From Rathayibacter iranicus NCPPB 2253 = VKM Ac-1602 (GTDB lineage Bacteria; Actinomycetota; Actinomycetes; Actinomycetales; Microbacteriaceae), in assembly GCF_003149025.1 (NCBI RefSeq), contig NZ_QGDV01000001.1:186001-250000 (forward strand): a stretch of 64,000 nt of DNA, read 5' to 3'. The notes beneath the pieces are model-generated. The model was given only the letters and a program-made list of their open reading frames with translations, ran no database searches and was not told the origin of the DNA. The number at the start of each line of letters is the position of its first letter. The first letter of the stretch is position 1. This document shows, piece after piece, positions 1 to 64,000 of the stretch. Made by a program: the position numbers and the translations under genes.

Positions 1-827
1 ACCAAAAGCCGATCGAGCGCGAGGCCGACACCGAGAAGCTCGCGCAGCTGCGGCGACGCATCCGCCCCCTGATGCTGCGGCGCACCAAAGAACTCGTCGC
101 CAAGGAGTTGCCGCCTAAGCAGGAGCAGACCCTTGAGGTCGAGCTCGGCCCCAAGCAGCGCAAGGTGTATGACACCTACCTGGCGCGGGAGCGGCAGCGT
201 GTGTTGGGCCTGATCGGTGACTTCGAAAAGAACCGTTTCGCCATCTTCCGCGCCCTCACCGTCCTGCGCCAGGTCGCGCTCGACGCCGCGCTAGTCGATG
301 AGGCGCACGAGAGCGTTCCTTCGACCAAGCTCGATTTGCTCGACGAACTGCTCGATGACGCTCTCGGCGAGGGACACCGCGTGCTGGTGTTCAGCCAGTT
401 CACCCGCTTCCTCGGCCGTGTGCGCTCCCGGCTCGACGCCGCGGGGATCGACTACGCCTATCTCGACGGCGCGACGAAGAAGCGCGACGAAGTGATCGAG
501 CGGTTCCGGTCCGGCGAGGCCGGCGTCTTCCTCATTTCGCTGAAGGCGGGCGGCTTCGGTCTCAACCTCACCGAGGCCGATTACTGCATCCTGCTCGATC
601 CGTGGTGGAATCCGGCGACGGAGTCGCAGGCCGTCGACCGTGCGCACCGTATCGGCCAGACCCGCTCGGTGATGGTCTACCGACTCGTCGCGAAGGACAC
701 GATCGAGGAGAAGGTCATGGCCCTCAAGGAGGCGAAGGCCGCGCTTTTCGCCGCCGTCATGTCCGATGACGGTGCGGCCGCCACCGGCGGGATCACCGCG
801 GAGGACGTTCGCGAGCTGCTGGGCTGA
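1..827 (+). CDS. SNF2-family helicase, C-terminal part (cut by window edge)
   Basis: This is the C-terminal part of a Swi2/Snf2 DNA-dependent ATPase, a family that moves along or remodels protein-DNA complexes. The frame is open from base 3, so the start and the N-terminal ATPase lobe lie outside the window; about 274 residues are visible. The second RecA-like lobe is complete: VLVFSQFT about 127 residues in, DGATKK about 154, LISLKAGGFGLN about 178, then DPWWNP and the arginine-finger region DRAHRIGQ near 199-218. The C-terminus is a short helical tail. The next gene is convergent, with one base between the stop codons. Confidence 0.9.
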   Translation, partial: QKPIEREADTEKLAQLRRRIRPLMLRRTKELVAKELPPKQEQTLEVELGPKQRKVYDTYLARERQRVLGLIGDFEKNRFAIFRALTVLRQVALDAALVDEAHESVPSTKLDLLDELLDDALGEGHRVLVFSQFTRFLGRVRSRLDAAGIDYAYLDGATKKRDEVIERFRSGEAGVFLISLKAGGFGLNLTEADYCILLDPWWNPATESQAVDRAHRIGQTRSVMVYRLVAKDTIEEKVMALKEAKAALFAAVMSDDGAAATGGITAEDVRELLG

Positions 828-828
828 G

Positions 829-1665
829 CTATTCCCGTACCTGCTCGAGCAGGGTCGCGACGGCCGCGCGGGTGTCGGCGGAGAGGCGTCCGAGCCGGTG
901 CGCCGCGCGGATCGACGGGGATCGGTACGGATGTGCGAGTCTCCGTGCCGCGGTGCAGGGCAGCGCGAACTCTGCCACCACTCTCGCGTCGATGCCGTCG
1001 AGGCCACCGTCATCGCGTCGGAAGAGCAACTCACGCCCCTCGCGGGCGAGAGTCTCGGGCAGATCGGCCTCGCCGAGGGGAAGGCGCAGCACCGCCAGCA
1101 GTCCGGCAGCGAGCATTCGACGCGGCAGCGGACGTCCGAGGCGCGACGCCGCGTGCACAGTGAAGAAGTCGGCCTGCCGCTCCAGGATGCCGGTGATCGT
1201 CTCGGCGAGCCGCTCCATCTCGGGGTGCAGCGAAAGCCGAGCGAGCCTGCGGTAGGCGTGGACGGCGACACGCGCATCCACTGCCAGCGCGAGCGCGATC
1301 GGGCCCGCCAGCGCGGCGTAGGCACGCTCGGGCAGCGGATGCGCACCCGCCGGAGGCTCGGGCGGGTGGATATCGATGCCGCGGATCTGCGGTGAGGCCG
1401 CCAGCACGTCACCGAGCGCGTCAGCGATTCGCAGCCGTTCGGCTGCCCAGATGCTCGCGAAGGCGCGTATCTGCTCAGTGGGATGGGCGCGCACAACGGG
1501 CAGCACGCGGGCGACGGCGGCATGTTCGATCGCGCGGAGGAACGCGGTGGCGACGATCGCCTCCCGGTCCAGCGGCGCGTCCTCAAACTCTTTCAGGGAG
1601 AAGTACGTGCTGAGGCCGCGCTGCGCGTTGCGACGGTGGTCGTCGAGATCGAACGGTTCCACCAT
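829..1665 (-). CDS. unrecognised all-helical protein
   Basis: I do not recognise this 278-residue protein. It is rich in Ala, Arg and Leu and predicted mainly alpha-helical, with no signal peptide or clear membrane segment. Two helical stretches carry Glu/His (AIEHAAVARVL near residue 45, and ERQADFFTVHAASR near 165). This loosely suggests a ferritin-like bundle, but the metal-binding ExxH pairs are not convincing. The frame stays open another 880 bases upstream. I chose the ATG at 1665 because AGGAG lies 11 bases before it and the upstream extension has low-complexity, shadow-like composition on top of an opposing gene. Confidence 0.6.
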   Translation of the reverse strand: MVEPFDLDDHRRNAQRGLSTYFSLKEFEDAPLDREAIVATAFLRAIEHAAVARVLPVVRAHPTEQIRAFASIWAAERLRIADALGDVLAASPQIRGIDIHPPEPPAGAHPLPERAYAALAGPIALALAVDARVAVHAYRRLARLSLHPEMERLAETITGILERQADFFTVHAASRLGRPLPRRMLAAGLLAVLRLPLGEADLPETLAREGRELLFRRDDGGLDGIDARVVAEFALPCTAARRLAHPYRSPSIRAAHRLGRLSADTRAAVATLLEQVRE

Positions 1666-1791
1666 GCCCACGTCTGCTCCTCTACTGAGTCGTCTTGTCC
1701 ATCCTGGGCCCCACCGGCGACAGGCGGAAGAGAACGCGCCATGCCTGCGACACTGTGCTGGACGGCCGCTCCTGGTCGGAGACGCGTTCGC

Positions 1792-1797
1792 TAGCCT
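1792..1797 (+). promoter_or_regulatory. -10 box (TAGCCT), leaderless start at 1804
   Basis: TAGCCT lies six bases before the ATG, so the transcript probably starts at or next to the start codon. No ribosome binding site is seen. Confidence 0.5.
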
Positions 1798-1803
1798 CGA
1801 CGC

Positions 1804-2397
1804 ATGAGCGTGGTCGCACCTCCTCCCCGAGCCCTGGTGAGCGGAGTCGCGGGGGGCCTCCTCCTGATGGCGGTGTTCACGATGTGGTGGGCGAGCGACA
1901 CCTTTACTGGATGGCCGGTGCCGGCCGCGATGGTGGTCACCGTGTTCTGCGCCTGTGCTGCAGTGCTCTTCGTGGTGCAGGCCTTTCGCCTGCTGATCGC
2001 GCGCTCTCGGATGTCCCCGGAGCGGACCGATTCCGACCGTGCTACAAAGCCGAACGGTGCGCTCTTTGGCGCGGTCTTCGCGGCGGAGGGAGTGCTCATC
2101 GGAGTCGCGGTCGGCATCCTCGGTGCGCACGGGCTCAACCGGTTCCTCGTCCCAGGGATCGCGGTGATCGTCGGGCTGCACTTCTTCCCGATGGCGCGTA
2201 TCTTCGGCCGCACTCTCGATCTCTGGCTCGCGACTTGGACGACGCTCGTCGGCGCGGTCGGCGTCGTGGTCGTGCTGTTCGACGGTTCCACCTGGCCGGT
2301 CGTCTGGTCGTGGGTGGGCGCGGGTGCGGCGGCGGCGACATTCGCCTACGGCGCCTCCATGTCGTGCTTCGCGCAGCGCCTCCTCGCGAGCACCTAA
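1804..2397 (+). CDS. multi-pass membrane protein, function unknown
   Basis: A 197-residue integral membrane protein with about six hydrophobic segments (near residues 10-30, 38-60, 85-105, 115-130, 142-160 and 165-185). A short charged loop (SRMSPERTDSDRATKPNG) separates the first two from the rest. There are no catalytic motifs and I recognise no family. The start is fixed by the leaderless -10 box TAGCCT at 1792-1797. It stands alone, divergent from the unrecognised helical gene at 829-1665. Confidence 0.7.
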   Translation: MSVVAPPPRALVSGVAGGLLLMAVFTMWWASDTFTGWPVPAAMVVTVFCACAAVLFVVQAFRLLIARSRMSPERTDSDRATKPNGALFGAVFAAEGVLIGVAVGILGAHGLNRFLVPGIAVIVGLHFFPMARIFGRTLDLWLATWTTLVGAVGVVVVLFDGSTWPVVWSWVGAGAAAATFAYGASMSCFAQRLLAST

Positions 2398-2874
2398 GCC
2401 GGTCTCCGCATTCAGCGTCGTTGCAACCACGCCGAACAGAGCGTCGGAGTCGGGCGCCGACACTTCGCCTATGACAACGGAGTCGATGGAGGTCCGCAAG
2501 ACGCGGTACGCCGAGCAGGCACCGCAGGTGCCAGGATCCACGGCCAATGCCATCGCTGGCGTAGAGGGGCCACCACGACACGATCGCCTGCCACTACCAC
2601 GAACCTCTCGGCGTGGGCGGACTCATCCCCTAAAACCTCCCGGTCTTGATGGCGGTGTGGAAGCTGCCTCCGCGGCAAGAACCCCACCGTGTTCGTCGCC
2701 GACCTGGCTGCCAAGCGCAATAGCGACCGCCAGCTTGCCGCACATCCGGGGTAAAGCGACCGGTGCCCAGAACGGCGGTGGAGAGGGCGGTCCTGTCCAA
2801 GAGATTCCAAAGCCGGAGTGTGTCCTTCGGGATCCACACCGATCGGCCGTGCCTGACCAAGGAACAGCCGCTCT
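2398..2874. other. gap without a supportable gene
   Basis: Open frames exist on both strands but none has a plausible start signal, codon pattern or recognisable product. The region adjoins the decayed membrane gene at 2875-3304 and may be more remnant sequence. Confidence 0.4.
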
Positions 2875-3304
2875 TCACGATGCCCCGATTGCAGCCAGCA
2901 AAATAATCCAGCCGGTCGCGACGGCGAGTCCGGTTAGGAGAACCGTCGTGAGGCGCAATCGTGTCGGCCAGGCAAGCAGAGACAATCCCGCGCCTCCGAG
3001 ACCTCATCCGGGGAGGAGGAGTGCTATGGCACGTACAAAGGCAACGGCGTCCGTTACCCCGCACAGCAGCCGGTCGGCAGCGATCGTCGGAGTCCAGGCC
3101 GACGAGTCGAAGAAACGATCACGACAGCGCAGGTCGTCACCGTCAGCGAGTGAAGAACCGTGCGAGAGCGTCATCCCACGCTGACGCCGGACAGTGGCTC
3201 CACAGGAGGAGTGCGTCGCGGATCATCCACACGCCCCAGGCGAAGGTGAGGAGGAGACCGAGGGTCACGACAACCGTCGAAAACGTGCTTGACAGCTCTT
3301 GTTA
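2875..3304 (-). pseudogene. fragmented small membrane-protein gene
   Basis: Read on the minus strand, three adjoining pieces look protein-like. First, 3143-3304 (no ATG; GTG at 3268 possible) has a hydrophobic helix followed by WGVWMIRDALLLWSHC. Second, 3004-3174 in another frame begins with an ATG and runs to a TGA, containing WTPTIAADRLLCGVTDAVAF. Third, after that TGA the same frame stays open to 2875 and encodes another membrane helix ending GWIILLAAIGAS. The simplest reading is one small membrane protein of about 140 residues, broken by a frameshift near 3145-3175 and a stop at 3004-3006. Three tiny overlapping genes are possible but less likely. It lies just downstream of the penicillin-binding protein gene on the same strand. 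Confidence 0.35.
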
Positions 3305-3330
3305 CGACGAACTCCTCGTCAGCAGAGACT

Positions 3331-5778
3331 TTAGGGAAGTAGATCGCCGTCGATGTCAGCGATGTCGCTCACATTCTTCGGCGCCTTCCCGGTGCTCACC
3401 TGTAGCGGAATGACCGCGCCGCGCAGCGCCGTCTTCGTCGCGCTCGGCGTCGTAGAGACGACGGAGCCTTCGGCGATCGTCGCAGAGTCGACGGGTTCGG
3501 TCATACCCCCTACGAAGCCCGCTGCGGTCAAAGCAGCCGACGCCTCCGCCACCGTCTTGCCAGAAATGTCCGGGACCTTCGCGAGAGTTGCGCCGCGCGA
3601 CGAGCCGGCGAGCATCGAAGCGGGCGGGTCGATGAAATTGTCGCCGCCGTACTTCTGGTCGAGCGCGGTCATGATCGGCTTCCAGATGGCGTGCCGGGCA
3701 TTCGATGCCTTGATCGTCCCCTGGTCGCCGGTGAGGTTGGTGAAGCGCAGATTCTGCTTTGTGTCGTCGCTGAACCCTTTAATACTGCCCACCCAGACGG
3801 CGAGCGACGCGGCCCTGCTCGCGCCCGCTGTCCAGACATCGGCGGCCTCGTCGGTCGTTCCGGTCTTGCCGATGTGCTCGATGCCGTCGCGCGGATTGGA
3901 TTGGGTTGCGGTACCGGAGGTCATTACCCGCTGCATCGCGTACTGCATCCCGCGCGCGACCTCCGCCGAGACGGACGCTCTGCAATTGGAGGGTGGGACC
4001 GGCACCGCTGAACCCTGGCTGTCGGTAATCCGATCGATGACCACGGCATCGCAGGTCGTTCCGTCGTTCGCAATACCCGCGTAGGCGCTCGCCATCGTGA
4101 GCGGGGCGATCTCGTTGGTGCCGAGGACGGCGGCGGGGCCGCTGCTGAGTTCCTTGCCGTTGGCGCCATGCACTCCAAATGCCTGAGCGGTCGTTCTGAT
4201 GTCGCACAGGTCGAGCTGATTGGCCATGCCCATGAAGCCTGTATTGATCGAGTTAGTCGTCGACTCGAGCGCGGTCATTGAGCGCGCGTCCTCCGACGGG
4301 TCGTCGTTTCGCGGCGCAAAACGCTGACCGTCGTAGTATCCGCCGCTCTTGAGGTTGCACTTCTTGGCGTAACTGCCAAACCCCGACGTCGGCGACGGGA
4401 ACGACTCGTTGATCGTCCGTCCCGCCTGCAGCCACTGCGCCAAAGTGAAGACCTTGTAGGTTGAGCCCGTCTGCACGCCGGAGCCGCCGCCCATGTCCAG
4501 GTCGACGTTGAGGTTGATCGCGCTGTAACCCGGATTCGCGGCGAGGAACTCTTGGTCCTGGCTGTACTTGGTGTTTTGGACCATCGAGAGCACGCGACCA
4601 GTTTTAGCCTCGACCGAGGCGGCGGTCGCGCCGACCTCGAAGCGCGGGTCGACGGGCGGAATGTACGCGTTGAGCGCAGCTTGCGAGGCCTGCTGAATGT
4701 CGAGGTCGAGAGTGGTCACGATGTCGAAGCCGCCCTGTCGAACGCGCGCAAAACGCTCATCGGTCGTCGCGCCGAATGCCTCGTCATTGCCGAGGACGTT
4801 GAGTACGTAGTCGCAGAAGTAGGCGGCGTTACCGGCGGTCGTGCAGCCCGTCGAAGGCTCGGTGATGTTCGGCGTGATGGGCTCGGCGACCGCCGCATCG
4901 TGTGTGGCCTGGTCGATGCGGCCGTACTTCAGTTCTTCCCCGAGGATGTAATTGCGGCGATCCCTCGTCTGTTCGTACCCGTTCGCCGCACCGTTCACGC
5001 TGTCGTCGGGGAGGTCGAAGCGGAACTTCTGCGGGTTGTTCACGATCCCCACGAGAGCTGCGGCCTGCGAGGTCGAGAGCTGGCTCGCGGGGATGCCGTA
5101 GTAGTAGTTCGCGGCGGCCTCAATGCCATAGACAGTTCCGCCGAACAGCGCAATGTTGAGGTAACCGAGCAGGATGTCGTCTTTCGACGCTTCCTTTTCG
5201 AGTCCGATCGACAGGCGCATCTCCTTGAGCTTGCGCTCGGGGGTGGGCTCGGTTGCTTCGGCGTAGGCCTTCTCGCGCTCGGCAGCGTCGGCAATCGACT
5301 CGGCTTTCTGTACCAGCACGTTCTTGACGTACTGCTGCGTGATCGAGGATCCGCCCTGGAGGTCCTTACCCATCAGCGTGACGGCGAGTGCGCGCAGCGT
5401 GCCCTGCAGATCAATCCCACCGTGTTTGTAGAACCGGGGATCCTCACCGGCGACGGCGGCATCCTTGGCCGATTGCGCGACGTCATCCCAGCCCACTTCG
5501 ACGCGGTTCTGGTTGTAGACGGAGGCGAGGAGGGTCGTACCGTTGCTCGCGTAAATGTTGGTGCGCTGCATGAGCTGGCCGACGTCGAGGTAGCCGGGCA
5601 GATTCTGGAACATGCCGATTGTGTTGCTCGTCGCCAGGCCCGTCAGCGCAAGCGCTGGCGTCACTCCCACCGTGACGAGAACGCCTGCCACGGCGCTCAT
5701 CCCGATGAACCCCATGATCGCCCGCAGTGACATCCCGAGCGGCCGGACAGAGCGTCGGGATGCTGTGGGGAGTGCCAT
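3331..5778 (-). CDS. class A penicillin-binding protein with PASTA domain
   Basis: A bifunctional peptidoglycan synthase of 815 residues that polymerises glycan strands and cross-links stem peptides outside the membrane. One membrane anchor (about residues 17-45) is followed by a GT51 transglycosylase domain with catalytic Glu112 in [11 protein letters not shown] and QGGSSITQQ at 141-149. The transpeptidase domain has the nucleophile motif STYK (Ser439), SIN (510-512) and KTG (638-640). A single PASTA domain occupies about 735-805. The frame is open to 6099, but I place the start at 5778, where AAAGGA lies 11 bases upstream and the anchor begins soon after. Actinobacterial PonA-type proteins have this architecture. 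Confidence 0.95.
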
Positions 5779-6157
5779 GAAGCGGTCGTCCTTTCGACGC
5801 GGCGCAGGCCGCGGAGATGCAGAGGGGAAGGTGGCGAGAGCCTCGCGAGCAGTCGCGCGATCCCCCGAGTTCATGGTACGGGACGCGCCCGTCCGCGCGG
5901 CGTCCTCCTTCCGGACGAGATGCGCGTTGGCGGGGGATGGGTGCGACTGGGCGCGGACCGCGCGAATGAGGCGCCTGAGTCGCCGAAAAACACCGCCCGG
6001 CACGGCGCGGAGCGGGTCACGGATGCGCATCCGTTCTGCCGTCCGGGCGGCGCATCCGTATCGTGGAGGCAGCGTCTCCTGCGCGGGACGCGGCAGCACC
6101 TACTCCACCCGCCGCTCCGGACTCCCGGGCGGACGTTCCCGGCAGAAAGCGCACACC
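5779..6157. other. divergent intergenic region between PBP and cysK
   Basis: These 379 bases separate the start codons of two divergent genes and must hold both promoters. I see no supported gene. TACCAT (minus strand, about 5874-5879) and TATCGT (plus strand, about 6058) are possible -10 boxes, but neither has a convincing -35. Confidence 0.4.
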
Positions 6158-7093
6158 ATGGCACGCATTTATGACGATGTGACCCAGCTCGTCGGCAGGA
6201 CCCCGCTCGTCCGCATCAATCGGCTTGAGGGCGCCGATCAAGCGTCCGTCCTAGCGAAGCTAGAGTTCTACAATCCCGCGAACAGCGTGAAGGACCGCAT
6301 CGGCGTCGCGATCATCGACGCGGCCGAAGCATCGGGCGAACTTCCGCCAGGCGGGACCATCGTCGAGGGGACCAGCGGGAACACGGGGATCGCGCTGGCC
6401 ATGGTGGGCGCCGCCCGCGGCTACAGGGTGGTATTGACGATGCCCGAGACGATGTCCGTGGAGCGCCGCGTCCTCCTCCGGGCGTATGGCGCCGAGATCG
6501 TGCTGACCCCGGGTGGAGAAGGTATGCGTGGCGCGGTCGAAAAGGCGCGCTCCATCGTCGATGAGACTCCCGGCGCGATCCTCGCCCGCCAGTTCGAAAA
6601 CGCCGCCAACCCGGAGGCACACCGCCGCAGCACCGCCGAGGAGGTGTGGGACGACACCGACGGCGAGGTCGATGTCTTCGTCGCCGGCATCGGTACGGGA
6701 GGCACCATCACCGGAGTCGGCCAGGTTCTCAAGGAGCGCAAACCGGGAGTGCAGATCATCGGGGTCGAGCCGATCGACTCGCCACTGCTCACCCAGGGCA
6801 CCGCGGGCCCCCACAAGATTCAGGGCATCGGCGCGAACTTCGTGCCCGCGATCCTCGACCGCGACGTGTACGACGAAATTATCGACGTCACCCTCGACGA
6901 TTCCGTCCGCGTCGCCCGCGACCTCGCTGCGAGAGAGGGGATCCTCGGCGGTATCTCCTCCGGTTCGATCATGTGGGCCGCGCTCGAGGTCGCGAAGCGC
7001 CCCGAGAACGCTGGCAAGACCATCGTCGCCATCGTCTGCGACTTCGGCGAGCGCTACATCTCGACCGTCCTCTACGAGGACCTCCGCAGCTGA
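6158..7093 (+). CDS. cysK: cysteine synthase (O-acetylserine sulfhydrylase)
   Basis: A PLP enzyme of 311 residues that makes cysteine from O-acetylserine and sulfide in the cytosol. The PLP Schiff-base lysine is Lys45 in NSVKDRIG. The substrate loop is [10 protein letters not shown] (70-79) and the PLP-phosphate loop is [10 protein letters not shown]. The length is normal for CysK. The frame is open far upstream, but the ATG at 6158 begins the conserved [16 protein letters not shown]. Serine acetyltransferase follows at once, giving the usual two-step pathway and allowing a CysE/CysK cysteine synthase complex. Confidence 0.96.
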
Positions 7094-7162
7094 ATCTCGC
7101 GAAATTTCGCGAAATGTCCCGCCGCGGTCGAGATCGGCTGCCGAGGCGCCGCATCTCGTCCG
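7093..7162. repeat. palindromic dispersed repeat, copy A (in the cysE 5' end)
   Basis: This begins with the perfect 16-base palindrome TCGCGAAATTTCGCGA (7097-7112). It shares three blocks in the same order with the element at 33458-33585: AATCTCGCGA, GTCGAGATCG and CCGCATCTCGTCCG. Such elements resemble REP or MITE sequences. The family identity is inferred only from these two copies. Confidence 0.55.
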
Positions 7163-7773
7163 AAACTCCCGATCTCGGCGTCCTCGCCCGGCTCCGTGAG
7201 GACGTCCGTACCGCACGCCGCCGCGACCCCGCCGCCCGCAGCGCGATCGAGGTCGTGCTCGGCTATCCGGGCGTGCACGCCGTCTGGGCGCACCGAGTTG
7301 CGCATGCGTGGTGGCGACGCGGCCTCCGCCTGCCCGCCCGGCTGCTGAGCCAGGCGGCGCGAGTGGCGACGGGCGTCGAAATCCACCCCGGGGCGACGAT
7401 CGGCCGGCGGCTCTTCATCGATCACGGCATGGGTGTTGTCATTGGCGAGACTGCACGGATTGGCGATGACTGCCTGCTCTACCACGGCGTCACGCTGGGC
7501 GGGAAGTCGGGTCGGCGGGAGCGGAGGCATCCTGCTCTCGGTGACCGCGTCGTCGTCGGAGCGGGGGCGGTCGTGCTCGGGCCGATCGTGCTCGGGTCGG
7601 ATGTGAGCGTGGGAGCGAACGCCGTGGTCGTCAGGGATGCGCCGGACAAAGCGGTCCTCGTGGGCATTCCGGCTCGGAATCTGCGGGTGCACGGTCACGC
7701 CGACGACGCCCTGGCCGACTCCGCGATTCCGGCTGACCCTGCTGCGCCGGACGACTCCGCAGATCGCCCTTAG
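7114..7773 (+). CDS. cysE: serine O-acetyltransferase
   Basis: It acetylates serine with acetyl-CoA, giving the substrate of CysK encoded just upstream. The 219-residue product has the short actinobacterial form: a helical N-terminal region ([20 protein letters not shown]) and a left-handed beta-helix of hexapeptide repeats ([29 protein letters not shown]). The C-terminal tail is Ala/Asp/Pro-rich. The only ATG before the conserved part is at 7114, inside a palindromic repeat element, so the first 20 or so residues are repeat-derived and Arg-rich. No ribosome binding site is seen; coupling to cysK, which stops 20 bases earlier, is likely. The 3' end overlaps the convergent photolyase gene by four bases. 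Confidence 0.9.
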
Positions 7774-9236
7774 TCGTTTCCCCGCGGCGTGATGTCGCGT
7801 GGCGCGCTCTTGATCTGCGCGAAGGCGTCGAGAGCGTGAGCGCGCGTTTCTTTCAGATCCAGGATCGGCGCCGGGTACTCGGTGGAACTCTGGATCAGAG
7901 TCTCCGCGAGCGTCCACGGCTCGTGCACCGCCGACCCCTCGACGTCCGCGAGTTCCGGGACGTTCAGCCGGATGTACTCGCCGCGCGGATCGAACTTCTG
8001 TGACTGCGTGACCGGGTTGAAGACGCGGAAGAACGGCGAGGCATCAGCGCCGGAGCCGGCGACCCACTGCCAGTTCGCCGCGTTGCTCGCCGGGTCGGCG
8101 TCAACGAGAGTGTCCCAGAACCACTCCTCGCCCACGCGCCAGTCGACGAGCAGGTTCTTAATCAGGAACGAGGCGGTGACCATCCGCACCCGGTTGTGCA
8201 TGTAGCCAGTGCGCCAGAGTTCGCGCATGCCCGCGTCGACCAGCGGATACCCGGTACGGCCCTGATGCCAGGCATCGACGGCCGCCTCGCCAGGGTGCCC
8301 CCAGGGGAAGGAGTCGAAGCGGGTGTCGAAATTCGCGGTGGCGAGTGCGGGCCAGTGGAAGAGGAGGTGGTAGCAGAATTCGCGCCAGAGCACTTCCGAG
8401 ACAAAGCGCTCGCTGCCTTCGCCGCGGTGCAGCCCCTTCGCGTGCGCGTCCTCCAGTGCGTGCCACACCTGGAAGGGGCTGACCTCGCCCCAGCGCAGAT
8501 GAGCGGAGAGGTTCGAGGTCGCGTCCTGCGCTGGCCGATCCCGTCCGTCGGCGTACTCGTCCAGTTGCTCCGCTAAGAACGCCCGCAACCGGGCCGCGCC
8601 GGCTTTCTCGCCCGGCTCCCAGCGCTCGCGCAGGCCGCCGGCCCAGTCCGGCCGGGTTGGCAGTAGCTCCCAGTCGGCGAGGGAGTCGGAGGTGATGCCG
8701 TCCGGGTACCCGTCGAGCGAGCGGGGGCAAGCGAGCGGTGCGCGGGGAGTCGGCTTGGCGCGGCAGGCGCGCGCGAATGGTGTGTACACCGAGTACGGTC
8801 CGCCCGCTCCTGTCTGCACCGTCCACGGCTCGAAGAGGAGCGATCCCTGGTGGCTCTCGGCTTCGCGGCCCTGGTCGCGCAGTGCCTCCTTGATCGCCGC
8901 GTCGATGGTGCGTTCGGCCAGGCCGTAGCGGCGGTTCCAGTGCACCGCTCCGGCGTCGATGTCGTCGGCGAGCTGCAGGATGACGGCCTCGGCGGGCCCG
9001 CGGCGTAGGATGAGCGGTGCTCCTAGCGCAGCGAGATCGGCTGCGAGAGCCGTGAGACTGCCGTGCAGCCACCAGCGGGAGGCGCCGCCTAATGGACGGA
9101 TCCCCGTCGATTCCTCGTCCAACACGTAGCAGAGCACTACTGACCCACCGCGGTCGATCGCGGCGCGCAGGGCGGGATTGTCAGCCAGGCGCAGATCGTC
9201 GCGGAGCCAGACGAGAGTGGGGGAGGAGTCGCTCAT
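7770..9236 (-). CDS. phrB: deoxyribodipyrimidine photolyase
   Basis: A light-driven repair flavoprotein that splits UV-induced cyclobutane pyrimidine dimers; 488 residues, normal for class I CPD photolyases. The N-terminal antenna-binding Rossmann domain starts [15 protein letters not shown]. The C-terminal FAD domain carries [47 protein letters not shown] and [14 protein letters not shown], all hallmark FAD or DNA contact motifs. The gene is convergent with cysE. The start ATG at 9236 gives [11 protein letters not shown] with no spare N-terminal residues. Confidence 0.96.
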
Positions 9237-9316
9237 AGTGCTCTCATGATCCGCGCGTCCGTCGGCCTGGCGAAGAGGTGGTCGGGCGGGCCGGCCCGTG
9301 CTAGCGGAGCAGTGCG

Positions 9317-9757
9317 TCAGGAGGAGGCGATCCCATGGCGCAGCTTGTCGCAGAGTGCGGTCAGCTGCCGCAGTTCATCCTCGTTGAGCGCTCCGCCGAC
9401 TTGCTGCGAGATCGTGTCCATATGGGTGAGGGCGACGCGGCGAAAGAGCGCATAGCCGGCGTCCGTGATGGCGATGAGCGTGCCGCGGGCGTCGGAGGGG
9501 TCCTCGCTCTTCTCGACGTAGCCCCGCGCGACAAGGCGGTCGATCAGGCGGCTGACGCTCGGTTGCGTCAGGAGGACGTGCTTGTTGAGGTCTCGCAGGC
9601 GAGCTCGGCGCTCCGGTTGCCGGGTGAGATTGAAAAGGACATCGTACTCATTGAGCGAGATCTCCCTCGACGGGAACTCTGCGCTGAGTGCACGCATCAC
9701 GTGCACCTGGGCTCGGAAGAGCGACTCCCACGCGGCCACGGCCTCTCTTGACCCCAC
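9317..9757 (-). CDS. MarR-family transcriptional regulator
   Basis: A 146-residue dimeric winged-helix DNA-binding protein. The helix-turn-helix lies around residues 55-78 (LRDLNKHVLLTQPSVSRLID), followed by the wing with KSEDPSDARGTLIAITDAG, the typical MarR beta-hairpin. The start is GTG at 9757, with GGGAGG four bases upstream. It lies 80 bases upstream of the photolyase start on the same strand, but the gap makes co-transcription uncertain. No operator was recognised and the ligand is unknown. Confidence 0.85.
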   Translation of the reverse strand: MGSREAVAAWESLFRAQVHVMRALSAEFPSREISLNEYDVLFNLTRQPERRARLRDLNKHVLLTQPSVSRLIDRLVARGYVEKSEDPSDARGTLIAITDAGYALFRRVALTHMDTISQQVGGALNEDELRQLTALCDKLRHGIASS

Positions 9758-9853
9758 AAAACCTCCCTGTCGTACTCAGGGATCGGCTCCCTGGCGTCCA
9801 GACGCCGTACAGCCTACGCCGGGGTCCTGGGGAGAAGTCTGCCGAAAATGACA

Positions 9854-9887
9854 GAAGGCCGGCCGCTGAGGCGAGCGGCCGGCCTTC
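9854..9887 (-). terminator. strong GC hairpin terminator
   Basis: A perfect 14-base stem (GAAGGCCGGCCGCT and its complement) with the loop GAGGCG. It lies about 260 bases past the stop of the winged-helix gene on the minus strand and before the MarR start, so it probably ends that transcript. The U-tract is weak. Confidence 0.6.
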
Positions 9888-10149
9888 GTTCCCTTGCACC
9901 AAGAGTGTCCTGCATTCATTTCTCGCGCTTCGCCGCCACAGCAAACGACTGACGCACCTGAACTATATAACGACACGGTAACGGCGCAACCGCCTCTTTG
10001 CTGTGACCTTCCTGAGCCTCCGCACGCCCGACCTGCCGCGACGACACAAGGTCCGGCCGGCTCCGGCCCCCGAAAAAACACGGTCGTCGCAGCCACCCCC
10101 GTCCTCGCCTCACTACACGTCAGCCGCCCTCTCTCGAGGCGAATGCAAC
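9888..10149. other. long 3' region between regulator gene and terminator
   Basis: These 262 bases lie downstream of the winged-helix gene and before the hairpin. A minus-strand open frame ends YIVQVRQSFAVAAKREK at 9916, with protein-like composition but no credible start, so I do not call it. TATATA near 9963-9968 is the most AT-rich spot. The region may be a long 3' untranslated region or hold an unannotated short gene. Confidence 0.3.
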
Positions 10150-10851
10150 TCACAACAGGTCAGGAGATGGCGCCGAGGCGTAGCGGATGGTGACGTCGGC
10201 ATGGCGGTCGAAGCGGTAGCCGACTCCGCGGACGGTGCGCACGATCTCCTCGTAACGGCCGAGCTTGGCGCGGAGGCGACGGATGTGCACGTCGATGGTG
10301 CGTTCGTTCGGAGCGTCGTCGTCGGTAGCGCCCCAGAGGGAAGCGATGAGTTCGGCGCGCTCGATGGTGCGGCCCTCGCGGAGGACGAGGTACTGCAAGA
10401 GTTCGAACTCTTTGTAGGTGAGCGCAGTCGTCTCCTCGTCGAGGACGACCCGCTTGCGGGAAATGTCGATGGTGACACCACCGGGCGCGCGATCGAGGTC
10501 CGGTTCCGCTTCTGCACGGCGCTTCGCGACTGCGGCCGGGTCCTGGAGGGCGAGCCGCACGACGTCGACGTCGCGGCCACCGGCTCCCTGTGGGGCGAGC
10601 GCGACGGACGCCCACGTCTCGGCGTCAGGGACGAGCTGCGCGGTGACGCGCTTGAGTTCTTCGACGAGTCGGCCGAGGTCGACGCCGGCGGCGCGAGCCT
10701 TGGCCTCGTCGATGCCTACGTAGAGTGCGAAGCCGCGTGCCTCGGTGCTGTGGGTCACGGCGCGCAGGCGAGGTGTGGTCGGTGTGGTGCCGCGCACCGG
10801 CTGGAGGTGCGAAGCGGTCGTGGTGGCGATACGGGCGTGGAGGAGGGTCAT
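10150..10851 (-). CDS. winged-helix transcriptional regulator (Trans_reg_C type)
   Basis: A DNA-binding protein of 233 residues without a receiver domain. The N-terminal half contains FALYVGIDEAKARAAGVDLGR and a Val/Ala-rich segment ending in RDVDVVRLAL. The C-terminal OmpR/PhoB-type winged helix (about 135-225) shows LTYKEFELLQYL, ERAELIASLWG, ERTIDVHIRRLRAKLG and RTVRGVGYRF. The frame is open to 10980; I use the ATG at 10851, which has AAGGA seven bases upstream. The leader of about 220 bases contains a Met/Cys-rich peptide gene at 11070-11171, so expression may depend on translation of that leader. The signal sensed is unknown. Confidence 0.85.
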   Translation of the reverse strand: MTLLHARIATTTASHLQPVRGTTPTTPRLRAVTHSTEARGFALYVGIDEAKARAAGVDLGRLVEELKRVTAQLVPDAETWASVALAPQGAGGRDVDVVRLALQDPAAVAKRRAEAEPDLDRAPGGVTIDISRKRVVLDEETTALTYKEFELLQYLVLREGRTIERAELIASLWGATDDDAPNERTIDVHIRRLRAKLGRYEEIVRTVRGVGYRFDRHADVTIRYASAPSPDLL

Positions 10852-11069
10852 GACGAATCCTTGGCTGGGCGGATCCGGGACGAGTGTCCGAGGGAGCGGA
10901 TCCGGGTGTGCGCAATCGAGCCGGCTCGCGATGAGCGGTTCCGGCAGGGACGGATGCTGGGCATCCAGGGGATCGCTCACGCCTGCAACACCCGGTTGAT
11001 CGAAGAGATCGGCCCGATCAGGAAGATCGGAGGATGGAGGCTGTGCGCAGATCCGGCGAGGTCAGTTCC

Positions 11070-11171
11070 TCATGCACACATTCGACAGCACATGACGGGG
11101 CCACCGGCCATCATCATTCCGGCATTCCCAAGGGCCTCGAAGGAGGTTAGGGCGTGCAGGGCGTCAGTCAT
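11070..11171 (-). CDS. leaderless Met/Cys-rich leader peptide (33 residues)
   Basis: A 33-residue reading frame begins MTDALHALTSFEALGNAG and ends in a run with three consecutive Met followed by GPVMCCRMCA; in all the last 15 residues hold five Met and three Cys. Its ATG lies seven bases after TTTACT, which is 18 bases after TTGACG, a good promoter placing the transcript start at the start codon. The stop is 218 bases before the winged-helix regulator gene on the same strand. Position and composition suggest a regulatory leader whose translation reports Met/Cys supply or redox/metal state. A small secreted or modified peptide is an alternative. No homologue is known to me. Confidence 0.55.
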   Translation of the reverse strand: MTDALHALTSFEALGNAGMMMAGGPVMCCRMCA

Positions 11172-11178
11172 GTCCGCC

Positions 11179-11208
11179 AGTAAAGCGGAGGCGGGGGATG
11201 CGCGTCAA
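11179..11208 (-). promoter_or_regulatory. promoter of the Met/Cys-rich leader transcript
   Basis: On the minus strand, TTGACG (11203-11208), an 18-base spacer and TTTACT (11179-11184) lie seven bases before the ATG of the peptide. The 265 bases from here to upp (11209-11473) hold no gene I can support. Confidence 0.55.
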
Positions 11209-11473
11209 GGTTGTTCCGGCGCGGCGTCGCTCCCCTGTTGATTCCTGTCGTGGCTGGAGGGCAGTGCGGGTCATTGCGCGGGCGCTGCACTGTTCCTTCG
11301 TCGCCGGGGGCGCAGCGTGCTGTCGCGCCGATGCTGGAGGAGTTTTCGGAGGCTCCGGTGTCGAAGTCGGCACGGAGGACGGGGCCGCCTTCCCCGTAGA
11401 CCGTAAGCCAGGGCGTGGAGTCTGCACTGCGGAACGTGCGCCAGAGGTGCGCGCGGAGGGGCCTCGGACGGCC

Positions 11474-12109
<636 letters not shown>

Positions 12110-12115
12110 AAGCTC

Positions 12116-12121
12116 AATCTA
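12116..12121 (-). promoter_or_regulatory. -10 box (TAGATT) of upp
   Basis: TAGATT lies six bases upstream of the upp ATG on the minus strand, consistent with a leaderless transcript. Confidence 0.5.
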
Positions 12122-12164
12122 CTCGCTGGCCGACCCGCGGCCGCCGCTGCCGGGAGGGGACACG

Positions 12165-12641
12165 ATGCGCGAGAGCGACCTCCCCTCCCCGCACGGTTCC
12201 AGCGAGTGGATGGGACTGGCCCTCAACGAGGCGCGGCGTGCGGCCCAGTGGGGCGACGTCCCGGTCGGTGCCGTCGTCATCGACTCTGACGGCGCGGTGC
12301 TCGCGCGTGGTCGCAACGAGCGCGAGCTCCGCGCCGATCCGACGGCGCACGCGGAGGTGGTGGCACTGCGCGCCGCTGCTGCCACGAGAGGCGACTGGCA
12401 CCTCGAGGGCTGCACCCTCGTCGTCACTCTTGAGCCCTGCGTCCTCTGCGCGGGGGCGATCCTCGCGGCGCGGATCGAGCGCGTCGTGTTCGGTGCGTGG
12501 GACGAGAAGGCGGGAGCCGCGGGTTCGGTGCACGATCTCCTCCGTGACCGCCGGCACAACCACGTCGTCGAGGTGTACCCGGGGGTTCGCGCCGAGGAGA
12601 GCTCGCGACTCCTACTCTCCTTCTTCGCGGCGCGGCGGTGA
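12165..12641 (+). CDS. tadA: tRNA-specific adenosine deaminase
   Basis: It deaminates A34 of tRNA-Arg(ACG) to inosine, allowing one tRNA to read CGU, CGC and CGA; 158 residues. Zinc ligands and catalytic Glu are visible: HAE at 62-64 and PCVLC at 91-95 (Cys92, Cys95). The FGAWDEKAGAAGS loop is typical of TadA rather than of cytidine or guanine deaminases. The ATG at 12165 has GGGAGGGGA just upstream; the longer open frame to 12030 lacks conserved sequence. Confidence 0.93.
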   Translation: MRESDLPSPHGSSEWMGLALNEARRAAQWGDVPVGAVVIDSDGAVLARGRNERELRADPTAHAEVVALRAAAATRGDWHLEGCTLVVTLEPCVLCAGAILAARIERVVFGAWDEKAGAAGSVHDLLRDRRHNHVVEVYPGVRAEESSRLLLSFFAARR

Positions 12642-12663
12642 CCGGCGCGGTCAGCGCGTTCGG

Positions 12664-13356
12664 TCAGCGCTGAGCGGTCAGCCACTCTGCCAGGGCGAGC
12701 CGCGTCGCCGCGTGCATCCGCTCGAACCGGCCGGCCGCGACGTCGGCTTCGAGCCGGGAGGAGTCATAGCCCGCGGCTCCCGCGTACTCGGCGTCGCCCT
12801 CGAGCCAGTGCGCCGCCATCGTGCCGGTCAGTTCTGGATGGAACTGCACGCCGAGCAGCCAGCCGCCGATCGCGAACGCCTCCACCCCGCCCGACGGCGA
12901 TGACGCCAGCAGCGCAGAGCCCGCGGGCAGGTCGAAGGTGTCGCCGTGCCACTCCATCACGTCGACTCCCGCGAGGTGCCGGAGGGACGAGCTTTCGCCC
13001 TCTTCGGTGAGTGAGACGGAGCGGAAGCCCACCTCGCGCGTCGCTCCCGGCCGAACGGTCTCACCCAGCGCGGCAGCGATCAGCTGCGCACCGAAGCACA
13101 CGCCAAGCGTCGGACGGCGGTGGTGGATCCGGTCCTGTAACAGGGCGACTTCGGGACTGATGAAGGGGTGCCGGGTGGTCTCGTAGACACCGGCGCTGGA
13201 GCCGAGGGTGACGATGAGGTCGGGCGCGAGGATGTCGATCGCGTCAAGGTCCGTGCCTGCTACCGCGTCGACCGTGAACCCCTGTTCGTGCAGCATGGGC
13301 TCGAGCGCGCCCAGCCCAGCGCCGCGCTCGTTGACGATCGCCACTGCACGTCGCAT
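12664..13356 (-). CDS. class I glutamine amidotransferase-like protein
   Basis: A 230-residue stand-alone class I GATase domain. The nucleophile elbow GVCFGAQ places Cys87, and QFHPE gives His173 and Glu175, so the catalytic triad is intact. These domains release ammonia from glutamine or act as gamma-glutamyl hydrolases; without a synthase partner the acceptor is unknown. The ATG at 13356 lies one base after the stop of a 53-codon gene (13358-13519), so translation is probably coupled. The frame is open to 13515 but the extension overlaps that small gene and lacks conserved residues. Confidence 0.85.
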   Translation of the reverse strand: MRRAVAIVNERGAGLGALEPMLHEQGFTVDAVAGTDLDAIDILAPDLIVTLGSSAGVYETTRHPFISPEVALLQDRIHHRRPTLGVCFGAQLIAAALGETVRPGATREVGFRSVSLTEEGESSSLRHLAGVDVMEWHGDTFDLPAGSALLASSPSGGVEAFAIGGWLLGVQFHPELTGTMAAHWLEGDAEYAGAAGYDSSRLEADVAAGRFERMHAATRLALAEWLTAQR

Positions 13357-13357
13357 G

Positions 13358-13519
13358 TCAGGTGCTCGCAGGGGGGAAGGCGGAGGGAGGGCCGGGTGCA
13401 GCGGCGACTGGCACGGGGAATCCTGGGGCATCGACGTCCACTTCGCTGGCGAGCAGCGGGCGAAGGGAGCCGGCCGAGGGAGCGGCGATACTCGCGGTGC
13501 CGCCTCCGAATGCACTCAC
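13358..13519 (-). CDS. 53-residue Pro/Ala-rich peptide coupled to the amidotransferase
   Basis: This GTG-started frame begins MSAFGGGTASIAAPSAGSLR, continues LLASEVDVDAPGFPVPVA and ends in a Pro/Ala tail. AGGAG lies five bases before the GTG, one of the best ribosome binding sites in the window, and the TGA stop is one base from the amidotransferase ATG. This arrangement indicates an operon. The peptide has no membrane segment or Cys; it resembles no family I recognise. It could be an accessory peptide, a substrate, or a translational coupler. Confidence 0.55.
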   Translation of the reverse strand: MSAFGGGTASIAAPSAGSLRPLLASEVDVDAPGFPVPVAAAPGPPSAFPPAST

Positions 13520-13607
13520 AGGGTCTCCTCGGGCTCGCCGGTCGATGGTCGGGCCATCCTACGAGGCGGCACCCGCGCCGCGGCTCCTTCGGTCGGCTTC
13601 CGGTTCG

Positions 13608-13613
13608 TAGGAT
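13608..13613 (+). promoter_or_regulatory. -10 box (TAGGAT) of proC
   Basis: TAGGAT lies six bases before the proC ATG, consistent with a leaderless transcript. Confidence 0.5.
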
Positions 13614-13619
13614 GAGCGG

Positions 13620-14465
13620 ATGACTGATGCGCCCGTGCTGCTTCCGACCATCGCCGTTCTCGGTCTCGGCTCGATGGGAGGCGCGATCCTGACGGGGCTG
13701 CTCGCACCGGGCGTCCACGTCGAGGGTGGTGTCCGGGTGACGAATCGCGATCCTGCGAAGGCCGCGGCCTGGGAGGGACACCGTCTGGTGACCGCCTCCG
13801 CCACCGCCGACGATCCGGAGGCGAACCGGCGTGCGGTCGACGGCGCCGCGGTCGTCCTCGTGGCGGTCAAGCCGCACATGGTCGTCGACCTGCTCGAGGA
13901 GATCGCACCGGCGCTCGCTCCCGGGACCGTCGTCGTGAGCGTTGCGGCCGGAGTGACAATCGAGACGTTCGAGCGGCACCTACCCGAGTCGGTCGCTGTG
14001 CTGCGCTCGATGCCGAACACTCCGGCGGTTGTCGGCCGCGCGGTCACGGGCCTCAGCGCGGGCACCCGGTCAAGCGGGGACGACTTAGCGCTCGTCCGCC
14101 GGTTATTCGAAACGGTCGGCGAGGTGGTCGAGGTGCCAGAGTCGCAGCTCGACGCGCTCTCGACCATCTCAGGCTCGGGGCCCGCCTATGTGTTCCTGGT
14201 GATCGAGGAGTTGATCGCCGCCGCCGTAGCGAAGGGCTTCACTCCGGAGCAGGCGTCGACCATGGTGGTAGGCACTGTTCGCGGCGCCGCCGAATTGCTC
14301 GTCCACTCCGGCGAGGAGCCCGCTGAGTTGCGCCGCCGCGTCACGAGCCCAAACGGCACCACGGAGCGCGCGATCGCCGTCTTGCAGGAGGCGGACCTCG
14401 CCGCTCTCTTCACCCGGGCGACCGACGCGGCCCTCGCCCGCGCGCGCGAACTCGCCGCCTCCTGA
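13620..14465 (+). CDS. proC: pyrroline-5-carboxylate reductase
   Basis: It catalyses the last step of proline synthesis, NAD(P)H reduction of P5C. The 281-residue protein has the Rossmann motif GLGSMGGAIL at about 16-25, then AVKPHMVVDLL, RSMPNTPAVVGRAVTGLSAG (the substrate/NADPH region) and the C-terminal dimer motif SGSGPAYVFLVIEELIAAA with VTSPNGTTERAI. The start is set by the leaderless promoter at 13608. It is divergent from the peptide-amidotransferase pair. Confidence 0.95.
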   Translation: MTDAPVLLPTIAVLGLGSMGGAILTGLLAPGVHVEGGVRVTNRDPAKAAAWEGHRLVTASATADDPEANRRAVDGAAVVLVAVKPHMVVDLLEEIAPALAPGTVVVSVAAGVTIETFERHLPESVAVLRSMPNTPAVVGRAVTGLSAGTRSSGDDLALVRRLFETVGEVVEVPESQLDALSTISGSGPAYVFLVIEELIAAAVAKGFTPEQASTMVVGTVRGAAELLVHSGEEPAELRRRVTSPNGTTERAIAVLQEADLAALFTRATDAALARARELAAS

Positions 14466-14497
14466 CCGCTCCTCGCGCAGCGTGGCAGGGGCGGGGG

Positions 14498-15169
14498 TTA
14501 GGAGCCGAGGGCTGCAAAGCGCTCGATGTCGCTGGGGGTGCCGCTGACGACGATGAGGTCGTGGTTCGAGACGACGGTCTGCTCGGTCGCGTAGGTGAAC
14601 GGTTTGCCGGGGCTCTTGACGCCGACGACGGTGACGCGGTGCTTGCGGCGCACGCCCGACTCCGTGAGGGTGAGGCCGCGGATCGGCTTCGGCGGGTACA
14701 TCTTGGCGAGCACGAAGTCGTCGTCGAATTCGATGAAGTCGAGCATGCGGCCCGAGACTAAGTGCGCTACCCGCTCGCCCGCCTCCGCCTCGGGATAGAT
14801 GACGTGGTTCGCGCCGATCCGTTCGAGGATCTTGCCGTGCGAGCGCGAGATCGCCTTTGCCCAGATCTGCGGGATCTTGAGGTCGACGAGATTCGCCGTG
14901 ATTAGCACGGAGGCCTCGATCGAGGAGCCGACCGCGACGACGGCGACCTGGAAATCCTGCGCGCCGATCTGAGCGAGGGCGTCGAGGGAGCGTGCGTCGG
15001 CCTGCACCGCGTGGGTGACCCGCTCCGACCACTTCTGCACGAGCCCGGCGTCGGCGTCGATGGCCAGGACCTCGCGGTCGAGGCGGTCGAGCTGGCCGGC
15101 CGTCGCTGCTCCGAAGCGCCCGAGGCCGATCACCAGCACCGGGGCGTCATACCTGATGCGGTCAACCAA
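14498..15169 (-). CDS. trkA: potassium uptake regulator TrkA (RCK)
   Basis: The cytoplasmic gating subunit of a Trk/Ktr potassium transporter; 223 residues, a single RCK unit as in Gram-positive KtrA/KtrC. The N-terminal nucleotide-binding fold starts VLVIGLGRFGAATA (about 11-24), with acidic AIDAD at the end of strand 2. The C-terminal RCK_C domain covers about 140-220. Its start overlaps the trkH stop by eight bases, so the two are translationally coupled. Confidence 0.92.
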   Translation of the reverse strand: MVDRIRYDAPVLVIGLGRFGAATAGQLDRLDREVLAIDADAGLVQKWSERVTHAVQADARSLDALAQIGAQDFQVAVVAVGSSIEASVLITANLVDLKIPQIWAKAISRSHGKILERIGANHVIYPEAEAGERVAHLVSGRMLDFIEFDDDFVLAKMYPPKPIRGLTLTESGVRRKHRVTVVGVKSPGKPFTYATEQTVVSNHDLIVVSGTPSDIERFAALGS

Positions 15170-16616
15170 CGATGGGCCTCTCTTCTGGTCGTCTGAACAA
15201 CTGCCTCCGCTGGCTCGCGGCGAGCGCGGCGGCGAGAGTCACGGTACCAACGCGTCCCATGAACATCGTCAGCGCCAGCACGTACACGCCGGAGGTGGGG
15301 AGCTCGGCTGTGAGTCCTGTCGAGAGGCCCGAGGTGGCGAAGGCCGAGATCACATCGAAGAGGACATGGTCGAGCGAGGCCTTCGTGATGTGCAGGATCA
15401 GCACCGATGACACTGCGACGGTCGTCGCTCCCCACAGCACCACCGAGACCGCCAGGCGCAGCACGTCGTTCGGGATGCGGCGGCCGAACGCCTCCATATC
15501 GTTGTTCCCGCGCGCCTCGGCAAAGGCGGCGAGGAACAGAATCGCCAACGTCGTCACCTTGATGCCGCCCGCGGTCGACGCCGAGCCGCCGCCGATGAAC
15601 ATCAGCATGTCGGTGACAAGGAGGCTGGAGCCATTCAGGTCCGGTACCGAGATGGTCGAGAAGCCGCCGGAGCGGGTCATCGTCGAGAGGAAGAAAGATT
15701 GGAAGACGGTGTCGCCGGCGTCGAGGGTGCCGAAGGTTGTCGGGTTGTCGAATTCGAGCACGATGTAGAGGACGGCGCCGGTGACGAGGAGGACCACCGA
15801 GGTGACCAGCGTGAGCTTGACGTGCACCGACCACTTACGTGGGCGCCTCCAGCCGCGGGAGAACGCATAGATGACGGGGAAGCCGATCGAGCCGAGGAAG
15901 ACCCCGATCATCAAGATGCCGAGGAACCAGTAGTCGTCCTCGAATGGCGTCAGGCCCGCGGCATTGGGCGAGAAGCCCGTGTTGGTGAACGCCATCGCCG
16001 AATAGTAAAAGGAGTGCCAGGCGGCCTCGCCGATCGGGATGCCGTCGATGAGCATCCGCGGGAAGAGGAGGAGCGCGACGATGATCTCGATCGCGGCGGC
16101 ACTGATCGCGACGGTGGCGAGCAGGCCGCCGATCTCGCCGAGGCGCACGGCCTGGCCCTCGGCGACGGGCCCGGAGTGGATTCGCAGCGGGTTCGAGTCG
16201 CTGGCGACCATGAGTTTCGCGCGCAGGCCGAGGCGGCGCGAGATCGCGAGACCCATGATCGAGGCGAGTGTGAGCACGCCGAGGGCGCCGATATTCACGC
16301 CGATGAAGATGATGGAGTGGCCGAACGCCGACCAGTGTGTCGCCATGTCGACGGTGGCGAGGCCGGTAACGCAGATGACCGACATCGCGGTGAAGAAGGC
16401 GTCGTGCAGTGGAGTGACGGTGCCCTCGGTGCTCGAGATCGGCAGGGAGAACAGGAGTGTGAAGACGAGCACGAGTGCCGAGAAGATCAGGATGGCGAAG
16501 CGCGAGGGCGAGCGACCGGCGAAGTCGTCGATGAGGTCGCGGGCTCGCTCGAGGCCCGACCACGGCGACAGGGGCGAGACGCCCACGGGGCTGCGGAACT
16601 GCTGCCGAACCACCAC
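15162..16616 (-). CDS. trkH: TrkH/KtrB-family potassium transporter
   Basis: A membrane potassium translocating subunit of 484 residues built of four M1-P-M2 repeats, giving 8 to 10 membrane helices. Filter-like loops include CVTGLATVD, TNTGFSPN and GGGSASTAGGIKV. The start is one of two consecutive GTG codons (16616 or 16613), with GGAGG upstream and a possible -10 box TAGCAT. It forms an operon with trkA. Confidence 0.92.
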   Translation of the reverse strand: MVVRQQFRSPVGVSPLSPWSGLERARDLIDDFAGRSPSRFAILIFSALVLVFTLLFSLPISSTEGTVTPLHDAFFTAMSVICVTGLATVDMATHWSAFGHSIIFIGVNIGALGVLTLASIMGLAISRRLGLRAKLMVASDSNPLRIHSGPVAEGQAVRLGEIGGLLATVAISAAAIEIIVALLLFPRMLIDGIPIGEAAWHSFYYSAMAFTNTGFSPNAAGLTPFEDDYWFLGILMIGVFLGSIGFPVIYAFSRGWRRPRKWSVHVKLTLVTSVVLLVTGAVLYIVLEFDNPTTFGTLDAGDTVFQSFFLSTMTRSGGFSTISVPDLNGSSLLVTDMLMFIGGGSASTAGGIKVTTLAILFLAAFAEARGNNDMEAFGRRIPNDVLRLAVSVVLWGATTVAVSSVLILHITKASLDHVLFDVISAFATSGLSTGLTAELPTSGVYVLALTMFMGRVGTVTLAAALAASQRRQLFRRPEERPIVG

Positions 16617-16680
16617 GGCGGATCCTCCACTCGATCGCGGCCATGCTATCGGCTCGGGGCCGCGAGGCCGGAGGGCTGGC

Positions 16681-16686
16681 TAGCCT
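16681..16686 (+). promoter_or_regulatory. -10 box (TAGCCT), leaderless start at 16693
   Basis: TAGCCT lies six bases before the ATG of the ArsR-like regulator gene. No ribosome binding site is present. Confidence 0.5.
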
Positions 16687-16692
16687 GGGCCC

Positions 16693-17136
16693 ATGGCTGA
16701 CATTTTCGCGGTGATCGCGGACGGCACGCGGCGCGACATCCTCTCCCTCCTGCTGGAGCGGCGCAGAACGGGCGAGGGCATAAGTGTCTCGCGGATCGTC
16801 GCGCGCCTCGAGCTCAGTCAGCCGACCGTGTCCAAGCATCTGAAAGTGCTGCGGGAAGCGGGGCTGGTGACGGTGCGCGAGAGTGGCCAGCGCCGCTTCT
16901 ACGCCCTCGAGTACGGTCCGCTGGAGGAGGTCGAGGATTGGCTGCTGCCTTTCCTTGCCGAGGAGGAGGCCGGGAACGGCGCCCTCCTCGATGCTCCGAC
17001 GGCGGCACGGGCGGAGTCGCTCGGGCGCGCGCTCGCTGAGCGCACTCACCAGGTCAGCACGGTGGTGCAGGACATCCAGCGCGGTGTCAGCGAGGGCGCG
17101 ACGAAGGTGGCGGAGGCGCTGCGCATCCGCAAGTGA
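16693..17136 (+). CDS. ArsR-like winged-helix regulator
   Basis: A small DNA-binding protein of 147 residues. The winged helix covers about residues 3-72, with MADIFAVIADGTRRDILSLLL, the recognition helix LSQPTVSKHLKVLREAGLV and a wing (VRESGQRRFYALEYGPL). The C-terminal region is acidic and helical. No metal-binding Cys pair is present, so it is not an arsenic sensor. It is divergent from trkH; a role in controlling that operon is possible but only positional. Confidence 0.8.
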   Translation: MADIFAVIADGTRRDILSLLLERRRTGEGISVSRIVARLELSQPTVSKHLKVLREAGLVTVRESGQRRFYALEYGPLEEVEDWLLPFLAEEEAGNGALLDAPTAARAESLGRALAERTHQVSTVVQDIQRGVSEGATKVAEALRIRK

Positions 17137-17250
17137 CCCCGGCACGCCCCGAGTCTTGTGCGGTCGCGGGTCGTGTAAGCTCGCGGGAGCCAGTTTTTCG
17201 TAAGCGGCCGTCCGTCGGGCGGTCGACCCCCTGAACGTTGTGAGGTCTTC

Positions 17251-17349
17251 GTGGGTTCTGTCATCAAGAAGCGTCGCAAGCGTATGGCGAAGAAGAAGCA
17301 CCGCAAGCTGCTTCGCAAGACTCGTCACCAGCGTCGCAACAAGAAGTAG
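17251..17349 (+). CDS. small ribosomal protein bS22-like (AURKAIP1/COX24 domain)
   Basis: A 32-residue, extremely basic peptide beginning MGSVIKKRRKRMAKKKHRKL and ending QRRNKK. This matches the actinobacterial AURKAIP1/COX24-domain protein, identified in mycobacterial 30S structures as bS22, which packs into rRNA at the small subunit. The start is GTG at 17251; Lys and Arg make up over half the protein. An untranslated leader precedes it and a hairpin terminator follows, so it is a single-gene unit. Confidence 0.85.
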   Translation: MGSVIKKRRKRMAKKKHRKLLRKTRHQRRNKK

Positions 17350-17369
17350 GCTCGCGCCTCTTCCCACTC

Positions 17370-17399
17370 GAGCGTCCGCCTTCTCAGGGTCGGGCGCTC
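17370..17399 (+). terminator. terminator of the bS22 gene
   Basis: The nine-base stem GAGCGTCCG pairs with CGGGCGCTC (one G-T wobble) 20 bases past the stop. There is little U-tract, as is common in actinobacteria. Confidence 0.5.
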
Positions 17400-17470
17400 G
17401 TCTGCGTTCCGGGCCTTTCGCGCTCCGACGCGAGGTGGCGCAGCTGGAGCGCACCCCTGATCCGTGCCCC

Positions 17471-17476
17471 TACACT
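17471..17476 (+). promoter_or_regulatory. -10 box (TACACT), leaderless start at 17483
   Basis: TACACT lies six bases before the ATG of the glutaredoxin-like gene. Confidence 0.5.
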
Positions 17477-17482
17477 GACCGA

Positions 17483-17752
17483 ATGGTGGGTGTGGAGCTG
17501 ACGCTGGTGGGCAAGCCGGGCTGTCATCTCTGCGATGAGGCGCGCGCCGTAGTAGAGCAGGTGCTCGCCGGCCTCGCGAGTGAGCCGGCAGCACCGGCCG
17601 TTACCCTCAGCGAGGTCTCGATTCTCGAGGATTCCGAGCTGCACGAGCGCTTCGTCGAGGAGATTCCGGTGGTCCTTGTGGACGGCCGTGTCCACACCTA
17701 CTGGCGCGTTGATCCCGACCGCCTTCGCCGAGCACTCCTGGAGCGCGCATGA
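17483..17752 (+). CDS. glutaredoxin-family (DUF836) thiol protein
   Basis: An 89-residue thioredoxin-fold protein. The redox motif CHLC (Cys14, Cys17) follows LTLVGKPG, and the cis-proline region is EEIPVVLVDG, both typical of the DUF836/glutaredoxin-like group. It probably reduces disulfides or binds small thiols in the cytosol. The stop overlaps the start of the Dabb gene (ATGA), so the two are co-translated. Confidence 0.85.
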   Translation: MVGVELTLVGKPGCHLCDEARAVVEQVLAGLASEPAAPAVTLSEVSILEDSELHERFVEEIPVVLVDGRVHTYWRVDPDRLRRALLERA

Positions 17753-18051
17753 CCGTCCGCCACGTCGTCTCGTGGAAATTGAACGCCGCCGATCCGGTAC
17801 AGCGGGCCGAGCATGTCGAGCAGATTTCGGAGGCGCTGCGCGGCCTGCTCCCGATCATCCCCGAGATCGAGTCGATGACGATCGGGCAGAACGTGCTGTT
17901 CCCGAAGGATAACTTCGACATGGTCCTGATCGCGGAGTACGCCGACGCCGAGGGATTGAAGGCGTATATCGAGCATCCGGAGCATCGCCGCGTCGCCGGC
18001 TTCATTCGCCCGCTTGTGCGGGAGCGGGCCTGCGTCGACTTCGAGGTCTGA
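17749..18051 (+). CDS. Dabb-family (stress responsive alpha/beta barrel) protein
   Basis: A 100-residue dimeric ferredoxin-like barrel protein, recognised from MTVRHVVSWKLN, the central Glu/Ile-rich helix and the C-terminal HPEHRRVAGFIRPL region. Dabb proteins are cytosolic and mostly of unknown activity, with links to stress and to polyketide cyclases. It is coupled to the glutaredoxin-like gene by a four-base overlap. The array of hairpin repeats just after the stop probably shapes the transcript 3' end. Confidence 0.85.
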   Translation: MTVRHVVSWKLNAADPVQRAEHVEQISEALRGLLPIIPEIESMTIGQNVLFPKDNFDMVLIAEYADAEGLKAYIEHPEHRRVAGFIRPLVRERACVDFEV

Positions 18052-18052
18052 A

Positions 18053-18150
18053 CTGCTGACCCCGAACTGCTGACCCCAGAGCCTTCATGGGTGAGCTGCT
18101 GACCCCAGAGCCTTCATGGGTCAGAGTTGGCCTGGGAGCCTTCCAGGGTC
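18053..18150. repeat. array of short hairpin repeats
   Basis: A 26-base direct repeat occurs at 18067-18092 and 18096-18121 (period 29). A truncated first unit starts at 18053 and a diverged hairpin at 18131-18149. Each full unit folds on itself: CTGACCC pairs with GGGTCAG at 18098-18123. All three hairpins share GAGCCTTC in the loop. The array lies between the Dabb stop and the surface protein gene, and may act as repeated terminators, mRNA stabilisers or protein sites. The spacing (three bases) excludes CRISPR. Confidence 0.6.
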
Positions 18151-18274
18151 TGTCCCTCTGATAGGGGACACTTGGGAGATCAGGGGAGTGGCTGTGCCGC
18201 TTTAGGCTCTCCTGGGGGGAGCGCGTTCTCCTGCGCGCGGACGCAGATCGCCGGCCGCGGGGGAAGGAAGAGTC

Positions 18275-19702
18275 ATGTCGTCATCGCGTCGCCCGGTTGT
18301 GCCCGTCACCGTTCTGGCGGCACTCGTCGTCGGTTTGTCTCTCCCGAGCGCGGCGGTGGCGGCGTCGACGATCACGACCGCGGTCGAGCAGCCGGGCTCG
18401 ACCGAGGCGCCGAGCGTGCCAGGTAGCCCCGCCGAGCCGGGCGATGGTGGTTCGGAGCCGGTGCCGGATGTCCCCGAGGAGCCGAGCGTCCCCGGTCCCG
18501 AGGAGCCGACCGTACCGGAAAAGCCCGCCCCCGTGGATCCGGCGCCCGAGCAGCCGTCGCAACCCGAGCAGCCCAGTCAGCCTCAGCAGCCCAGCGCGCC
18601 AGAGTCCGCCGATCAGGCTCCCGAGAGCGGGCAACCCGGCGGGTCCTCGTCGTCTGGCGGCGGCTCGGGCACCGGAGGTACGTCCGGCAGTTCCGGCGCC
18701 GGCTCCTCCGGCGGCACGGCCACCACGGATGCCGGCGTGACGGCGCCCCGGGTCTCGGCACCCGGCCGCACCACGCTCTCCACCTCGGCTGGAACGGACG
18801 TACAGGAATCCGGCATCGCCTCACGGCCTGCGTCCGGGACCGCGACCGCTTCGGTCTTCCTTCTGCGGCAGACCGACGTAGGTCCCGGCTCGTTGACCGT
18901 CGAGTTCGCCCGCTTCTACGGCGTCGGCGTCTCCTATGCGGGCTTTGGCAGAGCTGAGACCGCGACAGCGACGCTTCGCAACCCCGACGGCGGGAAGGCG
19001 CCGCTGACGCTGCAGCCGAAGGCGGGTACGACCGGTGAAGGCACTGCCTCCGTGCCGACCGCAATGATCACGAAGGCGGGCCCGTACACCGTCGAATTCT
19101 CAGGCGACCGCGGATCGGCGGCGAAGGTCGGTTTCCGGCTGGCGGCGTCTTCGGGAGTCGGCCTCTTCCTCGAGCCGCGGGAATTCGACGGCAGCACGAC
19201 CGAGCCGCCTCGCGGTGCTGTCTGGGGCTTCGATGCGGAGGAGACGGTCGCTGTCGGCGCTTTTAGGACCACCGGCGACCGCGCCGAACTGGCCGCCGGC
19301 AACGTCGCAGTGCGATCGGACGCCATCGGCTGGGCCGAGTTGGCGCTGGGTGAAGCGATCGTCGCGGAGCCGGACGCCTCCGTGTATTGCATCGTCGCCT
19401 TCGGGCGGGACTCGCACCACACGGCGGCGGTCACCGTGGCGTACCGCGAAGGAGAGAAGTCCGCCCCGATCTGGGAGGCACCACAGGTCTGCGGCACCGC
19501 GATCAGCGCGGCACGCTCCGAGTTCATCACCACGGCCGCCGAGTCAGGCCCTGCGGGGATTACGCCGACCACTGCTCTGATGATCGGCGGAGGCGCTGTC
19601 GTCGCCTCTCTCTTGGCCTGCGCCGTGATCTTGGTCGTTCTGCGGCGCCGCCGCGAGAACACTGACCTGTTCATCGGCGGTCCGCTTCCGCGGCACGAGT
19701 GA
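18275..19702 (+). CDS. Pro-rich cell-surface protein with C-terminal anchor
   Basis: A 475-residue secreted protein. A signal peptide (about 1-30, ending AAVAAS) is followed by a disordered Pro/Glu/Gln-rich stalk (about 45-115, many PEQPSQP units) and a Ser/Gly-rich linker (about 125-150). An ordered beta-type region follows (about 190-420). Near 430-455 comes a membrane helix, then RRRR and a short tail ending PLPRHE. The layout is that of a wall-spanning membrane-anchored protein; I see no LPXTG motif before the helix. GGAAGGAAGAG upstream supports the ATG at 18275. Function is unknown; adhesion or wall attachment is inference. Confidence 0.75.
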   Translation: MSSSRRPVVPVTVLAALVVGLSLPSAAVAASTITTAVEQPGSTEAPSVPGSPAEPGDGGSEPVPDVPEEPSVPGPEEPTVPEKPAPVDPAPEQPSQPEQPSQPQQPSAPESADQAPESGQPGGSSSSGGGSGTGGTSGSSGAGSSGGTATTDAGVTAPRVSAPGRTTLSTSAGTDVQESGIASRPASGTATASVFLLRQTDVGPGSLTVEFARFYGVGVSYAGFGRAETATATLRNPDGGKAPLTLQPKAGTTGEGTASVPTAMITKAGPYTVEFSGDRGSAAKVGFRLAASSGVGLFLEPREFDGSTTEPPRGAVWGFDAEETVAVGAFRTTGDRAELAAGNVAVRSDAIGWAELALGEAIVAEPDASVYCIVAFGRDSHHTAAVTVAYREGEKSAPIWEAPQVCGTAISAARSEFITTAAESGPAGITPTTALMIGGGAVVASLLACAVILVVLRRRRENTDLFIGGPLPRHE

Positions 19703-19720
19703 GCCCTTGTGCGCGCGAAG

Positions 19721-19778
19721 GAACCCCAGATCGTCGGGGGAGCCAGCCCACATGGGCGGTCTCGACGGTCCGGGGTTC
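19721..19778. terminator. bidirectional terminator between surface protein and aspS
   Basis: The arms at 19721-19736 and 19763-19778 pair at 14 of 16 positions (GAACCCC...GGGGTTC outermost). They lie between two convergent genes. Confidence 0.55.
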
Positions 19779-19795
19779 TCTCGGTGGCGGGCGGC

Positions 19796-21151
19796 CTACG
19801 GCAGGAGGCGCGTGGGGCCGCGGAAGAGGTACGTGACTTCACGCAGGTTGGCCTGGTTGAGCATCAGCATGATGACGCGCGAGAGACCCATCCCGAAGCC
19901 GCCGTGCGGCGGGACGCCGTAGCGGAAGAAGTTGAGGTAGAACTCAAGCTCCTCGGGGTCGAGCCCCTTCTCGCGCGCCTGCTCGATCAGGACGTCGACG
20001 CGGTGCTCGCGCTGCGCTCCGGTCGAAATCTCGACACCGTTGTAGATGAGGTCGTAGCTGTTGGTAATCGTTCCGTCGCCCTCGCGGCGCATGTGGTAAA
20101 ACGGCCGGATGCTCGATGCGTAGTCGGTGAGGAACACGAAATCGTGGCCGAACTCCTCCTGAACGTAGGCCGCAATGCGCCGCTCGCCCTCGGGGTCCAT
20201 ATCGTCGTCGGCGCGGGGCACCTCATAGCCGCGCTCCGCGACGATGCGCTTCGCCTCGGCAAGCGGGATGCGCGGGAACGGCGTGCTCGGCACCGTCAGG
20301 TCGATGTCGAAGAGGGCCTTGACCTCGGCGCCGTGCTTCTCGACGACGGCAGTGAGCCCGGCGACCATCAGCTGCTCGTGCAGCTCCATGACGTCCTCGT
20401 GCGACTCGATCCAGGAGACTTCGGCGTCAACGCTGGTGAACTCGGTCGCGTGCCGGGAGGTAAAGCTCGGGTCGGCGCGGAAGGCCGGTCCGACCTCGAA
20501 CACCTTGCCGAAGCCGGCGGGCTGTGCCATCTGCTTGAAGAACTGCGGGCTCTGCGCGAGGTAGGCCTTGGTGTCGAAGTACTCGACCTCGAAAAGCTCG
20601 GCGCGCGACTCCGAGGCGCTCGCCATGAGCTTGGGAGTATGAATCTCGATGAAGTCGTGCTCGATCCAGTAGGTGCGCAGTGCGTGCTCGAACGTGGTCT
20701 GCACACGCGCGACGAGGTTCTGCTCGGGGCGGCGCAGGTCGAGGAAGCGCCAGTCCATCCGCTTGTCGATGCCGGAGTCGGGCGCGATCGGAGCCTCGGC
20801 GATGGATGCGGTGACAACCTCGAGGGTCTCGAGCTTGACCTCGATGCCACCGAGCTTCACCCGTTCGTCGTGCTTGAGCGAGCCGGTGACCGTGATGAAG
20901 GAGCCCTGCGCGAGGCCCGAGATCGCCTCCGTGATCGCCAGGCGCTCGGCCGAAAAACCATCGCCCTCGACGGCCTCCCGCACCGCCGGGTTCACCAGCT
21001 GCACGGCGCCAAACTCGTCGCGGAGGACGACGAACTGCACCTTCTTCTGGTCGCGTACGGTCTCGACCCAGCCGGACACGCGGACGGGCCCATCCTCGAG
21101 CGAAGCGAGCTTCTTGACTGTGGTTCGGGGGAGGCGGGTCTCGTCGGTCAC
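19796..21151 (-). CDS. aspS: aspartyl-tRNA synthetase, archaeal/non-discriminating type
   Basis: A class II synthetase of 451 residues that charges tRNA-Asp and, in this compact type, usually tRNA-Asn. An N-terminal OB-fold anticodon domain (VRVSGWVETVRDQKKVQFVVLRD) precedes the catalytic core, with motif 2 FRADPSFTSRHATEFTSVDAE and motif 3 GFGMGLSRVIML. The roughly 100-residue GAD insertion of standard bacterial AspRS is absent. Mischarged Asp-tRNA-Asn would need GatCAB, not in this window. A leaderless GTG start at 21151 is fixed by TAGACT at 21160-21165; the open frame upstream is inside lacI. Confidence 0.93.
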   Translation of the reverse strand: MTDETRLPRTTVKKLASLEDGPVRVSGWVETVRDQKKVQFVVLRDEFGAVQLVNPAVREAVEGDGFSAERLAITEAISGLAQGSFITVTGSLKHDERVKLGGIEVKLETLEVVTASIAEAPIAPDSGIDKRMDWRFLDLRRPEQNLVARVQTTFEHALRTYWIEHDFIEIHTPKLMASASESRAELFEVEYFDTKAYLAQSPQFFKQMAQPAGFGKVFEVGPAFRADPSFTSRHATEFTSVDAEVSWIESHEDVMELHEQLMVAGLTAVVEKHGAEVKALFDIDLTVPSTPFPRIPLAEAKRIVAERGYEVPRADDDMDPEGERRIAAYVQEEFGHDFVFLTDYASSIRPFYHMRREGDGTITNSYDLIYNGVEISTGAQREHRVDVLIEQAREKGLDPEELEFYLNFFRYGVPPHGGFGMGLSRVIMLMLNQANLREVTYLFRGPTRLLP

Positions 21152-21159
21152 GAAAGGGG

Positions 21160-21165
21160 AGTCTA
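21160..21165 (-). promoter_or_regulatory. -10 box (TAGACT) of aspS, overlapping the lacI stop codon
   Basis: On the minus strand TAGACT lies eight bases before the aspS GTG, and its first three bases are the TAG stop of the LacI gene. aspS therefore has its own promoter inside the end of lacI. Confidence 0.5.
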
Positions 21166-22254
21166 CTCGGGGCGCCCCGAGCGTTCTCGTCTGGCCGCAG
21201 GGGCGGCGGGTGCTGCACTCGAGGAGCGCACGACGAGCGTCGGCGCAAGCATCCGGGAGAGCGGTTCGGCGTCGGGTGTGCCCGCGCGGCGGCGAAGGGC
21301 GTCGAGCACGAGAACGGCCACCTCTTCGAGAGGCTGGTGCAGGCTGCTGATCGGCGGGCGGGCGATGCGGGCGATTCCGGAGTCGTCGTAGCCGACGACA
21401 GCCACATCGACGCCGGGGGTCAGACCGGCGTCCGTCAGCGCCTGGCAGGCGCCGAACGCGAGCGAATCCGAGGCGCACGAGAGGGCGCTTGGACGATCAT
21501 CCCGGCGCAGGAGCTCAGCGGCGGCGGCGTGTCCGGCGTCGATCGAGTCCTCTGCGGCGTGCACGCGCAGGACAGGATCTAGACCCGAGCGCCGCACCGC
21601 CCGCGACCACCCCTCCGCACGAACATCACCGCCCGCACCGTCTGGCTGCCAGCCGACGAACCCGATGCGCCGATGCCCGCGGTCCACGAGGTGCTCGACG
21701 CCCAATCGCATCCCCTCGGCGCCGTCAATGTCGGTCCAGTCGTGACCCACCCGCTCGCGACCCCACGGTGCGCCGAAGACCGCGACCGGTATCCCGAGCT
21801 CGACCAGCTGATCGGCGCGGTAGTCGTTGAGCCTCGTCTCCGTGAGCACGACCCCGTCGGCCGCTCGCCGGTTCCACACGTCCGCGAGGGCCGCCACGTC
21901 GCCAGCGGCGTCGTCACCGCGATCCACCAGGAGGATACGGATCCCGCGCTGCCCTGCTGCTCGGACAAGAGCCTGCAGGAACGGATACTCCACGGCCCCG
22001 GGGTCGTGTTCGGAGCGGCCGATGGAGACGGCGATCGCGCGCGTGTCCCGCGAGGTCAACGACCGCGCCGCCTCGTTCGGTGCGTAGCCCAGGCGGGCAA
22101 TTGCCTCGAGGACCCGGGAGCGCGTCGCGGGTGCTACCCGCTCGCCAGCATTGACCACGTTGGAGACCGTCTGGCGCGAGACGCCCGCGGCGGCGGCGAC
22201 CTCACGGATGGTCGGACGGTTCTGTTCCCGTCGACTGCTCCTCGTCCCAGGCAT
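21163..22254 (-). CDS. LacI-family transcriptional repressor of the sugar locus
   Basis: A 363-residue repressor with an N-terminal LacI helix-turn-helix (TIREVAAAAGVSRQTVSNVVN, about 15-35), the hinge region GYAPNEAARSL, and a periplasmic-binding-protein-like effector domain. It lies downstream of the sugar permease genes on the same strand, so it probably controls them and the divergent glycosidase. GACCGGTC-centred operators at 25498-25505 and 25554-25561 are good candidates for its sites. The effector is unknown, presumably an oligosaccharide. Confidence 0.88.
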   Translation of the reverse strand: MPGTRSSRREQNRPTIREVAAAAGVSRQTVSNVVNAGERVAPATRSRVLEAIARLGYAPNEAARSLTSRDTRAIAVSIGRSEHDPGAVEYPFLQALVRAAGQRGIRILLVDRGDDAAGDVAALADVWNRRAADGVVLTETRLNDYRADQLVELGIPVAVFGAPWGRERVGHDWTDIDGAEGMRLGVEHLVDRGHRRIGFVGWQPDGAGGDVRAEGWSRAVRRSGLDPVLRVHAAEDSIDAGHAAAAELLRRDDRPSALSCASDSLAFGACQALTDAGLTPGVDVAVVGYDDSGIARIARPPISSLHQPLEEVAVLVLDALRRRAGTPDAEPLSRMLAPTLVVRSSSAAPAAPAARRERSGRPE

Positions 22255-22368
22255 CCGGGGCTCACCACTCCGTCCGGCAGAGGGGCTGCGGCTCCCGGTC
22301 AGGACGATCTCCTCTGGCTCGTGACACCCTAGCCTCCCGGCGGTGCGACTGATCTAGGAGAGGGTACC

Positions 22369-23235
22369 TCAGCCTTTGACCGCTCCTCGGGTGACTCCTT
22401 CCATGACCCAGCGCTGAGCGAAGACGTAGACGAGGATCGCCGGGGCCATCGCCATCAGGTACGAGGCGAACGGGACCGAGTAGTCGTCGGTGAACTGCGA
22501 CTGGTAGATGCTCTGCAGGACGGGGAGGGTTTGCAATGCCGGGTCGGAGATAATCAGCGACGGCATCATGAAGTCGTTCCAGGAGGCGAGGAACGCGAAG
22601 ATCCCGACCGTTGCGCTCATCGGGGCCAGGAGCGGGAAGACGAGTCGCCAGAACGTCTGCCAGGTCGAGGCTCCGTCGATCCGGGCGCTCTCCTCGAGTT
22701 CGGGCGGGATCGAGCGCAGGAACGCCGTGAACAGCAGCGTGCTGAAGCTCAGTTGGAACATCGTTGCCAGGATCATCACGCCGACGGGGTTGTCGAGTCC
22801 GAGTATCCCGGTGAGCCTGATCTGCGGCAGGGCGACGACGGGGAACGGGATGAACATCGCACCGAGGAGGTAGAAGAAAGACCAGCGGAAAAGCCGGCGA
22901 TCCCAGTTTCGGGCGATCGCGTAGGAGGCGAACGACGAGAGCAGGATTGTCGCCGTCACCACGACGGCGGTGGTCACGGCGGACACGGCCAGCCCGCGGG
23001 GAAAGCCGACGAGGCTCCAGGCCTGTACGAACGCGTCCAGGCTCACCGGATCGGGCAGGGCGAAGGCCTGCCGGGGGTCGGTGGCCTGCTCCTTGGTCTT
23101 CAGGCTGATGGCGATCGTTGCGTACAGCGGGATCAGGACGGAGAGGCTGCACAGGGCGAGAAGGACCGTGGTGGTCCAGTCAAATCGCCGCCGCGAGTGG
23201 AGACGGCGGGGAGCGGAGGTGGCGGGAGACGACAT
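22369..23235 (-). CDS. sugar ABC transporter permease (MalG type)
   Basis: The second inner-membrane subunit of a CUT1 carbohydrate importer; 288 residues, six helices. The EAA loop reads EESARIDGASTWQTFWRLVFPLLAP, the site where the ATPase docks. The ATG at 23235 overlaps the stop of the first permease by one base (TGATG). No ATPase gene is present in the locus, so a shared MsiK-type ATPase is expected, as usual in actinobacteria. Confidence 0.92.
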   Translation of the reverse strand: MSSPATSAPRRLHSRRRFDWTTTVLLALCSLSVLIPLYATIAISLKTKEQATDPRQAFALPDPVSLDAFVQAWSLVGFPRGLAVSAVTTAVVVTATILLSSFASYAIARNWDRRLFRWSFFYLLGAMFIPFPVVALPQIRLTGILGLDNPVGVMILATMFQLSFSTLLFTAFLRSIPPELEESARIDGASTWQTFWRLVFPLLAPMSATVGIFAFLASWNDFMMPSLIISDPALQTLPVLQSIYQSQFTDDYSVPFASYLMAMAPAILVYVFAQRWVMEGVTRGAVKG

Positions 23236-24137
23236 CAGAGCACGGTCCTTCCCCGCGTGAGCGAGAGTTGCAAGAGGGAGACGAGAACGGTGAAGGCCAA
23301 AAAGATTGTCGCGTTCGCCATTTGATAGGCGTAGTCGCCGCTCGTGAACCCCGTGATGACGGTCATCGCGATGCTGCGGGTCGAGGTGCCCGGCCCGCCG
23401 TTGGTGAGGCCGACGATGATGTCGTAGGAGTTGAGGAAATTCTTGAAGCCGAGGATCACGTTGATGGCGACGTAGCTCGACATCAGCGGGAGCGTGATGC
23501 GCAGGAGCCGCTGACCGCGTCGCGCGCCGTCGAGTGCCGCGGCTTCGTACACGTCGCCAGGAACAGCGAGCAGACCGGCGATGTAGACGAGCATGATTCC
23601 GGGGACGGCCTGCCAGGCCGTGACGATCACCAGCGCGATCCAGGCCAGGTCCGGGTTCGTCAGCACGGTCGTCGCGAGCGGTTCGATCCCGAGAGCCGAC
23701 GCGATGGCGGGGACGGAGTAGGAAAAGAGGAAGTTGAAAACGTAGGCGATGATGATGCCCGAGATCACCATCGGCATGACGAAGACGGCCCGCAGGGTGG
23801 AGGTCGCCGCGATCCGCGAGGTCATGCCGAGCGCGAGGAGGAAGGCGATCACGTTCACCAGGAGCACGGTGACCACGGCGAAGCCGATGGTGAAGGCGTA
23901 GCTTTGCAGGATCGCCGGATCGGAGAACGCCGCCTCGTAGTTCGTGATCCCGATGAACTGCCAATCGCCGAAGCCGAGGGAGTCGGTGAAGCTGAAGAAA
24001 ATCCCCGTGACCGCGGGAACGGTCACGGCCAGCGTGAACAGGATGAGCGCGGGCAGCAGCAGCAGGTAGTGGATCCGCTCCGCTGGGCGCCGACTCCGGC
24101 GCACGGGGGCCGGGGGAAGGCTGGTCGATGCGGTCAT
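23235..24137 (-). CDS. sugar ABC transporter permease (MalF type)
   Basis: The first inner-membrane subunit of the CUT1 importer, 300 residues with six helices. The EAA loop is EAAALDGARRGQRLLRITLPLM. The frame is open to 24200; I choose the ATG at 24137, four bases after the stop of the binding-protein gene, where the conserved cytoplasmic N-terminus begins. It works with the adjacent permease and the lipoprotein. Confidence 0.92.
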   Translation of the reverse strand: MTASTSLPPAPVRRSRRPAERIHYLLLLPALILFTLAVTVPAVTGIFFSFTDSLGFGDWQFIGITNYEAAFSDPAILQSYAFTIGFAVVTVLLVNVIAFLLALGMTSRIAATSTLRAVFVMPMVISGIIIAYVFNFLFSYSVPAIASALGIEPLATTVLTNPDLAWIALVIVTAWQAVPGIMLVYIAGLLAVPGDVYEAAALDGARRGQRLLRITLPLMSSYVAINVILGFKNFLNSYDIIVGLTNGGPGTSTRSIAMTVITGFTSGDYAYQMANATIFLAFTVLVSLLQLSLTRGRTVL

Positions 24138-24141
24138 GACG

Positions 24142-25428
24142 TCAGGACCTCTCTTGTCGTGCCGGTCGCTGGCGTCGGGCCAATCGGGCCCAGTCCGCAT
24201 CGACCGTGCGCATCACCGTCGCGGGATCGGCGCCCAGGACGACCGACTGCAGGTAGTTCTCGAAGGGGATGGTGCGGGGTACCTGCTGCGAGGCGCCCTG
24301 ATAGATGCGCCCGCTCTGGTAATAGGGCGCCATCTCGATGATCCGCGCGTCGGTCGGCGGCGCCGCCTCGACGGTGGTGCCGAAGCCGAGCTGGGACGCG
24401 TTGTAGCGGTCGAGCAGCTGCTGCTCGAAAAGGAAGGACAGGAACTGGCGGGCGGCCTGTTGGTGCGGCGAGACCTCGGGAATCCACGCGGCGAGGTCGA
24501 GATTCACGCGGACGCGCAGATCGGCGGGATTCTCCGTCACCGGGAGAGGGAAGGTCCCAAGCTCCACGTCGCGATCGATCACCGAGATCGGACCGAAGGC
24601 CCACGGGCCCTGGAGGTACATCGCCGCCTCACCCCGAGCCATCGCCGCATTGCCGTCGGCGTAGATGCGCCCGGCAGCATCGTCATTGACGAAGGTGCGG
24701 GTCAGCTCGAGCATCTTCTCGAGGACCGGCGTCATGGTGCTCTCGAAGGAGACGGCCGAGGACCTCTCGACCGCAGAGCCCTCCGCCTTCACCGCGTTGA
24801 AGAACGAATTCGTGTCGACGAGTCCGCCGGAGGTGACGTCGAACCAGCCTTGCCCGATGGTCCACGGGTCCTTGAAGGTGCCGAAGAAGGGCGTGATTCC
24901 TGCCGACGCGAACACCTCGCAGACATGGAGGAGCTCGGAGTGGGTCTGCGGCACCGCCAGCCCGTGCTCGGCGAAGAGACGTCGGTTGTAGATCACCGCC
25001 CCCGCCATTACTGAGAAGGGGAGCACGCTGGTTCGGCCCGGGTAGGTGGCGTACTGGTCGACGAGCGCCTGCACCTCGGGGCGGATGCGACCCGCCTCGG
25101 GAAGGTCCGACAGGTCGGAGAGGGCGCCGCGTTCCAGGAAGCGCGCGACCTCCATGTTGTAGCTGTGCAGCGCGATGTCGGGCGGGTTCCCTCGGACGAA
25201 GCCCGCCTGCAGCGACGACGTGTTGTCCATGGTCACGATCACGTCGCTCTGCGAGGCATTGAAGGTGGCGACCGCTTCGCGGAAGAACGGGAACGCCTCG
25301 GCTTTGCTGATGAAGAAGCGGACCGGTTCGCGTCCGCCGCTGGCCGCGCAGCCGGAAAGCAGCGTCACAGTGGCCGCTCCTGCGAGAGCTCCGCGCAGGA
25401 GCTGACGTCGGTGTAGGTGTGGAGACAT
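24142..25428 (-). CDS. sugar-binding lipoprotein of the ABC importer
   Basis: An extracytoplasmic solute-binding protein of 428 residues. The signal peptide carries a twin arginine (RRQLLRGALAG) and lipobox LLSGC, so it is probably Tat-exported, then lipid-anchored. The mature part is a family 1 binding protein (VRFFISKAEAFPFFREAVATF, PFSVMAGAVIYNRRLF, QGPWAFGPIS). GAGAGGG precedes the ATG. First gene of the operon binding protein-permease-permease-lacI, transcribed away from the glycosidase gene. Confidence 0.92.
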   Translation of the reverse strand: MSPHLHRRQLLRGALAGAATVTLLSGCAASGGREPVRFFISKAEAFPFFREAVATFNASQSDVIVTMDNTSSLQAGFVRGNPPDIALHSYNMEVARFLERGALSDLSDLPEAGRIRPEVQALVDQYATYPGRTSVLPFSVMAGAVIYNRRLFAEHGLAVPQTHSELLHVCEVFASAGITPFFGTFKDPWTIGQGWFDVTSGGLVDTNSFFNAVKAEGSAVERSSAVSFESTMTPVLEKMLELTRTFVNDDAAGRIYADGNAAMARGEAAMYLQGPWAFGPISVIDRDVELGTFPLPVTENPADLRVRVNLDLAAWIPEVSPHQQAARQFLSFLFEQQLLDRYNASQLGFGTTVEAAPPTDARIIEMAPYYQSGRIYQGASQQVPRTIPFENYLQSVVLGADPATVMRTVDADWARLARRQRPARQERS

Positions 25429-25493
25429 TCGTTGTCCCTCTCGTCGGTCGCCGACTCCTTCGCTGGAGTGGCGTGAATGGAGTATGGAAGACG

Positions 25494-25562
25494 AATGGAC
25501 CGGTCAAAAAAAGTGGCGCGAAATGGTAGACAGTGCCGTGGCCGCTATGTTTGGACCGGTCA
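25494..25562. promoter_or_regulatory. paired LacI-type operators in the divergent sugar promoter region
   Basis: TGGACCGGTCAA occurs at 25496-25507 and again at 25552-25563, each centred on the palindrome GACCGGTC (25498-25505 and 25554-25561). The centres are 56 bases apart. On the minus strand the first site contains TTGACC, a plausible -35 with ATACTC downstream as a weak -10 for the transporter operon, so repressor binding would block it. The second site lies 20 bases upstream of the glycosidase ATG. A LacI dimer pair could loop between them. Confidence 0.65.
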
Positions 25563-25581
25563 ACCTTTGTCAGGAGAGCGT

Positions 25582-27513
25582 ATGTCGCACCCGCACCGTC
25601 CTGGAGAGCAGCCGCTCTCCGCCGACCTCGTCACCGTCCTTGCCGCTCCGTGCGTCGGACTGTCCGACGCCGCAGGGGTGATTGATCCCACCGGCGCCTC
25701 CGGGCTGTACGACGGCGATCTTCGCCTTCTCTCGTCCTGGCGGCTCGTCTGCGACGGCGGTGAGGTGGCCCCAGCGGGTACGGCGCTCGTGGAGGCGTCG
25801 TCGGCCGTGTTCCAGTGCGTCGTCAGGGGAGTCGGGGATCCCGAGCCGCACGCCACTGTTGGCACCACGCTCGTGCGCACCGCACATCGCGACGGGTTCG
25901 TCGACCGCGTCCTCGTCAGCAACGGTGGCCGCACCCGGGTACGTCCGACGATTGCGGTGCATCTCGGCTCCGACCTGGCGAGCCTCGCCCTGGTCCGCTC
26001 GGGGCAGCGCATCCCCGAGCTCCTGTCCGTACCACGCGGCGACCGGGAGCTGACGTGGTCGAAGAAGGGCGCCGGTGCCGTCGTCGAGGCCTCACCGGCG
26101 CCCGCCGTGCTCGTTCCCGGCCGGATGGCGTGGACGCTCGATCTTCCTCCCGGCGCCTCTGAAGAGCTGACGCTCCGGGTACGCTCGAGCGCCCAGCCTG
26201 CCGCACCGCGCGACGAACCGGCCCGATTTCCGCTGGCTATCAGCTACTCCGACTCGCTTTGGCAGCGCCACATCGAGCGGAGCATTTCGGACCTCGACGC
26301 ATTGCGGATGTCTGTCGACGGGGACGAGGTGCTCGCGGCGGGAGCGCCGTGGTACCTCGCCCTGTTCGGACGCGACTCGATCTGGGCCGCGCGACTGTGC
26401 CTACCGTTCGACCCCGATCTGGCCCTGTCGACGTTGCGCGTCCTGGCACGGCACCAGGGGCGCATTGAGGACGCGCGAACCGGTGAGTTGCCCGGGAAGA
26501 TCCTGCACGAGCGACGGGAGGTGGATGGCGATGGCCGAGCGTCCATCTCGTTCGCGAGTTCGGACGCGACGCCGCTCTGGATCCTGCTTCTGGTCGAAGC
26601 GCTGGACGCGGGTGTGCCTCGCGCTGCGCTGAGCGATCTGCTCCCCGCTCTGACCAGGGCGACCGAGTGGCTGGCCCACCGAATCGAGCGCGACCGCTTT
26701 CTTTTCTACGACGAGATCCCGGGCATCGGCGCGGTGCACCAGGCCTGGAAGGACTCCACTGACAGCGTTTTTGACAGCGACGGACGCGACCTCGCCTTCC
26801 CCGTTGCACTGGTCGAGCTCCAGGGCTACGCTCACGCGGCCCTGGCGGCCGCCGCGCGCCTCTACCGCGTTTTCGCGCTTGACGGCGCGGGACGTCTGGA
26901 CCATCTCGCCGCCGACCTGCGGGCCGACTTCGACGCCGACTTCTGGGTTCAGCACGCCCGCTGGGGCCGGATCCCCGCGCTGGCACTGAACGCGGACGGC
27001 CGGTGCGCCGACGTCCTCGCCTCGAACATCGGTCACCTGCTCGGCACCGGCGTGCTCGACTCCGACGGGGAGCGGCGGGTCGTCGACCTGCTGATGTCGA
27101 CCGATCTCGCCACTCCGCTCGGCCTGCGCACGCTCGCCGCCTCGGAAGTGCGCTACAGCCCGTTCTCGTATCACAACGGCTCGGTCTGGCCGCACGACGT
27201 GGGGATCATCGTCCGGGGACTTCTGGGCAGCGGGTTCCGCGCGGAGGCGGTCGAACTCGCCAGCCGGATCGTCGAGACGTCGCGGCACTTCGACGGACGC
27301 CTCCCGGAGGTGTGGGGCGGCGACACACTCGGCAGATCCGATCGGCCGGTGAACTACCCCACGGCGTGCCGGCCGCAGGCCTGGTCCGCGGCGACCGCCC
27401 TCGCCTGCCTGGCCGCGGTTGCGAGCCCGTACGTCGATCCGGTCGAGGGCACGTGGCAGGTGCGTCCGATCGCGGCGTTCGCGGGAGGGGGCGTGGTCAT
27501 CGCGAGGACGTGA
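25582..27513 (+). CDS. glycogen-debranching-type (alpha/alpha)6 glycoside hydrolase
   Basis: A 643-residue cytosolic enzyme resembling amylo-alpha-1,6-glucosidases. The N-terminal beta-sandwich (about 1-215, GDE_N type, GLYDGDLRLLSSWRLVCDGG) precedes a helical barrel with the hallmark ALFGRDSIWAARL (about 263-275), HQAWKDSTDSVFDSDG and the C-terminal YSPFSYHNGSVWPHDVGII. AGGAG lies six bases before the ATG. No signal peptide is present, so it would cleave imported oligosaccharides. It is divergent from the LacI-controlled transporter and shares its operators. Substrate specificity cannot be read from sequence. Confidence 0.85.
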   Translation: MSHPHRPGEQPLSADLVTVLAAPCVGLSDAAGVIDPTGASGLYDGDLRLLSSWRLVCDGGEVAPAGTALVEASSAVFQCVVRGVGDPEPHATVGTTLVRTAHRDGFVDRVLVSNGGRTRVRPTIAVHLGSDLASLALVRSGQRIPELLSVPRGDRELTWSKKGAGAVVEASPAPAVLVPGRMAWTLDLPPGASEELTLRVRSSAQPAAPRDEPARFPLAISYSDSLWQRHIERSISDLDALRMSVDGDEVLAAGAPWYLALFGRDSIWAARLCLPFDPDLALSTLRVLARHQGRIEDARTGELPGKILHERREVDGDGRASISFASSDATPLWILLLVEALDAGVPRAALSDLLPALTRATEWLAHRIERDRFLFYDEIPGIGAVHQAWKDSTDSVFDSDGRDLAFPVALVELQGYAHAALAAAARLYRVFALDGAGRLDHLAADLRADFDADFWVQHARWGRIPALALNADGRCADVLASNIGHLLGTGVLDSDGERRVVDLLMSTDLATPLGLRTLAASEVRYSPFSYHNGSVWPHDVGIIVRGLLGSGFRAEAVELASRIVETSRHFDGRLPEVWGGDTLGRSDRPVNYPTACRPQAWSAATALACLAAVASPYVDPVEGTWQVRPIAAFAGGGVVIART

Positions 27514-27602
27514 GCGGGCTGAGCGGGTGCCGTCGCGGGGCAAGCGTTGGCCTCGTGACGCACCAAGAAGCGCGGTTCCACGAACACGGGGCCGATAAAA
27601 GT

Positions 27603-27620
27603 GCCCCCCGGAAAGGGGGC
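27603..27620 (+). terminator. hairpin terminator after the glycosidase
   Basis: GCCCCC and GGGGGC pair around CGGAAA, 90 bases past the glycosidase stop. The rest of the 190-base gap up to the next gene holds nothing else I can identify except TAGCAT near 27655, a possible -10 box for the exonuclease gene. Confidence 0.45.
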
Positions 27621-27702
27621 GAGCGGCGTCCCGGCCGTCTTCTTCGCGGCGAGCTAGCATCTCGATGCGCCTGCTGAAGCGCAAAAGGACTCAGGGGGCG
27701 CT

Positions 27703-28923
27703 ATGACCGGACCCGGATTCGTGGTAATCGACTTCGAGACCACGGGTGTGCGTCCGGAGCGGGGAGATCGCATCATCGAGGTGGCCGTGGTTCATCTCGA
27801 TGCGGAGGGGCGATTCGAGGCCGCGTTCGAGACTCTGCTCAATCCGGACCGCGATCTCGGCGCGCAGGCAATCCACGGGATTTCGGCGCGCGAGATCCTC
27901 GACGCGCCGTCGTTCGCGGCAATTGCCGCCGATTTGCTCGCACATCTCGACGGGCGGGTAGTCGTCGCGCACAATGCGAGCTTCGAGCGCCGGTTTCTGG
28001 CGGCGGAGCTGACCCGGCTCGGCGTTCAGACAACGCTGACGAGCGAAATGGTGCTGTGCACGATGCAGCTCGCGCGCGAGTTCCTGCCCGGCGGCGGACG
28101 GTCGCTCGCAAGTTGCTGCGAGATGTTCGACATCCCGCTGGAGAATGCCCACCGTGCGGTCATTGATGCCAAGGCGACTGGGCGCCTCCTCGCCGAATAC
28201 ATTGCCGTCTCTGGGGGTCGTGATCGCTGGGATGCCCATCTGAAAGAGGCTCTCGCCTACGGCTGGCCGCCCGTCCCCCGCAGGCGCACGCTTTGGATGC
28301 CTCGTCCGGACTCTGTTCCGGCCCCCGCGTCTTTCCTTGATCGCGTTGTGCAGCGAATGCCTGACCATTCTGGCCCGGCTGAGCACACCGAATACCTCGC
28401 CCTTCTTGACCGCTGCCTACTCGACCGCGTCCTGTCGGCGCACGAAGAGCAGGAGCTCGTCAGCACGGCCGACGCACTCGGAATCGGACGGGCGGTCGTC
28501 CGGGTTCTCCATGACCGCTACTTCGATGACCTGACCGCCATCGCGTGGTCGGATGGTGTACTCGCCGACGATGAGCTCATGGATCTCGCGATGGTTGCTG
28601 ACCTCCTCGGCATCGATCACGAGCGGCTGGTCGCCGCAACAGAGCCGCGGAACGCGGTGGATCGGCCGGAGCCAGTCGTGGATCGCTTCTCGCTCAATGC
28701 GGGAGACCTCGTCGTCCTGACCGGGGAGATGGGTCGGACGCGCCAGGAGTGGACGACGATCCTCATGGAGCACGGCGTGATCGCGCACCCCGGTGTGACG
28801 AGGAAGGTCAAGCTGGTCGTCGCCGCTGATCCGGATTCCCTGTCTGGGAAGGCGAGGAAAGCCCGCGACTATGGGATCACTGTCGTCAACGAGGACGGTC
28901 TCATCGCCCTCCTGGGATTATGA
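27703..28923 (+). CDS. DnaQ-type 3'-5' exonuclease with C-terminal BRCT domain
   Basis: A 406-residue protein. The N-terminal DEDD exonuclease (about 1-170) shows ExoI VVIDFETTG (Asp10, Glu12), ExoII VVVAHNASFERRFL and ExoIII HRAVIDAKATGRLL, so the metal-binding residues are present. A central helical stretch with SADEL-like acidic repeats (about 235-305, TerB-like) follows. The C-terminus (about 325-406, LNAGDLVVLTGEMGRTRQEW) reads as a BRCT phosphopeptide module. The role is probably DNA repair; the partner is unknown. Its stop overlaps the next start by four bases. Confidence 0.85.
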   Translation: MTGPGFVVIDFETTGVRPERGDRIIEVAVVHLDAEGRFEAAFETLLNPDRDLGAQAIHGISAREILDAPSFAAIAADLLAHLDGRVVVAHNASFERRFLAAELTRLGVQTTLTSEMVLCTMQLAREFLPGGGRSLASCCEMFDIPLENAHRAVIDAKATGRLLAEYIAVSGGRDRWDAHLKEALAYGWPPVPRRRTLWMPRPDSVPAPASFLDRVVQRMPDHSGPAEHTEYLALLDRCLLDRVLSAHEEQELVSTADALGIGRAVVRVLHDRYFDDLTAIAWSDGVLADDELMDLAMVADLLGIDHERLVAATEPRNAVDRPEPVVDRFSLNAGDLVVLTGEMGRTRQEWTTILMEHGVIAHPGVTRKVKLVVAADPDSLSGKARKARDYGITVVNEDGLIALLGL

Positions 28924-29684
28924 GCACCGTCCTGATCACCGGGGCGTCCTCCGGTATCGGACTCGCGTTCGCACGCGCCTTTGCCCGCCGCGGGTTCGTC
29001 CTCGTCCTCGTCGCCCGAGGCAAGGGGCGGCTCCTGGAGGCGGCTGCCGGTTTGCGCGCGCTCGGTGCCCCGAGAGTCGAGGTCCTGCCCGCCGACCTCG
29101 GCGACCGCGAGCAGGTCGAGCGCGTGCGTGCGCGGCTCGTCGATCCCGAGCGGCCGGTGCGGGTGCTCGTCAATAACGCTGGTTTCGGGATCGACGGCAC
29201 CTTCGCGCACCCGGACGTCGCCGCGCAGGACCACGCGTTCGAGGTCATGCTGCGCTCGGTCGCCGTGCTCTCGGGTGCGGCGGCGGAGGCGATGACCAGA
29301 CGGGGACGGGGCGCGATCCTCACCGTGTCGAGCGTCGCGGGCTTCGTGCATCTCGGCCCCTACTCGGCCGTGAAGGCCTGGACGACCTCGTTCGCCCAGT
29401 CGCTCGCCGTGGAGTTGCGGGGCACCGGGGTCCGCTCGGCCGTACTCTGCCCTGGCTGGGTGCGCACCGATTTCCACGAGCGGGCCGGAATGGACACCTC
29501 CTCGATCCCCGCCCTGCTCTGGCTCGACGCCGATGCCGTGGTGGAGGAGTTCCTTCTCGACGTCGCACGCGGCCGGGTGGTCTCGGTTCCGTCCTGGCGG
29601 TTCGGAGTGCCGATGGCCGTCGTGCGGCACCTGCCCGGATCCTTGGTGCGGCGGCTCTCGGCGGTGGTGCTCGCGCGCCGCTGA
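28920..29684 (+). CDS. short-chain dehydrogenase/reductase
   Basis: A 254-residue Rossmann-fold NAD(P)H oxidoreductase. The cofactor loop TGASSGIG (7-14), NNAG (about 84-87), Ser in TVSSVAG and the catalytic YSAVK are all present. The C-terminal region has basic, hydrophobic segments (MAVVRHLPGSLVRRLSAVVLARR) of the kind seen in membrane-associated SDRs near DltE. It overlaps the exonuclease gene by four bases, so they are co-transcribed. The substrate is unknown. Confidence 0.88.
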   Translation: MSTVLITGASSGIGLAFARAFARRGFVLVLVARGKGRLLEAAAGLRALGAPRVEVLPADLGDREQVERVRARLVDPERPVRVLVNNAGFGIDGTFAHPDVAAQDHAFEVMLRSVAVLSGAAAEAMTRRGRGAILTVSSVAGFVHLGPYSAVKAWTTSFAQSLAVELRGTGVRSAVLCPGWVRTDFHERAGMDTSSIPALLWLDADAVVEEFLLDVARGRVVSVPSWRFGVPMAVVRHLPGSLVRRLSAVVLARR

Positions 29685-29760
29685 CGTCGAACGCTGCCGG
29701 CGCGCAGGGAAGGTGCGGCTGAGGCGAGCCTTTCCCGGCGCTCCTGACTGCCGCGTTCCG

Positions 29761-29766
29761 TACACT
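29761..29766 (+). promoter_or_regulatory. -10 box (TACACT), leaderless start at 29775
   Basis: TACACT lies eight bases before the GTG at 29775 and overlaps an alternative TTG at 29766. This argues for the GTG as start of the phosphatase and a promoter for the whole cytochrome c operon. Confidence 0.5.
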
Positions 29767-29774
29767 TGACGCTC

Positions 29775-30419
29775 GTGGTTGCCGATCAGATCCATCTCGT
29801 GCGGCACGGCGAGGTATTCAACCCCGACCGGGTCCTCTACGGGCGACTCCCGAACTTCCGGCTCTCGGATCTCGGGCACCGGATGGCCCGCTCTGCAGCC
29901 GACAACCTCCTCGAGCGCAGGCGGCACGTCACCGTCCTGATCGCCTCGCCGCTCCAGCGCACCCAGGAGTCGGCTCAGCCGATTTCGCAGGCGTTCGAGC
30001 TCGAGATTCGCACCGACGAGCGCGTGATCGAGCCGAGCAACCACTTCGAGGGCACGTCTCTCGCCGCCCGCAACTCCGCCCTGCGGAACCCCAAGCACTG
30101 GCCGTGGCTCCGCAACCCGTTCGAGCCCAGCTGGGGCGAGCCCTACCTCGCCATCTCGGCGCGGATGTACGCCGCGATCGAGTCGGCGTGGGAGAAGACC
30201 GCGCGGGGTGACGCCGCCATCGTCAGCCACCAGCTCCCGATCTGGACCGCGCACCGCGCCCTCGCGGGCGAGCGCCTGTTCCACGATCCGCGCAAGCGCC
30301 GCTGCGCTCTTTCCAGCATCACCACGCTCGAGCGGCGGGGCGACGGCTTTGTCGAGGTCGGCTACTCTGACCCCGCCGCCGACCTGCAGGGGCTGGCCAC
30401 CGACGTCGGAGCCGTGTGA
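29775..30419 (+). CDS. histidine phosphatase superfamily protein
   Basis: A 214-residue phosphoglycerate-mutase-like phosphatase. The phosphohistidine motif LVRHGEVFNPDRVLYGR is at about 8-24; a second Arg lies in SPLQRTQESA, and the distal His in IVSHQLPIW. Members act on small phosphorylated metabolites or proteins. It is the first gene of a run that continues without gaps into the cytochrome c assembly genes (next start overlaps the stop), so it may be co-expressed with them; a direct role is unproven. Confidence 0.87.
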   Translation: MVADQIHLVRHGEVFNPDRVLYGRLPNFRLSDLGHRMARSAADNLLERRRHVTVLIASPLQRTQESAQPISQAFELEIRTDERVIEPSNHFEGTSLAARNSALRNPKHWPWLRNPFEPSWGEPYLAISARMYAAIESAWEKTARGDAAIVSHQLPIWTAHRALAGERLFHDPRKRRCALSSITTLERRGDGFVEVGYSDPAADLQGLATDVGAV

Positions 30420-31009
30420 TGCGCCGCCCTCACCCTGCCGTCGCCCTCACTCTGCTGGCCGCGCTAGCGCTCACGGGCTGCACCGAGGATCCGCTCGCCG
30501 ACCAGTACCGCACCGGCAGCAATAAGGGCTACATCTCGGGGGACGGCACGGTCACCGAGATCAGGAGTGACGAGCGCGACGATCCGATCGTCTTCTCGGG
30601 GATGGATGAGAATGGCGTCGCCATCGACTCCGCCGCCCTGGTCGGGCAGGTCGTCGTCATCAACTTCTGGTATGCCAGCTGCGCTCCCTGCCGCGCCGAG
30701 GCCGCCGACCTCGAGAAGGTGCACTCCGAATTCGCCGACAAGGGCGTCTCCTTTGTCGGTGTCAACGTGCGCGACCAGGCGCCCACTGCTGCGGCCTTCG
30801 CCGAGACGTTCGGACTTGGCTACCGCTCGATCGTCGACACCGACTCGTCGGTGCAGCTCGCCTTTACCGGTACGGTTCCGCCGAATGCCGTGCCCACCAC
30901 GCTCGTTCTCGACAAACAGGGTCGCGTCGCGTCGCGCATCCTCGGCCAGCTACAGGAGGCGTCCATCCTCTCGACCCTTGTCGGCGACACGCTCGCCGAG
31001 GGGGAGTAG
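30416..31009 (+). CDS. resA: TlpA/ResA-like thiol-disulfide lipoprotein
   Basis: An extracytoplasmic thioredoxin-fold protein that keeps apocytochrome c CxxCH cysteines reduced for heme attachment; 197 residues. The signal peptide has the lipobox LALTGC (Cys22). The redox site FWYASCAPCRAEA holds Cys89 and Cys92, and the cis-Pro region is VPTTLVLD. The start is GTG at 30416 (overlapping the phosphatase stop) or the next codon, ATG at 30419. It is followed by ccdA, which would supply electrons. Confidence 0.9.
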   Translation: MMRRPHPAVALTLLAALALTGCTEDPLADQYRTGSNKGYISGDGTVTEIRSDERDDPIVFSGMDENGVAIDSAALVGQVVVINFWYASCAPCRAEAADLEKVHSEFADKGVSFVGVNVRDQAPTAAAFAETFGLGYRSIVDTDSSVQLAFTGTVPPNAVPTTLVLDKQGRVASRILGQLQEASILSTLVGDTLAEGE

Positions 31010-31013
31010 CGGC

Positions 31014-31754
31014 GTGGGCGAGATCGTCATCAGCGGTCAACTCCTCCTCGCGGTGCCGATCGCGCTGCTGGCGGGGCTCGTGTCGTTCGCGTCGCCCTGC
31101 ATACTCCCGCTGGTGCCCGGCTACCTCGCCTATGTCGGCGGATTCACCGACGCGACCGAGCGTGCCGTGCGGGGCCGCCGCCGGATTGTGCTCGGAGTGC
31201 TGCTGTTCGTGCTTGGGTTCTCGCTGGTGTTCGTGCTCTACGGAGCGGCGGCCGGTACCGTCGGTTTCTGGCTGCGTCAGTACACGGACGTCATTACGCG
31301 GGTGCTCGGCGTCGTCGTGATCGCAATGGGACTCGTCTTCGTCGGTCAGTTCTCGTTCTTGCAGCGCACACTTCGCCCCGGCCTCCGTCCCGCCACCGGC
31401 CTGATCGGCGCCCCTCTCCTCGGCATCGTCTTCGGCGTGGGCTGGACTCCCTGCCTCGGACCGACTCTGAGCTCGATCCTCGCCCTCAGTTACGGTGTCG
31501 GCTCGCCTTGGCGCGGCGCAGTGCTCGCGTTGGTCTACTGCCTCGGACTCGGCATCCCGTTCCTCCTCGTCGCCTTCGGCTTCAGCTGGGTGACCGGCAC
31601 TCTCGCGGTGGTGAAGCGTCACATTCGCACGGTGAACATCGCCGGTGGAGTCGCCCTCGTCCTGATCGGAGTCTTGATGGTCACGGGCATCTGGAACACG
31701 CTCGTCTATGGATCCCTCTCGGCGGTGATCAATGGCTTCCAGCCGGCGCTCTGA
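31014..31754 (+). CDS. ccdA: cytochrome c biogenesis protein CcdA
   Basis: A 246-residue membrane protein with six helices that passes electrons from cytosolic thioredoxin to the outside thiol protein. The two redox cysteines are in SFASPCILPLVPGYLAYVGG and GVGWTPCLGPTLSSILAL, the paired signature of the family. GTG at 31014 lies four bases after the upstream stop. The end overlaps resB by 23 bases. Confidence 0.93.
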   Translation: MGEIVISGQLLLAVPIALLAGLVSFASPCILPLVPGYLAYVGGFTDATERAVRGRRRIVLGVLLFVLGFSLVFVLYGAAAGTVGFWLRQYTDVITRVLGVVVIAMGLVFVGQFSFLQRTLRPGLRPATGLIGAPLLGIVFGVGWTPCLGPTLSSILALSYGVGSPWRGAVLALVYCLGLGIPFLLVAFGFSWVTGTLAVVKRHIRTVNIAGGVALVLIGVLMVTGIWNTLVYGSLSAVINGFQPAL

Positions 31755-33432
31755 GCCAGGGGAAAGCACGCGCCGCCCGGACGAGGCGACGCAGGAGAAG
31801 ACCGACGCGTCCTTCCGCCCGGCCGACCACTACGACTCCGACGGCTCACTCACGCAGCCCGCGCTCGGGTTCACCGGTTGGCTGCGCTGGATCTGGCGCC
31901 AGATCACCAGCATGCGCACCGCGCTGTTCCTGCTGCTCCTGCTCGCCATCGCGGCCGTGCCCGGCTCGCTCGTACCGCAGCGCTCCTCCGACCCCAACGG
32001 AGTAACGCAGTACTTCATCGACAACCCGGATCTCGCGCCCCTGCTCGATAAGGTCCAGGCGTTCGATACCTACACCTCGGCCTGGTTCTCGAGCATCTAC
32101 CTGCTGCTGTTCATCTCGCTGATCGGCTGCATCATCCCGCGCACTCGCCATCACTTCCAGGCGATGCGCTCGCGTCCGCCGCGCACGCCTGCGCGCCTGC
32201 AGCGCCTCGCCGGCTACACCGTGCGCGAGGTGGAGGGTGCCTCGGAGCAAGAGGCCGTCGCCTCCGCCCACGCCGTGCTGCGCCGCGCCGGCTACCGGGT
32301 CGAGCGGTACGACGACCCGCGCGGGCGCTGGTCGAGCGTTTCTGCCGAGCGCGGCTACCTCCGTGAGACGGGCAACCTGGTGTTCCACTCGGCGCTGGTG
32401 GGCATTCTCGTGGCCGTCGGAGTCGGCGGGGGATTCGGATACAGCGGCCAGCGCGTGTTGGTCGAGGGTTCGCAGGGCTTTGCGAACAACCTCGCGGCCT
32501 ACGATTCCTTCAACCCGGGCCGCTTCTTCGATACCAGTCAGCTCGACCCTTATCAGCTGACGCTTGACGGCCTTGATGTGAAGTACGAGGAGCAGAATCA
32601 GTCGGCGCTCGGCCAACCTGTCGACTTCACCGCGCATGTCACGACGACCGAGCGCGGCGGCGGCTCCGAGGCCCGCACCATCAAGGTCAACGACCCGCTC
32701 GCGATCGGCGGGACGAACGTCTACCTGCTCGGCAACGGCTACGCGCCAACGATCACGGTGCGCGACCCCTCCGGCACAGCGATCTTCACCGACTCCGTCC
32801 CGTTCCTTCCGCAGGATGCCAACCTCACCTCGGTCGGCGTCATCAAGGTGCCGGACGGGCTCTCGGAGCAACTCGGGCTGACCGGGTTCTTCTATCCGAC
32901 GCAGGACGAGCTCCCCTCCGGCGCCTCGACCTCGATCTTCCCCGACGTGCAGTACCCGGTGCTTTCGCTCAACGTCTTCGCGGGCGACCTCGGGCTCGAC
33001 GGCGGAGTGCCCACCTCCGTTTACGTGCTCAATACCGACTCGCTGACCCGGCTCACCGGCGGGAGCACGGGGGTTGCGCCGATCAGCCTCAAGCCCGGCG
33101 ATACGGCCGAGCTGCCGAACGGGCTCGGCAGTGTGACTTTCGAGAACGTGGGAGCGGATCCGACACGCATCGGGACCGATAGCGTGAAGCGCTTTGCCTC
33201 GTTCGATATCCACCACGATGCGACCCAGGGCTGGGTGCTGCTGTTCGCGATTCTGGTGTTGGCGGGCCTGCTCACCTCGCTGTTCGTGCCGCGCCGGCGC
33301 GTCTGGCTGAAGGCGGCGGCGCAGGAGGACGGCGGACTGCTGCTCGAGTACGCGGGGCTCGCCCGCGGCGAGGACCCGCAGCTCGTGCGAGCCGTGCGGG
33401 CGGTCGCGGACCGGCACGCTCCGCTCGACTGA
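31732..33432 (+). CDS. resB: cytochrome c biogenesis protein ResB
   Basis: A 566-residue component of the system II cytochrome c synthase, which exports heme and joins it to apocytochrome together with CcsB. Three helices near the N-terminus (about 60-80, 115-135, 215-240) and one near the C-terminus (about 500-520) flank a large outside domain. Signature text includes LRWIWRQITSMRTALFLLLLLAIAA and ERGYLRETGNLVFHSALVG. It overlaps ccdA by 23 bases. Downstream, a palindromic element and a G-tract separate it from ccsB. Confidence 0.93.
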   Translation: MASSRRSEPGESTRRPDEATQEKTDASFRPADHYDSDGSLTQPALGFTGWLRWIWRQITSMRTALFLLLLLAIAAVPGSLVPQRSSDPNGVTQYFIDNPDLAPLLDKVQAFDTYTSAWFSSIYLLLFISLIGCIIPRTRHHFQAMRSRPPRTPARLQRLAGYTVREVEGASEQEAVASAHAVLRRAGYRVERYDDPRGRWSSVSAERGYLRETGNLVFHSALVGILVAVGVGGGFGYSGQRVLVEGSQGFANNLAAYDSFNPGRFFDTSQLDPYQLTLDGLDVKYEEQNQSALGQPVDFTAHVTTTERGGGSEARTIKVNDPLAIGGTNVYLLGNGYAPTITVRDPSGTAIFTDSVPFLPQDANLTSVGVIKVPDGLSEQLGLTGFFYPTQDELPSGASTSIFPDVQYPVLSLNVFAGDLGLDGGVPTSVYVLNTDSLTRLTGGSTGVAPISLKPGDTAELPNGLGSVTFENVGADPTRIGTDSVKRFASFDIHHDATQGWVLLFAILVLAGLLTSLFVPRRRVWLKAAAQEDGGLLLEYAGLARGEDPQLVRAVRAVADRHAPLD

Positions 33433-33457
33433 CTGCGGCCGCCCGCCGCGCCTCTCG

Positions 33458-33585
33458 CGAAATGTCGCGAGATGCGCCTTTTCGGACACGTGCGACCCCG
33501 AATCTCGCGAGATGCGGGGAGACAGTCGAGATCGTCCGCCGCGGCACCGCATCTCGTCCGTTCGTGCGCATCTCGCGACATTTCG
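33458..33585. repeat. 128-base palindromic element, copy B
   Basis: Perfect 20-base inverted repeats bound it (33458-33477 and 33566-33585; left arm CGAAATGTCGCGAGATGCGC). Nested inside are CGGAC/GTCCG (33483-33487 and 33556-33560), CGAGATGCGG/CCGCATCTCG (33508-33517 and 33547-33556) and a central TCTCGCGAGA. No coding capacity is evident, so it resembles a REP or MITE unit. It shares sequence blocks with the element at 7093-7162. Confidence 0.7.
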
Positions 33586-33653
33586 GGGAAGAAGCGGGGA
33601 AGAAGCGGGGGAGGGGCGGGGAAGAAGCGGGGGGGGGGGGGGGGGGGGGGGGG
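33585..33653. repeat. 11-base tandem repeat followed by a 25-G tract
   Basis: Four 11-base units (GGGGAAGAAGC at 33585, 33596 and 33618, and the variant GGGGGAGGGGC at 33607) run straight into 25 consecutive G (33629-33653). The tract lies where the -35 box of ccsB should be, given the -10 at 33669-33674. Such tracts change length by slippage, so promoter strength could vary between cells. The exact length is also prone to sequencing error. Confidence 0.75.
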
Positions 33654-33668
33654 AGGGCGGGGAGCGAT

Positions 33669-33674
33669 TAGCCT
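33669..33674 (+). promoter_or_regulatory. -10 box (TAGCCT) of ccsB
   Basis: TAGCCT lies six bases before the GTG at 33681. A -35 at normal spacing would fall at about 33646-33651, inside the G-tract. Confidence 0.5.
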
Positions 33675-33680
33675 AGGGAG

Positions 33681-34733
33681 GTGATCGCGATCCTTTCGCA
33701 GTACTCGGTGCTGTGCCTCTCCTCCGCTATGGGTGTGTACGCGCTGGCGTTCGTTTTCTTCGCGATCGACCTCGCCCGCCGCGCTTCTTTGGCCGATGGT
33801 GAGTCGATCGAGGTTGTGCAGGAGGCGGAGCGCGTCGCCTCCGCTGCTGCGGCTGATCGCGCCGCGAACGGCAGGGCCACCGTCGCCACCGTCGGCGGGG
33901 GACGCACCGCAACTCTCTCGCGCCTCGGCAGCCGCGTCGAGGACGAGGTGTACGCCGCCCCCGCTCGCTCGACGGCGATACGCATCGGCTTCTCGCTCAC
34001 GCTCCTCGCGTTCGTGCTCCACGTCGCCGCGACCATCCTGCGAGGCGTTGCCGCCGGCCGCGTCCCCTGGGCGAACATGTACGAGTTCTCGATGACAGGG
34101 ACGCTGATTATCATCGGCGTTTTCCTCGCCGTGCAGCTGCGCTGGGACCTCCGCTTCCTCGGTGCGTTCATCACCGGTCTCGTCCTGGTGCTGCTCGGAG
34201 TCGCGACCGTCAACTACTACGTTGCCGTCGTCCCGCTCCCGCCGGCACTGCAGTCGTACTGGCTCGTCATCCACGTGCTCGTCGCGATCCTCGGCACTGC
34301 CTTTTTTGCCCTCGGCTTCGCGCTCTCGGTCACTCAACTACTCCAGGCGCAGAGGGAGAGTGTCGGAGACAGCCCCCGCTCCGTCCTTCGCTTCCTCCGC
34401 ACACTCCCGGGTTCGCTTACCCTCGAGAATCTCGCCTATCGCGTCACGATCATCGGTTTCATCCTCTGGACCTTCACTCTGATCGCTGGCGCCGTCTGGG
34501 CCGAAAAGGCCTGGGGCCGCTACTGGGGCTGGGACACCAAGGAGGTCTGGACCTTCATCATCTGGACCATCTACGCCGGCTATATTCACGCCCGCGCTAC
34601 CCGCGGTTGGCGCGGCGCCCCCTCCGCCTGGCTCGCCATCGTCGGCTTCGCGGCCGTCATGTTCAACTTCGGCGTCGTCAATGTGTTCTTCAAGGGGCTC
34701 CACGCCTACTCCGGCCTCGACACCGGCATGTGA
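33681..34733 (+). CDS. ccsB: cytochrome c biogenesis protein CcsB/CcsA
   Basis: The heme-handling membrane subunit of the system II cytochrome c synthase; 350 residues, about eight helices. The Trp-rich heme motif WGRYWGWDTKEVW (about 274-286) and conserved His residues (HVLVAILG region, HARATRGW) are visible. An Ala/Arg-rich cytosolic loop occupies about 35-85. I use the GTG at 33681 on the strength of the leaderless -10 box; GTG 33708 or ATG 33729 are alternatives. It is separated from resB by 248 bases of repeats and probably has its own promoter. Confidence 0.92.
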   Translation: MIAILSQYSVLCLSSAMGVYALAFVFFAIDLARRASLADGESIEVVQEAERVASAAAADRAANGRATVATVGGGRTATLSRLGSRVEDEVYAAPARSTAIRIGFSLTLLAFVLHVAATILRGVAAGRVPWANMYEFSMTGTLIIIGVFLAVQLRWDLRFLGAFITGLVLVLLGVATVNYYVAVVPLPPALQSYWLVIHVLVAILGTAFFALGFALSVTQLLQAQRESVGDSPRSVLRFLRTLPGSLTLENLAYRVTIIGFILWTFTLIAGAVWAEKAWGRYWGWDTKEVWTFIIWTIYAGYIHARATRGWRGAPSAWLAIVGFAAVMFNFGVVNVFFKGLHAYSGLDTGM

Positions 34734-34839
34734 TCGGCGGGCCCTGGTGGGGCCGCTCGCGGCGTTGTCGGCGACGACCATAGCGGCGCTATGGCCGTCG
34801 CCTCCGCCTTGCGATCGACCCCACCAGGGCCCGCCGATC
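34732..34839. repeat. 108-base nested inverted repeat after ccsB
   Basis: Perfect 21-base arms (34732-34752 and 34819-34839; starting GATCGGCGGGCCCTGG) enclose a second hairpin, GGCGACG-A-CCATAGC against GCTATGG-C-CGTCGCC (34770-34784 and 34788-34802). The outer arm includes the last bases of the ccsB stop codon. It would make a very strong terminator and could also be a mobile palindromic element. The following 190 bases before the nucleoside hydrolase contain no gene, only a weak AACCGAGGT/ACCTCGGTT pair (34952, 35006). Confidence 0.7.
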
Positions 34840-35030
34840 CGCTCCCAGCAGTTGCGGGAGCACGGGCGCTGCGCTTCGCGGGTGCAGTGGAGGGGTGGCC
34901 CGGGTGAGCGAGAAGGGTGCGGAGGGCATCTGGGTCGCCTGAGGTGTACGTAACCGAGGTGGGAAAAGCGCAGGAGGGGCGTTCAGGGGCATACCGTGCC
35001 GCTCAACCTCGGTTGCGCACGCGAAGGGCG

Positions 35031-35984
35031 TCAGTGCGGGGTGATCACGTCGATCAGGTGGGGCGCGAAGGGGGCCTCGAGTGCGAGGATGACGCGGGTG
35101 CGAGCGTTCTCGGGGTGGACGCCGCGGTAGATGCCGCGCAGGTCCGAGATGGTCTGGCCGCGACCGGGACCCGAGCCGGCATCGACCTCGACGTGCACGC
35201 GCGGTGCGGAGGCGAGACCCACCGCGTCCACGGCGACCGCGGCGGCCATCGGATCGTGCATGGCCGCCGTGCGCTCGCCGAGGTGGCCAACGTGGAAGTC
35301 GAAGTAGTGGTCCAGCGCCTGCCCGATGGCCTGCAACAGCGGGTCGGACGAGTCGAGCAGCACCGCCCGGTGCTCCTCCGTCATGAGGTGGCGCATCGTG
35401 ACATCGAGGGGGACGAGAGTGAGGTCCCAGTCGGCGGCGATGACGTCGGCGGCTGCGGCGGGATCATGCCAGATATTCGCTTCTGAGACGGCGGTGATAT
35501 TGCCCGGGACGAGGGCGGCTCCGCCCATGACGGTGACCGAGTGCAGCAGCGACGGGAGCTCGGGGTGCTTGCGCAGCGCGAGCGCCAGGTTGGTGAGCGG
35601 TCCGACAGCGACCAGGCGTAGCTCACCCTCGTGTTCTCGGGCGAGGCGGAGGAGCAGGTCGGCCGGATCCTCATCGACCGGCGCACCGCCCGCGGGCAAC
35701 TCGACACCGCCGATACCGTTGTCCCCGTGCACCTGCGGCGAGCCGCCGACGTAGTCCTCCTCGAGGAAGTGGTGCGCCCCGACGGCGACCGGGACGTCGC
35801 TCCGCCCGGCCAAGGCGAGCAGCCCGAGACTGTTGGCAGCCGCTTGGCGCGCGTCGGTGTTCCCGCTGACGGTGCTGATGCCGACGAGGCGAGCGCGTGG
35901 CGACCGGAGCAGGTACGCCAGGGCGAGCGCATCGTCGATGCCGGTGTCGCAGTCGAGGAAGACGGGAACGGTCGATGCAGTCAT
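35031..35984 (-). CDS. inosine-uridine preferring nucleoside hydrolase
   Basis: A 317-residue enzyme that cleaves the N-glycosidic bond of nucleosides for base salvage. The calcium-binding aspartate cluster FLDCDTGIDDALAL (about 9-22) is intact. VGPLTNLALAL and VMGGAALVPGNITAVSEANIWHDPAAA supply the other substrate-binding residues, and HDPMAAAVAVD the catalytic-region His/Asp. The length is normal. It ends facing ccsB and stands alone. Whether it prefers purines or pyrimidines cannot be told. Confidence 0.93.
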   Translation of the reverse strand: MTASTVPVFLDCDTGIDDALALAYLLRSPRARLVGISTVSGNTDARQAAANSLGLLALAGRSDVPVAVGAHHFLEEDYVGGSPQVHGDNGIGGVELPAGGAPVDEDPADLLLRLAREHEGELRLVAVGPLTNLALALRKHPELPSLLHSVTVMGGAALVPGNITAVSEANIWHDPAAAADVIAADWDLTLVPLDVTMRHLMTEEHRAVLLDSSDPLLQAIGQALDHYFDFHVGHLGERTAAMHDPMAAAVAVDAVGLASAPRVHVEVDAGSGPGRGQTISDLRGIYRGVHPENARTRVILALEAPFAPHLIDVITPH

Positions 35985-36027
35985 AGGACTCCGATATCAC
36001 AAGCGCGGGCAGAGGTATGGGTCCCTG

Positions 36028-36354
36028 TCATTCGTGCCAGGAGCCTCGTCCCGGCGGCAGTCCCACGGAGGCGAGCAGACCCGGGAAGAGGCGGTCGATC
36101 GCCGCGTCGCGGCGGCTGATGCGCCGGCGAGTTCCCAGTGCCTCGGTGTGCATCAGGCCCGACTCCCGCAGCACCTTGAAGTGGTGGGACATCGTGCTCT
36201 TGCCCACGCCGAGATCCAGGTCGCCACAGAAGAGCGGCCCGTCCGTGGCGATCCGCCGCAGGACGTCCCGGCGAACGTCGTCTGCCAGGGCGACCAGCAC
36301 CCGGCCGACCTCGATCTGGTCGGGCATGGGGTGCACGAGAACTACTGAAACCAC
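36028..36354 (-). CDS. ArsR-type repressor of the adjacent MFS gene
   Basis: A 108-residue winged-helix regulator. EVGRVLVALADDVRRDVLRRIATDGPL and the recognition helix GVGKSTMSHHFKVLRESGLM are typical, followed by an Arg-rich wing. The start is GTG at 36354, with GGAGG/AAGG seven bases upstream; ATG 36327 lacks a binding site. No metal-sensing Cys motif is seen. It is divergent from an MFS transporter with a 20-base palindrome between them, the usual layout of a repressor controlling an efflux pump and itself. Confidence 0.85.
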   Translation of the reverse strand: MVSVVLVHPMPDQIEVGRVLVALADDVRRDVLRRIATDGPLFCGDLDLGVGKSTMSHHFKVLRESGLMHTEALGTRRRISRRDAAIDRLFPGLLASVGLPPGRGSWHE

Positions 36355-36427
36355 GGGGTGCCTTCCTCCGACTTCCAGGGTAGCCCCGCGCGCAGGCGAG
36401 CAATTCTTGACTTTCTCCGGTGCGTGT

Positions 36428-36447
36428 AGTTCGATGATTGTCGAACT
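36428..36447. promoter_or_regulatory. ArsR-type operator palindrome
   Basis: AGTTCGA and TCGAACT, separated by TGATTG, form a perfect inverted repeat 20 bases before the MFS ATG and about 75 before the repressor start. It is a likely binding site of the adjacent ArsR-type protein. Confidence 0.6.
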
Positions 36448-36466
36448 TAGTCGAGGAGGTGCCGCC

Positions 36467-37675
36467 ATGCTCTCAATGCGCAGAGGTCAGGCGTATGGGC
36501 GCGGCGTCTCCGAAATCCGCGTCCGACTATTCGCGTTCTGCACGCTTTTCGTCATCGGTACCGACACGTTTCTCACGGCGCCACTGCTCCCCCTGCTTCA
36601 GGAGCACTTTCACGTCGATGTAGGACGCTCCGGCTGGCTGGTGTCGGCGTACGCGCTCGGCTACGCCCTTCTCGCACTGATCTCAGGGCCGATCTCCGAC
36701 CGGCTCGACCGGCGCACAGTTCTCCTCATCGGAGTGGTCGCCTTCACCGTCTTTACCGCAGCGTGTGGTGTGACATGGGATTTCTGGTCGTTGTGTGTCG
36801 CGAGGTTCCTGGCCGGCGTGGCGGCGGCTTTCGTGACCCCGCAGATCTGGGCGTCCATTCCGGTGCTTGTTCCGAGGGCTGCGATCGTCAGGACGATGGG
36901 TGCTGCAACCGCCGGTCTCGCGATCGCTCAGGTGGCGGGAATCCCGCTCGGGTCATTCCTCTCGGCGGCCGGGTGGAGGCTGCCCTTCTTCGCGATCGCC
37001 GCGCTCGGCGTCCTGCTCTGGTTGCTCCTGTACCGAGTCTTTCCTTCGGTGCCTCCGACGCATGCTCCCTCCTCGGGCCTGTTCGCGCCGTATCGCGTCG
37101 TCATGACATCGCGCCCGCTGCTCCTCTCGCTCGTCGGCTACCTCGTCTTCCAAACCGGAAACTTCACGGCACTCTCCTTCATTGGCTCCTGGTTTGCCCG
37201 TGACTACGGAGCTAGCCAGATGCTGATTGCCGGAACGATGGTCCTCGTGGGCCTCGGCAACGCCACCGGTTCGCTCGTCGGTCCGCGTCTCGTCACGAGG
37301 CTCGGGCGTCGCCCGTCCCTGATCGTCGGAGTTGTGGCGCTGGGGTGCGCCTATCTCGGTGCCGGGCTCGCCAGTTCGTTGTGGGCCGCCGCCCTCGTTC
37401 TGGCGCTTGCAATGGTCGTCGCCGGTTTCCTGTTTCCCGTTCTGATGACGCAGCTTCAGAGTCACGTCGATGGTGCTCGGGGGACGGTGAGTGCCCTCTC
37501 GAACTCTGCGATGTACATCGGAGTGACCGTCGGCGGTGTCGTCGGAGGGCCGCTACTCGCCGGTTCCCCCGGGTTCGTGGGCGTCGGGTTGTTCGCCGCC
37601 GCTACCTTCGTGCTCGCGCTGGCGGCGTACGCGCTGAGCGGGGAGTTTCGTCGCAGTCCGAAGGCGGATGAGTAG
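36467..37675 (+). CDS. MFS transporter, DHA1-type efflux permease
   Basis: A 402-residue, 12-helix major facilitator protein. The loop 2-3 signature GPISDRLDRRTVLLIG (about 66-81) and a motif-C-like segment in helix 5 (AGLAIAQVAGIPLGSFLSAAGW) mark a drug/proton antiporter of the DHA1 group (arabinose/chloramphenicol efflux type). AGGAGG lies eight bases before the ATG. Control by the divergent ArsR-type repressor is likely. The exported compound is unknown. Confidence 0.88.
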   Translation: MLSMRRGQAYGRGVSEIRVRLFAFCTLFVIGTDTFLTAPLLPLLQEHFHVDVGRSGWLVSAYALGYALLALISGPISDRLDRRTVLLIGVVAFTVFTAACGVTWDFWSLCVARFLAGVAAAFVTPQIWASIPVLVPRAAIVRTMGAATAGLAIAQVAGIPLGSFLSAAGWRLPFFAIAALGVLLWLLLYRVFPSVPPTHAPSSGLFAPYRVVMTSRPLLLSLVGYLVFQTGNFTALSFIGSWFARDYGASQMLIAGTMVLVGLGNATGSLVGPRLVTRLGRRPSLIVGVVALGCAYLGAGLASSLWAAALVLALAMVVAGFLFPVLMTQLQSHVDGARGTVSALSNSAMYIGVTVGGVVGGPLLAGSPGFVGVGLFAAATFVLALAAYALSGEFRRSPKADE

Positions 37676-37699
37676 CTGGAGTCGGCGGCAGCGCGCGCC

Positions 37700-38698
37700 T
37701 CAGAGCAGCACGTAGGTGTCGCGGAGTCGGGCCCGCCACCAGGCGAGCCGCTCTGACGAGACGGCGTGGCGCGCGAGCAGCTCCTCCGAGACGGTCACGC
37801 GGCCGACCGGGATCGACCCGTCGACCGGGCGCAGCGGTTGTTCCGTGACGTCCTCGGCGAGGAGGGACGCGGTGCCGAGTCCGCAGTCGTAGGGCAGGTC
37901 GGGGAGGGCCGCGGCAAGCGTGGCGCCCATCGCGAGTCCGACGGAACTGTCGAGTGCGCTGGAGACGACCGCGGGGAGGCCGGCTTCGGCCACGAGAGCG
38001 AGAGCGCGGCGGGCGCCGCCAAGCGGCTGCGCTTTGATCACAAGAAGATCGGCCGCGCCGGCCCGGGCGACGGCGAGCGGATCGGCGGCCTTGCGCACGC
38101 TCTCGTCCGCGGCGATCGGGATACCCATGTACGCGACCCGGCGACGCAGTTCGGCCAGGTCATCCACCTCCGCGCAGGGCTGCTCGACGTACTCGAGGTC
38201 GACGACGGCGAGCGCGTGCACGGCGTGCTCGGCCTCGTCGAGGTTCCAGCCACCGTTGGCGTCGATGCGGATCCGTCCCTCGGGCCCCAGCACGCGCCGC
38301 ACCTCGGCGGCGCGCGCCACATCGTCCGCCAGGGTCTGGCCGCGCTCGGCGACTTTCACCTTGGCTGTGCGGCAGCCGTGATAGCTCGCGAGCACGGCCG
38401 CGACCTCGTCGGGGGCGACGGCCGGGACGGTGGCGTTCACGGGGATCCGCTCGCGCAGGGCTGTGGGCTGCTCGTTCCAGCCGTAGTCGATGGAGGCACG
38501 CAGCCAGGCCGCCGCCTCCGGGGCGCTGTACTCGAGGAACGGCGAGAACTCGGTCCAGCCCTCGGGCCCGCGCACGAGCGCGATTTCGCGGTGGTCGACG
38601 CCACGGAATCGGGTGCGCAGCGGCAGGGAGACGACGCGAAGTCCCGCATCGAGCTCGCGGAGGGAGGGGAGCGGGGAGGCGGGCACGTCATCGTCCAT
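37700..38698 (-). CDS. menC: o-succinylbenzoate synthase
   Basis: An enolase-superfamily enzyme that dehydrates SHCHC to o-succinylbenzoate in menaquinone synthesis; 332 residues. The catalytic lysine motif TAKVKVA, metal ligands DANGGWN, EQP and ADES, and the second lysine in LLVIKAQPLGG are all visible. The ATG at 38698 excludes an upstream Pro/Arg-rich extension; GACAAT six bases before it could be a leaderless -10 box. The gene faces away from the main men run that starts 4.5 kb later. Confidence 0.92.
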   Translation of the reverse strand: MDDDVPASPLPSLRELDAGLRVVSLPLRTRFRGVDHREIALVRGPEGWTEFSPFLEYSAPEAAAWLRASIDYGWNEQPTALRERIPVNATVPAVAPDEVAAVLASYHGCRTAKVKVAERGQTLADDVARAAEVRRVLGPEGRIRIDANGGWNLDEAEHAVHALAVVDLEYVEQPCAEVDDLAELRRRVAYMGIPIAADESVRKAADPLAVARAGAADLLVIKAQPLGGARRALALVAEAGLPAVVSSALDSSVGLAMGATLAAALPDLPYDCGLGTASLLAEDVTEQPLRPVDGSIPVGRVTVSEELLARHAVSSERLAWWRARLRDTYVLL

Positions 38699-38801
38699 TC
38701 GGCCATTGTCCCCCCACGGTGGCGGCGATCGGGCGCGCCGAGGCACGGGACTCACGGAGATGTAAGACTAACCAGGTTGTCACGCAAAGCGGAGGAGTGC
38801 G

Positions 38802-39704
38802 ATGAGCCAGGTCCCTACGAGTCCGCCGCCGTCGATGCCGCCCGCTCCGGGCCCGACGCAGGGCTCGATTCCCTCGCATCGCCCGCTCGGGAGGGGAAGC
38901 TGGATCGCGCTGGGCACGAGCGTCGTCGTCGGACTGGTCTACACCGGTGTCCTCGGCACGTTTCTCGCGCTCGGCGTCGGCACGGCGTTCGACGCCGCTC
39001 CTCAGGACATCCCCACCGCGGCTCCGGGCGATCCCACCGATGATCCCTTCGGCAGCGGTCACCCGTCCGATCCGCTCTACGACTACCCCGGCTACCAGGA
39101 CGGCGATGCCGAGTTGGTGCTTGGTCAGGCCTCGGCCGAGAAGGTGCGGCAGACCTCCGAGGTTGCCGTCGCTGCCGTCGAGGCCGCGCTGCTCTCGGGC
39201 TGGACCTCGGCCGACGACGAGTATTACGAGCAGTCTGAAAACGCGTATGGTGGCCCGTCACTTCTCTACGACTACGTCTCGGCGACCGAGTACGCGGCGG
39301 GCGACGTGACGACCGGGACGGACAAGCAGGAAGCGGTCGACCACTTCACGGCGGCGCTTGCTCCGCTCGGCTTCGACGAGATCGACGTCGCGCGGACTCC
39401 CGCGCAGTGGTCCGAGCAGGGTTACGAGCTTGAGGGCAATCTGTCGGCGGAGGAGGCGTCGGCGACCCTGTGGATCGTGACCGCCCGCTCCTCCATCGAC
39501 AAGGTACCCGCAATCGAACTCGGACTCGCGGACCTCGACGCGGACAAGAGCGGGCGGGTGACCTCGATGCTCGAGGACTTCGGCCTCTCGCCAGATCCAC
39601 AGGGTGCTTTTCTCGCGGGTTACGCCAATGGCCTGCTCGCGGAGGGCGACCGCGACGAATTCATCGACCGGATGAAGAAGTACGGCGGCGTCCGGACGTC
39701 ATAA
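38802..39704 (+). CDS. single-pass membrane protein, unknown function
   Basis: A 300-residue protein I do not recognise. A Pro-rich cytosolic N-terminus (about 1-30) precedes one membrane helix (about 33-60) and an outside domain that is strongly acidic (many Asp/Glu, few basic residues). The outside part has Tyr-rich and Asp-rich segments (DPLYDYPGYQDGD) and ends MKKYGGVRTS. GGAGGAG supports the ATG. Composition suggests an extracytoplasmic helical domain with possible calcium binding, but no repeat motif confirms it. Confidence 0.7.
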   Translation: MSQVPTSPPPSMPPAPGPTQGSIPSHRPLGRGSWIALGTSVVVGLVYTGVLGTFLALGVGTAFDAAPQDIPTAAPGDPTDDPFGSGHPSDPLYDYPGYQDGDAELVLGQASAEKVRQTSEVAVAAVEAALLSGWTSADDEYYEQSENAYGGPSLLYDYVSATEYAAGDVTTGTDKQEAVDHFTAALAPLGFDEIDVARTPAQWSEQGYELEGNLSAEEASATLWIVTARSSIDKVPAIELGLADLDADKSGRVTSMLEDFGLSPDPQGAFLAGYANGLLAEGDRDEFIDRMKKYGGVRTS

Positions 39705-39782
39705 CACCGCGTCGGTCGTGACCCGCGCGGTACAGGGCGCACGTTGCCTCCGCAAGCCCGAGCCGCCGGATCGGGTGGCACC

Positions 39783-39788
39783 TACCGT
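39783..39788 (+). promoter_or_regulatory. -10 box (TACCGT), leaderless start at 39795
   Basis: TACCGT lies six bases before the ATG of the GH15 gene. Confidence 0.45.
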
Positions 39789-39794
39789 GAAGGC

Positions 39795-41609
39795 ATGGCG
39801 GAACCCCGAGCGACCCGGCCCCTGCGCGACTACGCCGCGATCGGCGACGGGCGCACGGTCGCTCTGATCGCGAGGGACGGCAGCGTCGACTGGCTACCCG
39901 TTCCGGACCTCAGCTCGACGCCCGCGTTCGCCGCGCTTCTCGACGCCGAGTCCGGGGGCTGCATCGAGCTTGCTCCCGACGAGCCCGCGGAGGTGATGCG
40001 GGCCTACGTGCGCGACACCAATGTGCTCGAGACCACCTTCACCACCGAGTCGGGGACCGTTCGCGTCACCGATGCGCTTGTCACCGGGATCGCCGGTCGG
40101 CTCCCGTGGGCCGAGTTGGCCCGCCGGATCGACGGCGTCGACGGCACGGTGCGGATGCGGTGGGCGGTCCGCCCAGGCACCGGTCTCGGCACCTTCTCCC
40201 CGTGGATTCAGAACGCCGACGGCCGCTCCCTCATCCGCGCTGGCGACATCACGATCGGTGTCACCGGTGAGGAGCATGGGCCGGACGGCGACGATGCCCC
40301 CTCCGGCGCCGGCGATGAACTCACCGGATCGTTCGTGGTCACGTCCGGGAAGGACGCCGTCCGGCACGTTCTGGTCATCTCGGCTACGCATGACGAGCCC
40401 CTGCATTTCCCAGTCGCGAAAAATGTCGACCGCGGCATCGACCGCACCATTCGCAGTTGGCAGGCGTGGTCGGAGGAGTTCTCCTACGACGGTCCGTGGG
40501 CCCGGGCGGTGCAACGCAGCGCCCTCGCGCTCAAGCTCCTGATCTATTCGCCCACGGGCGCGATTGCCGCGGCCGCGACCACGTCGCTCCCGGAGTCGCC
40601 GAACGGCGGCAAGAACTGGGATTACCGCTTCGCCTGGGTGCGCGACGCTGCCTACACGATGCACGCGCTGGTGCGTTTCGGCCTGCGCGAGGAGACGCAT
40701 GCGGCGCTCTCGTGGCTCCTCCGCACGATCAAGGCGCACGGACCGGACCTCCATATCTTCTACGGGCTCGACTGCTCTGCGCCGCCCGCGCTGACGGAGT
40801 ACGACGTTCCGGGCTATGCGGGGATCGGCCCCGTAGTCGCCGGCAATGGTGCGCAGAGCCAGCTCCAGCTCGGCGTCTTCGGCGACCTCTTCGACATCTG
40901 CCGCATCTACGTCGACGAGGGGAATGTCCTCGACATCCAGACGGGCCGGTTGCTGGCCCGGGTGGCCGATACGACCTGCGACCTCTGGCGCAACCGCGAC
41001 GCCGGGATGTGGGAACTGGAGGAGGAACAGCACTACACCTCCTCCAAGATGGGCTGTTGGCAGGCGCTGGACGCGGCGGTGCACCTGGCCGAGGCGGGCC
41101 AGGTGGCGGGTAGCCCCGACCGCTGGCGTTTCGAGCGTGACCGCATTCGCGACTGGATCGAGGAGCACTGCTGGGCTGAGGACCTCGGCTCGTACGTGAT
41201 GTACCCGGGCAGCGAAGAGCTGGACGCCTCGGTGCTGCTCCACGCTCCGAGTGGATACGAGCGCGGCGAGCGGATGATCTCGACGATCGACGCCCTGGTC
41301 GGCGAACTCGGCCGTGGGGCTCTGATGTTCCGCTACTCCGGTATGGAAGGCGAGGAGCACCCGTTCGTCGCCTGCTCGTTCTGGCTGGCCTCCGCGCTGG
41401 CCTGCGTCGGCCGACATGACGAGTCGGTCGCGCTAATGGACGAGTTGGTCGCGACGGTGCCGAACGATGTCGGCATCATGTCCGAGATGGTCGCCGTGGA
41501 CGACCTCGCCTTCTGGGGCAATCTGCCCCAGGGTCTCAGCCATCTCGCGCTCATCAACGCGGCGATCACCATTGAGGAGCTGGCGCCGGAGAAGGTCGGT
41601 CGCGCGTAA
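39795..41609 (+). CDS. GH15 glycoside hydrolase (glucoamylase or trehalase type)
   Basis: A 604-residue cytosolic enzyme. The N-terminal beta-sandwich starts RDYAAIGDGRTVALIARDGSVDWLPVPD. The (alpha/alpha)6 barrel carries NWDYRFAWVRDAAYTMHALV, the hallmark of this GH15 subgroup, and catalytic Glu candidates in GMWELEEEQHYTSSKMGCW and near the C-terminus (MSEMVAVDD). Characterised actinobacterial relatives include trehalases as well as glucan hydrolases, so the substrate is open. There is no signal peptide. The start rests on a leaderless promoter. Confidence 0.9.
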   Translation: MAEPRATRPLRDYAAIGDGRTVALIARDGSVDWLPVPDLSSTPAFAALLDAESGGCIELAPDEPAEVMRAYVRDTNVLETTFTTESGTVRVTDALVTGIAGRLPWAELARRIDGVDGTVRMRWAVRPGTGLGTFSPWIQNADGRSLIRAGDITIGVTGEEHGPDGDDAPSGAGDELTGSFVVTSGKDAVRHVLVISATHDEPLHFPVAKNVDRGIDRTIRSWQAWSEEFSYDGPWARAVQRSALALKLLIYSPTGAIAAAATTSLPESPNGGKNWDYRFAWVRDAAYTMHALVRFGLREETHAALSWLLRTIKAHGPDLHIFYGLDCSAPPALTEYDVPGYAGIGPVVAGNGAQSQLQLGVFGDLFDICRIYVDEGNVLDIQTGRLLARVADTTCDLWRNRDAGMWELEEEQHYTSSKMGCWQALDAAVHLAEAGQVAGSPDRWRFERDRIRDWIEEHCWAEDLGSYVMYPGSEELDASVLLHAPSGYERGERMISTIDALVGELGRGALMFRYSGMEGEEHPFVACSFWLASALACVGRHDESVALMDELVATVPNDVGIMSEMVAVDDLAFWGNLPQGLSHLALINAAITIEELAPEKVGRA

Positions 41610-41709
41610 CCCCGCATGCGGTACCGACGCAACCCATTGAGGGGCGGCCCGGGGGAGCGTAAACCGGATACCACGCACTCCCACCGCACCCGCAAGGAGA
41701 CCCCTCAGC

Positions 41710-42510
41710 ATGGACCTTGGAATCACCGGCCGCACCGCCCTCGTCACGGGAGGCGACTCCGGCATCGGCTGGAGCACCGCGAAATTCCTGCTCGCGGAGG
41801 GCGTCACGGTCGTGATCTCGGACAAGGACCAGGGCAAGCTTGATGAGGCGGCCGAGCGGCTCGACGCTCCGGAAGGGCGACTGCACTCCTTTGCCGCCGA
41901 CGTCACGAGCACGGGGCAACTCGCCGAGCTGCACCGTCGCGTCGCGGAGTCGGTCGGTGCGATCGACATCCTCGTGCAGTGCTCCGGAATCACCGGCGCT
42001 CAGGGTCTGTTCCACGAGATCGACGACGAGGGCTGGACGAGCACCCTCGAGGTCGACCTGCTCGGGCCGGTCCGGCTCGTGCGCGAGTTCCTGTCCGATC
42101 TGCGCTCCGGCGGCTGGGGGCGCCTCGTGCTCACTGCGTCGGAGGATGCCGTCCAGCCCTATGACGACGAACTGCCCTACTGCGCTGCAAAGGCGGGCGT
42201 CCTCGCCTTCGCCAAGGGCCTCTCGCGCTCCTACGCGAAGGAGGGCCTGCTGGTGAACACGGTCTCGCCGGCGTTCATCCACACTCCGATGACCGACGCG
42301 ATGATGCGCAAGCGGGCTGACCAGCGCGGCACCTCGGTCGACGAAGCGATTTCGTCGTTCCTTGATGAGGAGCGCCCCTATCTGGAGCTGAAGCGCCGCG
42401 GTGAGGCGGACGAGGTCGCTGCCGTGATCGCGTTCCTCTGCTCCGACCGAGCCTCGTTCGTGAACGGCTCGAACTATCGCGTCGACGCCGGGTCCGTCGC
42501 CACGATCTGA
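41710..42510 (+). CDS. SDR-family oxidoreductase
   Basis: A 266-residue NAD(P)-dependent short-chain dehydrogenase. The cofactor motif TGGDSGIGWSTAKF (about 13-26), NAD-specificity Asp in VISDKDQG, Ser in LTASEDA and catalytic YCAAK are present, as is the terminal FVNGSNYRVDAG typical of FabG-like enzymes. AAGGAG lies 12 bases upstream of the ATG. It sits just ahead of dps and may share its transcript. The substrate is unknown. Confidence 0.9.
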   Translation: MDLGITGRTALVTGGDSGIGWSTAKFLLAEGVTVVISDKDQGKLDEAAERLDAPEGRLHSFAADVTSTGQLAELHRRVAESVGAIDILVQCSGITGAQGLFHEIDDEGWTSTLEVDLLGPVRLVREFLSDLRSGGWGRLVLTASEDAVQPYDDELPYCAAKAGVLAFAKGLSRSYAKEGLLVNTVSPAFIHTPMTDAMMRKRADQRGTSVDEAISSFLDEERPYLELKRRGEADEVAAVIAFLCSDRASFVNGSNYRVDAGSVATI

Positions 42511-42618
42511 TGACCTCCGCCCATGCGTACCCCGCGCATCCGGGCGGTGCCCAGCCGAAGAAGCCAGGCTCGGGAGCGGGACACCGCACCCCGGCACTGC
42601 AAGAGAAAGGAACGGTCC

Positions 42619-43164
42619 ATGACCACCACACTCGATCGCCACGTCGAAGCCCCCGCGGGCTCCGGTGCCAAGACCAGCCGCCGTCAGAACGCCGAAAAGG
42701 GCTTCAAGGCGTCGAAGGAGTTGCTCGACAGCCTCCAGCATGTGCTCGTTGATCTCATCGAGCTTCACGTCCAGGGCAAGCAGGCCCACTGGAACGTCGT
42801 CGGCAAGAACTTCCGCGACCTCCACCTCCAGCTCGACGAGATCATCGAATCGGCGCGCGAGTTCAGCGACGACATCGCCGAGCGGATGCGCGCGCTGCAC
42901 GGCATCCCGGACGGCCGCAGCGACACGGTCGCCGCGACCACGACCCTCCCCGAGTACCCGCACGGCGAGATTGATACGGCTGAGACCGTCGACCTGATTA
43001 CCGTCCGCCTCGAGAACACCGCCGCCACCATGCGCGAGGTGCACGACCGGGTGGACGAGGAGGATCCGACCAGCGCGGACCTCCTGCACGCGATCATCCA
43101 GAGCCTCGAGCAGTACGCCTGGATGGTGTCGGCGGAGAACCGTCGGACGTCCACCGCGAAGTAA
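42619..43164 (+). CDS. dps: Dps-family DNA-binding ferritin
   Basis: A dodecameric iron-storage and DNA-protecting protein; 181 residues. The inter-subunit ferroxidase motif is present: QAHWNVVGKNFRDLHLQLDE provides His and Asp/Glu ligands. A Lys/Arg-containing flexible N-terminus of about 30 residues could bind DNA. AAAGGA precedes the ATG. A hairpin terminator follows within 15 bases. Confidence 0.93.
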   Translation: MTTTLDRHVEAPAGSGAKTSRRQNAEKGFKASKELLDSLQHVLVDLIELHVQGKQAHWNVVGKNFRDLHLQLDEIIESAREFSDDIAERMRALHGIPDGRSDTVAATTTLPEYPHGEIDTAETVDLITVRLENTAATMREVHDRVDEEDPTSADLLHAIIQSLEQYAWMVSAENRRTSTAK

Positions 43165-43177
43165 CAGCGGCGGGAGG

Positions 43178-43215
43178 CTCGATACGCCGCTTCTCCCGCG
43201 GAGGGGCGTATCGAG
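43178..43215 (+). terminator. terminator of dps
   Basis: CTCGATACGCC (43178-43188) pairs perfectly with GGCGTATCGAG (43205-43215). It lies between dps and the menB promoter. Confidence 0.6.
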
Positions 43216-43239
43216 GTCTTCCGCTTCGGTGCGTATCAG

Positions 43240-43245
43240 TAGGGT
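43240..43245 (+). promoter_or_regulatory. -10 box (TAGGGT) of menB
   Basis: TAGGGT lies seven bases before the menB ATG, giving a leaderless transcript. Confidence 0.5.
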
Positions 43246-43252
43246 CGAGGAC

Positions 43253-44164
43253 ATGAGCACGCAGGTCTCCGCACTCTTCGACGCGCACCGCTGGACGTCG
43301 GTCGAGGGGTTCGACGCACTCGAGGACGTCACCTACCACCACGACCGATCCGGCCGGGTCGCGCGCGTCGCGTTCGATCGGCCCGAAGTGCGCAATGCAT
43401 TTCGGCCGCAGACCGTCGACGAGTTATTCCGCGCACTCGAAGACGCGCGCACGAATCCCCACATCGGCGTCGTGATTCTCACGGGCAATGGCCCGAGCCC
43501 GAGAGACGGCGGCTGGGCATTTTGCTCGGGAGGCGACCAGCGCATTCGCGGTCGCGACGGCTATCGCTACTCCGACGGCGAGACCGCGGAGGGGATCGAC
43601 GCGGCGCGCACGGGCCGCCTGCACATTCTGGAGGTGCAGCGACTCATCCGCTTCATGCCCAAGGTCGTCATCGCCGCGGTCCCCGGCTGGGCGGCGGGAG
43701 GCGGCCACTCGCTGCATGTGGTCTGCGATCTGACCGTCGCTTCGGCCGAGCACGGCCGGTTCAAGCAGACGGATGCCGACGTCGGCTCCTTCGACGCGGG
43801 CTACGGCTCCGCCTACTTCGCTCGCCAGATCGGGCAGAAGGCGGCCCGCGAGGTGTTTTTCCTGGCTCGGGAGTATTCGGCGCAGCGCGCCTACGAGATG
43901 GGCGCCGTGAACGCGGTCGTTCCGCACGCCGAACTCGAAACGACCGCTGTGGAGTGGGCGGAGACGATCCTGACCAAGTCGCCTACGGCCATCCGCATGC
44001 TGAAGTACGCCTTCAATGCTGTCGATGACGGCCTCGTCGGCCAGCAGTTGTTCGCCGGTGAGACCACCCGCCTCGCTTACGGCACCGACGAAGCGGTCGA
44101 GGGCCGCGACTCCTTCCTCGAGAAGCGCGAGCCCGACTGGTCACCATTCCCGTGGCAGTTCTGA
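43253..44164 (+). CDS. menB: 1,4-dihydroxy-2-naphthoyl-CoA synthase
   Basis: A crotonase-fold enzyme that cyclises o-succinylbenzoyl-CoA; 303 residues. VAFDRPEVRNAFRPQTVDEL, the oxyanion region GWAFCSGGDQRIRG and VPGWAAGGGHSLHVVCDLTVAS match MenB. DADVGSFDAGYGSAYFARQIGQ and the C-terminal EKREPDWSPFPWQF are specific to the family. The leaderless ATG at 43253 is favoured over the upstream open frame. It is followed after 16 bases by menE. Confidence 0.95.
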   Translation: MSTQVSALFDAHRWTSVEGFDALEDVTYHHDRSGRVARVAFDRPEVRNAFRPQTVDELFRALEDARTNPHIGVVILTGNGPSPRDGGWAFCSGGDQRIRGRDGYRYSDGETAEGIDAARTGRLHILEVQRLIRFMPKVVIAAVPGWAAGGGHSLHVVCDLTVASAEHGRFKQTDADVGSFDAGYGSAYFARQIGQKAAREVFFLAREYSAQRAYEMGAVNAVVPHAELETTAVEWAETILTKSPTAIRMLKYAFNAVDDGLVGQQLFAGETTRLAYGTDEAVEGRDSFLEKREPDWSPFPWQF

Positions 44165-44180
44165 GCGGCGTGGAGCGGCG

Positions 44181-45323
44181 GTGACCCGCCGGCTTGCCGA
44201 CGTCGATCCGGCCCCCGACACGGTGCTGGTCGCCCTGCGCGCCGCGCTCGACGGCAGCGGTCCCGCGATCCGCGTGCCTCCGCCCGGCGCCGTCGTGTCC
44301 GCGGAGGACCAGGTCGTCCCGCAGCGTGTTGCGGTGGTCGTCGAGACCTCGGGCTCGTCCGGTCCTCCGAAGCGCGTGGCGCTCGCCACCTCCGCCCTGC
44401 TCACCAGCGCGTCGGCGACGCTGGCCGAGCTCGGCGGTCCTGGTCACTGGCTCCTCTGTCTGCCGACGCACTACGTGGCCGGGCTGCAGGTGCTGGTGCG
44501 GTCGGTGACCGCGGAGGCGGATCCGTTCGTGCTCCCGCCAGGTGGCTTCGACGCAGCCGCGTTTATGGCGCTCGCCCGCACCCTGCCCGCGGGGGAACGC
44601 CGCTACTCCTCGCTCGTGCCTGTGCAGCTCGCGCGGCTTCTGGATCTCGCCGAGCGCGATTCCGCCCAGGCGGAGGTGCTGCGCTCGTTCGACGCTCTCC
44701 TGATCGGTGGACAGTCGACGCCGCAGGCTCTCCGAGAGCGCGCCGCCGCGCTCGGGGTGAAAATCCGCCTCACCTACGGCTCGAGTGAGACGGCGGGCGG
44801 TTGTGTCTACGACGGCGTCCCCCTGCGTGATGTGCAGATGCGAGTCGAGGACGGGCAGGTCCTGCTCGGCGGCCCAATCCTCGCCGAGGGCTACCTCGAC
44901 GCGGCGGGTGCCCTTGAGCGCACTGTCTCGGTCTTCGGCGTTCTCGACGGAGAGCGCTGGTATCGCACGGGCGACGCGGGCGCGATCATCGACGGTCGCC
45001 TCCGGGTAACGGGTCGGCTCGATCGAGTGATTATCTCCGGCGGTGAGAAGGTGTCGCTTGACGTGGTAGAGAGCCTGCTTCGGGAGGGGACCGTGCTGGA
45101 TGCGGTCGTCGTGCGCCGCGCGGATGAGCAGTGGGGCGAGGTCCCCGTGGTGGTCACTGCACAGGAGGCGCCGGCACTCGCCGTCGTGCGCGCTCTCGTC
45201 GTGGACCGTCTCGGGCGTGCCGCTGCTCCTGCCGCGGTCCTCGCCGTGCCGACGATGCCGCTGCTCGCGTCCGGCAAACCCGACCGCCGCGCCCTCGAAC
45301 GAGTCATCGCCGAGGCAGGCTAG
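44181..45323 (+). CDS. menE: o-succinylbenzoate-CoA ligase
   Basis: An ANL-superfamily ligase that activates o-succinylbenzoate with ATP and CoA for MenB; 380 residues, short for the family because the N-terminal region is reduced. The phosphate loop ETSGSSGPPKRVAL, LTYGSSETAGGC, WYRTGDAG and GRLDRVIISGGEKVS are intact. A terminal SGKPDRRAL contains the adenylation lysine. GTG at 44181 lies 16 bases after the menB stop, so the two are an operon. Confidence 0.93.
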   Translation: MTRRLADVDPAPDTVLVALRAALDGSGPAIRVPPPGAVVSAEDQVVPQRVAVVVETSGSSGPPKRVALATSALLTSASATLAELGGPGHWLLCLPTHYVAGLQVLVRSVTAEADPFVLPPGGFDAAAFMALARTLPAGERRYSSLVPVQLARLLDLAERDSAQAEVLRSFDALLIGGQSTPQALRERAAALGVKIRLTYGSSETAGGCVYDGVPLRDVQMRVEDGQVLLGGPILAEGYLDAAGALERTVSVFGVLDGERWYRTGDAGAIIDGRLRVTGRLDRVIISGGEKVSLDVVESLLREGTVLDAVVVRRADEQWGEVPVVVTAQEAPALAVVRALVVDRLGRAAAPAAVLAVPTMPLLASGKPDRRALERVIAEAG

Positions 45324-45333
45324 GGCCACTCGG

Positions 45334-45339
45334 TAGGAT
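45334..45339 (+). promoter_or_regulatory. -10 box (TAGGAT) of menA
   Basis: TAGGAT lies seven bases before the menA GTG. menA can therefore be transcribed separately from menB-menE. Confidence 0.5.
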
Positions 45340-45346
45340 TCCCTCC

Positions 45347-46306
45347 GTGTCGAGTACGAGTCGCAAGAAGAAGTCGTCAGCGAAATCTCGCAGCGGGCGA
45401 CCCGGCGGCAGACCCAGCGCAGTCGCCGTGACGCCCGCCGGTCCGCGTGAATGGATTGCCGGTGCCCGCCTGCGAACGCTCCCGCTCGCGGTCGCCCCCG
45501 TGCTCATCGGCACCGGCGCCACTCAGGTGCTCGACGAAGGCTGGCACTGGGTGCGCGCCCTGCTCTGCCTTGCCGTCGCCCTCGCGCTCCAGATCGCGGT
45601 CAACTTCGCCAACGATTACTCGGATGGCGTCCGCGGGACCGACGCGAACCGTGTCGGTCCATCGCGCCTGACCGGCTCCGGAGCGGCGAAGCCGAAGCAG
45701 GTGCTCACGGTGGCCCTGGTCTTCTTCGGCCTCGCCGCCGTCGCGGGACTCGTGTTGACCGTGCTCTCCGGCTACTGGTGGTTCCTGATTGTCGGTGCGG
45801 CCGCGATTGCCGCCGGCTGGTTCTATACGGGTGGACGCCGTCCCTACGGCTACCTGGGTCTCGGCGATCTCTTCGTCTTCGTCTTCTTTGGTCTGGTCGC
45901 CACCGTTGGCACGACCTTCGTGCAGATCGGTCGCACCAACCAGGAGTCGTGGCTCGGCGCGGTCGCTGCCGGGCTCTTCGCCTGCGCAGTTCTGATGGTC
46001 AATAACATCCGTGACATCCCGACCGACCGCCTTTCGGGTAAGCGCACTCTCGCGGTCCTGGTGGGACCGCCGGTGGCCCGTGCGATCTACATCGGCTTCG
46101 TGCTGGTGCCGTTCGCGATCGCGGTGATCCTCGCGCTCTTCTATCCGCTGGCCTGGCTGACGCTCTTCGTCTTGCTGATGATCCTGCCGGCGATCCTGAT
46201 CACGCTCACGGCGCGCACGGGCAAGGAGCTGGTCCTGGCGCTCCAGTTGACGAGCCTCGGCGGGCTGGCGTACGCCGTGATACTTGGGGCGGCGCTGGCG
46301 TTCTGA
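45347..46306 (+). CDS. menA: 1,4-dihydroxy-2-naphthoate polyprenyltransferase
   Basis: A membrane UbiA-family prenyltransferase that joins the polyprenyl tail to DHNA, giving demethylmenaquinone; 319 residues, eight or nine helices. A Lys/Ser-rich N-terminal tail precedes the conserved IAGARLRTLPLAVAPVLIGTG. The two aspartate motifs NFANDYSDGVRGTD and NNIRDIPTDRLSGKRTLAV bind prenyl diphosphate and magnesium. GTG at 45347 is set by the leaderless promoter. A terminator follows before the convergent DUF4229 gene. Confidence 0.94.
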   Translation: MSSTSRKKKSSAKSRSGRPGGRPSAVAVTPAGPREWIAGARLRTLPLAVAPVLIGTGATQVLDEGWHWVRALLCLAVALALQIAVNFANDYSDGVRGTDANRVGPSRLTGSGAAKPKQVLTVALVFFGLAAVAGLVLTVLSGYWWFLIVGAAAIAAGWFYTGGRRPYGYLGLGDLFVFVFFGLVATVGTTFVQIGRTNQESWLGAVAAGLFACAVLMVNNIRDIPTDRLSGKRTLAVLVGPPVARAIYIGFVLVPFAIAVILALFYPLAWLTLFVLLMILPAILITLTARTGKELVLALQLTSLGGLAYAVILGAALAF

Positions 46307-46345
46307 GCCTTGGGCGGTGGGAGGATCGGCGCGGCCGTGTGCGAT

Positions 46346-46372
46346 CCGCAGGGGCTGCTAGCACCTCTGCGG
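46346..46372. terminator. bidirectional terminator after menA
   Basis: CCGCAGGGG (46346-46354) pairs with CCTCTGCGG (46364-46372), one wobble, between convergent genes. Confidence 0.5.
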
Positions 46373-46384
46373 GCGGCCGGTGCC

Positions 46385-46681
46385 TCAGCGCTCGTCGCGG
46401 GAGGCGTCCACCGCGGCGTCCTCGATGTCGTCGTCGGTCGGGGTGCGCGGAGCATCCTTGCGGCGCTCGTAGATCGCCTCCGCGATCCGCTCTCGGGGTG
46501 CGCGGAGCATGATGTACGAGAGCGACAGGCTCGCGATCGCGGCCACGAACCCAGCGGTGACCGCGGCGGTCAGCTCGGAGTCGACGAAGGTGCGCGCCGG
46601 CAGGTACACCAGCACGAAGACGCCGGCGAACATCGCCAGGCGCAGGAGCGAGTAGACGGCGACCGCGCGGCTCAGTTTCAC
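46385..46681 (-). CDS. DUF4229 membrane protein
   Basis: A 98-residue protein with two membrane helices (about 6-30 and 38-60) and an acidic, Arg-rich cytosolic tail (RAPRERIAEAIYERRKDAPR). It matches the actinobacterial DUF4229 family, of unknown function. It lies beside menaquinone genes here; a link to that pathway is positional only. The GTG start at 46681 is six bases after TACACT. Confidence 0.75.
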   Translation of the reverse strand: MKLSRAVAVYSLLRLAMFAGVFVLVYLPARTFVDSELTAAVTAGFVAAIASLSLSYIMLRAPRERIAEAIYERRKDAPRTPTDDDIEDAAVDASRDER

Positions 46682-46687
46682 CGGGAC

Positions 46688-46693
46688 AGTGTA
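46688..46693 (-). promoter_or_regulatory. -10 box (TACACT) of the DUF4229 gene
   Basis: On the minus strand TACACT lies six bases before the GTG at 46681. Confidence 0.5.
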
Positions 46694-46796
46694 CGTCGGC
46701 TCCCGGAGACGTCGGCCCCCGCATACCGTTCCGTGAGCACCATGAGAGCCTGCTGTCCAGCATCCGTGCGGAACCTCCCGAACAGGGTGCCAGACG

Positions 46797-46802
46797 TAGA
46801 CT
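46797..46802 (+). promoter_or_regulatory. -10 box (TAGACT), leaderless start at 46810
   Basis: TAGACT lies seven bases before the ATG of the PLDc_N gene and may drive menD as well. Confidence 0.5.
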
Positions 46803-46809
46803 CAAGTCC

Positions 46810-47181
46810 ATGATCCGCCTTGTCATCGGCCTGCTTGTGGCCCTTGCCGTCTTCACGGTCTACACCGTGATCGACTGCGCCATGAGCAAGCGCCACGTGG
46901 TGCGGGCGATCCCGAAGTGGGCCTGGCTTCTCGTCGTGATCCTGCTGCCCGGCGTCGGCGCGGGTCTGTGGTTCTGGATCGGCCGCCCGCGTCGAGAGCA
47001 CTCGGGAGGACGCCGCTACACCGCGCCCGATGACGACCCCGACTTCCTCGGCACGATCCGCACAGAGCGGGATCCCGAGCAGGAGCGCCTTCAGGCCGAG
47101 CGCATCGCCCAGCTCGAGCGCGACCTCGCCGAGATGGACGAGCAGGGCGAGGCGGACGGCCCTGGCCGCCGCGATGCCTGA
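46810..47181 (+). CDS. PLDc_N-domain membrane protein
   Basis: A 123-residue protein with two helices (about 3-25 and 38-58) forming the phospholipase D-nuclease N-terminal domain (YTVIDCAMSKRHVVRAIPKWAW, LLPGVGAGLWFWIGRPRR). No HKD catalytic motif follows; instead there is a charged coiled-coil-like tail (RDPEQERLQAERIAQLERDLAEM). Its end overlaps menD by eight bases, so the two are co-translated. Function is unknown. Confidence 0.85.
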   Translation: MIRLVIGLLVALAVFTVYTVIDCAMSKRHVVRAIPKWAWLLVVILLPGVGAGLWFWIGRPRREHSGGRRYTAPDDDPDFLGTIRTERDPEQERLQAERIAQLERDLAEMDEQGEADGPGRRDA

Positions 47182-48874
47182 TTCGTCACCGGTCGCCCCC
47201 TCCACTCGTTTTGCGGTCGACCTCCTTACTCGGTTCGTCGCGCTCGGCGTCCGCGATGTGGTCGTGGCACCTGGCTCCCGGTCCCAGGCGCTCGCGCTGG
47301 TCGCCGCCGAACTTGAGACCCGCGGCGTCGTCCGTTTGCACGTGCGGATCGACGAGCGCTCGGCGAGCTTCCTTGCTCTCGGGTTAGCGCTCGAGACGGG
47401 CCTGCCCGCGCTGATGATCACCACCTCCGGGACCGCGACCGCGAACGTGCACCCGGCCGTGCTCGAGGCCGATGCCTCGGACGTGCCGCTCATCGTGCTC
47501 ACCGCCGACCGCCCGGACGAGCTGCGCGGCATCCGCTCGAATCAGACAACAGAGCAGCGCGAACTCTACGGGCGCGCCGTTCGGCTGTTCGAGGACGTCG
47601 CCGCCCCTGGCCCGGAGTCGACGTTGGCGGAGGCCGTGGCGCTTGCCGACCGTGCGCTGGCCGCGGCGCTGCATCCGGGCGGACCGGTCCATCTCAACCT
47701 CGCGTTCCGGGAGCCGCTCTCGTCTCGTCTGCCGGAGATCGACATCCCGACGGCCGTTCCCCCTGTCGAGCCCGGCCCCGCGGAGGAGATCGAGCGTGTC
47801 GCCGCCGGACAGGACGAGCCGCTCACTGTCGTCATCGCGGGGGACAAGTCGGGCGAGGACGCCGAGGCGACCGCCCGCGCGGGCGACTGGCCGCTGCTGG
47901 CCGAAGTGTCCTCCGGTGCCCGCTTCGGGCCGCAGGTCGTCGTCGCCTGGCGTCGCCTCCTGGCCGAGGCCGAATTCGGCGGACGCGTGCGGCGCGCGAT
48001 CGTCTTCGGTCACCCGACCCTCTCGCGGGAGGTGCCAGAACTGCTGCGCCGCAAGGACGTGGAGGTGATCGTCGTCGACCGGGGCCGTCCGCAGTTTTAC
48101 AACCCGGGACGACGCGCGCGTCGGGTGGCCGGCGTCGAGGTGGTGCGCTCCGCAGGAGCCACCCGGGCTGAGCGTGCCTGGGCTGGCTCGTGGGTGTTCC
48201 GGAGCCGCGCTCTCGTGCAGGCCGCCGACCCTGAGTCGCTGGCGGAGGCGCCGGACGGCGGCACTATGTCGTTGGAGGACCGCCGCAGCTTTGCTCGCAA
48301 CGCGCTCGCTGCCGTGCGCGCGCCGCTCACCCGCGAGTCGGTCGTGGCGGCCGTCTGGCGCGTGACCTGGCCGCACGACCGCCTGCTCTTCGGCGCCTCG
48401 CGTCTCATCCGTGTCGCCGACGGATCGCTCCCCGGCAAGAGGATCACGGTGCATTCCAATCGGGGGCTTGCCGGCATCGACGGTACGGTCTCGACCGCCC
48501 TGGGCATCGCGGTCGCGTCTCAAGCGGTCGGGCGTGGCGCGGCGGGAGTGACGCGCGTCGTCCTCGGTGACCTCACGCTTCTGCACGAGGCGGGAGGCCT
48601 GCTGCTCGCGCCGGGCGAGCGGCGCCCGCGTGTGCAGCTCGTGGTGGTGAACGACGGCGGCGGGACGATCTTCGACGGCTTAGAGGTGGCGTCGAGTTCG
48701 TCACCCGATGCCTTCGACCGGGTGCAGTTCACCCCGCAGTCGGTCGATCTGGAGGCGTTGGCGCGGGCGTACGGCTGGAGTTACCGTCGGACGTCGACGC
48801 GTGGCGAGCTGGAGCAGGCGCTGACGTCGCCGGGTGACGGGCCGGGAATCGTGGAGATTCCGCTCGGGCGCTGA
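47174..48874 (+). CDS. menD: SEPHCHC synthase
   Basis: A thiamine diphosphate enzyme that adds a succinic semialdehyde unit from 2-oxoglutarate to isochorismate, the first committed step of menaquinone synthesis; 566 residues. The N-terminal Pyr domain shows VVVAPGSRSQALALVAAE and the catalytic-Glu region RIDERSASFLALGLA. The C-terminal PP domain has NRGLAGIDGTVSTALGIA and GDLTLLHEAGGLLL...VVVNDGGGTIF for cofactor and magnesium. It overlaps the PLDc_N gene by eight bases. Confidence 0.95.
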   Translation: MPDSSPVAPSTRFAVDLLTRFVALGVRDVVVAPGSRSQALALVAAELETRGVVRLHVRIDERSASFLALGLALETGLPALMITTSGTATANVHPAVLEADASDVPLIVLTADRPDELRGIRSNQTTEQRELYGRAVRLFEDVAAPGPESTLAEAVALADRALAAALHPGGPVHLNLAFREPLSSRLPEIDIPTAVPPVEPGPAEEIERVAAGQDEPLTVVIAGDKSGEDAEATARAGDWPLLAEVSSGARFGPQVVVAWRRLLAEAEFGGRVRRAIVFGHPTLSREVPELLRRKDVEVIVVDRGRPQFYNPGRRARRVAGVEVVRSAGATRAERAWAGSWVFRSRALVQAADPESLAEAPDGGTMSLEDRRSFARNALAAVRAPLTRESVVAAVWRVTWPHDRLLFGASRLIRVADGSLPGKRITVHSNRGLAGIDGTVSTALGIAVASQAVGRGAAGVTRVVLGDLTLLHEAGGLLLAPGERRPRVQLVVVNDGGGTIFDGLEVASSSSPDAFDRVQFTPQSVDLEALARAYGWSYRRTSTRGELEQALTSPGDGPGIVEIPLGR

Positions 48875-48982
48875 GAGCTGCGGCGCGGTCGATGTCCCTC
48901 CACAGGCGTTCGTGGTGCACGAGTTGTCCTGATCCGTCACCGCGGACCTTCCTGTGTCGGTGGTCCCTGGTTCAATACTCGT

Positions 48983-50305
48983 ATGAGAGATGCGGGTGTG
49001 GCAGAGGCAGCGATGGACGAGGTGCGGGCGCTCGGCGACCGCGCCGCCGCCCTGGCGCGGAGCGCGTCACCGGTGCTCCTCGCCGCGGCCGAGGCGTTGC
49101 ATGCGGGCTATCGGGCGGCGCTTGTGTGTCCTGAAGCGTTCGCGCGGGGACGCTCGCTGGCACGCAGTGAGTCGAGCGATCTGGTGGAGCGGTCGATTCG
49201 GGCCGAGTTCGCCGTCGCCCTCGGAGTCTCGGAGCGGGTCGCGTCGCGGGAACTCGTGCGGGCGCAGCTTCTTGTCGAAGAGCTGCCCTGCACGCGTGCA
49301 GCTCTGGCCGCGGCGAGACTGCGGTGGGAGGCGGGGCAGGCGATCTGCGCGGTGGCGGCGTCACTCCCTGCGGCGTCCCGCGCTGAATTCGACGAGCGCG
49401 CGGTGGAGTTGGCCGTGAGGATGACGCCCACCCAGCTGCGACGCGCGGTGGCGCGGTTGCGGGACGAGCTGCACGAGCAGCCGCTTGTCGAGCGGCACGC
49501 GCGCGCTCTAGCCGACCGCGGGGTGTGGTTAACGCCCGAGATCGATGGAATGGCGACGGTATGTGCCTACGTTCCGGCGCCCGTCGCGGTGGGCGCTCTG
49601 GCCCGCCTCGATCGCATCGCCCGCAGCCTCCGCGACGGCGAAGGGGAGCAGCCACGCGGCGGCGAACGGACGCTGGCGCAGATGCGCGCCGATGCGTGGG
49701 GTGATCTGCTCTGCCACGGCGATATCGCGGGTACCGCACCGATCGTCGAGAATCAGGGCGTGGCGACATTCGTGCCCGGCCTGCGCGCCGAGATCAGGCT
49801 GACCCTGGCGGCGAGCACCGCCTCCGGAGCCGACGACGCTCCGGGCGAGCTCGACGGCTACGGACCGATTCCCGCCGAAACCGCCCGAATGCTGGTCGGA
49901 GTCGGCGCCTCCTTCACGACGGTACTGACCGACGCAGAGACGGGCGCGGTCGTCTCCGTCGGACGCACTCACCGCGTCCCGCCGCCGCGGATGCGGCTCC
50001 TCCTGCATCTGCGCGACCAGACGTGCCGGTTTCCGGGCTGCACACGACCGGCGTCGACGGCCGAGGCGGACCATACGATCGAATGGCGCAACGGTGGCGA
50101 GACGTCTCCCGCGAACCTCGCCTCCCTGTGTGTCGGGCATCACCACGTCCGCCACGGCGACCGCTGGACCTACGTCCTGCATCCCGACGGCACGGCCGAA
50201 TGGACCACCCCCACCGGCCGTCGAGTCACCACCCGGTCGCCGGTGCTCCCGGGCCGTCCACCGGGGCCGCGACCCCGATTCGTCGACACGCCACCACCGT
50301 TCTGA
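48983..50305 (+). CDS. HNH endonuclease with DUF222 (13E12 family)
   Basis: A 440-residue protein of the 13E12 repeat family, multicopy in actinobacteria. The N-terminal DUF222 helical region covers about 1-320. The C-terminal HNH nuclease has a zinc pair CRFPGC, the catalytic-type EADHTIEWRNGGETSPANLASLC and HHHVRHG. A Pro-rich tail ends the protein. It separates menD from menF. Nuclease activity and role are unproven; mobility or competition has been suggested for the family. There is no insertion-sequence end or target duplication visible. Confidence 0.9.
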   Translation: MRDAGVAEAAMDEVRALGDRAAALARSASPVLLAAAEALHAGYRAALVCPEAFARGRSLARSESSDLVERSIRAEFAVALGVSERVASRELVRAQLLVEELPCTRAALAAARLRWEAGQAICAVAASLPAASRAEFDERAVELAVRMTPTQLRRAVARLRDELHEQPLVERHARALADRGVWLTPEIDGMATVCAYVPAPVAVGALARLDRIARSLRDGEGEQPRGGERTLAQMRADAWGDLLCHGDIAGTAPIVENQGVATFVPGLRAEIRLTLAASTASGADDAPGELDGYGPIPAETARMLVGVGASFTTVLTDAETGAVVSVGRTHRVPPPRMRLLLHLRDQTCRFPGCTRPASTAEADHTIEWRNGGETSPANLASLCVGHHHVRHGDRWTYVLHPDGTAEWTTPTGRRVTTRSPVLPGRPPGPRPRFVDTPPPF

Positions 50306-50340
50306 GGCGCCAGGCGCGTATTCCGGGGCGGATCGCGCTG

Positions 50341-51585
50341 TCAGCCCAGAGCGTCGAGTATCGGCCGGAACTTCATGCGCGTCTCGGCGAGTTCGGAGTC
50401 GGGCTCGCTGTCGGCCACGATGCCGGCTCCTGCCCAGGCTGTGACCGCGCCGTCGGCGGCGATCTCGGCGCTACGGAGGCCGACGGCCCACTCGCCGTCG
50501 CCGTTCCCGTCGATCCAGCCCACCGGCCCGGCGTAGCGGCTGCGATCAAAGGGCTCTAGTTGCTCCAGCAGCGCCAGCGCGTCGACGGTCGGGGTGCCCG
50601 CCACGGCCGCCGTCGGGTGCAGAGCGTCGACCAGGTCGAGGGCGGTAGAGGAGTCGGCGAGCACGCCGCTCACATCGGTCGCGAGATGCCAGAGGTTGGG
50701 CAGGCGCAGAGCGAACGGTTCGGTGCCGGCTGTGAGTTCGCGGGTGTGCGGGCGGAGCTCACAGAGCAAGCTCGCCAGCGCGAAGGCATGTTCCGAACGG
50801 TCCTTAGCGCTGGCGAAGAGTGCAGCGGCGACCGCCTCATCGCCGGGGTCGTCGTCTCCACGAGCGGCGGTGCCCGCGAGCACCCGCGCCGAGACGGTCC
50901 CGTGGTCGACAGCGACGAGCGTCTCGGGACTGGCGCCGAGGAAGCCATCGACGGCGAACGTCCAGCAGTCGGGGTACCCCTCGCCGAGCGCCGCAAGCAC
51001 GCGTCGCAGGTCGGCGTCTCTGGGGAGCCGACCCTGCAGATCCCGAGCGAGCACGACCTTCTCGAGATCACCGGCACGGATCGCGGCGACCGCTGCGGAG
51101 ACGGCGTCGCGGAACGCCCCAGGGGACATCGCGCCGGGAAGCAACGGGACGTGGTACTCGTCGCCGATCGACTGCTCGACCGGGACCTCCGGCAGGGCCG
51201 TCCCCTCCGGCGCAATGCGGGTGAGCCAGGAGCGCCCGTCGCGGATTCCGACGACGGTCCGCGGCACGATCAGAACACTGGTGGCGCGGGACAGGCTCGA
51301 GAAGGCGAACGCACCGAAAGCGACGAGCCCGGTGCCCGGCATTCCGAGCGGATCATCGACGGTCGCGGAGGCGGAGAGTGCGCGCCAGGCGTCCGCCGCT
51401 TGACGCAGGCGGTCCGGCCCGGAGAACGTCAGGCGCAACGTCTCGCCGCGCCCGCTCAACCCGGCACTTCCGCGCTGCCAGAGGAGTGGGCGCTGCGGAT
51501 GGGAGAGGGGGAGGGGCGTCAGCGGGGGGTCCAGCGGGGTCGTCTCCACCCGAAGGGGAGGAGCCCCGGCGCCGATGAGCGTCAC
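50341..51585 (-). CDS. menF: isochorismate synthase
   Basis: A chorismate-utilising enzyme that makes isochorismate for MenD; 414 residues. The conserved C-terminal half includes GDLEKVVLARDLQGRLP, SPETLVAVDHGTVSARVLAGTAARG, HLATDVSGVLAD, LHPTAAVAGTPT and GPVGWIDGNGDGEWAVGLRSAEI with magnesium-binding glutamates. It is convergent with the HNH gene and divergent from menG. An inverted repeat in the divergent region may regulate one or both. Confidence 0.92.
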   Translation of the reverse strand: MTLIGAGAPPLRVETTPLDPPLTPLPLSHPQRPLLWQRGSAGLSGRGETLRLTFSGPDRLRQAADAWRALSASATVDDPLGMPGTGLVAFGAFAFSSLSRATSVLIVPRTVVGIRDGRSWLTRIAPEGTALPEVPVEQSIGDEYHVPLLPGAMSPGAFRDAVSAAVAAIRAGDLEKVVLARDLQGRLPRDADLRRVLAALGEGYPDCWTFAVDGFLGASPETLVAVDHGTVSARVLAGTAARGDDDPGDEAVAAALFASAKDRSEHAFALASLLCELRPHTRELTAGTEPFALRLPNLWHLATDVSGVLADSSTALDLVDALHPTAAVAGTPTVDALALLEQLEPFDRSRYAGPVGWIDGNGDGEWAVGLRSAEIAADGAVTAWAGAGIVADSEPDSELAETRMKFRPILDALG

Positions 51586-51743
51586 CCAGACAGAGTACGC
51601 CCGCGCCAGAAGGTGAGACGTCGTACGCCGTCCGGGCGGCGTCTCTGGAGCACGTTGCTACCGTGATCCAGTCCTGAGGGCGTCTCGCGAGGCGGAGCGG
51701 GGCGACCTCGGCGCTCCTCTCACCAGGAGCGCGAGGACCGGGC

Positions 51744-51775
51744 GCGGGATGATGGATGCACAGCCGTCATCCCGC
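51744..51775. promoter_or_regulatory. inverted repeat between menF and menG
   Basis: GCGGGATGA and TCATCCCGC are perfect inverted repeats separated by 14 bases. The right arm falls where the -35 of the menG promoter should be. It could be an operator for a divergent regulator; no matching site was noticed near the other men genes. Confidence 0.4.
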
Positions 51776-51784
51776 GTCTCGCCG

Positions 51785-51790
51785 TAGACT
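51785..51790 (+). promoter_or_regulatory. -10 box (TAGACT) of menG
   Basis: TAGACT lies eight bases before the menG GTG. Confidence 0.5.
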
Positions 51791-51798
51791 CGTGGATC

Positions 51799-52515
51799 GT
51801 GACGAAGGCTGATCTCACCAAGCGCCCTCACGACGTCGCTTCGATGTTCGACACGGTTGCTCCCGCCTACGACCTCGTGAACACCCTCCTCTCGGTGGGC
51901 AACGATCATCTCTGGCGCGTGGCGACGACACGAGCGGTCAACCCCGCGCGCGGCGAACGCATTCTCGACGTCGGCGCTGGCACGGGCACGTCCAGTGCCT
52001 CCCTCGCCCGCTCCGGCGCCCACGTCGTCGCCGCCGACTTCTCACCCGGGATGATCGAGGTCGGCCGTCGACGCCAGGCCGGTAACGAGCGGATCGAGTT
52101 CGTCCATGCCGATGCAATGGACCTCCCCTTCGAGGACGACTCTTTCGACGTCGTGACCATCTCGTTCGGCCTGCGCAACGTCGCGGAGCCACGGACTGCG
52201 CTCGCCGAGTTCTTCCGTGTGGTCAAGCCGGGCGGACGCATCGTTATCTGCGAGTTCTCGACTCCGCCGCTGGCTCCGCTGGCCGCCGCCTACGACTTCT
52301 ACCTCTCGATGGTCATGCCGGCCGTCGTGCGGCTCGCCTCCTCGAACAACCCCGCCTACGAGTACCTGGGCGACTCGATCCGCGCCTGGCCGAAGCAGCG
52401 GGTCGTCGCCCAGTGGCTCCGTACCGCCGGCTTCGAGCGTGTCGCCCACCGCGACCTGACCGCGGGGATTGTGGCCCTGCATCGCGGCGTCAAGCCGATC
52501 GCAGCGAGTCGATGA
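51799..52515 (+). CDS. menG: demethylmenaquinone methyltransferase
   Basis: A SAM-dependent methyltransferase for the last step of menaquinone synthesis; 238 residues, normal for UbiE/MenG. The SAM motif RILDVGAGTGTSSASLA (about 54-70), DAMDLPFEDDSFDVVTISFGLRNV and ALAEFFRVVKPGGRIVICEFS are characteristic. A leaderless GTG start at 51799. A polyprenyl diphosphate synthase gene follows with its own promoter. Confidence 0.95.
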   Translation: MTKADLTKRPHDVASMFDTVAPAYDLVNTLLSVGNDHLWRVATTRAVNPARGERILDVGAGTGTSSASLARSGAHVVAADFSPGMIEVGRRRQAGNERIEFVHADAMDLPFEDDSFDVVTISFGLRNVAEPRTALAEFFRVVKPGGRIVICEFSTPPLAPLAAAYDFYLSMVMPAVVRLASSNNPAYEYLGDSIRAWPKQRVVAQWLRTAGFERVAHRDLTAGIVALHRGVKPIAASR

Positions 52516-52543
52516 CGGCGGGTGTCTCCGCAGGCCGAGACGT

Positions 52544-52549
52544 TAGGGT
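52544..52549 (+). promoter_or_regulatory. -10 box (TAGGGT) of the polyprenyl synthase gene
   Basis: TAGGGT lies six bases before the GTG at 52556. Confidence 0.5.
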
Positions 52550-52555
52550 TCCATT

Positions 52556-53644
52556 GTGAACGCCACTGCGCCCGTCGCCCGCCGCAGCCCGTCTTTGACG
52601 GCGCAGCTTGGCCTCTCCGAGCGCATCTTCTCCTCCACCTCCGACCGCGCTCTCGCCCGCACGATCGACGCCGGGCTCGAGCAGGTCGAGGAGGGTCTCG
52701 TTCGGCAGCTGTCCTTCGCCGACGCCGTGGCCGACGTGTCGACCCGGTACCTTCTCGAGGCCGGCGGCAAGCGGGTGCGGCCCGTGCTCACCCTTCTCGC
52801 CGCGCAACTCGGCCGCGGCAACACTCCGCAGGTGCTGCTCGGTGCGCAGGCGATCGAGATCACCCATCTCGCCTCGCTTTACCACGACGATGTCATGGAC
52901 GAGGCCGAGAAGCGCCGCGGTGTTCCCTCGGCGCAGACCGTCTGGGGTAACAATGTGGCGATCCTCACCGGCGATCTGCTTTTCGCGCGGGCCAACCAGT
53001 TGATGGTCGAACTCGGCGACAAGGCGATCCGCCTCCAGGCCGATACGTTCGAGCGTCTCGTCCTCGGACAACTGCACGAGACCGTCGGCCCGACCGACGG
53101 CGAGGACCCCGTGGAGCACTACCTCTCGGTCCTGGCGGACAAGACCGGGTCACTCATCGCGGCGGCAGGCCGCACCGGCGTCGCCTTCGCGAACGGACCG
53201 GAGGAGTACGAGGATGCTATGCGCGTCTTCGGCGAGAAGATCGGTGTCGCGTTCCAGATCGTCGACGACGTGATCGACCTCTCGCCGCAGCCGGAGACGA
53301 CGGGCAAGACCCCGGGCACCGACATCCGCGCCGGCGTCTCGACCATGCCCATCCTTCGCCTGCGCGAACGCGCTTCCTCCGACCCGGAGGCCGCGGCGCT
53401 CCTCGCCCGCATCGAGAGCTACGTGAGTCGATCGAACGATGCAATCGCGCACACCCAGGAGCAGAGCGCCGACATCTCGGACGCCGTCGCGCAGCTGCGC
53501 GACCACGACGTCACCGCGCAGACTCTCGCCGAAGCCCACCGCTGGGCCGACGAAGCCGTCGCTGCTCTCGCCCCGCTGCCCGACGGCTCGGTCCGCAAGG
53601 CGCTCACGCGCTTCGCCGACACGGTCGTCGACCGCAACGGTTAA
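52556..53644 (+). CDS. long-chain polyprenyl diphosphate synthase
   Basis: An all-helical trans-prenyltransferase that builds the menaquinone side chain; 362 residues. The first aspartate-rich motif is LYHDDVMDEAEKRRG (about 110-124) and the second FQIVDDVIDL (about 231-240), with GGKRVRP for the allylic substrate. The residues before the first Asp motif that set chain length do not let me choose between octa- and nonaprenyl products. The position next to menG supports a menaquinone role. Confidence 0.93.
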   Translation: MNATAPVARRSPSLTAQLGLSERIFSSTSDRALARTIDAGLEQVEEGLVRQLSFADAVADVSTRYLLEAGGKRVRPVLTLLAAQLGRGNTPQVLLGAQAIEITHLASLYHDDVMDEAEKRRGVPSAQTVWGNNVAILTGDLLFARANQLMVELGDKAIRLQADTFERLVLGQLHETVGPTDGEDPVEHYLSVLADKTGSLIAAAGRTGVAFANGPEEYEDAMRVFGEKIGVAFQIVDDVIDLSPQPETTGKTPGTDIRAGVSTMPILRLRERASSDPEAAALLARIESYVSRSNDAIAHTQEQSADISDAVAQLRDHDVTAQTLAEAHRWADEAVAALAPLPDGSVRKALTRFADTVVDRNG

Positions 53645-53655
53645 CCCCGATCGTC

Positions 53656-53675
53656 GCGGCGCGCCCCTGCGCCGC
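53656..53675 (+). terminator. hairpin before fprA
   Basis: GCGGCGC and GCGCCGC pair around GCCCCT, 11 bases after the prenyl synthase stop and 14 before the next ATG. It may end the men transcript or attenuate read-through. Confidence 0.4.
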
Positions 53676-53689
53676 AGGAATGGAACGCA

Positions 53690-55045
53690 ATGACCAAGCT
53701 CAGGCTGGCCATCGTCGGTGCGGGGCCCGCGGGCATCTACGCCGCCGACCTCATGATTAAGGCCGAGAAGAAGTACGACGTCTCGATCGACCTCTTCGAG
53801 CATCTCCCGGCGCCATACGGGCTGGTGCGCTACGGAGTCGCACCCGACCACCCCCGCATCAAGGGCATCATCACCGCCCTGCGCGAGGTCCTCGACCGCG
53901 GCGACATCCGCATCTTCGGCAACGTGCACTTCGGGACCGACATCACGCTGGAGGACCTCAAACGGCACTATCACGCCGTGATCTTCGCGACGGGAGCCGT
54001 GCGCGACGCCCCGCTGGACGTCCCCGGCGTCGGACTCGAGGGCTCCTACGGCGCGGCGGAGTTCGTCAGCTGGTTCGACGGCCACCCCGACGTGCCGCGG
54101 ACCTGGCCGCTGGCGGCATCCTCCGTCGCGGTGATCGGCAACGGCAACGTCGCGCTCGACGTCTCGCGGATGCTGGTCAAGCACGCTGTCGATCTCCTCC
54201 CCACCGAGGTCCCGCCCAACGTCTACGAGGGGCTGAAGGCCTCCCCGGTCACCGACGTCCACGTCTTCGGTCGTCGTGGCCCGGCGCAGGTCAAGTTCAC
54301 TCCGCTGGAGTTGCGCGAGCTGGGCGAGCTGCGCGACGTCGACATGATCGTCGCCGACGAGGACTTCGATCTCGACCCGGCCTCGCAAGCCGCGATCGAG
54401 ACGAACAAGCAGGTCATGGTCATCAACCGGGTGCTGAACCAGTGGCGCACCCGCGAGGTGGGCAGCGCCTCGCGTCGCCTCCACCTGCACTTCTGGGCCA
54501 AGCCGCTCGGCTTCGTCGATGACGGCACCGGACGCGTCGGCGCGATCCGCTACGAGCGCACTGAGCCCGACGGGGAGGGCGGCGTTCGCGGCACCGGCGA
54601 GATTCGCGAGATCCCAGTGCAGGCGGTCTACCGCGCGGTCGGCTACTTCGGTTCGCCGCTGGACGGCCTGCCGTTCGATGAGATGCGCGGAGTCATCCCA
54701 AACCGCGAGGGCCAGGTGCTCGACGACCGGGACGAGCAGGTGCACGGTGTCTACGCGACCGGTTGGATCAAGCGCGGACCGGTCGGGCTGATCGGTCACA
54801 CCAAATCGGACGCGATGGAGACTGTCGCGCACGTGCTCAACGACCAGGCCTCGTGGTGGACCCCGGAGCATCCGGAGGAGTCGGCGGTCGTCGCGCTCCT
54901 CCAGGAGCGCGAGGTGGCCTACACCGATCTCGCCGGCTGGCACCGTCTCGACCAGCACGAGATGTCGCTCGGCGCTCCCGAGGGCCGAGCGCGGGTAAAG
55001 GTCGTGCCCCGAGAGGACATGGTCGAGATCTCGCGAACGGCCTAG
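53690..55045 (+). CDS. ferredoxin/adrenodoxin-type NADP+ reductase (FprA-like)
   Basis: A 451-residue FAD enzyme that moves electrons between NADPH and ferredoxins. The FAD-binding GxGxxG is IVGAGPAGIYAADLM (about 8-22), followed by YGVAPDHPRIK. The NADPH site is VAVIGNGNVALDVSRML (about 145-161), and a C-terminal GWIKRGPVGLIGHTKSDA closes the FAD pocket. This matches the mycobacterial FprA (adrenodoxin-reductase-like) group. GGAATGGAA precedes the ATG. The partner ferredoxin is not in the window. Confidence 0.93.
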   Translation: MTKLRLAIVGAGPAGIYAADLMIKAEKKYDVSIDLFEHLPAPYGLVRYGVAPDHPRIKGIITALREVLDRGDIRIFGNVHFGTDITLEDLKRHYHAVIFATGAVRDAPLDVPGVGLEGSYGAAEFVSWFDGHPDVPRTWPLAASSVAVIGNGNVALDVSRMLVKHAVDLLPTEVPPNVYEGLKASPVTDVHVFGRRGPAQVKFTPLELRELGELRDVDMIVADEDFDLDPASQAAIETNKQVMVINRVLNQWRTREVGSASRRLHLHFWAKPLGFVDDGTGRVGAIRYERTEPDGEGGVRGTGEIREIPVQAVYRAVGYFGSPLDGLPFDEMRGVIPNREGQVLDDRDEQVHGVYATGWIKRGPVGLIGHTKSDAMETVAHVLNDQASWWTPEHPEESAVVALLQEREVAYTDLAGWHRLDQHEMSLGAPEGRARVKVVPREDMVEISRTA

Positions 55046-55075
55046 GCTTCGGTCACCGCTTCGGACGGAGACAGC

Positions 55076-57325
55076 ATGACCGCGCCCGCGCCCCACGACG
55101 TCATCCGGGTGCGCGGCGCGCGTCAGAATAACCTCCGCGGGATCGACGTCGACATCCCCAAACGGCAGATCACCGTGTTCACGGGGGTATCGGGCTCCGG
55201 TAAGTCGTCGCTCGTCTTCGGCACCATTGCAGCGGAGTCGCAGCGGCTCATCAACGAGACGTACTCCGCGTTCGTGCAGCAGTTCATGGGCACACCGGCG
55301 CGTCCGGATGTTGAGTCCCTCGATGGGCTCTCGGCCACGATCGTGGTCGACCAAGAGCGGATGGGCTCGAATGGCCGGTCCACAGTGGGCACCGCGACCG
55401 ACGCGTACACGATGCTGCGCATCCTCTTTAGCCGGGTCGGAACTCCGCACGCGGGCACGAGCGGTGCCTTCTCGTTCAACCTGCCCGAGGGAATGTGCCC
55501 GCGCTGCGAGGGCACGGGTCGCGTTTCGGACATCGACCTTCACGCTCTGTACGACGCGTCGAAGTCGCTCGAGGGTGGCGCACTCGACGCGATCCCCAAC
55601 TTCGTCGTCGGCGGCTGGTACTGGAAGGGGCTCGCGGAGTCGGGGCTCTACCCGGCGGATGTGCCCATCGCCGAGTTCACTGCGGAGCAGCTCGACGCGT
55701 TCCTCCACCGCCCCGCGACCAAGATGGCCATCGCCGGCATGACGATGACCTACGAGGGGCTCCTGGTGAAGGTGACCCGCCTCTATCTGGCGAAGGAGGC
55801 GTCCCAGCCGCACATCCGCGCGTTCGCGGAGCGGGTGGCCACTTTCGCGGCCTGCCCCGAGTGCGGAGGTGGTCGACTCATCCGTGCGGCGCTGGCGTCA
55901 CGAATCGACAGCCGCAACATCGCCGAATGCTCGGGTATGCAGGCGACCGACCTGGCCCGGTGGCTTCGCGGGCTCCATGAGCCCTCGGTCGCGCCGATTG
56001 TCGACACGCTGCTCGGCACGCTCGATGCACTCGTGCAGGTTGGTCTCGGTTACCTCTCGCTCGACCGCGAGTCGGGGACTCTCTCGGGCGGCGAGGCGCA
56101 GCGGGTCAAGATGGTGCGGCATCTGGGATCGAGCCTCACCGATGTCACCTACGTCTTTGACGAGCCGACGGCGGGCCTGCATCCACACGACGTCTCGCGG
56201 ATGATCGAGCTGCTGCGCCGCCTGCGCGACAAGGGCAATACCGTGCTGGTAGTCGAGCACAAGCCCGAGATCATCGAGATCGCCGACCACGTTGTGGACC
56301 TCGGCCCGCGCGCGGGTGCCGACGGCGGCGAGCTGCGGTTCGAGGGCACGGTCGAGGGGTTGCGTGCCTCCGACACCCTCACGGGGCGCCACCTCGACCA
56401 CCGCGTGCCGCTGAAGGAGGTGGTGCGCCGCCCGACCGGTGTAGTCGAGATCCGCGGCGCCTCCACCCACAATCTGCGCGGCGTCGACGTGGACATCCCG
56501 CTCGGCGTGCTCACGGTCGTCACCGGAGTCGCCGGCTCGGGCAAGTCGTCGCTCCTGCACGGCTCGCTCGCGACCCGGCCGGGAGTGGTAGTCGCTGACC
56601 AATCGCCCATCCGTGGTTCGCGGCGGAGCAACCCCGCCACGTACACGGGCGTACTCGACGCCATCCGCGCCGCCTTCGCCAAGGCGAACGGAGTGAAGCC
56701 GGCGCTGTTCAGTGCCAACTCGGCGGGCGCCTGCCCTGTCTGCAAGGGCGCGGGGATGATCTTCACCGAGCTCGGGCCGGCGGCCACCGTGTCCTCGGTC
56801 TGCGAGGAATGCGAGGGAAAACGCTTCACGGCCGAGGTGCTCGAGTACCGCCTCCGCGGGAAGAACATCCATGACGTGCTGTCGATGCCGATTGGCGAAG
56901 CCGCCGAGTTCTTCGCCACCGGGCCGGCGCAGACGGTGCTTGCGCGGCTGGTCGACGTCGGGCTCGGTTACCTCACGCTCGGCCAGCCGCTGAACACCCT
57001 CTCTGGGGGTGAGCGTCAGCGGCTCAAGCTGGCGATCAATATGGCTTCGTCGGGCTCGGTATACCTGCTCGACGAGCCGACGACCGGTCTGCACCTGGCC
57101 GACGTCGATACGCTCCTCGGCCTGCTCGACCGGCTGGTCGACTCCGGGAACTCGGTGGTCGTCATCGAGCACCACCGGGCACTGATGGCCTACGCCGACT
57201 GGATCATCGACGTGGGACCGGGCGCAGGCCACGACGGCGGCACAATCGTGTTCGAGGGCACGGCGGTGCAACTCGCCGCGGCCGACACGCTGACGGGGCG
57301 GGCGCTGGCCGACTACGCGCGCTGA
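55076..57325 (+). CDS. short UvrA-like ABC ATPase (UvrA paralogue)
   Basis: A 749-residue duplicated ABC ATPase, about 200 residues shorter than true UvrA. Two Walker A sites (GVSGSGKSSL near 38, GVAGSGKSSL near 486), two ABC signatures (LSGGEAQRVK, LSGGERQRLK) and zinc Cys pairs CPRCEGTG and CPVCKGAG are present. The first zinc pair and second Cys cluster (CPECGGG) are retained, while the UvrB-binding insertion seems reduced. Such paralogues occur as UvrA2 or drug-resistance proteins. It lies 30 bases after the reductase, with GGAGACAG upstream. Confidence 0.88.
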   Translation: MTAPAPHDVIRVRGARQNNLRGIDVDIPKRQITVFTGVSGSGKSSLVFGTIAAESQRLINETYSAFVQQFMGTPARPDVESLDGLSATIVVDQERMGSNGRSTVGTATDAYTMLRILFSRVGTPHAGTSGAFSFNLPEGMCPRCEGTGRVSDIDLHALYDASKSLEGGALDAIPNFVVGGWYWKGLAESGLYPADVPIAEFTAEQLDAFLHRPATKMAIAGMTMTYEGLLVKVTRLYLAKEASQPHIRAFAERVATFAACPECGGGRLIRAALASRIDSRNIAECSGMQATDLARWLRGLHEPSVAPIVDTLLGTLDALVQVGLGYLSLDRESGTLSGGEAQRVKMVRHLGSSLTDVTYVFDEPTAGLHPHDVSRMIELLRRLRDKGNTVLVVEHKPEIIEIADHVVDLGPRAGADGGELRFEGTVEGLRASDTLTGRHLDHRVPLKEVVRRPTGVVEIRGASTHNLRGVDVDIPLGVLTVVTGVAGSGKSSLLHGSLATRPGVVVADQSPIRGSRRSNPATYTGVLDAIRAAFAKANGVKPALFSANSAGACPVCKGAGMIFTELGPAATVSSVCEECEGKRFTAEVLEYRLRGKNIHDVLSMPIGEAAEFFATGPAQTVLARLVDVGLGYLTLGQPLNTLSGGERQRLKLAINMASSGSVYLLDEPTTGLHLADVDTLLGLLDRLVDSGNSVVVIEHHRALMAYADWIIDVGPGAGHDGGTIVFEGTAVQLAAADTLTGRALADYAR

Positions 57326-57329
57326 CGCC

Positions 57330-57818
57330 TCAACGGAAGTTGACGAACTGGAGGTCGAGTTCGAGATCGGCTCCGCGCAGCAGGGTCATCGTGGCCTGGA
57401 GGTCGTCGCGACTCTTCGAGGAGACACGCAGCTCATCGCCCTGAATCTGCGACTTCACCGACTTCGGCGCCTCGTCGCGGATGAGCTTGTTGATCTTCTT
57501 CGCGTGCTCTTGGTCGATGCCCTCCTTGAGCGTGGCCTCGATCCGATACTCCTTGCCCGAGGCGAAGGGCTCGCCAGAGTCGAGGCTCTTGAGGCTGATG
57601 CCACGTTTGATGAGCTTTGACTGGAACACGTCGAGGATGGCGTTCGCCCGCTCCTCGGTGTTGGCCTTGATTAGGATTTTCTCGCCGCTCCATGCGATCG
57701 AGGCGCCGACGTTCTTGAAGTCGTAGCGCTGCTCGACTTCCTTGTGGGCTTGGTTCAGGGCGTTGTCCGCCTCCATCTTGTCGATCTTGCTGACGACGTC
57801 GAACGTTGAATCTGCCAT
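57330..57818 (-). CDS. YajQ family nucleotide-binding protein
   Basis: A 162-residue cytosolic protein of the YajQ/DUF520 family, with two ferredoxin-like folds. It starts [20 protein letters not shown] and contains [14 protein letters not shown] and a Lys-rich [21 protein letters not shown], all family hallmarks. Relatives bind nucleotides or RNA; some bind cyclic di-GMP, but that ligand is not assured here. TACACT seven bases before the ATG marks a leaderless transcript. It is convergent with the UvrA-like gene. Confidence 0.93.
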
Positions 57819-57825
57819 GGCTGCG

Positions 57826-57831
57826 AGTGTA
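57826..57831 (-). promoter_or_regulatory. -10 box (TACACT) of the yajQ-like gene
   Basis: On the minus strand TACACT lies seven bases before the ATG at 57818; only 44 bases separate this gene from the divergent transglycosylase start. Confidence 0.5.
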
Positions 57832-57862
57832 GCTATCAGGCGCTACTGGTATCCCTGAGTGA

Positions 57863-58597
57863 GTGCGCCGCTTCCCCTCCCTCTTTCTGGTTCCGCTCGT
57901 CGGGCTACTCGTCGTGGGCTGCGGTCGGCACGCCCCTGCGCGGCAGGTCGAGGAGGGGATGTCGACGGTCCCGCCCGCCGCGACGACGCCGGTCGCCGCC
58001 GATCCGGCCGTGCTGAGCGATCCCGCAGAGGCGGCGGGGACGCCGGTGCGCCTCCTGACCGACGAGAACTGGCTGGCCGGGGCCGCCGAGAAGACGGGCA
58101 TCCCGCTGCGAGCACTCACCGCCTACGCGGGTACCGCCCTGCTCACCTCGATCGTCACTCCGGGCTGTCGGCTCGACTGGGCGACGCTCGCCGGTATCGG
58201 CTACGTCGAGAGCCGGCACGGCACCATCGACGGCGGCGAACTCGGAGCCGACGGCCGACCGACCACATCGATCTATGGCCCGCGGCTGGACGGCACGCGC
58301 TTCGATCGCGTCGAGGACAGGGACGGCGGAACCCTCGACGGTGACGCGGAGGTCGACCGCGCAATGGGGCCGCTTCAGATCATCCCCGCGACCTGGATGG
58401 CCTGGGCGTCGAGCGGCTGGGATCCGCAGAACGTCGACCAGCAAGCGGTGACTGCGGCCCGCTATCTCTGCGCGTCCGGCGGCGATCTCTCGACGGAGTC
58501 GGGCTGGCGCGCGGCCATCGCCGCCTACAATCCGGCCGAAAGTTACGCGGGGAAGGTCGCGGAGGCGGCGTCGCGCTATGCGGATGAGGTCTCCTGA
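57863..58597 (+). CDS. lytic murein transglycosylase lipoprotein
   Basis: A 244-residue exported enzyme that cleaves glycan strands. The lipobox LLVVGC sits near residue 20 after a short signal peptide. The lysozyme-like domain (about 75-240) shows the catalytic Glu in GIGYVESRHGTIDGG, then MGPLQIIPATWMAW and IAAYNPAESYAGKV, as in SLT/MltB-type enzymes. GTG at 57863 gives a signal peptide of normal length. It stands alone before tRNA-Tyr. Confidence 0.88.
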   Translation: MRRFPSLFLVPLVGLLVVGCGRHAPARQVEEGMSTVPPAATTPVAADPAVLSDPAEAAGTPVRLLTDENWLAGAAEKTGIPLRALTAYAGTALLTSIVTPGCRLDWATLAGIGYVESRHGTIDGGELGADGRPTTSIYGPRLDGTRFDRVEDRDGGTLDGDAEVDRAMGPLQIIPATWMAWASSGWDPQNVDQQAVTAARYLCASGGDLSTESGWRAAIAAYNPAESYAGKVAEAASRYADEVS

Positions 58598-58684
58598 CGC
58601 AATGTCGTCCCGATTTCCGATCCGTCCACCCCGTGGGTATCCTGATCCAGCGTCTCCGGTTGTGAACACGGTCGGGTGCGCCAC

Positions 58685-58769
58685 GGCGAGTTACCCTAGC
58701 GGCCAAAGGGATCTGACTGTAAATCAGACGGCGTAGCCTTCGGGGGTTCGAATCCCTCACTCGCCACCA
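58685..58769 (+). tRNA. tRNA-Tyr (GTA anticodon)
   Basis: An 85-base class II tRNA. The acceptor GGCGAGT pairs with ACTCGCC, the anticodon loop is CTGTAAA with GTA, the T-arm reads GGGGGTTCGAATCCCT, and CCA is encoded at 58767-58769. A long variable arm, as expected for bacterial tRNA-Tyr, lies between. It marks the left edge of the hipBA island. Confidence 0.97.
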
Positions 58770-58776
58770 GATCGTG

Positions 58777-58806
58777 TTGTGCGGTAAATCGCACATCCCT
58801 TAATGT
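58777..58806 (+). promoter_or_regulatory. hipB promoter
   Basis: TTGTGC (58777-58782), an 18-base spacer and TAATGT (58801-58806) lie seven bases before the ATG at 58814, giving a leaderless transcript. Confidence 0.55.
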
Positions 58807-58821
58807 GATGTTTATGTCACA
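58778..58821. promoter_or_regulatory. twin HipB operators over the hipB promoter
   Basis: Two 18-base inverted repeats of the form TGTG-N10-CACA lie at 58778-58795 (TGTGCGGTAAATCGCACA) and 58804-58821 (TGTGATGTTTATGTCACA), with centres 26 bases apart. The first covers the -35 box; the second covers the -10 and start codon. They agree at 12 of 18 positions. This is the layout expected for autorepression by the HipB antitoxin. Confidence 0.6.
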
Positions 58822-59059
58822 TGAACGGGGAACGATCATCAGGTCGGCCAGTGGCGTGGGTGCACTCGTCGCCGAGAGCCGCGCAGGGCAGGGGCTGACG
58901 CAGGCGCAGCTCGCTGAACGGGCCGGAGTGACGCGGGAGTGGCTCAACCGGTTCGAGGCGGGATCGCCCTCCGTGACCCTGTTCCGTGTGATGAGGGTCC
59001 TCCGGGAGCTGCGGTTGGAGGTCGTCGTGCGCGCGGCGGACACCCGGGATAATGGCTGA
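58814..59059 (+). CDS. hipB: HipB-like antitoxin (XRE family)
   Basis: An 81-residue helix-turn-helix protein. The XRE motif LTQAQLAERAGVTREWLNRFEAG (about 29-51) is followed by a dimerisation strand (LRLEVVVRA). In the family it binds DNA and neutralises the HipA kinase. I use the ATG at 58814 because the promoter places the transcript start there; GTG 58805 and ATG 58808 are alternatives. It overlaps hipA by eight bases. Confidence 0.88.
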   Translation: MSHERGTIIRSASGVGALVAESRAGQGLTQAQLAERAGVTREWLNRFEAGSPSVTLFRVMRVLRELRLEVVVRAADTRDNG

Positions 59060-60325
59060 ACTCGCCCTGTTCCTCGACGGGGAGCCGGCCGGACTTCTTC
59101 GGCAGGGTGTCACTGGGAACGTCACCTTCGAGTACGACGGCGAGTACTCTGCGTCGGCGGCCGCAACTCCGCTTTCGCTGTCGATGCCGCTCGAGCGCCG
59201 GGCGCATCCGAGTCGCGCGGTGCTGCCGTTCCTCGAAGGTCTGCTCCCGGATAGCGCCGATCGGCGGAACGCCCTCGCCCGGGAGCACGGAGTTTCCGCG
59301 AGGAATCCATTTGCGCTGCTCTCGCACATCGGCCGGGATGCGGCTGGCGCTGTGCAGATCCTGCCCGCGGGAGAGAGCAGCCCCGATGCTGCGCGGCGTC
59401 AGGGGGACGTCGAACTGCTCGACGACGATCGCTTCGCCGACGTTGTCGCCGACGTGATCGCCAATCGGGACGTCTGGGGGAGGCGCGAACTCGGCGTCCG
59501 CTGGAGCCTGCCGGGAGCGCAGCCAAAGATCGCGCTCTTCCGATCACGCGATCAACTCTGGGGAGTCCCGAACGATTCGACTCCGACAACGCACATCATC
59601 AAGCCTGCGGTCCCGCCCTACCCGGACCACCATCTCAACGAGTTCATGACGATGGCAGCGGCTCGCCACCTAGGCCTGGACGTCGCGAACGACACGATGA
59701 TCGTGACGACCCGCGGTGATGCGGCCTTCGTCTCCGAGCGGTACGACCGCGTCACGATCGGTGCTCGGTGGGTGCGGCTGCACCAGGAAGACCTCTGCCG
59801 GAGCATGGCTGTCCTGCCTCAGAAGAAGTACCAGGTCGACGGGGGCCGAGCGTCCGGCAGATCGCTCGCCTGTTCCGTAGTCTTCCGGAGGCACAGGACA
59901 GGGTGCGTAACGCGGAGCGGTTCTACGACGCCCTCGTCTTCTCCGTCGCCTCGCAGGGGACTGACGCCCACGCGAAGAACTACTCGCTCCTGCTCGAAGG
60001 AGACCGCGCAAGGCTGGCGCCCCTGTATGACCTGGGCAGCCATGCACCGTACCCCACGCGGGGCGCGGCGCTGACACTCGCGATGTCCATCGACGACGAG
60101 TACCGCATCCGCGCCATCGGGACGGATGCGCTCGTCCGCGCCGCCGTCTCGCTCGGCCTCGACGCGGGGTACGCGCGAGACCGGGCGGGCGTCATCACGG
60201 CAGGAGTGGTCGACGCCTTCGATCGCGCGGCTGACGAAGCGCGCGCCGTCCTTGGACCGCACGTGTTCATTGACCGGCTGGTAGACGGGATCGCGTCGTG
60301 GGCCGAGGAACGCGGCTGGCGATGA
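59052..60325 (+). pseudogene. hipA: HipA-like toxin kinase, one-base frameshift
   Basis: A HipA-type Ser/Thr kinase; in Escherichia coli the target is glutamyl-tRNA synthetase. From 59052 the frame encodes the N-terminal subdomain and kinase N-lobe up to RKYQ-type KKYQVDGG (residue 263). The run GGGGG at 59841-59845 then shifts the reading: the next frame continues GPSVRQIARLFRSL, the catalytic TDAHAKNYSLLLEG and LAPLYDLGS, to 60325. One more G would restore a 424-residue protein. As written, translation leaves the catalytic residues out and runs to 60074. It may be a real inactivation, a slippage switch or a sequencing error. Confidence 0.82.
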
Positions 60326-60331
60326 CTCTGG

Positions 60332-60835
60332 TCAGTTCGTGAGCGTCGAGAAAGGGGCCGCGATGATCGTCTGCGGCGCAGCGATGGTGATGAGCGCGTC
60401 GTCGGCGAGGTGAACTCTGGCGAACACCGAATTCAGGAGAGTGAATTCCTCGGAGGGGATGCGCTGACCATCGACTCGAATGATCCCTCTTTTCCTCGGC
60501 GCTGACCGGAGCCTCTCGATCAACTCCGCGCGACTGGCCGTGGCGACCTCCTGCGCACTGTTCTGAAGATGATCGAGCGCGTGGAATGACCACTCCCGCT
60601 CGTCGTCCTCGCCGGACTGTGAGGAACGCGTCGTGAAGGGCGTCGGCGCTGTGCCGTCCAGGAGCACGTGACCGGCCTCGACGGTCAGGTCGATGCCGTC
60701 CCGTCCGTAGATCGAGTACCCGAGCAATCGTGCATCAGCATGGTTCGATTGCAGGACAGGAAGGCCGAAAGTACGGGCGCGGTCATCATTCACGTGCACT
60801 CGAACGATGCCGGGCGGAAGATCTGCCTCAGCCAT
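60332..60835 (-). CDS. unrecognised island protein
   Basis: A 167-residue cytosolic protein I do not recognise. It is acidic, with a beta-rich N-terminal half (VRVHVNDDRARTFGLPVL, GYSIYGRDGIDLTVEAGHVLLDG) and a C-terminal half with a helical segment (ALDHLQNSAQEVATASRAELIERL). It starts two bases after the stop of the upstream gene at 60838, so the two form an operon, and it ends six bases from hipA in convergent orientation. A toxin-immunity arrangement is conceivable but unsupported by motifs. Confidence 0.55.
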   Translation of the reverse strand: MAEADLPPGIVRVHVNDDRARTFGLPVLQSNHADARLLGYSIYGRDGIDLTVEAGHVLLDGTAPTPFTTRSSQSGEDDEREWSFHALDHLQNSAQEVATASRAELIERLRSAPRKRGIIRVDGQRIPSEEFTLLNSVFARVHLADDALITIAAPQTIIAAPFSTLTN

Positions 60836-60837
60836 GC

Positions 60838-61176
60838 TCAGAGGGAATCGCTCGGATGATCGGCGAGCGCTGTGCCGAGAAGCCCGTTGAGACTGTATAA
60901 TTCTGCCCTGGTCTCATCCGTCGTTGGATTGTATTTTGGCATCGCTCCCTCCAAGCTTCCATTCGGAGTGCCTATGGGCATCGCGTACTGCCATCCGTCT
61001 ACGTCGGTTCTCACGTCGTAACCTTTCTTTGCTACTCGTTCCGCATTATAACCGCCAAAAATCAGTGCGGTTGCGCGCACTACTGGCGTAACAAACGGGG
61101 CTTTTGAACGACTGCGTTCGTAGGGCCGAGGATTGTCGTCAGGATAATTGCTGAGGTGATCGCTAGCGCGTCGCAC
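60838..61176 (-). CDS. unrecognised island protein, start uncertain or 5' truncated
   Basis: A 112-residue protein from GTG 61176. It is rich in Asn, Tyr and charged residues (RRASDHLSNYPDDNPRPYERSR, GYNAERVAKKGYDVRTDVDGWQ). The frame stays open to 61248 with protein-like sequence (SATTIKADNVNNSLV) but no usual start codon, so the 5' end may be lost or begin at a non-standard codon. It has no membrane helix. It looks like the C-terminal part of a larger protein. Codon use is less GC-rich than the neighbourhood. Confidence 0.45.
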   Translation of the reverse strand: MRRASDHLSNYPDDNPRPYERSRSKAPFVTPVVRATALIFGGYNAERVAKKGYDVRTDVDGWQYAMPIGTPNGSLEGAMPKYNPTTDETRAELYSLNGLLGTALADHPSDSL

Positions 61177-61319
61177 GAGAGAGTTGTTGACATTGTCAGC
61201 CTTAATCGTAGTGGCTGAACAGGAGGGTGAGGAGTGCGATCGAATGCTTCACGCGAGTAACGATGCCCGCTTCCCATGCATAAAATTCACTCATGCGTCT
61301 CGGTCCGACGGTTCCTGAG

Positions 61320-61358
61320 AAAAAGAGAAGGGTCGCACAGGCGGTATGGCCCTTCTCC
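61320..61358 (-). terminator. rho-independent terminator (minus strand)
   Basis: On the minus strand GAGAAGGG (from 61351-61358) pairs with CCCTTCTC (from 61326-61333) and is followed by TTTTTT. It ends the transcript of the membrane protein gene at 61439-61852. A second small hairpin (CTCGGAT/ATCCGAG, 61375-61391) precedes it. Confidence 0.65.
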
Positions 61359-61438
61359 GCCGGCGCAAATGAACTCGGATTACATCCGAGCGATCACACC
61401 AAGTGCCGTACCAGTGCTGCGTTTTCGCGTGGCGAAAG

Positions 61439-61852
61439 TCATCCTCGACAGCGGAAGCGTTGTGCGAACTCGGTAGCGGTGAAGGCGGCGCCGACTGTCA
61501 TTAAATCCAATTTAGGACACATGTCCTGGCGTAGAGATGTAGGTTGCGGTACGCACCCAAATTCCTCCGATGGGTGTTCACTAATGCGAATGTTACCCGT
61601 TTCGCCAGGGGAAAGCTTGAGGTCAGACCAGGAGCAAGACCAATCAAGAACTGTTCCGGTGTCGTTGAGGATACTCACGTCGTGGGAGGGTCCGCCCCGC
61701 AAAAAATCGTTCGCCCAGAAACCTCCGGCAGCGATGGCAGCAAGCGACACCAACGCAATGATGCACCATAGAAGGCGATTCGAGGGTGAACGTCGTCCGG
61801 GTCGAGAGGGCGAGGTGCCAGTCACAAGTTGGTTGTCGGCTCGGTCACTCAT
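61439..61852 (-). CDS. single-pass membrane protein, unknown function
   Basis: A 137-residue protein. A basic cytosolic segment (about 1-25, SPSRPGRRSPSNR) precedes one membrane helix (about 27-47, LLWCIIALVSLAAIAAGGFW). The outside domain has several cysteines (WSCSW, FGCVPQ, MCPKLD, RFRCRG) that could form disulfides. The frame is open to 61915; I use ATG 61852 because the upstream extension has no protein character. I recognise no family. It has its own terminator and lies in the low-GC island. Confidence 0.55.
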   Translation of the reverse strand: MSDRADNQLVTGTSPSRPGRRSPSNRLLWCIIALVSLAAIAAGGFWANDFLRGGPSHDVSILNDTGTVLDWSCSWSDLKLSPGETGNIRISEHPSEEFGCVPQPTSLRQDMCPKLDLMTVGAAFTATEFAQRFRCRG

Positions 61853-62338
61853 GCGGGGCTCTGCTTCTCTTACTGTCCTGGCGGATGTGGGGTGCTGATA
61901 GGGCCGCGAAGCCAAGTTCGATCACACGGAGAGAGTAGCGGTAGCAGAAAGGTTCGCCGCTCAGCGTGACGGCAGATGCGCCAAGAGGCCGAAGCCGTAC
62001 CTGAGGCGCAGATCTTTGCGCGGCGTGTCCCGATGCCGGTGAAGACTACTTTGTTCGTCTTTAGGAAGCGCGAGTCTGCTCGTTCTCGGATGCTGCCGCG
62101 CGGCACTGTGCACCATCGAGTCCACCGGTAACGTCCCCCGTCGGTACGGACCGGGAGTCCGCGAGGACGCGCAGAGCAGGCAAAACACTAAGGCGTTTAC
62201 AAAATTCTCTCGCACGCCCAGCGAACAACCCTCTGACCTTGCATTCCGCGAAGCCCTGTCCCAATCTTGCATAAGCCTCGAGGATTCTCATTCATGAAGC
62301 GGTGAGCGTGCAGGGGAACGCATGATGCGCCTCGTCTT
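61853..62338. other. low-GC intergenic stretch, no supportable gene
   Basis: About 490 bases with several short open frames and no start signal I trust. A minus-strand frame at 62061-62291 (ARLGQGFAECKVRGLFAGRA and onward) has some protein character but no ribosome binding site; it may be a remnant. The right edge of the island probably lies here. Confidence 0.4.
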
Positions 62339-62344
62339 TAGGCT
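62339..62344 (+). promoter_or_regulatory. -10 box (TAGGCT), leaderless start at 62351
   Basis: TAGGCT lies six bases before the ATG of the inositol-phosphatase family gene. Confidence 0.5.
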
Positions 62345-62350
62345 TGAGGC

Positions 62351-63163
62351 ATGAGCGACCACGCCTCCCTCCTTGCCATCGCCCGCTCGGTTGCCGTCGA
62401 GGCGGCGCACCTCGCCCGTCAGCGGCGGCAGGACGGAGTCGAGATCGCCGCATCGAAGTCCTCGCCGGAGGACGTGGTGACGGCGGCCGATCGCGAGGTC
62501 GAGCAGTTGATTCGCCGCCGTATCGACGAGGCACGGCCGGATGACGGATTCCTCGGGGAGGAGTCGGGTGCGGGCGGTGGGACCAGCGGGCTGACCTGGG
62601 TCGTCGATCCGATCGACGGCACCGTCAACTACCTCTACGGCATCCCCTCGTACGCGGTGAGTATCGCGGTTGTCGAGGGTGAACCGGACCCGGTGACCTG
62701 GACGGCGCTCGCCGGCGCGGTCGTGAACGGCGCGACGGGCGAGGTCACCACCGCGAGCCGCGGTCAGGGAGCGGAACGCAACGGCGTCGAGCTGCGTGTC
62801 GCGGTTCCGCCGTCACTCTCTCTCGCTCTCGTCGGCACAGGGTTCGGCTACGACGCCGGCCGCCGGATGCGGCAGGGTGCGGTGGTGCAGGAGCTGCTCG
62901 GCTCGGTCCGTGACATCCGACGCATCGGGTCGGCTGCGCTGGACCTGTGCTCGGTGGCGACAGGGCAGCTGAACGCCTATTACGAGCGGGGGCTCAACCC
63001 GTGGGACCTGGCCGCGGGCGCGCTCATCGCGCAGGAGGCGGGCGCGCGGGTAGCGGGCCTGGACGGCGCTCCCTTCGGCTCCGGCATGCTCATCGCGGCG
63101 CCGGACCCGCTCTTCGTCGAGCTGGAGGAGCTGCTGCGCCGCCTGCGCGCGGACGAGGTCTAG
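62351..63163 (+). CDS. suhB: inositol-1-monophosphatase family protein
   Basis: A magnesium-dependent phosphatase of 270 residues. Metal ligands are in LGEESGAG, the signature WVVDPIDGTVNYLYGIP (about 78-94) and the second signature NPWDLAAGALIAQEAGA. The family includes inositol, histidinol and fructose bisphosphate phosphatases; the substrate here is not certain, and SuhB is the closest general label. The leaderless promoter fixes the start. It sits at the right edge of the tRNA-Tyr island. Confidence 0.9.
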   Translation: MSDHASLLAIARSVAVEAAHLARQRRQDGVEIAASKSSPEDVVTAADREVEQLIRRRIDEARPDDGFLGEESGAGGGTSGLTWVVDPIDGTVNYLYGIPSYAVSIAVVEGEPDPVTWTALAGAVVNGATGEVTTASRGQGAERNGVELRVAVPPSLSLALVGTGFGYDAGRRMRQGAVVQELLGSVRDIRRIGSAALDLCSVATGQLNAYYERGLNPWDLAAGALIAQEAGARVAGLDGAPFGSGMLIAAPDPLFVELEELLRRLRADEV

Positions 63164-63317
63164 GCGGGGTGTGGAGGGCGTCGGGGAACGCGCCTCCGTG
63201 CGGGCAGCACTGGCCGGATCCGGCTTCCGTGGCTAGTCTTTACGAATTCGTGATGTTCGCACAGGATGCACTCACGTCCCCGCACCCCGCCTGCCCCCAA
63301 CGGAAGATCCTGATTCA

Positions 63318-64000
63318 GTGAGCCCCGATTCGCCCGCCCCCCTCACGCGCCGCGAGCTGCGCGAGGCCGAGCGACGCGTCGCCTCCGTCCGCAGCACCGC
63401 CCCCGCACCTGTGGCCGCCCCTCGCGCGGCGCCGCTCAGGCCCGTGCGCCGCGCCCGCGTCGGCGGAGTCGTGGCCCTCTCGTTCGTCGCCGCGATCGTG
63501 GCGGCCACGTCGCTGCCGGCCACGTCGCTCCTGACCGCCGAGGAGGTGCAGGCGCAGGGTCTGGCGAGTTCGTTCGGCGCCGACCTCCGCCGCGGAGCGC
63601 AATCCTTCGTCGCCGGCGAGGTCGGCGCCGAGACCGTTGCTCGCGACGGATTCGGCGTCCAGGAACGCAAGACCCAGACCAACGTGGCCGACATCGTCCG
63701 CACCTCCGACTCCGGCTTCATGAACGACCCGAACGCGTCAATCCAATGGCCCTTCGCGGTCGGCGTGCCGGTCGGCGACCGGTTCGGCTACCGCAACTGC
63801 GCCGGCTGCTCGGTGAACCACGGCGGCACCGACTTCAACCCGGGCGACGGGTCACCCATCCAGTCCATCGCCGACGGAGTCGTGCGCACGGTCATCGACG
63901 GCGAGGGCTCGCTCGGCGTCCACGTGATCGTCGACCACGAGATTGATGGGCAGCTCGTGTCGAGCGTGTATGCGCACATGCAGCACGGCTCCGCCGCAGT
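63318..64000 (+). CDS. M23 family metallopeptidase, start (cut by window edge)
   Basis: The first 227 residues of an exported peptidoglycan hydrolase. A basic N-terminus (LTRRELREAERRVASVR) precedes a signal/anchor helix (about 48-66) and a linker. The LytM/M23 domain begins near 140 (WPFAVGVPVGDRFGYR) with the zinc motif HGGTDFNPGDG, IQSIADGVV and YAHMQHGS. GTG at 63318 is the only good start in this frame. The protein continues beyond the window, so the last zinc ligand cannot be checked. Confidence 0.9.
   Translation, partial: MSPDSPAPLTRRELREAERRVASVRSTAPAPVAAPRAAPLRPVRRARVGGVVALSFVAAIVAATSLPATSLLTAEEVQAQGLASSFGADLRRGAQSFVAGEVGAETVARDGFGVQERKTQTNVADIVRTSDSGFMNDPNASIQWPFAVGVPVGDRFGYRNCAGCSVNHGGTDFNPGDGSPIQSIADGVVRTVIDGEGSLGVHVIVDHEIDGQLVSSVYAHMQHGSAA

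Follow-up and report, generated by a model that had tools for sequence, protein, structure and literature searches.

The cytochrome c maturation gene ccsB of Rathayibacter iranicus NCPPB 2253 is preceded by a run of 25 G that is most likely a hypermutable by-product, lying beside a repeat and upstream of an intact leaderless promoter driven by its −10 box. In the account that we favor, and consider probable, the run arose by lineage-specific slippage expansion upstream of an old leaderless ccsB promoter, leaving the promoter core intact and its spacing little changed or unchanged.

We analyzed a 64,000-nucleotide stretch of the genome (the window; coordinates are positions in it, and the cluster genes below lie on its forward strand). 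Profile matches uphold the names of the genes of a cluster in the order ResA-like, CcdA-like, ResB, CcsB. A ResA/TlpA-like thioredoxin gene comes first (30416..31009; Redoxin/AhpC-TSA matches, with ResA-like matches below the NCBIfam cut-off), followed by a CcdA/DsbD-like transmembrane gene delimited by the gene caller (31014..31754; PF02683, 4.4e-10), resB (31732..33432; PF05140, 7e-132) and ccsB (33681..34733; TIGR03144, 1.1e-73), which is probably leaderless and begins with a GTG that is conserved in relatives. The nearest named relatives of CcsB belong to Rathayibacter, with R. tanaceti at the top (93%). The gap between resB and ccsB is 251 nt here vs 74–150 nt in the 13 genus relatives with resB adjacent, when counted from the end of the match to ResB residue 566. 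For two divergent ccsB copies, L103 and L104, no resB was found upstream. L104 is a second ccsB of genome G007 (C2:13722-14756; 77% identical), placed on a separate 150-kb contig, and it also has a TANNNT-GTG start.

Read directly, the gap contains four 11-base units at 33584..33627 (CGGGGAAGAAG, CGGGGAAGAAG, CGGGGGAGGGG, CGGGGAAGAAG; three identical and one diverged), which Tandem Repeats Finder reports as period 11 with 4.5 copies. A single C at 33628 separates the units from the G-run, which occupies 33629..33653 and is exactly 25 bases long; it is followed by AGGGCGGGGAGCGAT, the box TAGCCT (33669..33674), six bases, and the GTG at 33681. The 25-G tract behind 11-base tandem repeats described in the first-pass annotation is thus confirmed letter by letter, as the longest G-run of the genome. 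The G-run ranking second in the window, which is 68% GC, has six bases. Genome-wide, on both strands (3.38 Mb, 49 contigs), the run of 25 is followed by a single run of 10, two runs of 9, and six of 8, with all others shorter. A length of 25 lies far beyond this decay of run lengths and marks the run as a strong outlier. We compared 91 ccsB loci (those of 15 genus genomes, the second copy of G007, and 75 other loci), and the upstream 400 nt of the 90 other than the window's hold no more than five consecutive G.

The putative −10 box is widely conserved. TANNNT followed by six (15 loci) or seven (one locus) bases and then GTG stands at all 16 Rathayibacter ccsB loci, the window included. The 75 other loci are the best relatives kept after five named Rathayibacter, and almost all have titles of Microbacteriaceae genera. 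In 64 of them a TANNNT stands 6–8 bases ahead of a GTG that lies no farther than 45 nt from the aligned start, and in 11 it does not; the boxes of the 64 are mostly TAGGCT (37) or TAGGAT (14). A stricter count, using the nearest start codon only and allowing the box anywhere in the last 16 nt, gives 60 of 74. As controls, the TANNNT-N6-8-GTG search matches 5 of 1080 positions drawn at random within window genes, and a box precedes 31 of the 3382 ATG/GTG triplets of the window. Under the same search 15 of 52 other gene starts of the window carry the box, so leaderless-looking starts are common in this genome. The proposal of a −10 box TAGCCT close to the GTG is therefore borne out as a conserved leaderless-type promoter, and the predicted box is better supported than the window sequence alone could make it. 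The TAG of the box doubles as an in-frame stop ahead of ccsB and, by eye, resembles the resB stop in many family members; the promoter reading stands because the third box base is not G in 12 of the 16 genus loci.

Two observations weigh on the leaderless reading. AGGGAGG overlaps the ccsB start region in the window and could be a displaced ribosome-binding site, which counts against it. In Mycobacterium tuberculosis, according to the available part of PMC3898074, leaderless mRNAs are almost absent from respiration and energy genes, and a leaderless ccsB is somewhat disfavored for that reason. The same source describes leaderless promoters with a conserved TANNNT and an unconserved −35, and GTG starts as frequent in leaderless genes as in genes with leaders. 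The ccsB promoter resembles these in its TANNNT just before GTG and in a −35 that is unconserved outside the genus, but it differs in that the upstream DNA is a G-tract and in that its start is deduced from conservation. On that conservation, ccsB is probably leaderless. A literature search on Microbacteriaceae leaderless transcription start sites returned no matching paper. A sigma-70 consensus scan of 33300–33900 gave no match, and a search of the whole window against Rfam at gathering scores found one tRNA and nothing else.

Upstream of the box, 15 nt separate the 3′ edge of the G-run from the −10, and the −35 slots for spacers of 15–19 (33644..33653, + strand) each read GGGGGG. An earlier placement of the −35 slot within the G-run holds as to location, but alignment of the 64 non-Rathayibacter loci on the −10 reveals no conserved −35 hexamer, the only column above 0.6 bit upstream of −4 being a C at −26. 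The accompanying claim that a change in length alters promoter spacing was not borne out: tract length shifts only the DNA upstream of the run, so a change in spacing is not implied, and the −35 slot keeps reading G provided that the tract has about 10 bases or more. Within Rathayibacter, G occupies −23 and −22 at 16 of 16 loci and −21 at 15 of 16, and the divergent copies L102, L103, and L104 also have GGG there, L103 offset by one base. In the window these three positions fall within the run. Such bases would suit a −35 contact and hence may not be neutral; in part their conservation is shared descent. We also considered GGG as a general −35 element for leaderless promoters in Rathayibacter and rejected it. 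Among 48 candidate promoters drawn from 328 called genes, it is most frequent at −24/−23 (11 and 10 of 48), but with ccsB removed it is left in 3 and 1 of 38.

These results bear on whether the promoter is phase-variable, with slippage altering ccsB transcription through spacing or strength from cell to cell so that cytochrome c maturation varies. A long homopolymer does lie in the promoter region, the G's at the −35 slot are conserved across the genus, and the repair background (below) is probably blind to indels. We nevertheless regard phase variation of this kind as improbable: the −35 slot is contained in the run and is still GGGGGG at run lengths of 10 or more, a second fixed element upstream was not found, the upstream motif of the relatives is absent from this genome, the tract is shared by none of the 90 other ccsB loci, and ccsB is presumably a housekeeping-type gene rather than a surface gene. 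The Neisseria porA promoter is phase-variable through a homopolymer tract. For Neisseria nadA, the available text of PMC2791445 likewise describes a homopolymer-tract phase-variable promoter. The ccsB promoter shares with both a long homopolymer in the promoter region (25 G) and presumed slippage. In Neisseria, however, the tract lies between two fixed elements, whereas here it covers the −35 slot and the DNA beyond and does not separate two fixed promoter elements; nor is it kept in relatives with varying length, the other loci having five G at most. A precedent on the side of phase variation is Gardnerella, also an actinobacterium, in which the majority of long G/C tracts are found upstream of genes and linked with phase variation, as reported in the accessible portion of PMC11287997.

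Much of the extra DNA in the gap is one copy of a dispersed, imperfectly palindromic element (33501..33588) that is multi-copy in this genome, on both strands, and sits mostly at gene 3′ ends. An outer inverted-repeat arm at 33446..33477 pairs with 33566–33597 (84%) and has short matches elsewhere in the genome. With the gap sequence as query, we found at least 57 matches in the genome itself, often several per place and on both strands; among relatives there were at least 43 in G012, 6 in the sister genome G002, one in G004, and one each in G010 and G011 to the G-rich part only, with none among the matches scored in the other nine genus genomes. With a single element copy as query, matches appear in at least 9 of 150 family genomes, Rathayibacter accounting for three, and among the matches listed all those outside this genome are at most 67 bp. 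A simple gene caller served to place 20 copies: 6 have convergent neighbors, 11 co-directional ones, and none divergent ones, and for the remaining 3 a neighbor went uncalled; the 17 with both neighbors called are all intergenic. Where the right-hand gene of a convergent or co-directional copy runs towards the element, its stop is no more than 33 nt away (13 of 13 copies). The unclassified copy L253 has a minus-strand gene on its left and an apparent tRNA on its right, which would be a divergent place.

The element also tends to carry G-rich sequence on one side. Over 40 nt of 3′ flank, the mean maximum G-run of the 20 copies is 4.6 vs 2.66 in 190 control intergenic stretches (p = 9e-9). Some of the 20 were found partly through the G-rich tail, and the 11 copies not picked through it give a mean of 4.64 (p = 3e-6); the 5′ flank, read outwards, shows a weaker effect (3.25, p = 0.02). 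A G-rich tail is therefore typical of the element, with the window copy as the extreme. Of the 9 other G≥8 tracts of the genome, 8 were checked, and each is more than 1.5 kb from any element copy, so the element is not by itself enough to produce long runs.

REP elements are dispersed by RAYT transposases. The element resembles them in being dispersed, intergenic, palindromic, and mostly at gene 3′ ends, with many intergenic palindromic copies, but it differs from RAYT-dispersed REP elements in its G-rich flank and in the lack of a Y1 transposase; we rejected a RAYT-mobilized REP since PF01797 matches in 0 of 15 genus genomes (positive control, 5 of 14). The titles and abstract openings of literature on Rathayibacter palindromic repeats and high-GC extragenic palindromes offered no description of the element.

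We weighed the possibility that the G-rich stretch is chiefly an insulator or G-quadruplex block that, together with the palindrome, stops resB transcripts entering ccsB. Copies of the element sit mostly at gene 3′ ends, the RNA of 33496–33600 is predicted to form a hairpin of −52.1 kcal/mol, and 33585–33668 is predicted to fold at −106.4 kcal/mol with quadruplexes allowed vs −4.7 without. The quadruplex energies are model values, however, and a consensus scan of 33300–33900 found no intrinsic-terminator-like site; we hold such a block to be unlikely.

The origin of the run is best seen against the sister genome G002. The promoter-proximal 30 bp (33645..33674, + strand) align to it gap-free with 26 of 30 bases matching, more than at any other place in the window (21 at the next best). 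G002 has GGGGCGGGG opposite nine G of the window, and all four differences go towards G in the window. Position −20 (33649) is C at 11 of the 16 genus loci, T at 3, and A at 1; the window alone has G there, which makes C the probable ancestral base. A second change concerns the motif CTGTGCRTNNGYGCAGG, of which 11 of 15 genus genomes (L212–L222) have a single copy, in each case ahead of ccsB; the pattern was written from the same sequences, and the count is partly by construction while the uniqueness is not. Among the 15 genus genomes searched it is absent from this genome, G002, G009, and G012. It ends about 22 nt before the −10, and its variants preserve an inverted-repeat pattern; it is a candidate activator site or RNA hairpin.

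The repair genes of the genus are consistent with growth of such a run. NucS is present in 15 of 15 genus genomes and MutS_V (the MutS ATPase domain) in none of the 15. In M. smegmatis, the available part of PMC11551767 reports that NucS leaves 1–2 bp indels unrepaired and links this to homopolymer phase variation, and nearly all Actinobacteria lack MutS and MutL according to the accessible text of PMC12649562; the portion of PMC2831843 at hand deals chiefly with poly(A)/poly(T) tracts of coding genes. A slippage-prone background for the slipped-strand mispairing suggested at first pass is thus likely: with NucS and no MutS, slippage in this genus probably goes unrepaired, and since a NucS-only background is probably blind to indels, the run would be expected to be unstable.

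From these observations we infer an order of events. The ancestral state would have been a shorter resB–ccsB gap ending in the conserved TANNNT-N6-GTG core, as in other Rathayibacter. In this lineage the palindromic element with its G-rich flank would have come to lie between resB and ccsB, with the relatives' upstream motif gone. A C-to-G change at −20 (33649) would then have fused GGGGCGGGG, as in G002, into nine G, enough to slip. With NucS and without MutS, indel loops were probably left uncorrected, and the run would have grown upstream to about 25. No indel is present in the −10, in the six bases that lead to GTG, or in the 15 nt between the run and the box. Because this core is without indel and the −35 slot stays G, ccsB should still be transcribed from the −10-driven promoter. 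Tract length probably varies between cells, and any effect on expression would be small, through the shift of upstream DNA, its stiffness, or a G-quadruplex.

Long G-tracts elsewhere help to judge whether the tract could instead be an artefact. Fourteen of the 15 genus genomes, among them this one, have G-runs of at least 10. The genus tracts examined number 41 (the window's and 40 others; those of G004, three of G010, and those of G011–G014 were left out), of which 36 are intergenic, in all orientations, 2 lie in called genes, and 3 lack a called neighbor; the gene caller is fallible, as L180, counted as intergenic, lies in a frame-broken gene. A strong inverted repeat within 110 nt is found on the 5′ side of 8 of the 41 and on the 3′ side of 3, vs 6 of 291 random stretches, by an ungapped score that misses the window's own palindrome (which scores 6). 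That genus G≥10 tracts arise mainly beside palindromes is only partly borne out. By eye, G-tracts at L184, L190, L131, L186, L187, L194, and L196 abut two further palindromes, one GGTCTCGATACGCC...CTACTCGACCAGCA-like and one CGCGAGATGCCACTTGTGCGCG..., with the G-run on their 3′ side.

Two of the tracts touch a regulator gene. L176 (C3:3824-3833 of this genome; 1501–1510 of the locus) is an in-frame 10-G tract in the gene of a regulator whose HTH_18 (AraC-type) match is weak and falls short of the Pfam cut-off. In the single-contig genome G002, L180 (1501–1514) is a 14-G tract at a different codon of a homologous regulator gene, and the frame changes across the tract. The gene is a candidate coding-tract phase-variable regulator.

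Across the family, G-runs of at least 20 occur in 99 of 398 genomes, this one included. We viewed 21 such loci among those listed and 15 look suspect by eye: nine lie at or near a contig end, two beside N, and four are in G/C mosaics or of extreme length. Artefactual poly-G thus appears to be common among assemblies of the family. Our starting assumption that long G-tracts are rare in high-GC genomes therefore fares unevenly, as many family genomes hold 20 G or more but most of the tracts viewed are doubtful. By eye, three loci in other family genomes (L223, L226, L240) have 25–28 G upstream of TAGGCT/TAGGGT-N6-GTG/ATG, near leaderless-looking promoters but farther away than here; L223 begins near a contig end.

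An artefact would mean that the tract is in truth much shorter, or that PCR slippage or two-colour chemistry added to its length. The length of 25 rests on one draft assembly of 49 contigs, the runs reach 16 at most in the five genus genomes assembled into 1–4 contigs (G001, G002, G006, G007, G008; all tracts examined), and on two-channel instruments G carries no label, as stated in the available text of PMC11140927. Mainly because 15 of the 21 family tracts viewed look suspect, the exact figure of 25 is open to doubt. The window tract itself has clean flanks deep within a 527-kb contig, gene order around it is preserved, and the sequence on its 3′ side matches a relative; moreover, absence of signal in reads from the right would be expected to give C, not G, on this strand. 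On balance we think such an artefact unlikely.

One further reading of the tract seems to us very unlikely, namely that the G block is a sliding −35 contact, in register at any length, with length shifting the upstream palindrome and quadruplex and so tuning ccsB. If true, it would be a slippage-tunable yet spacing-proof promoter in a lineage whose mismatch repair probably ignores indels. On the reading that we favor, slippage expansion beside a repeat, a real conserved leaderless promoter can be told apart from a probably incidental hypermutable tract upon it. The dispersed palindrome with its G-rich flank is a repeat family worth its own description, and the locus offers a concrete case for asking whether NucS-only bacteria tolerate, or use, long G-runs beside genes that they need.
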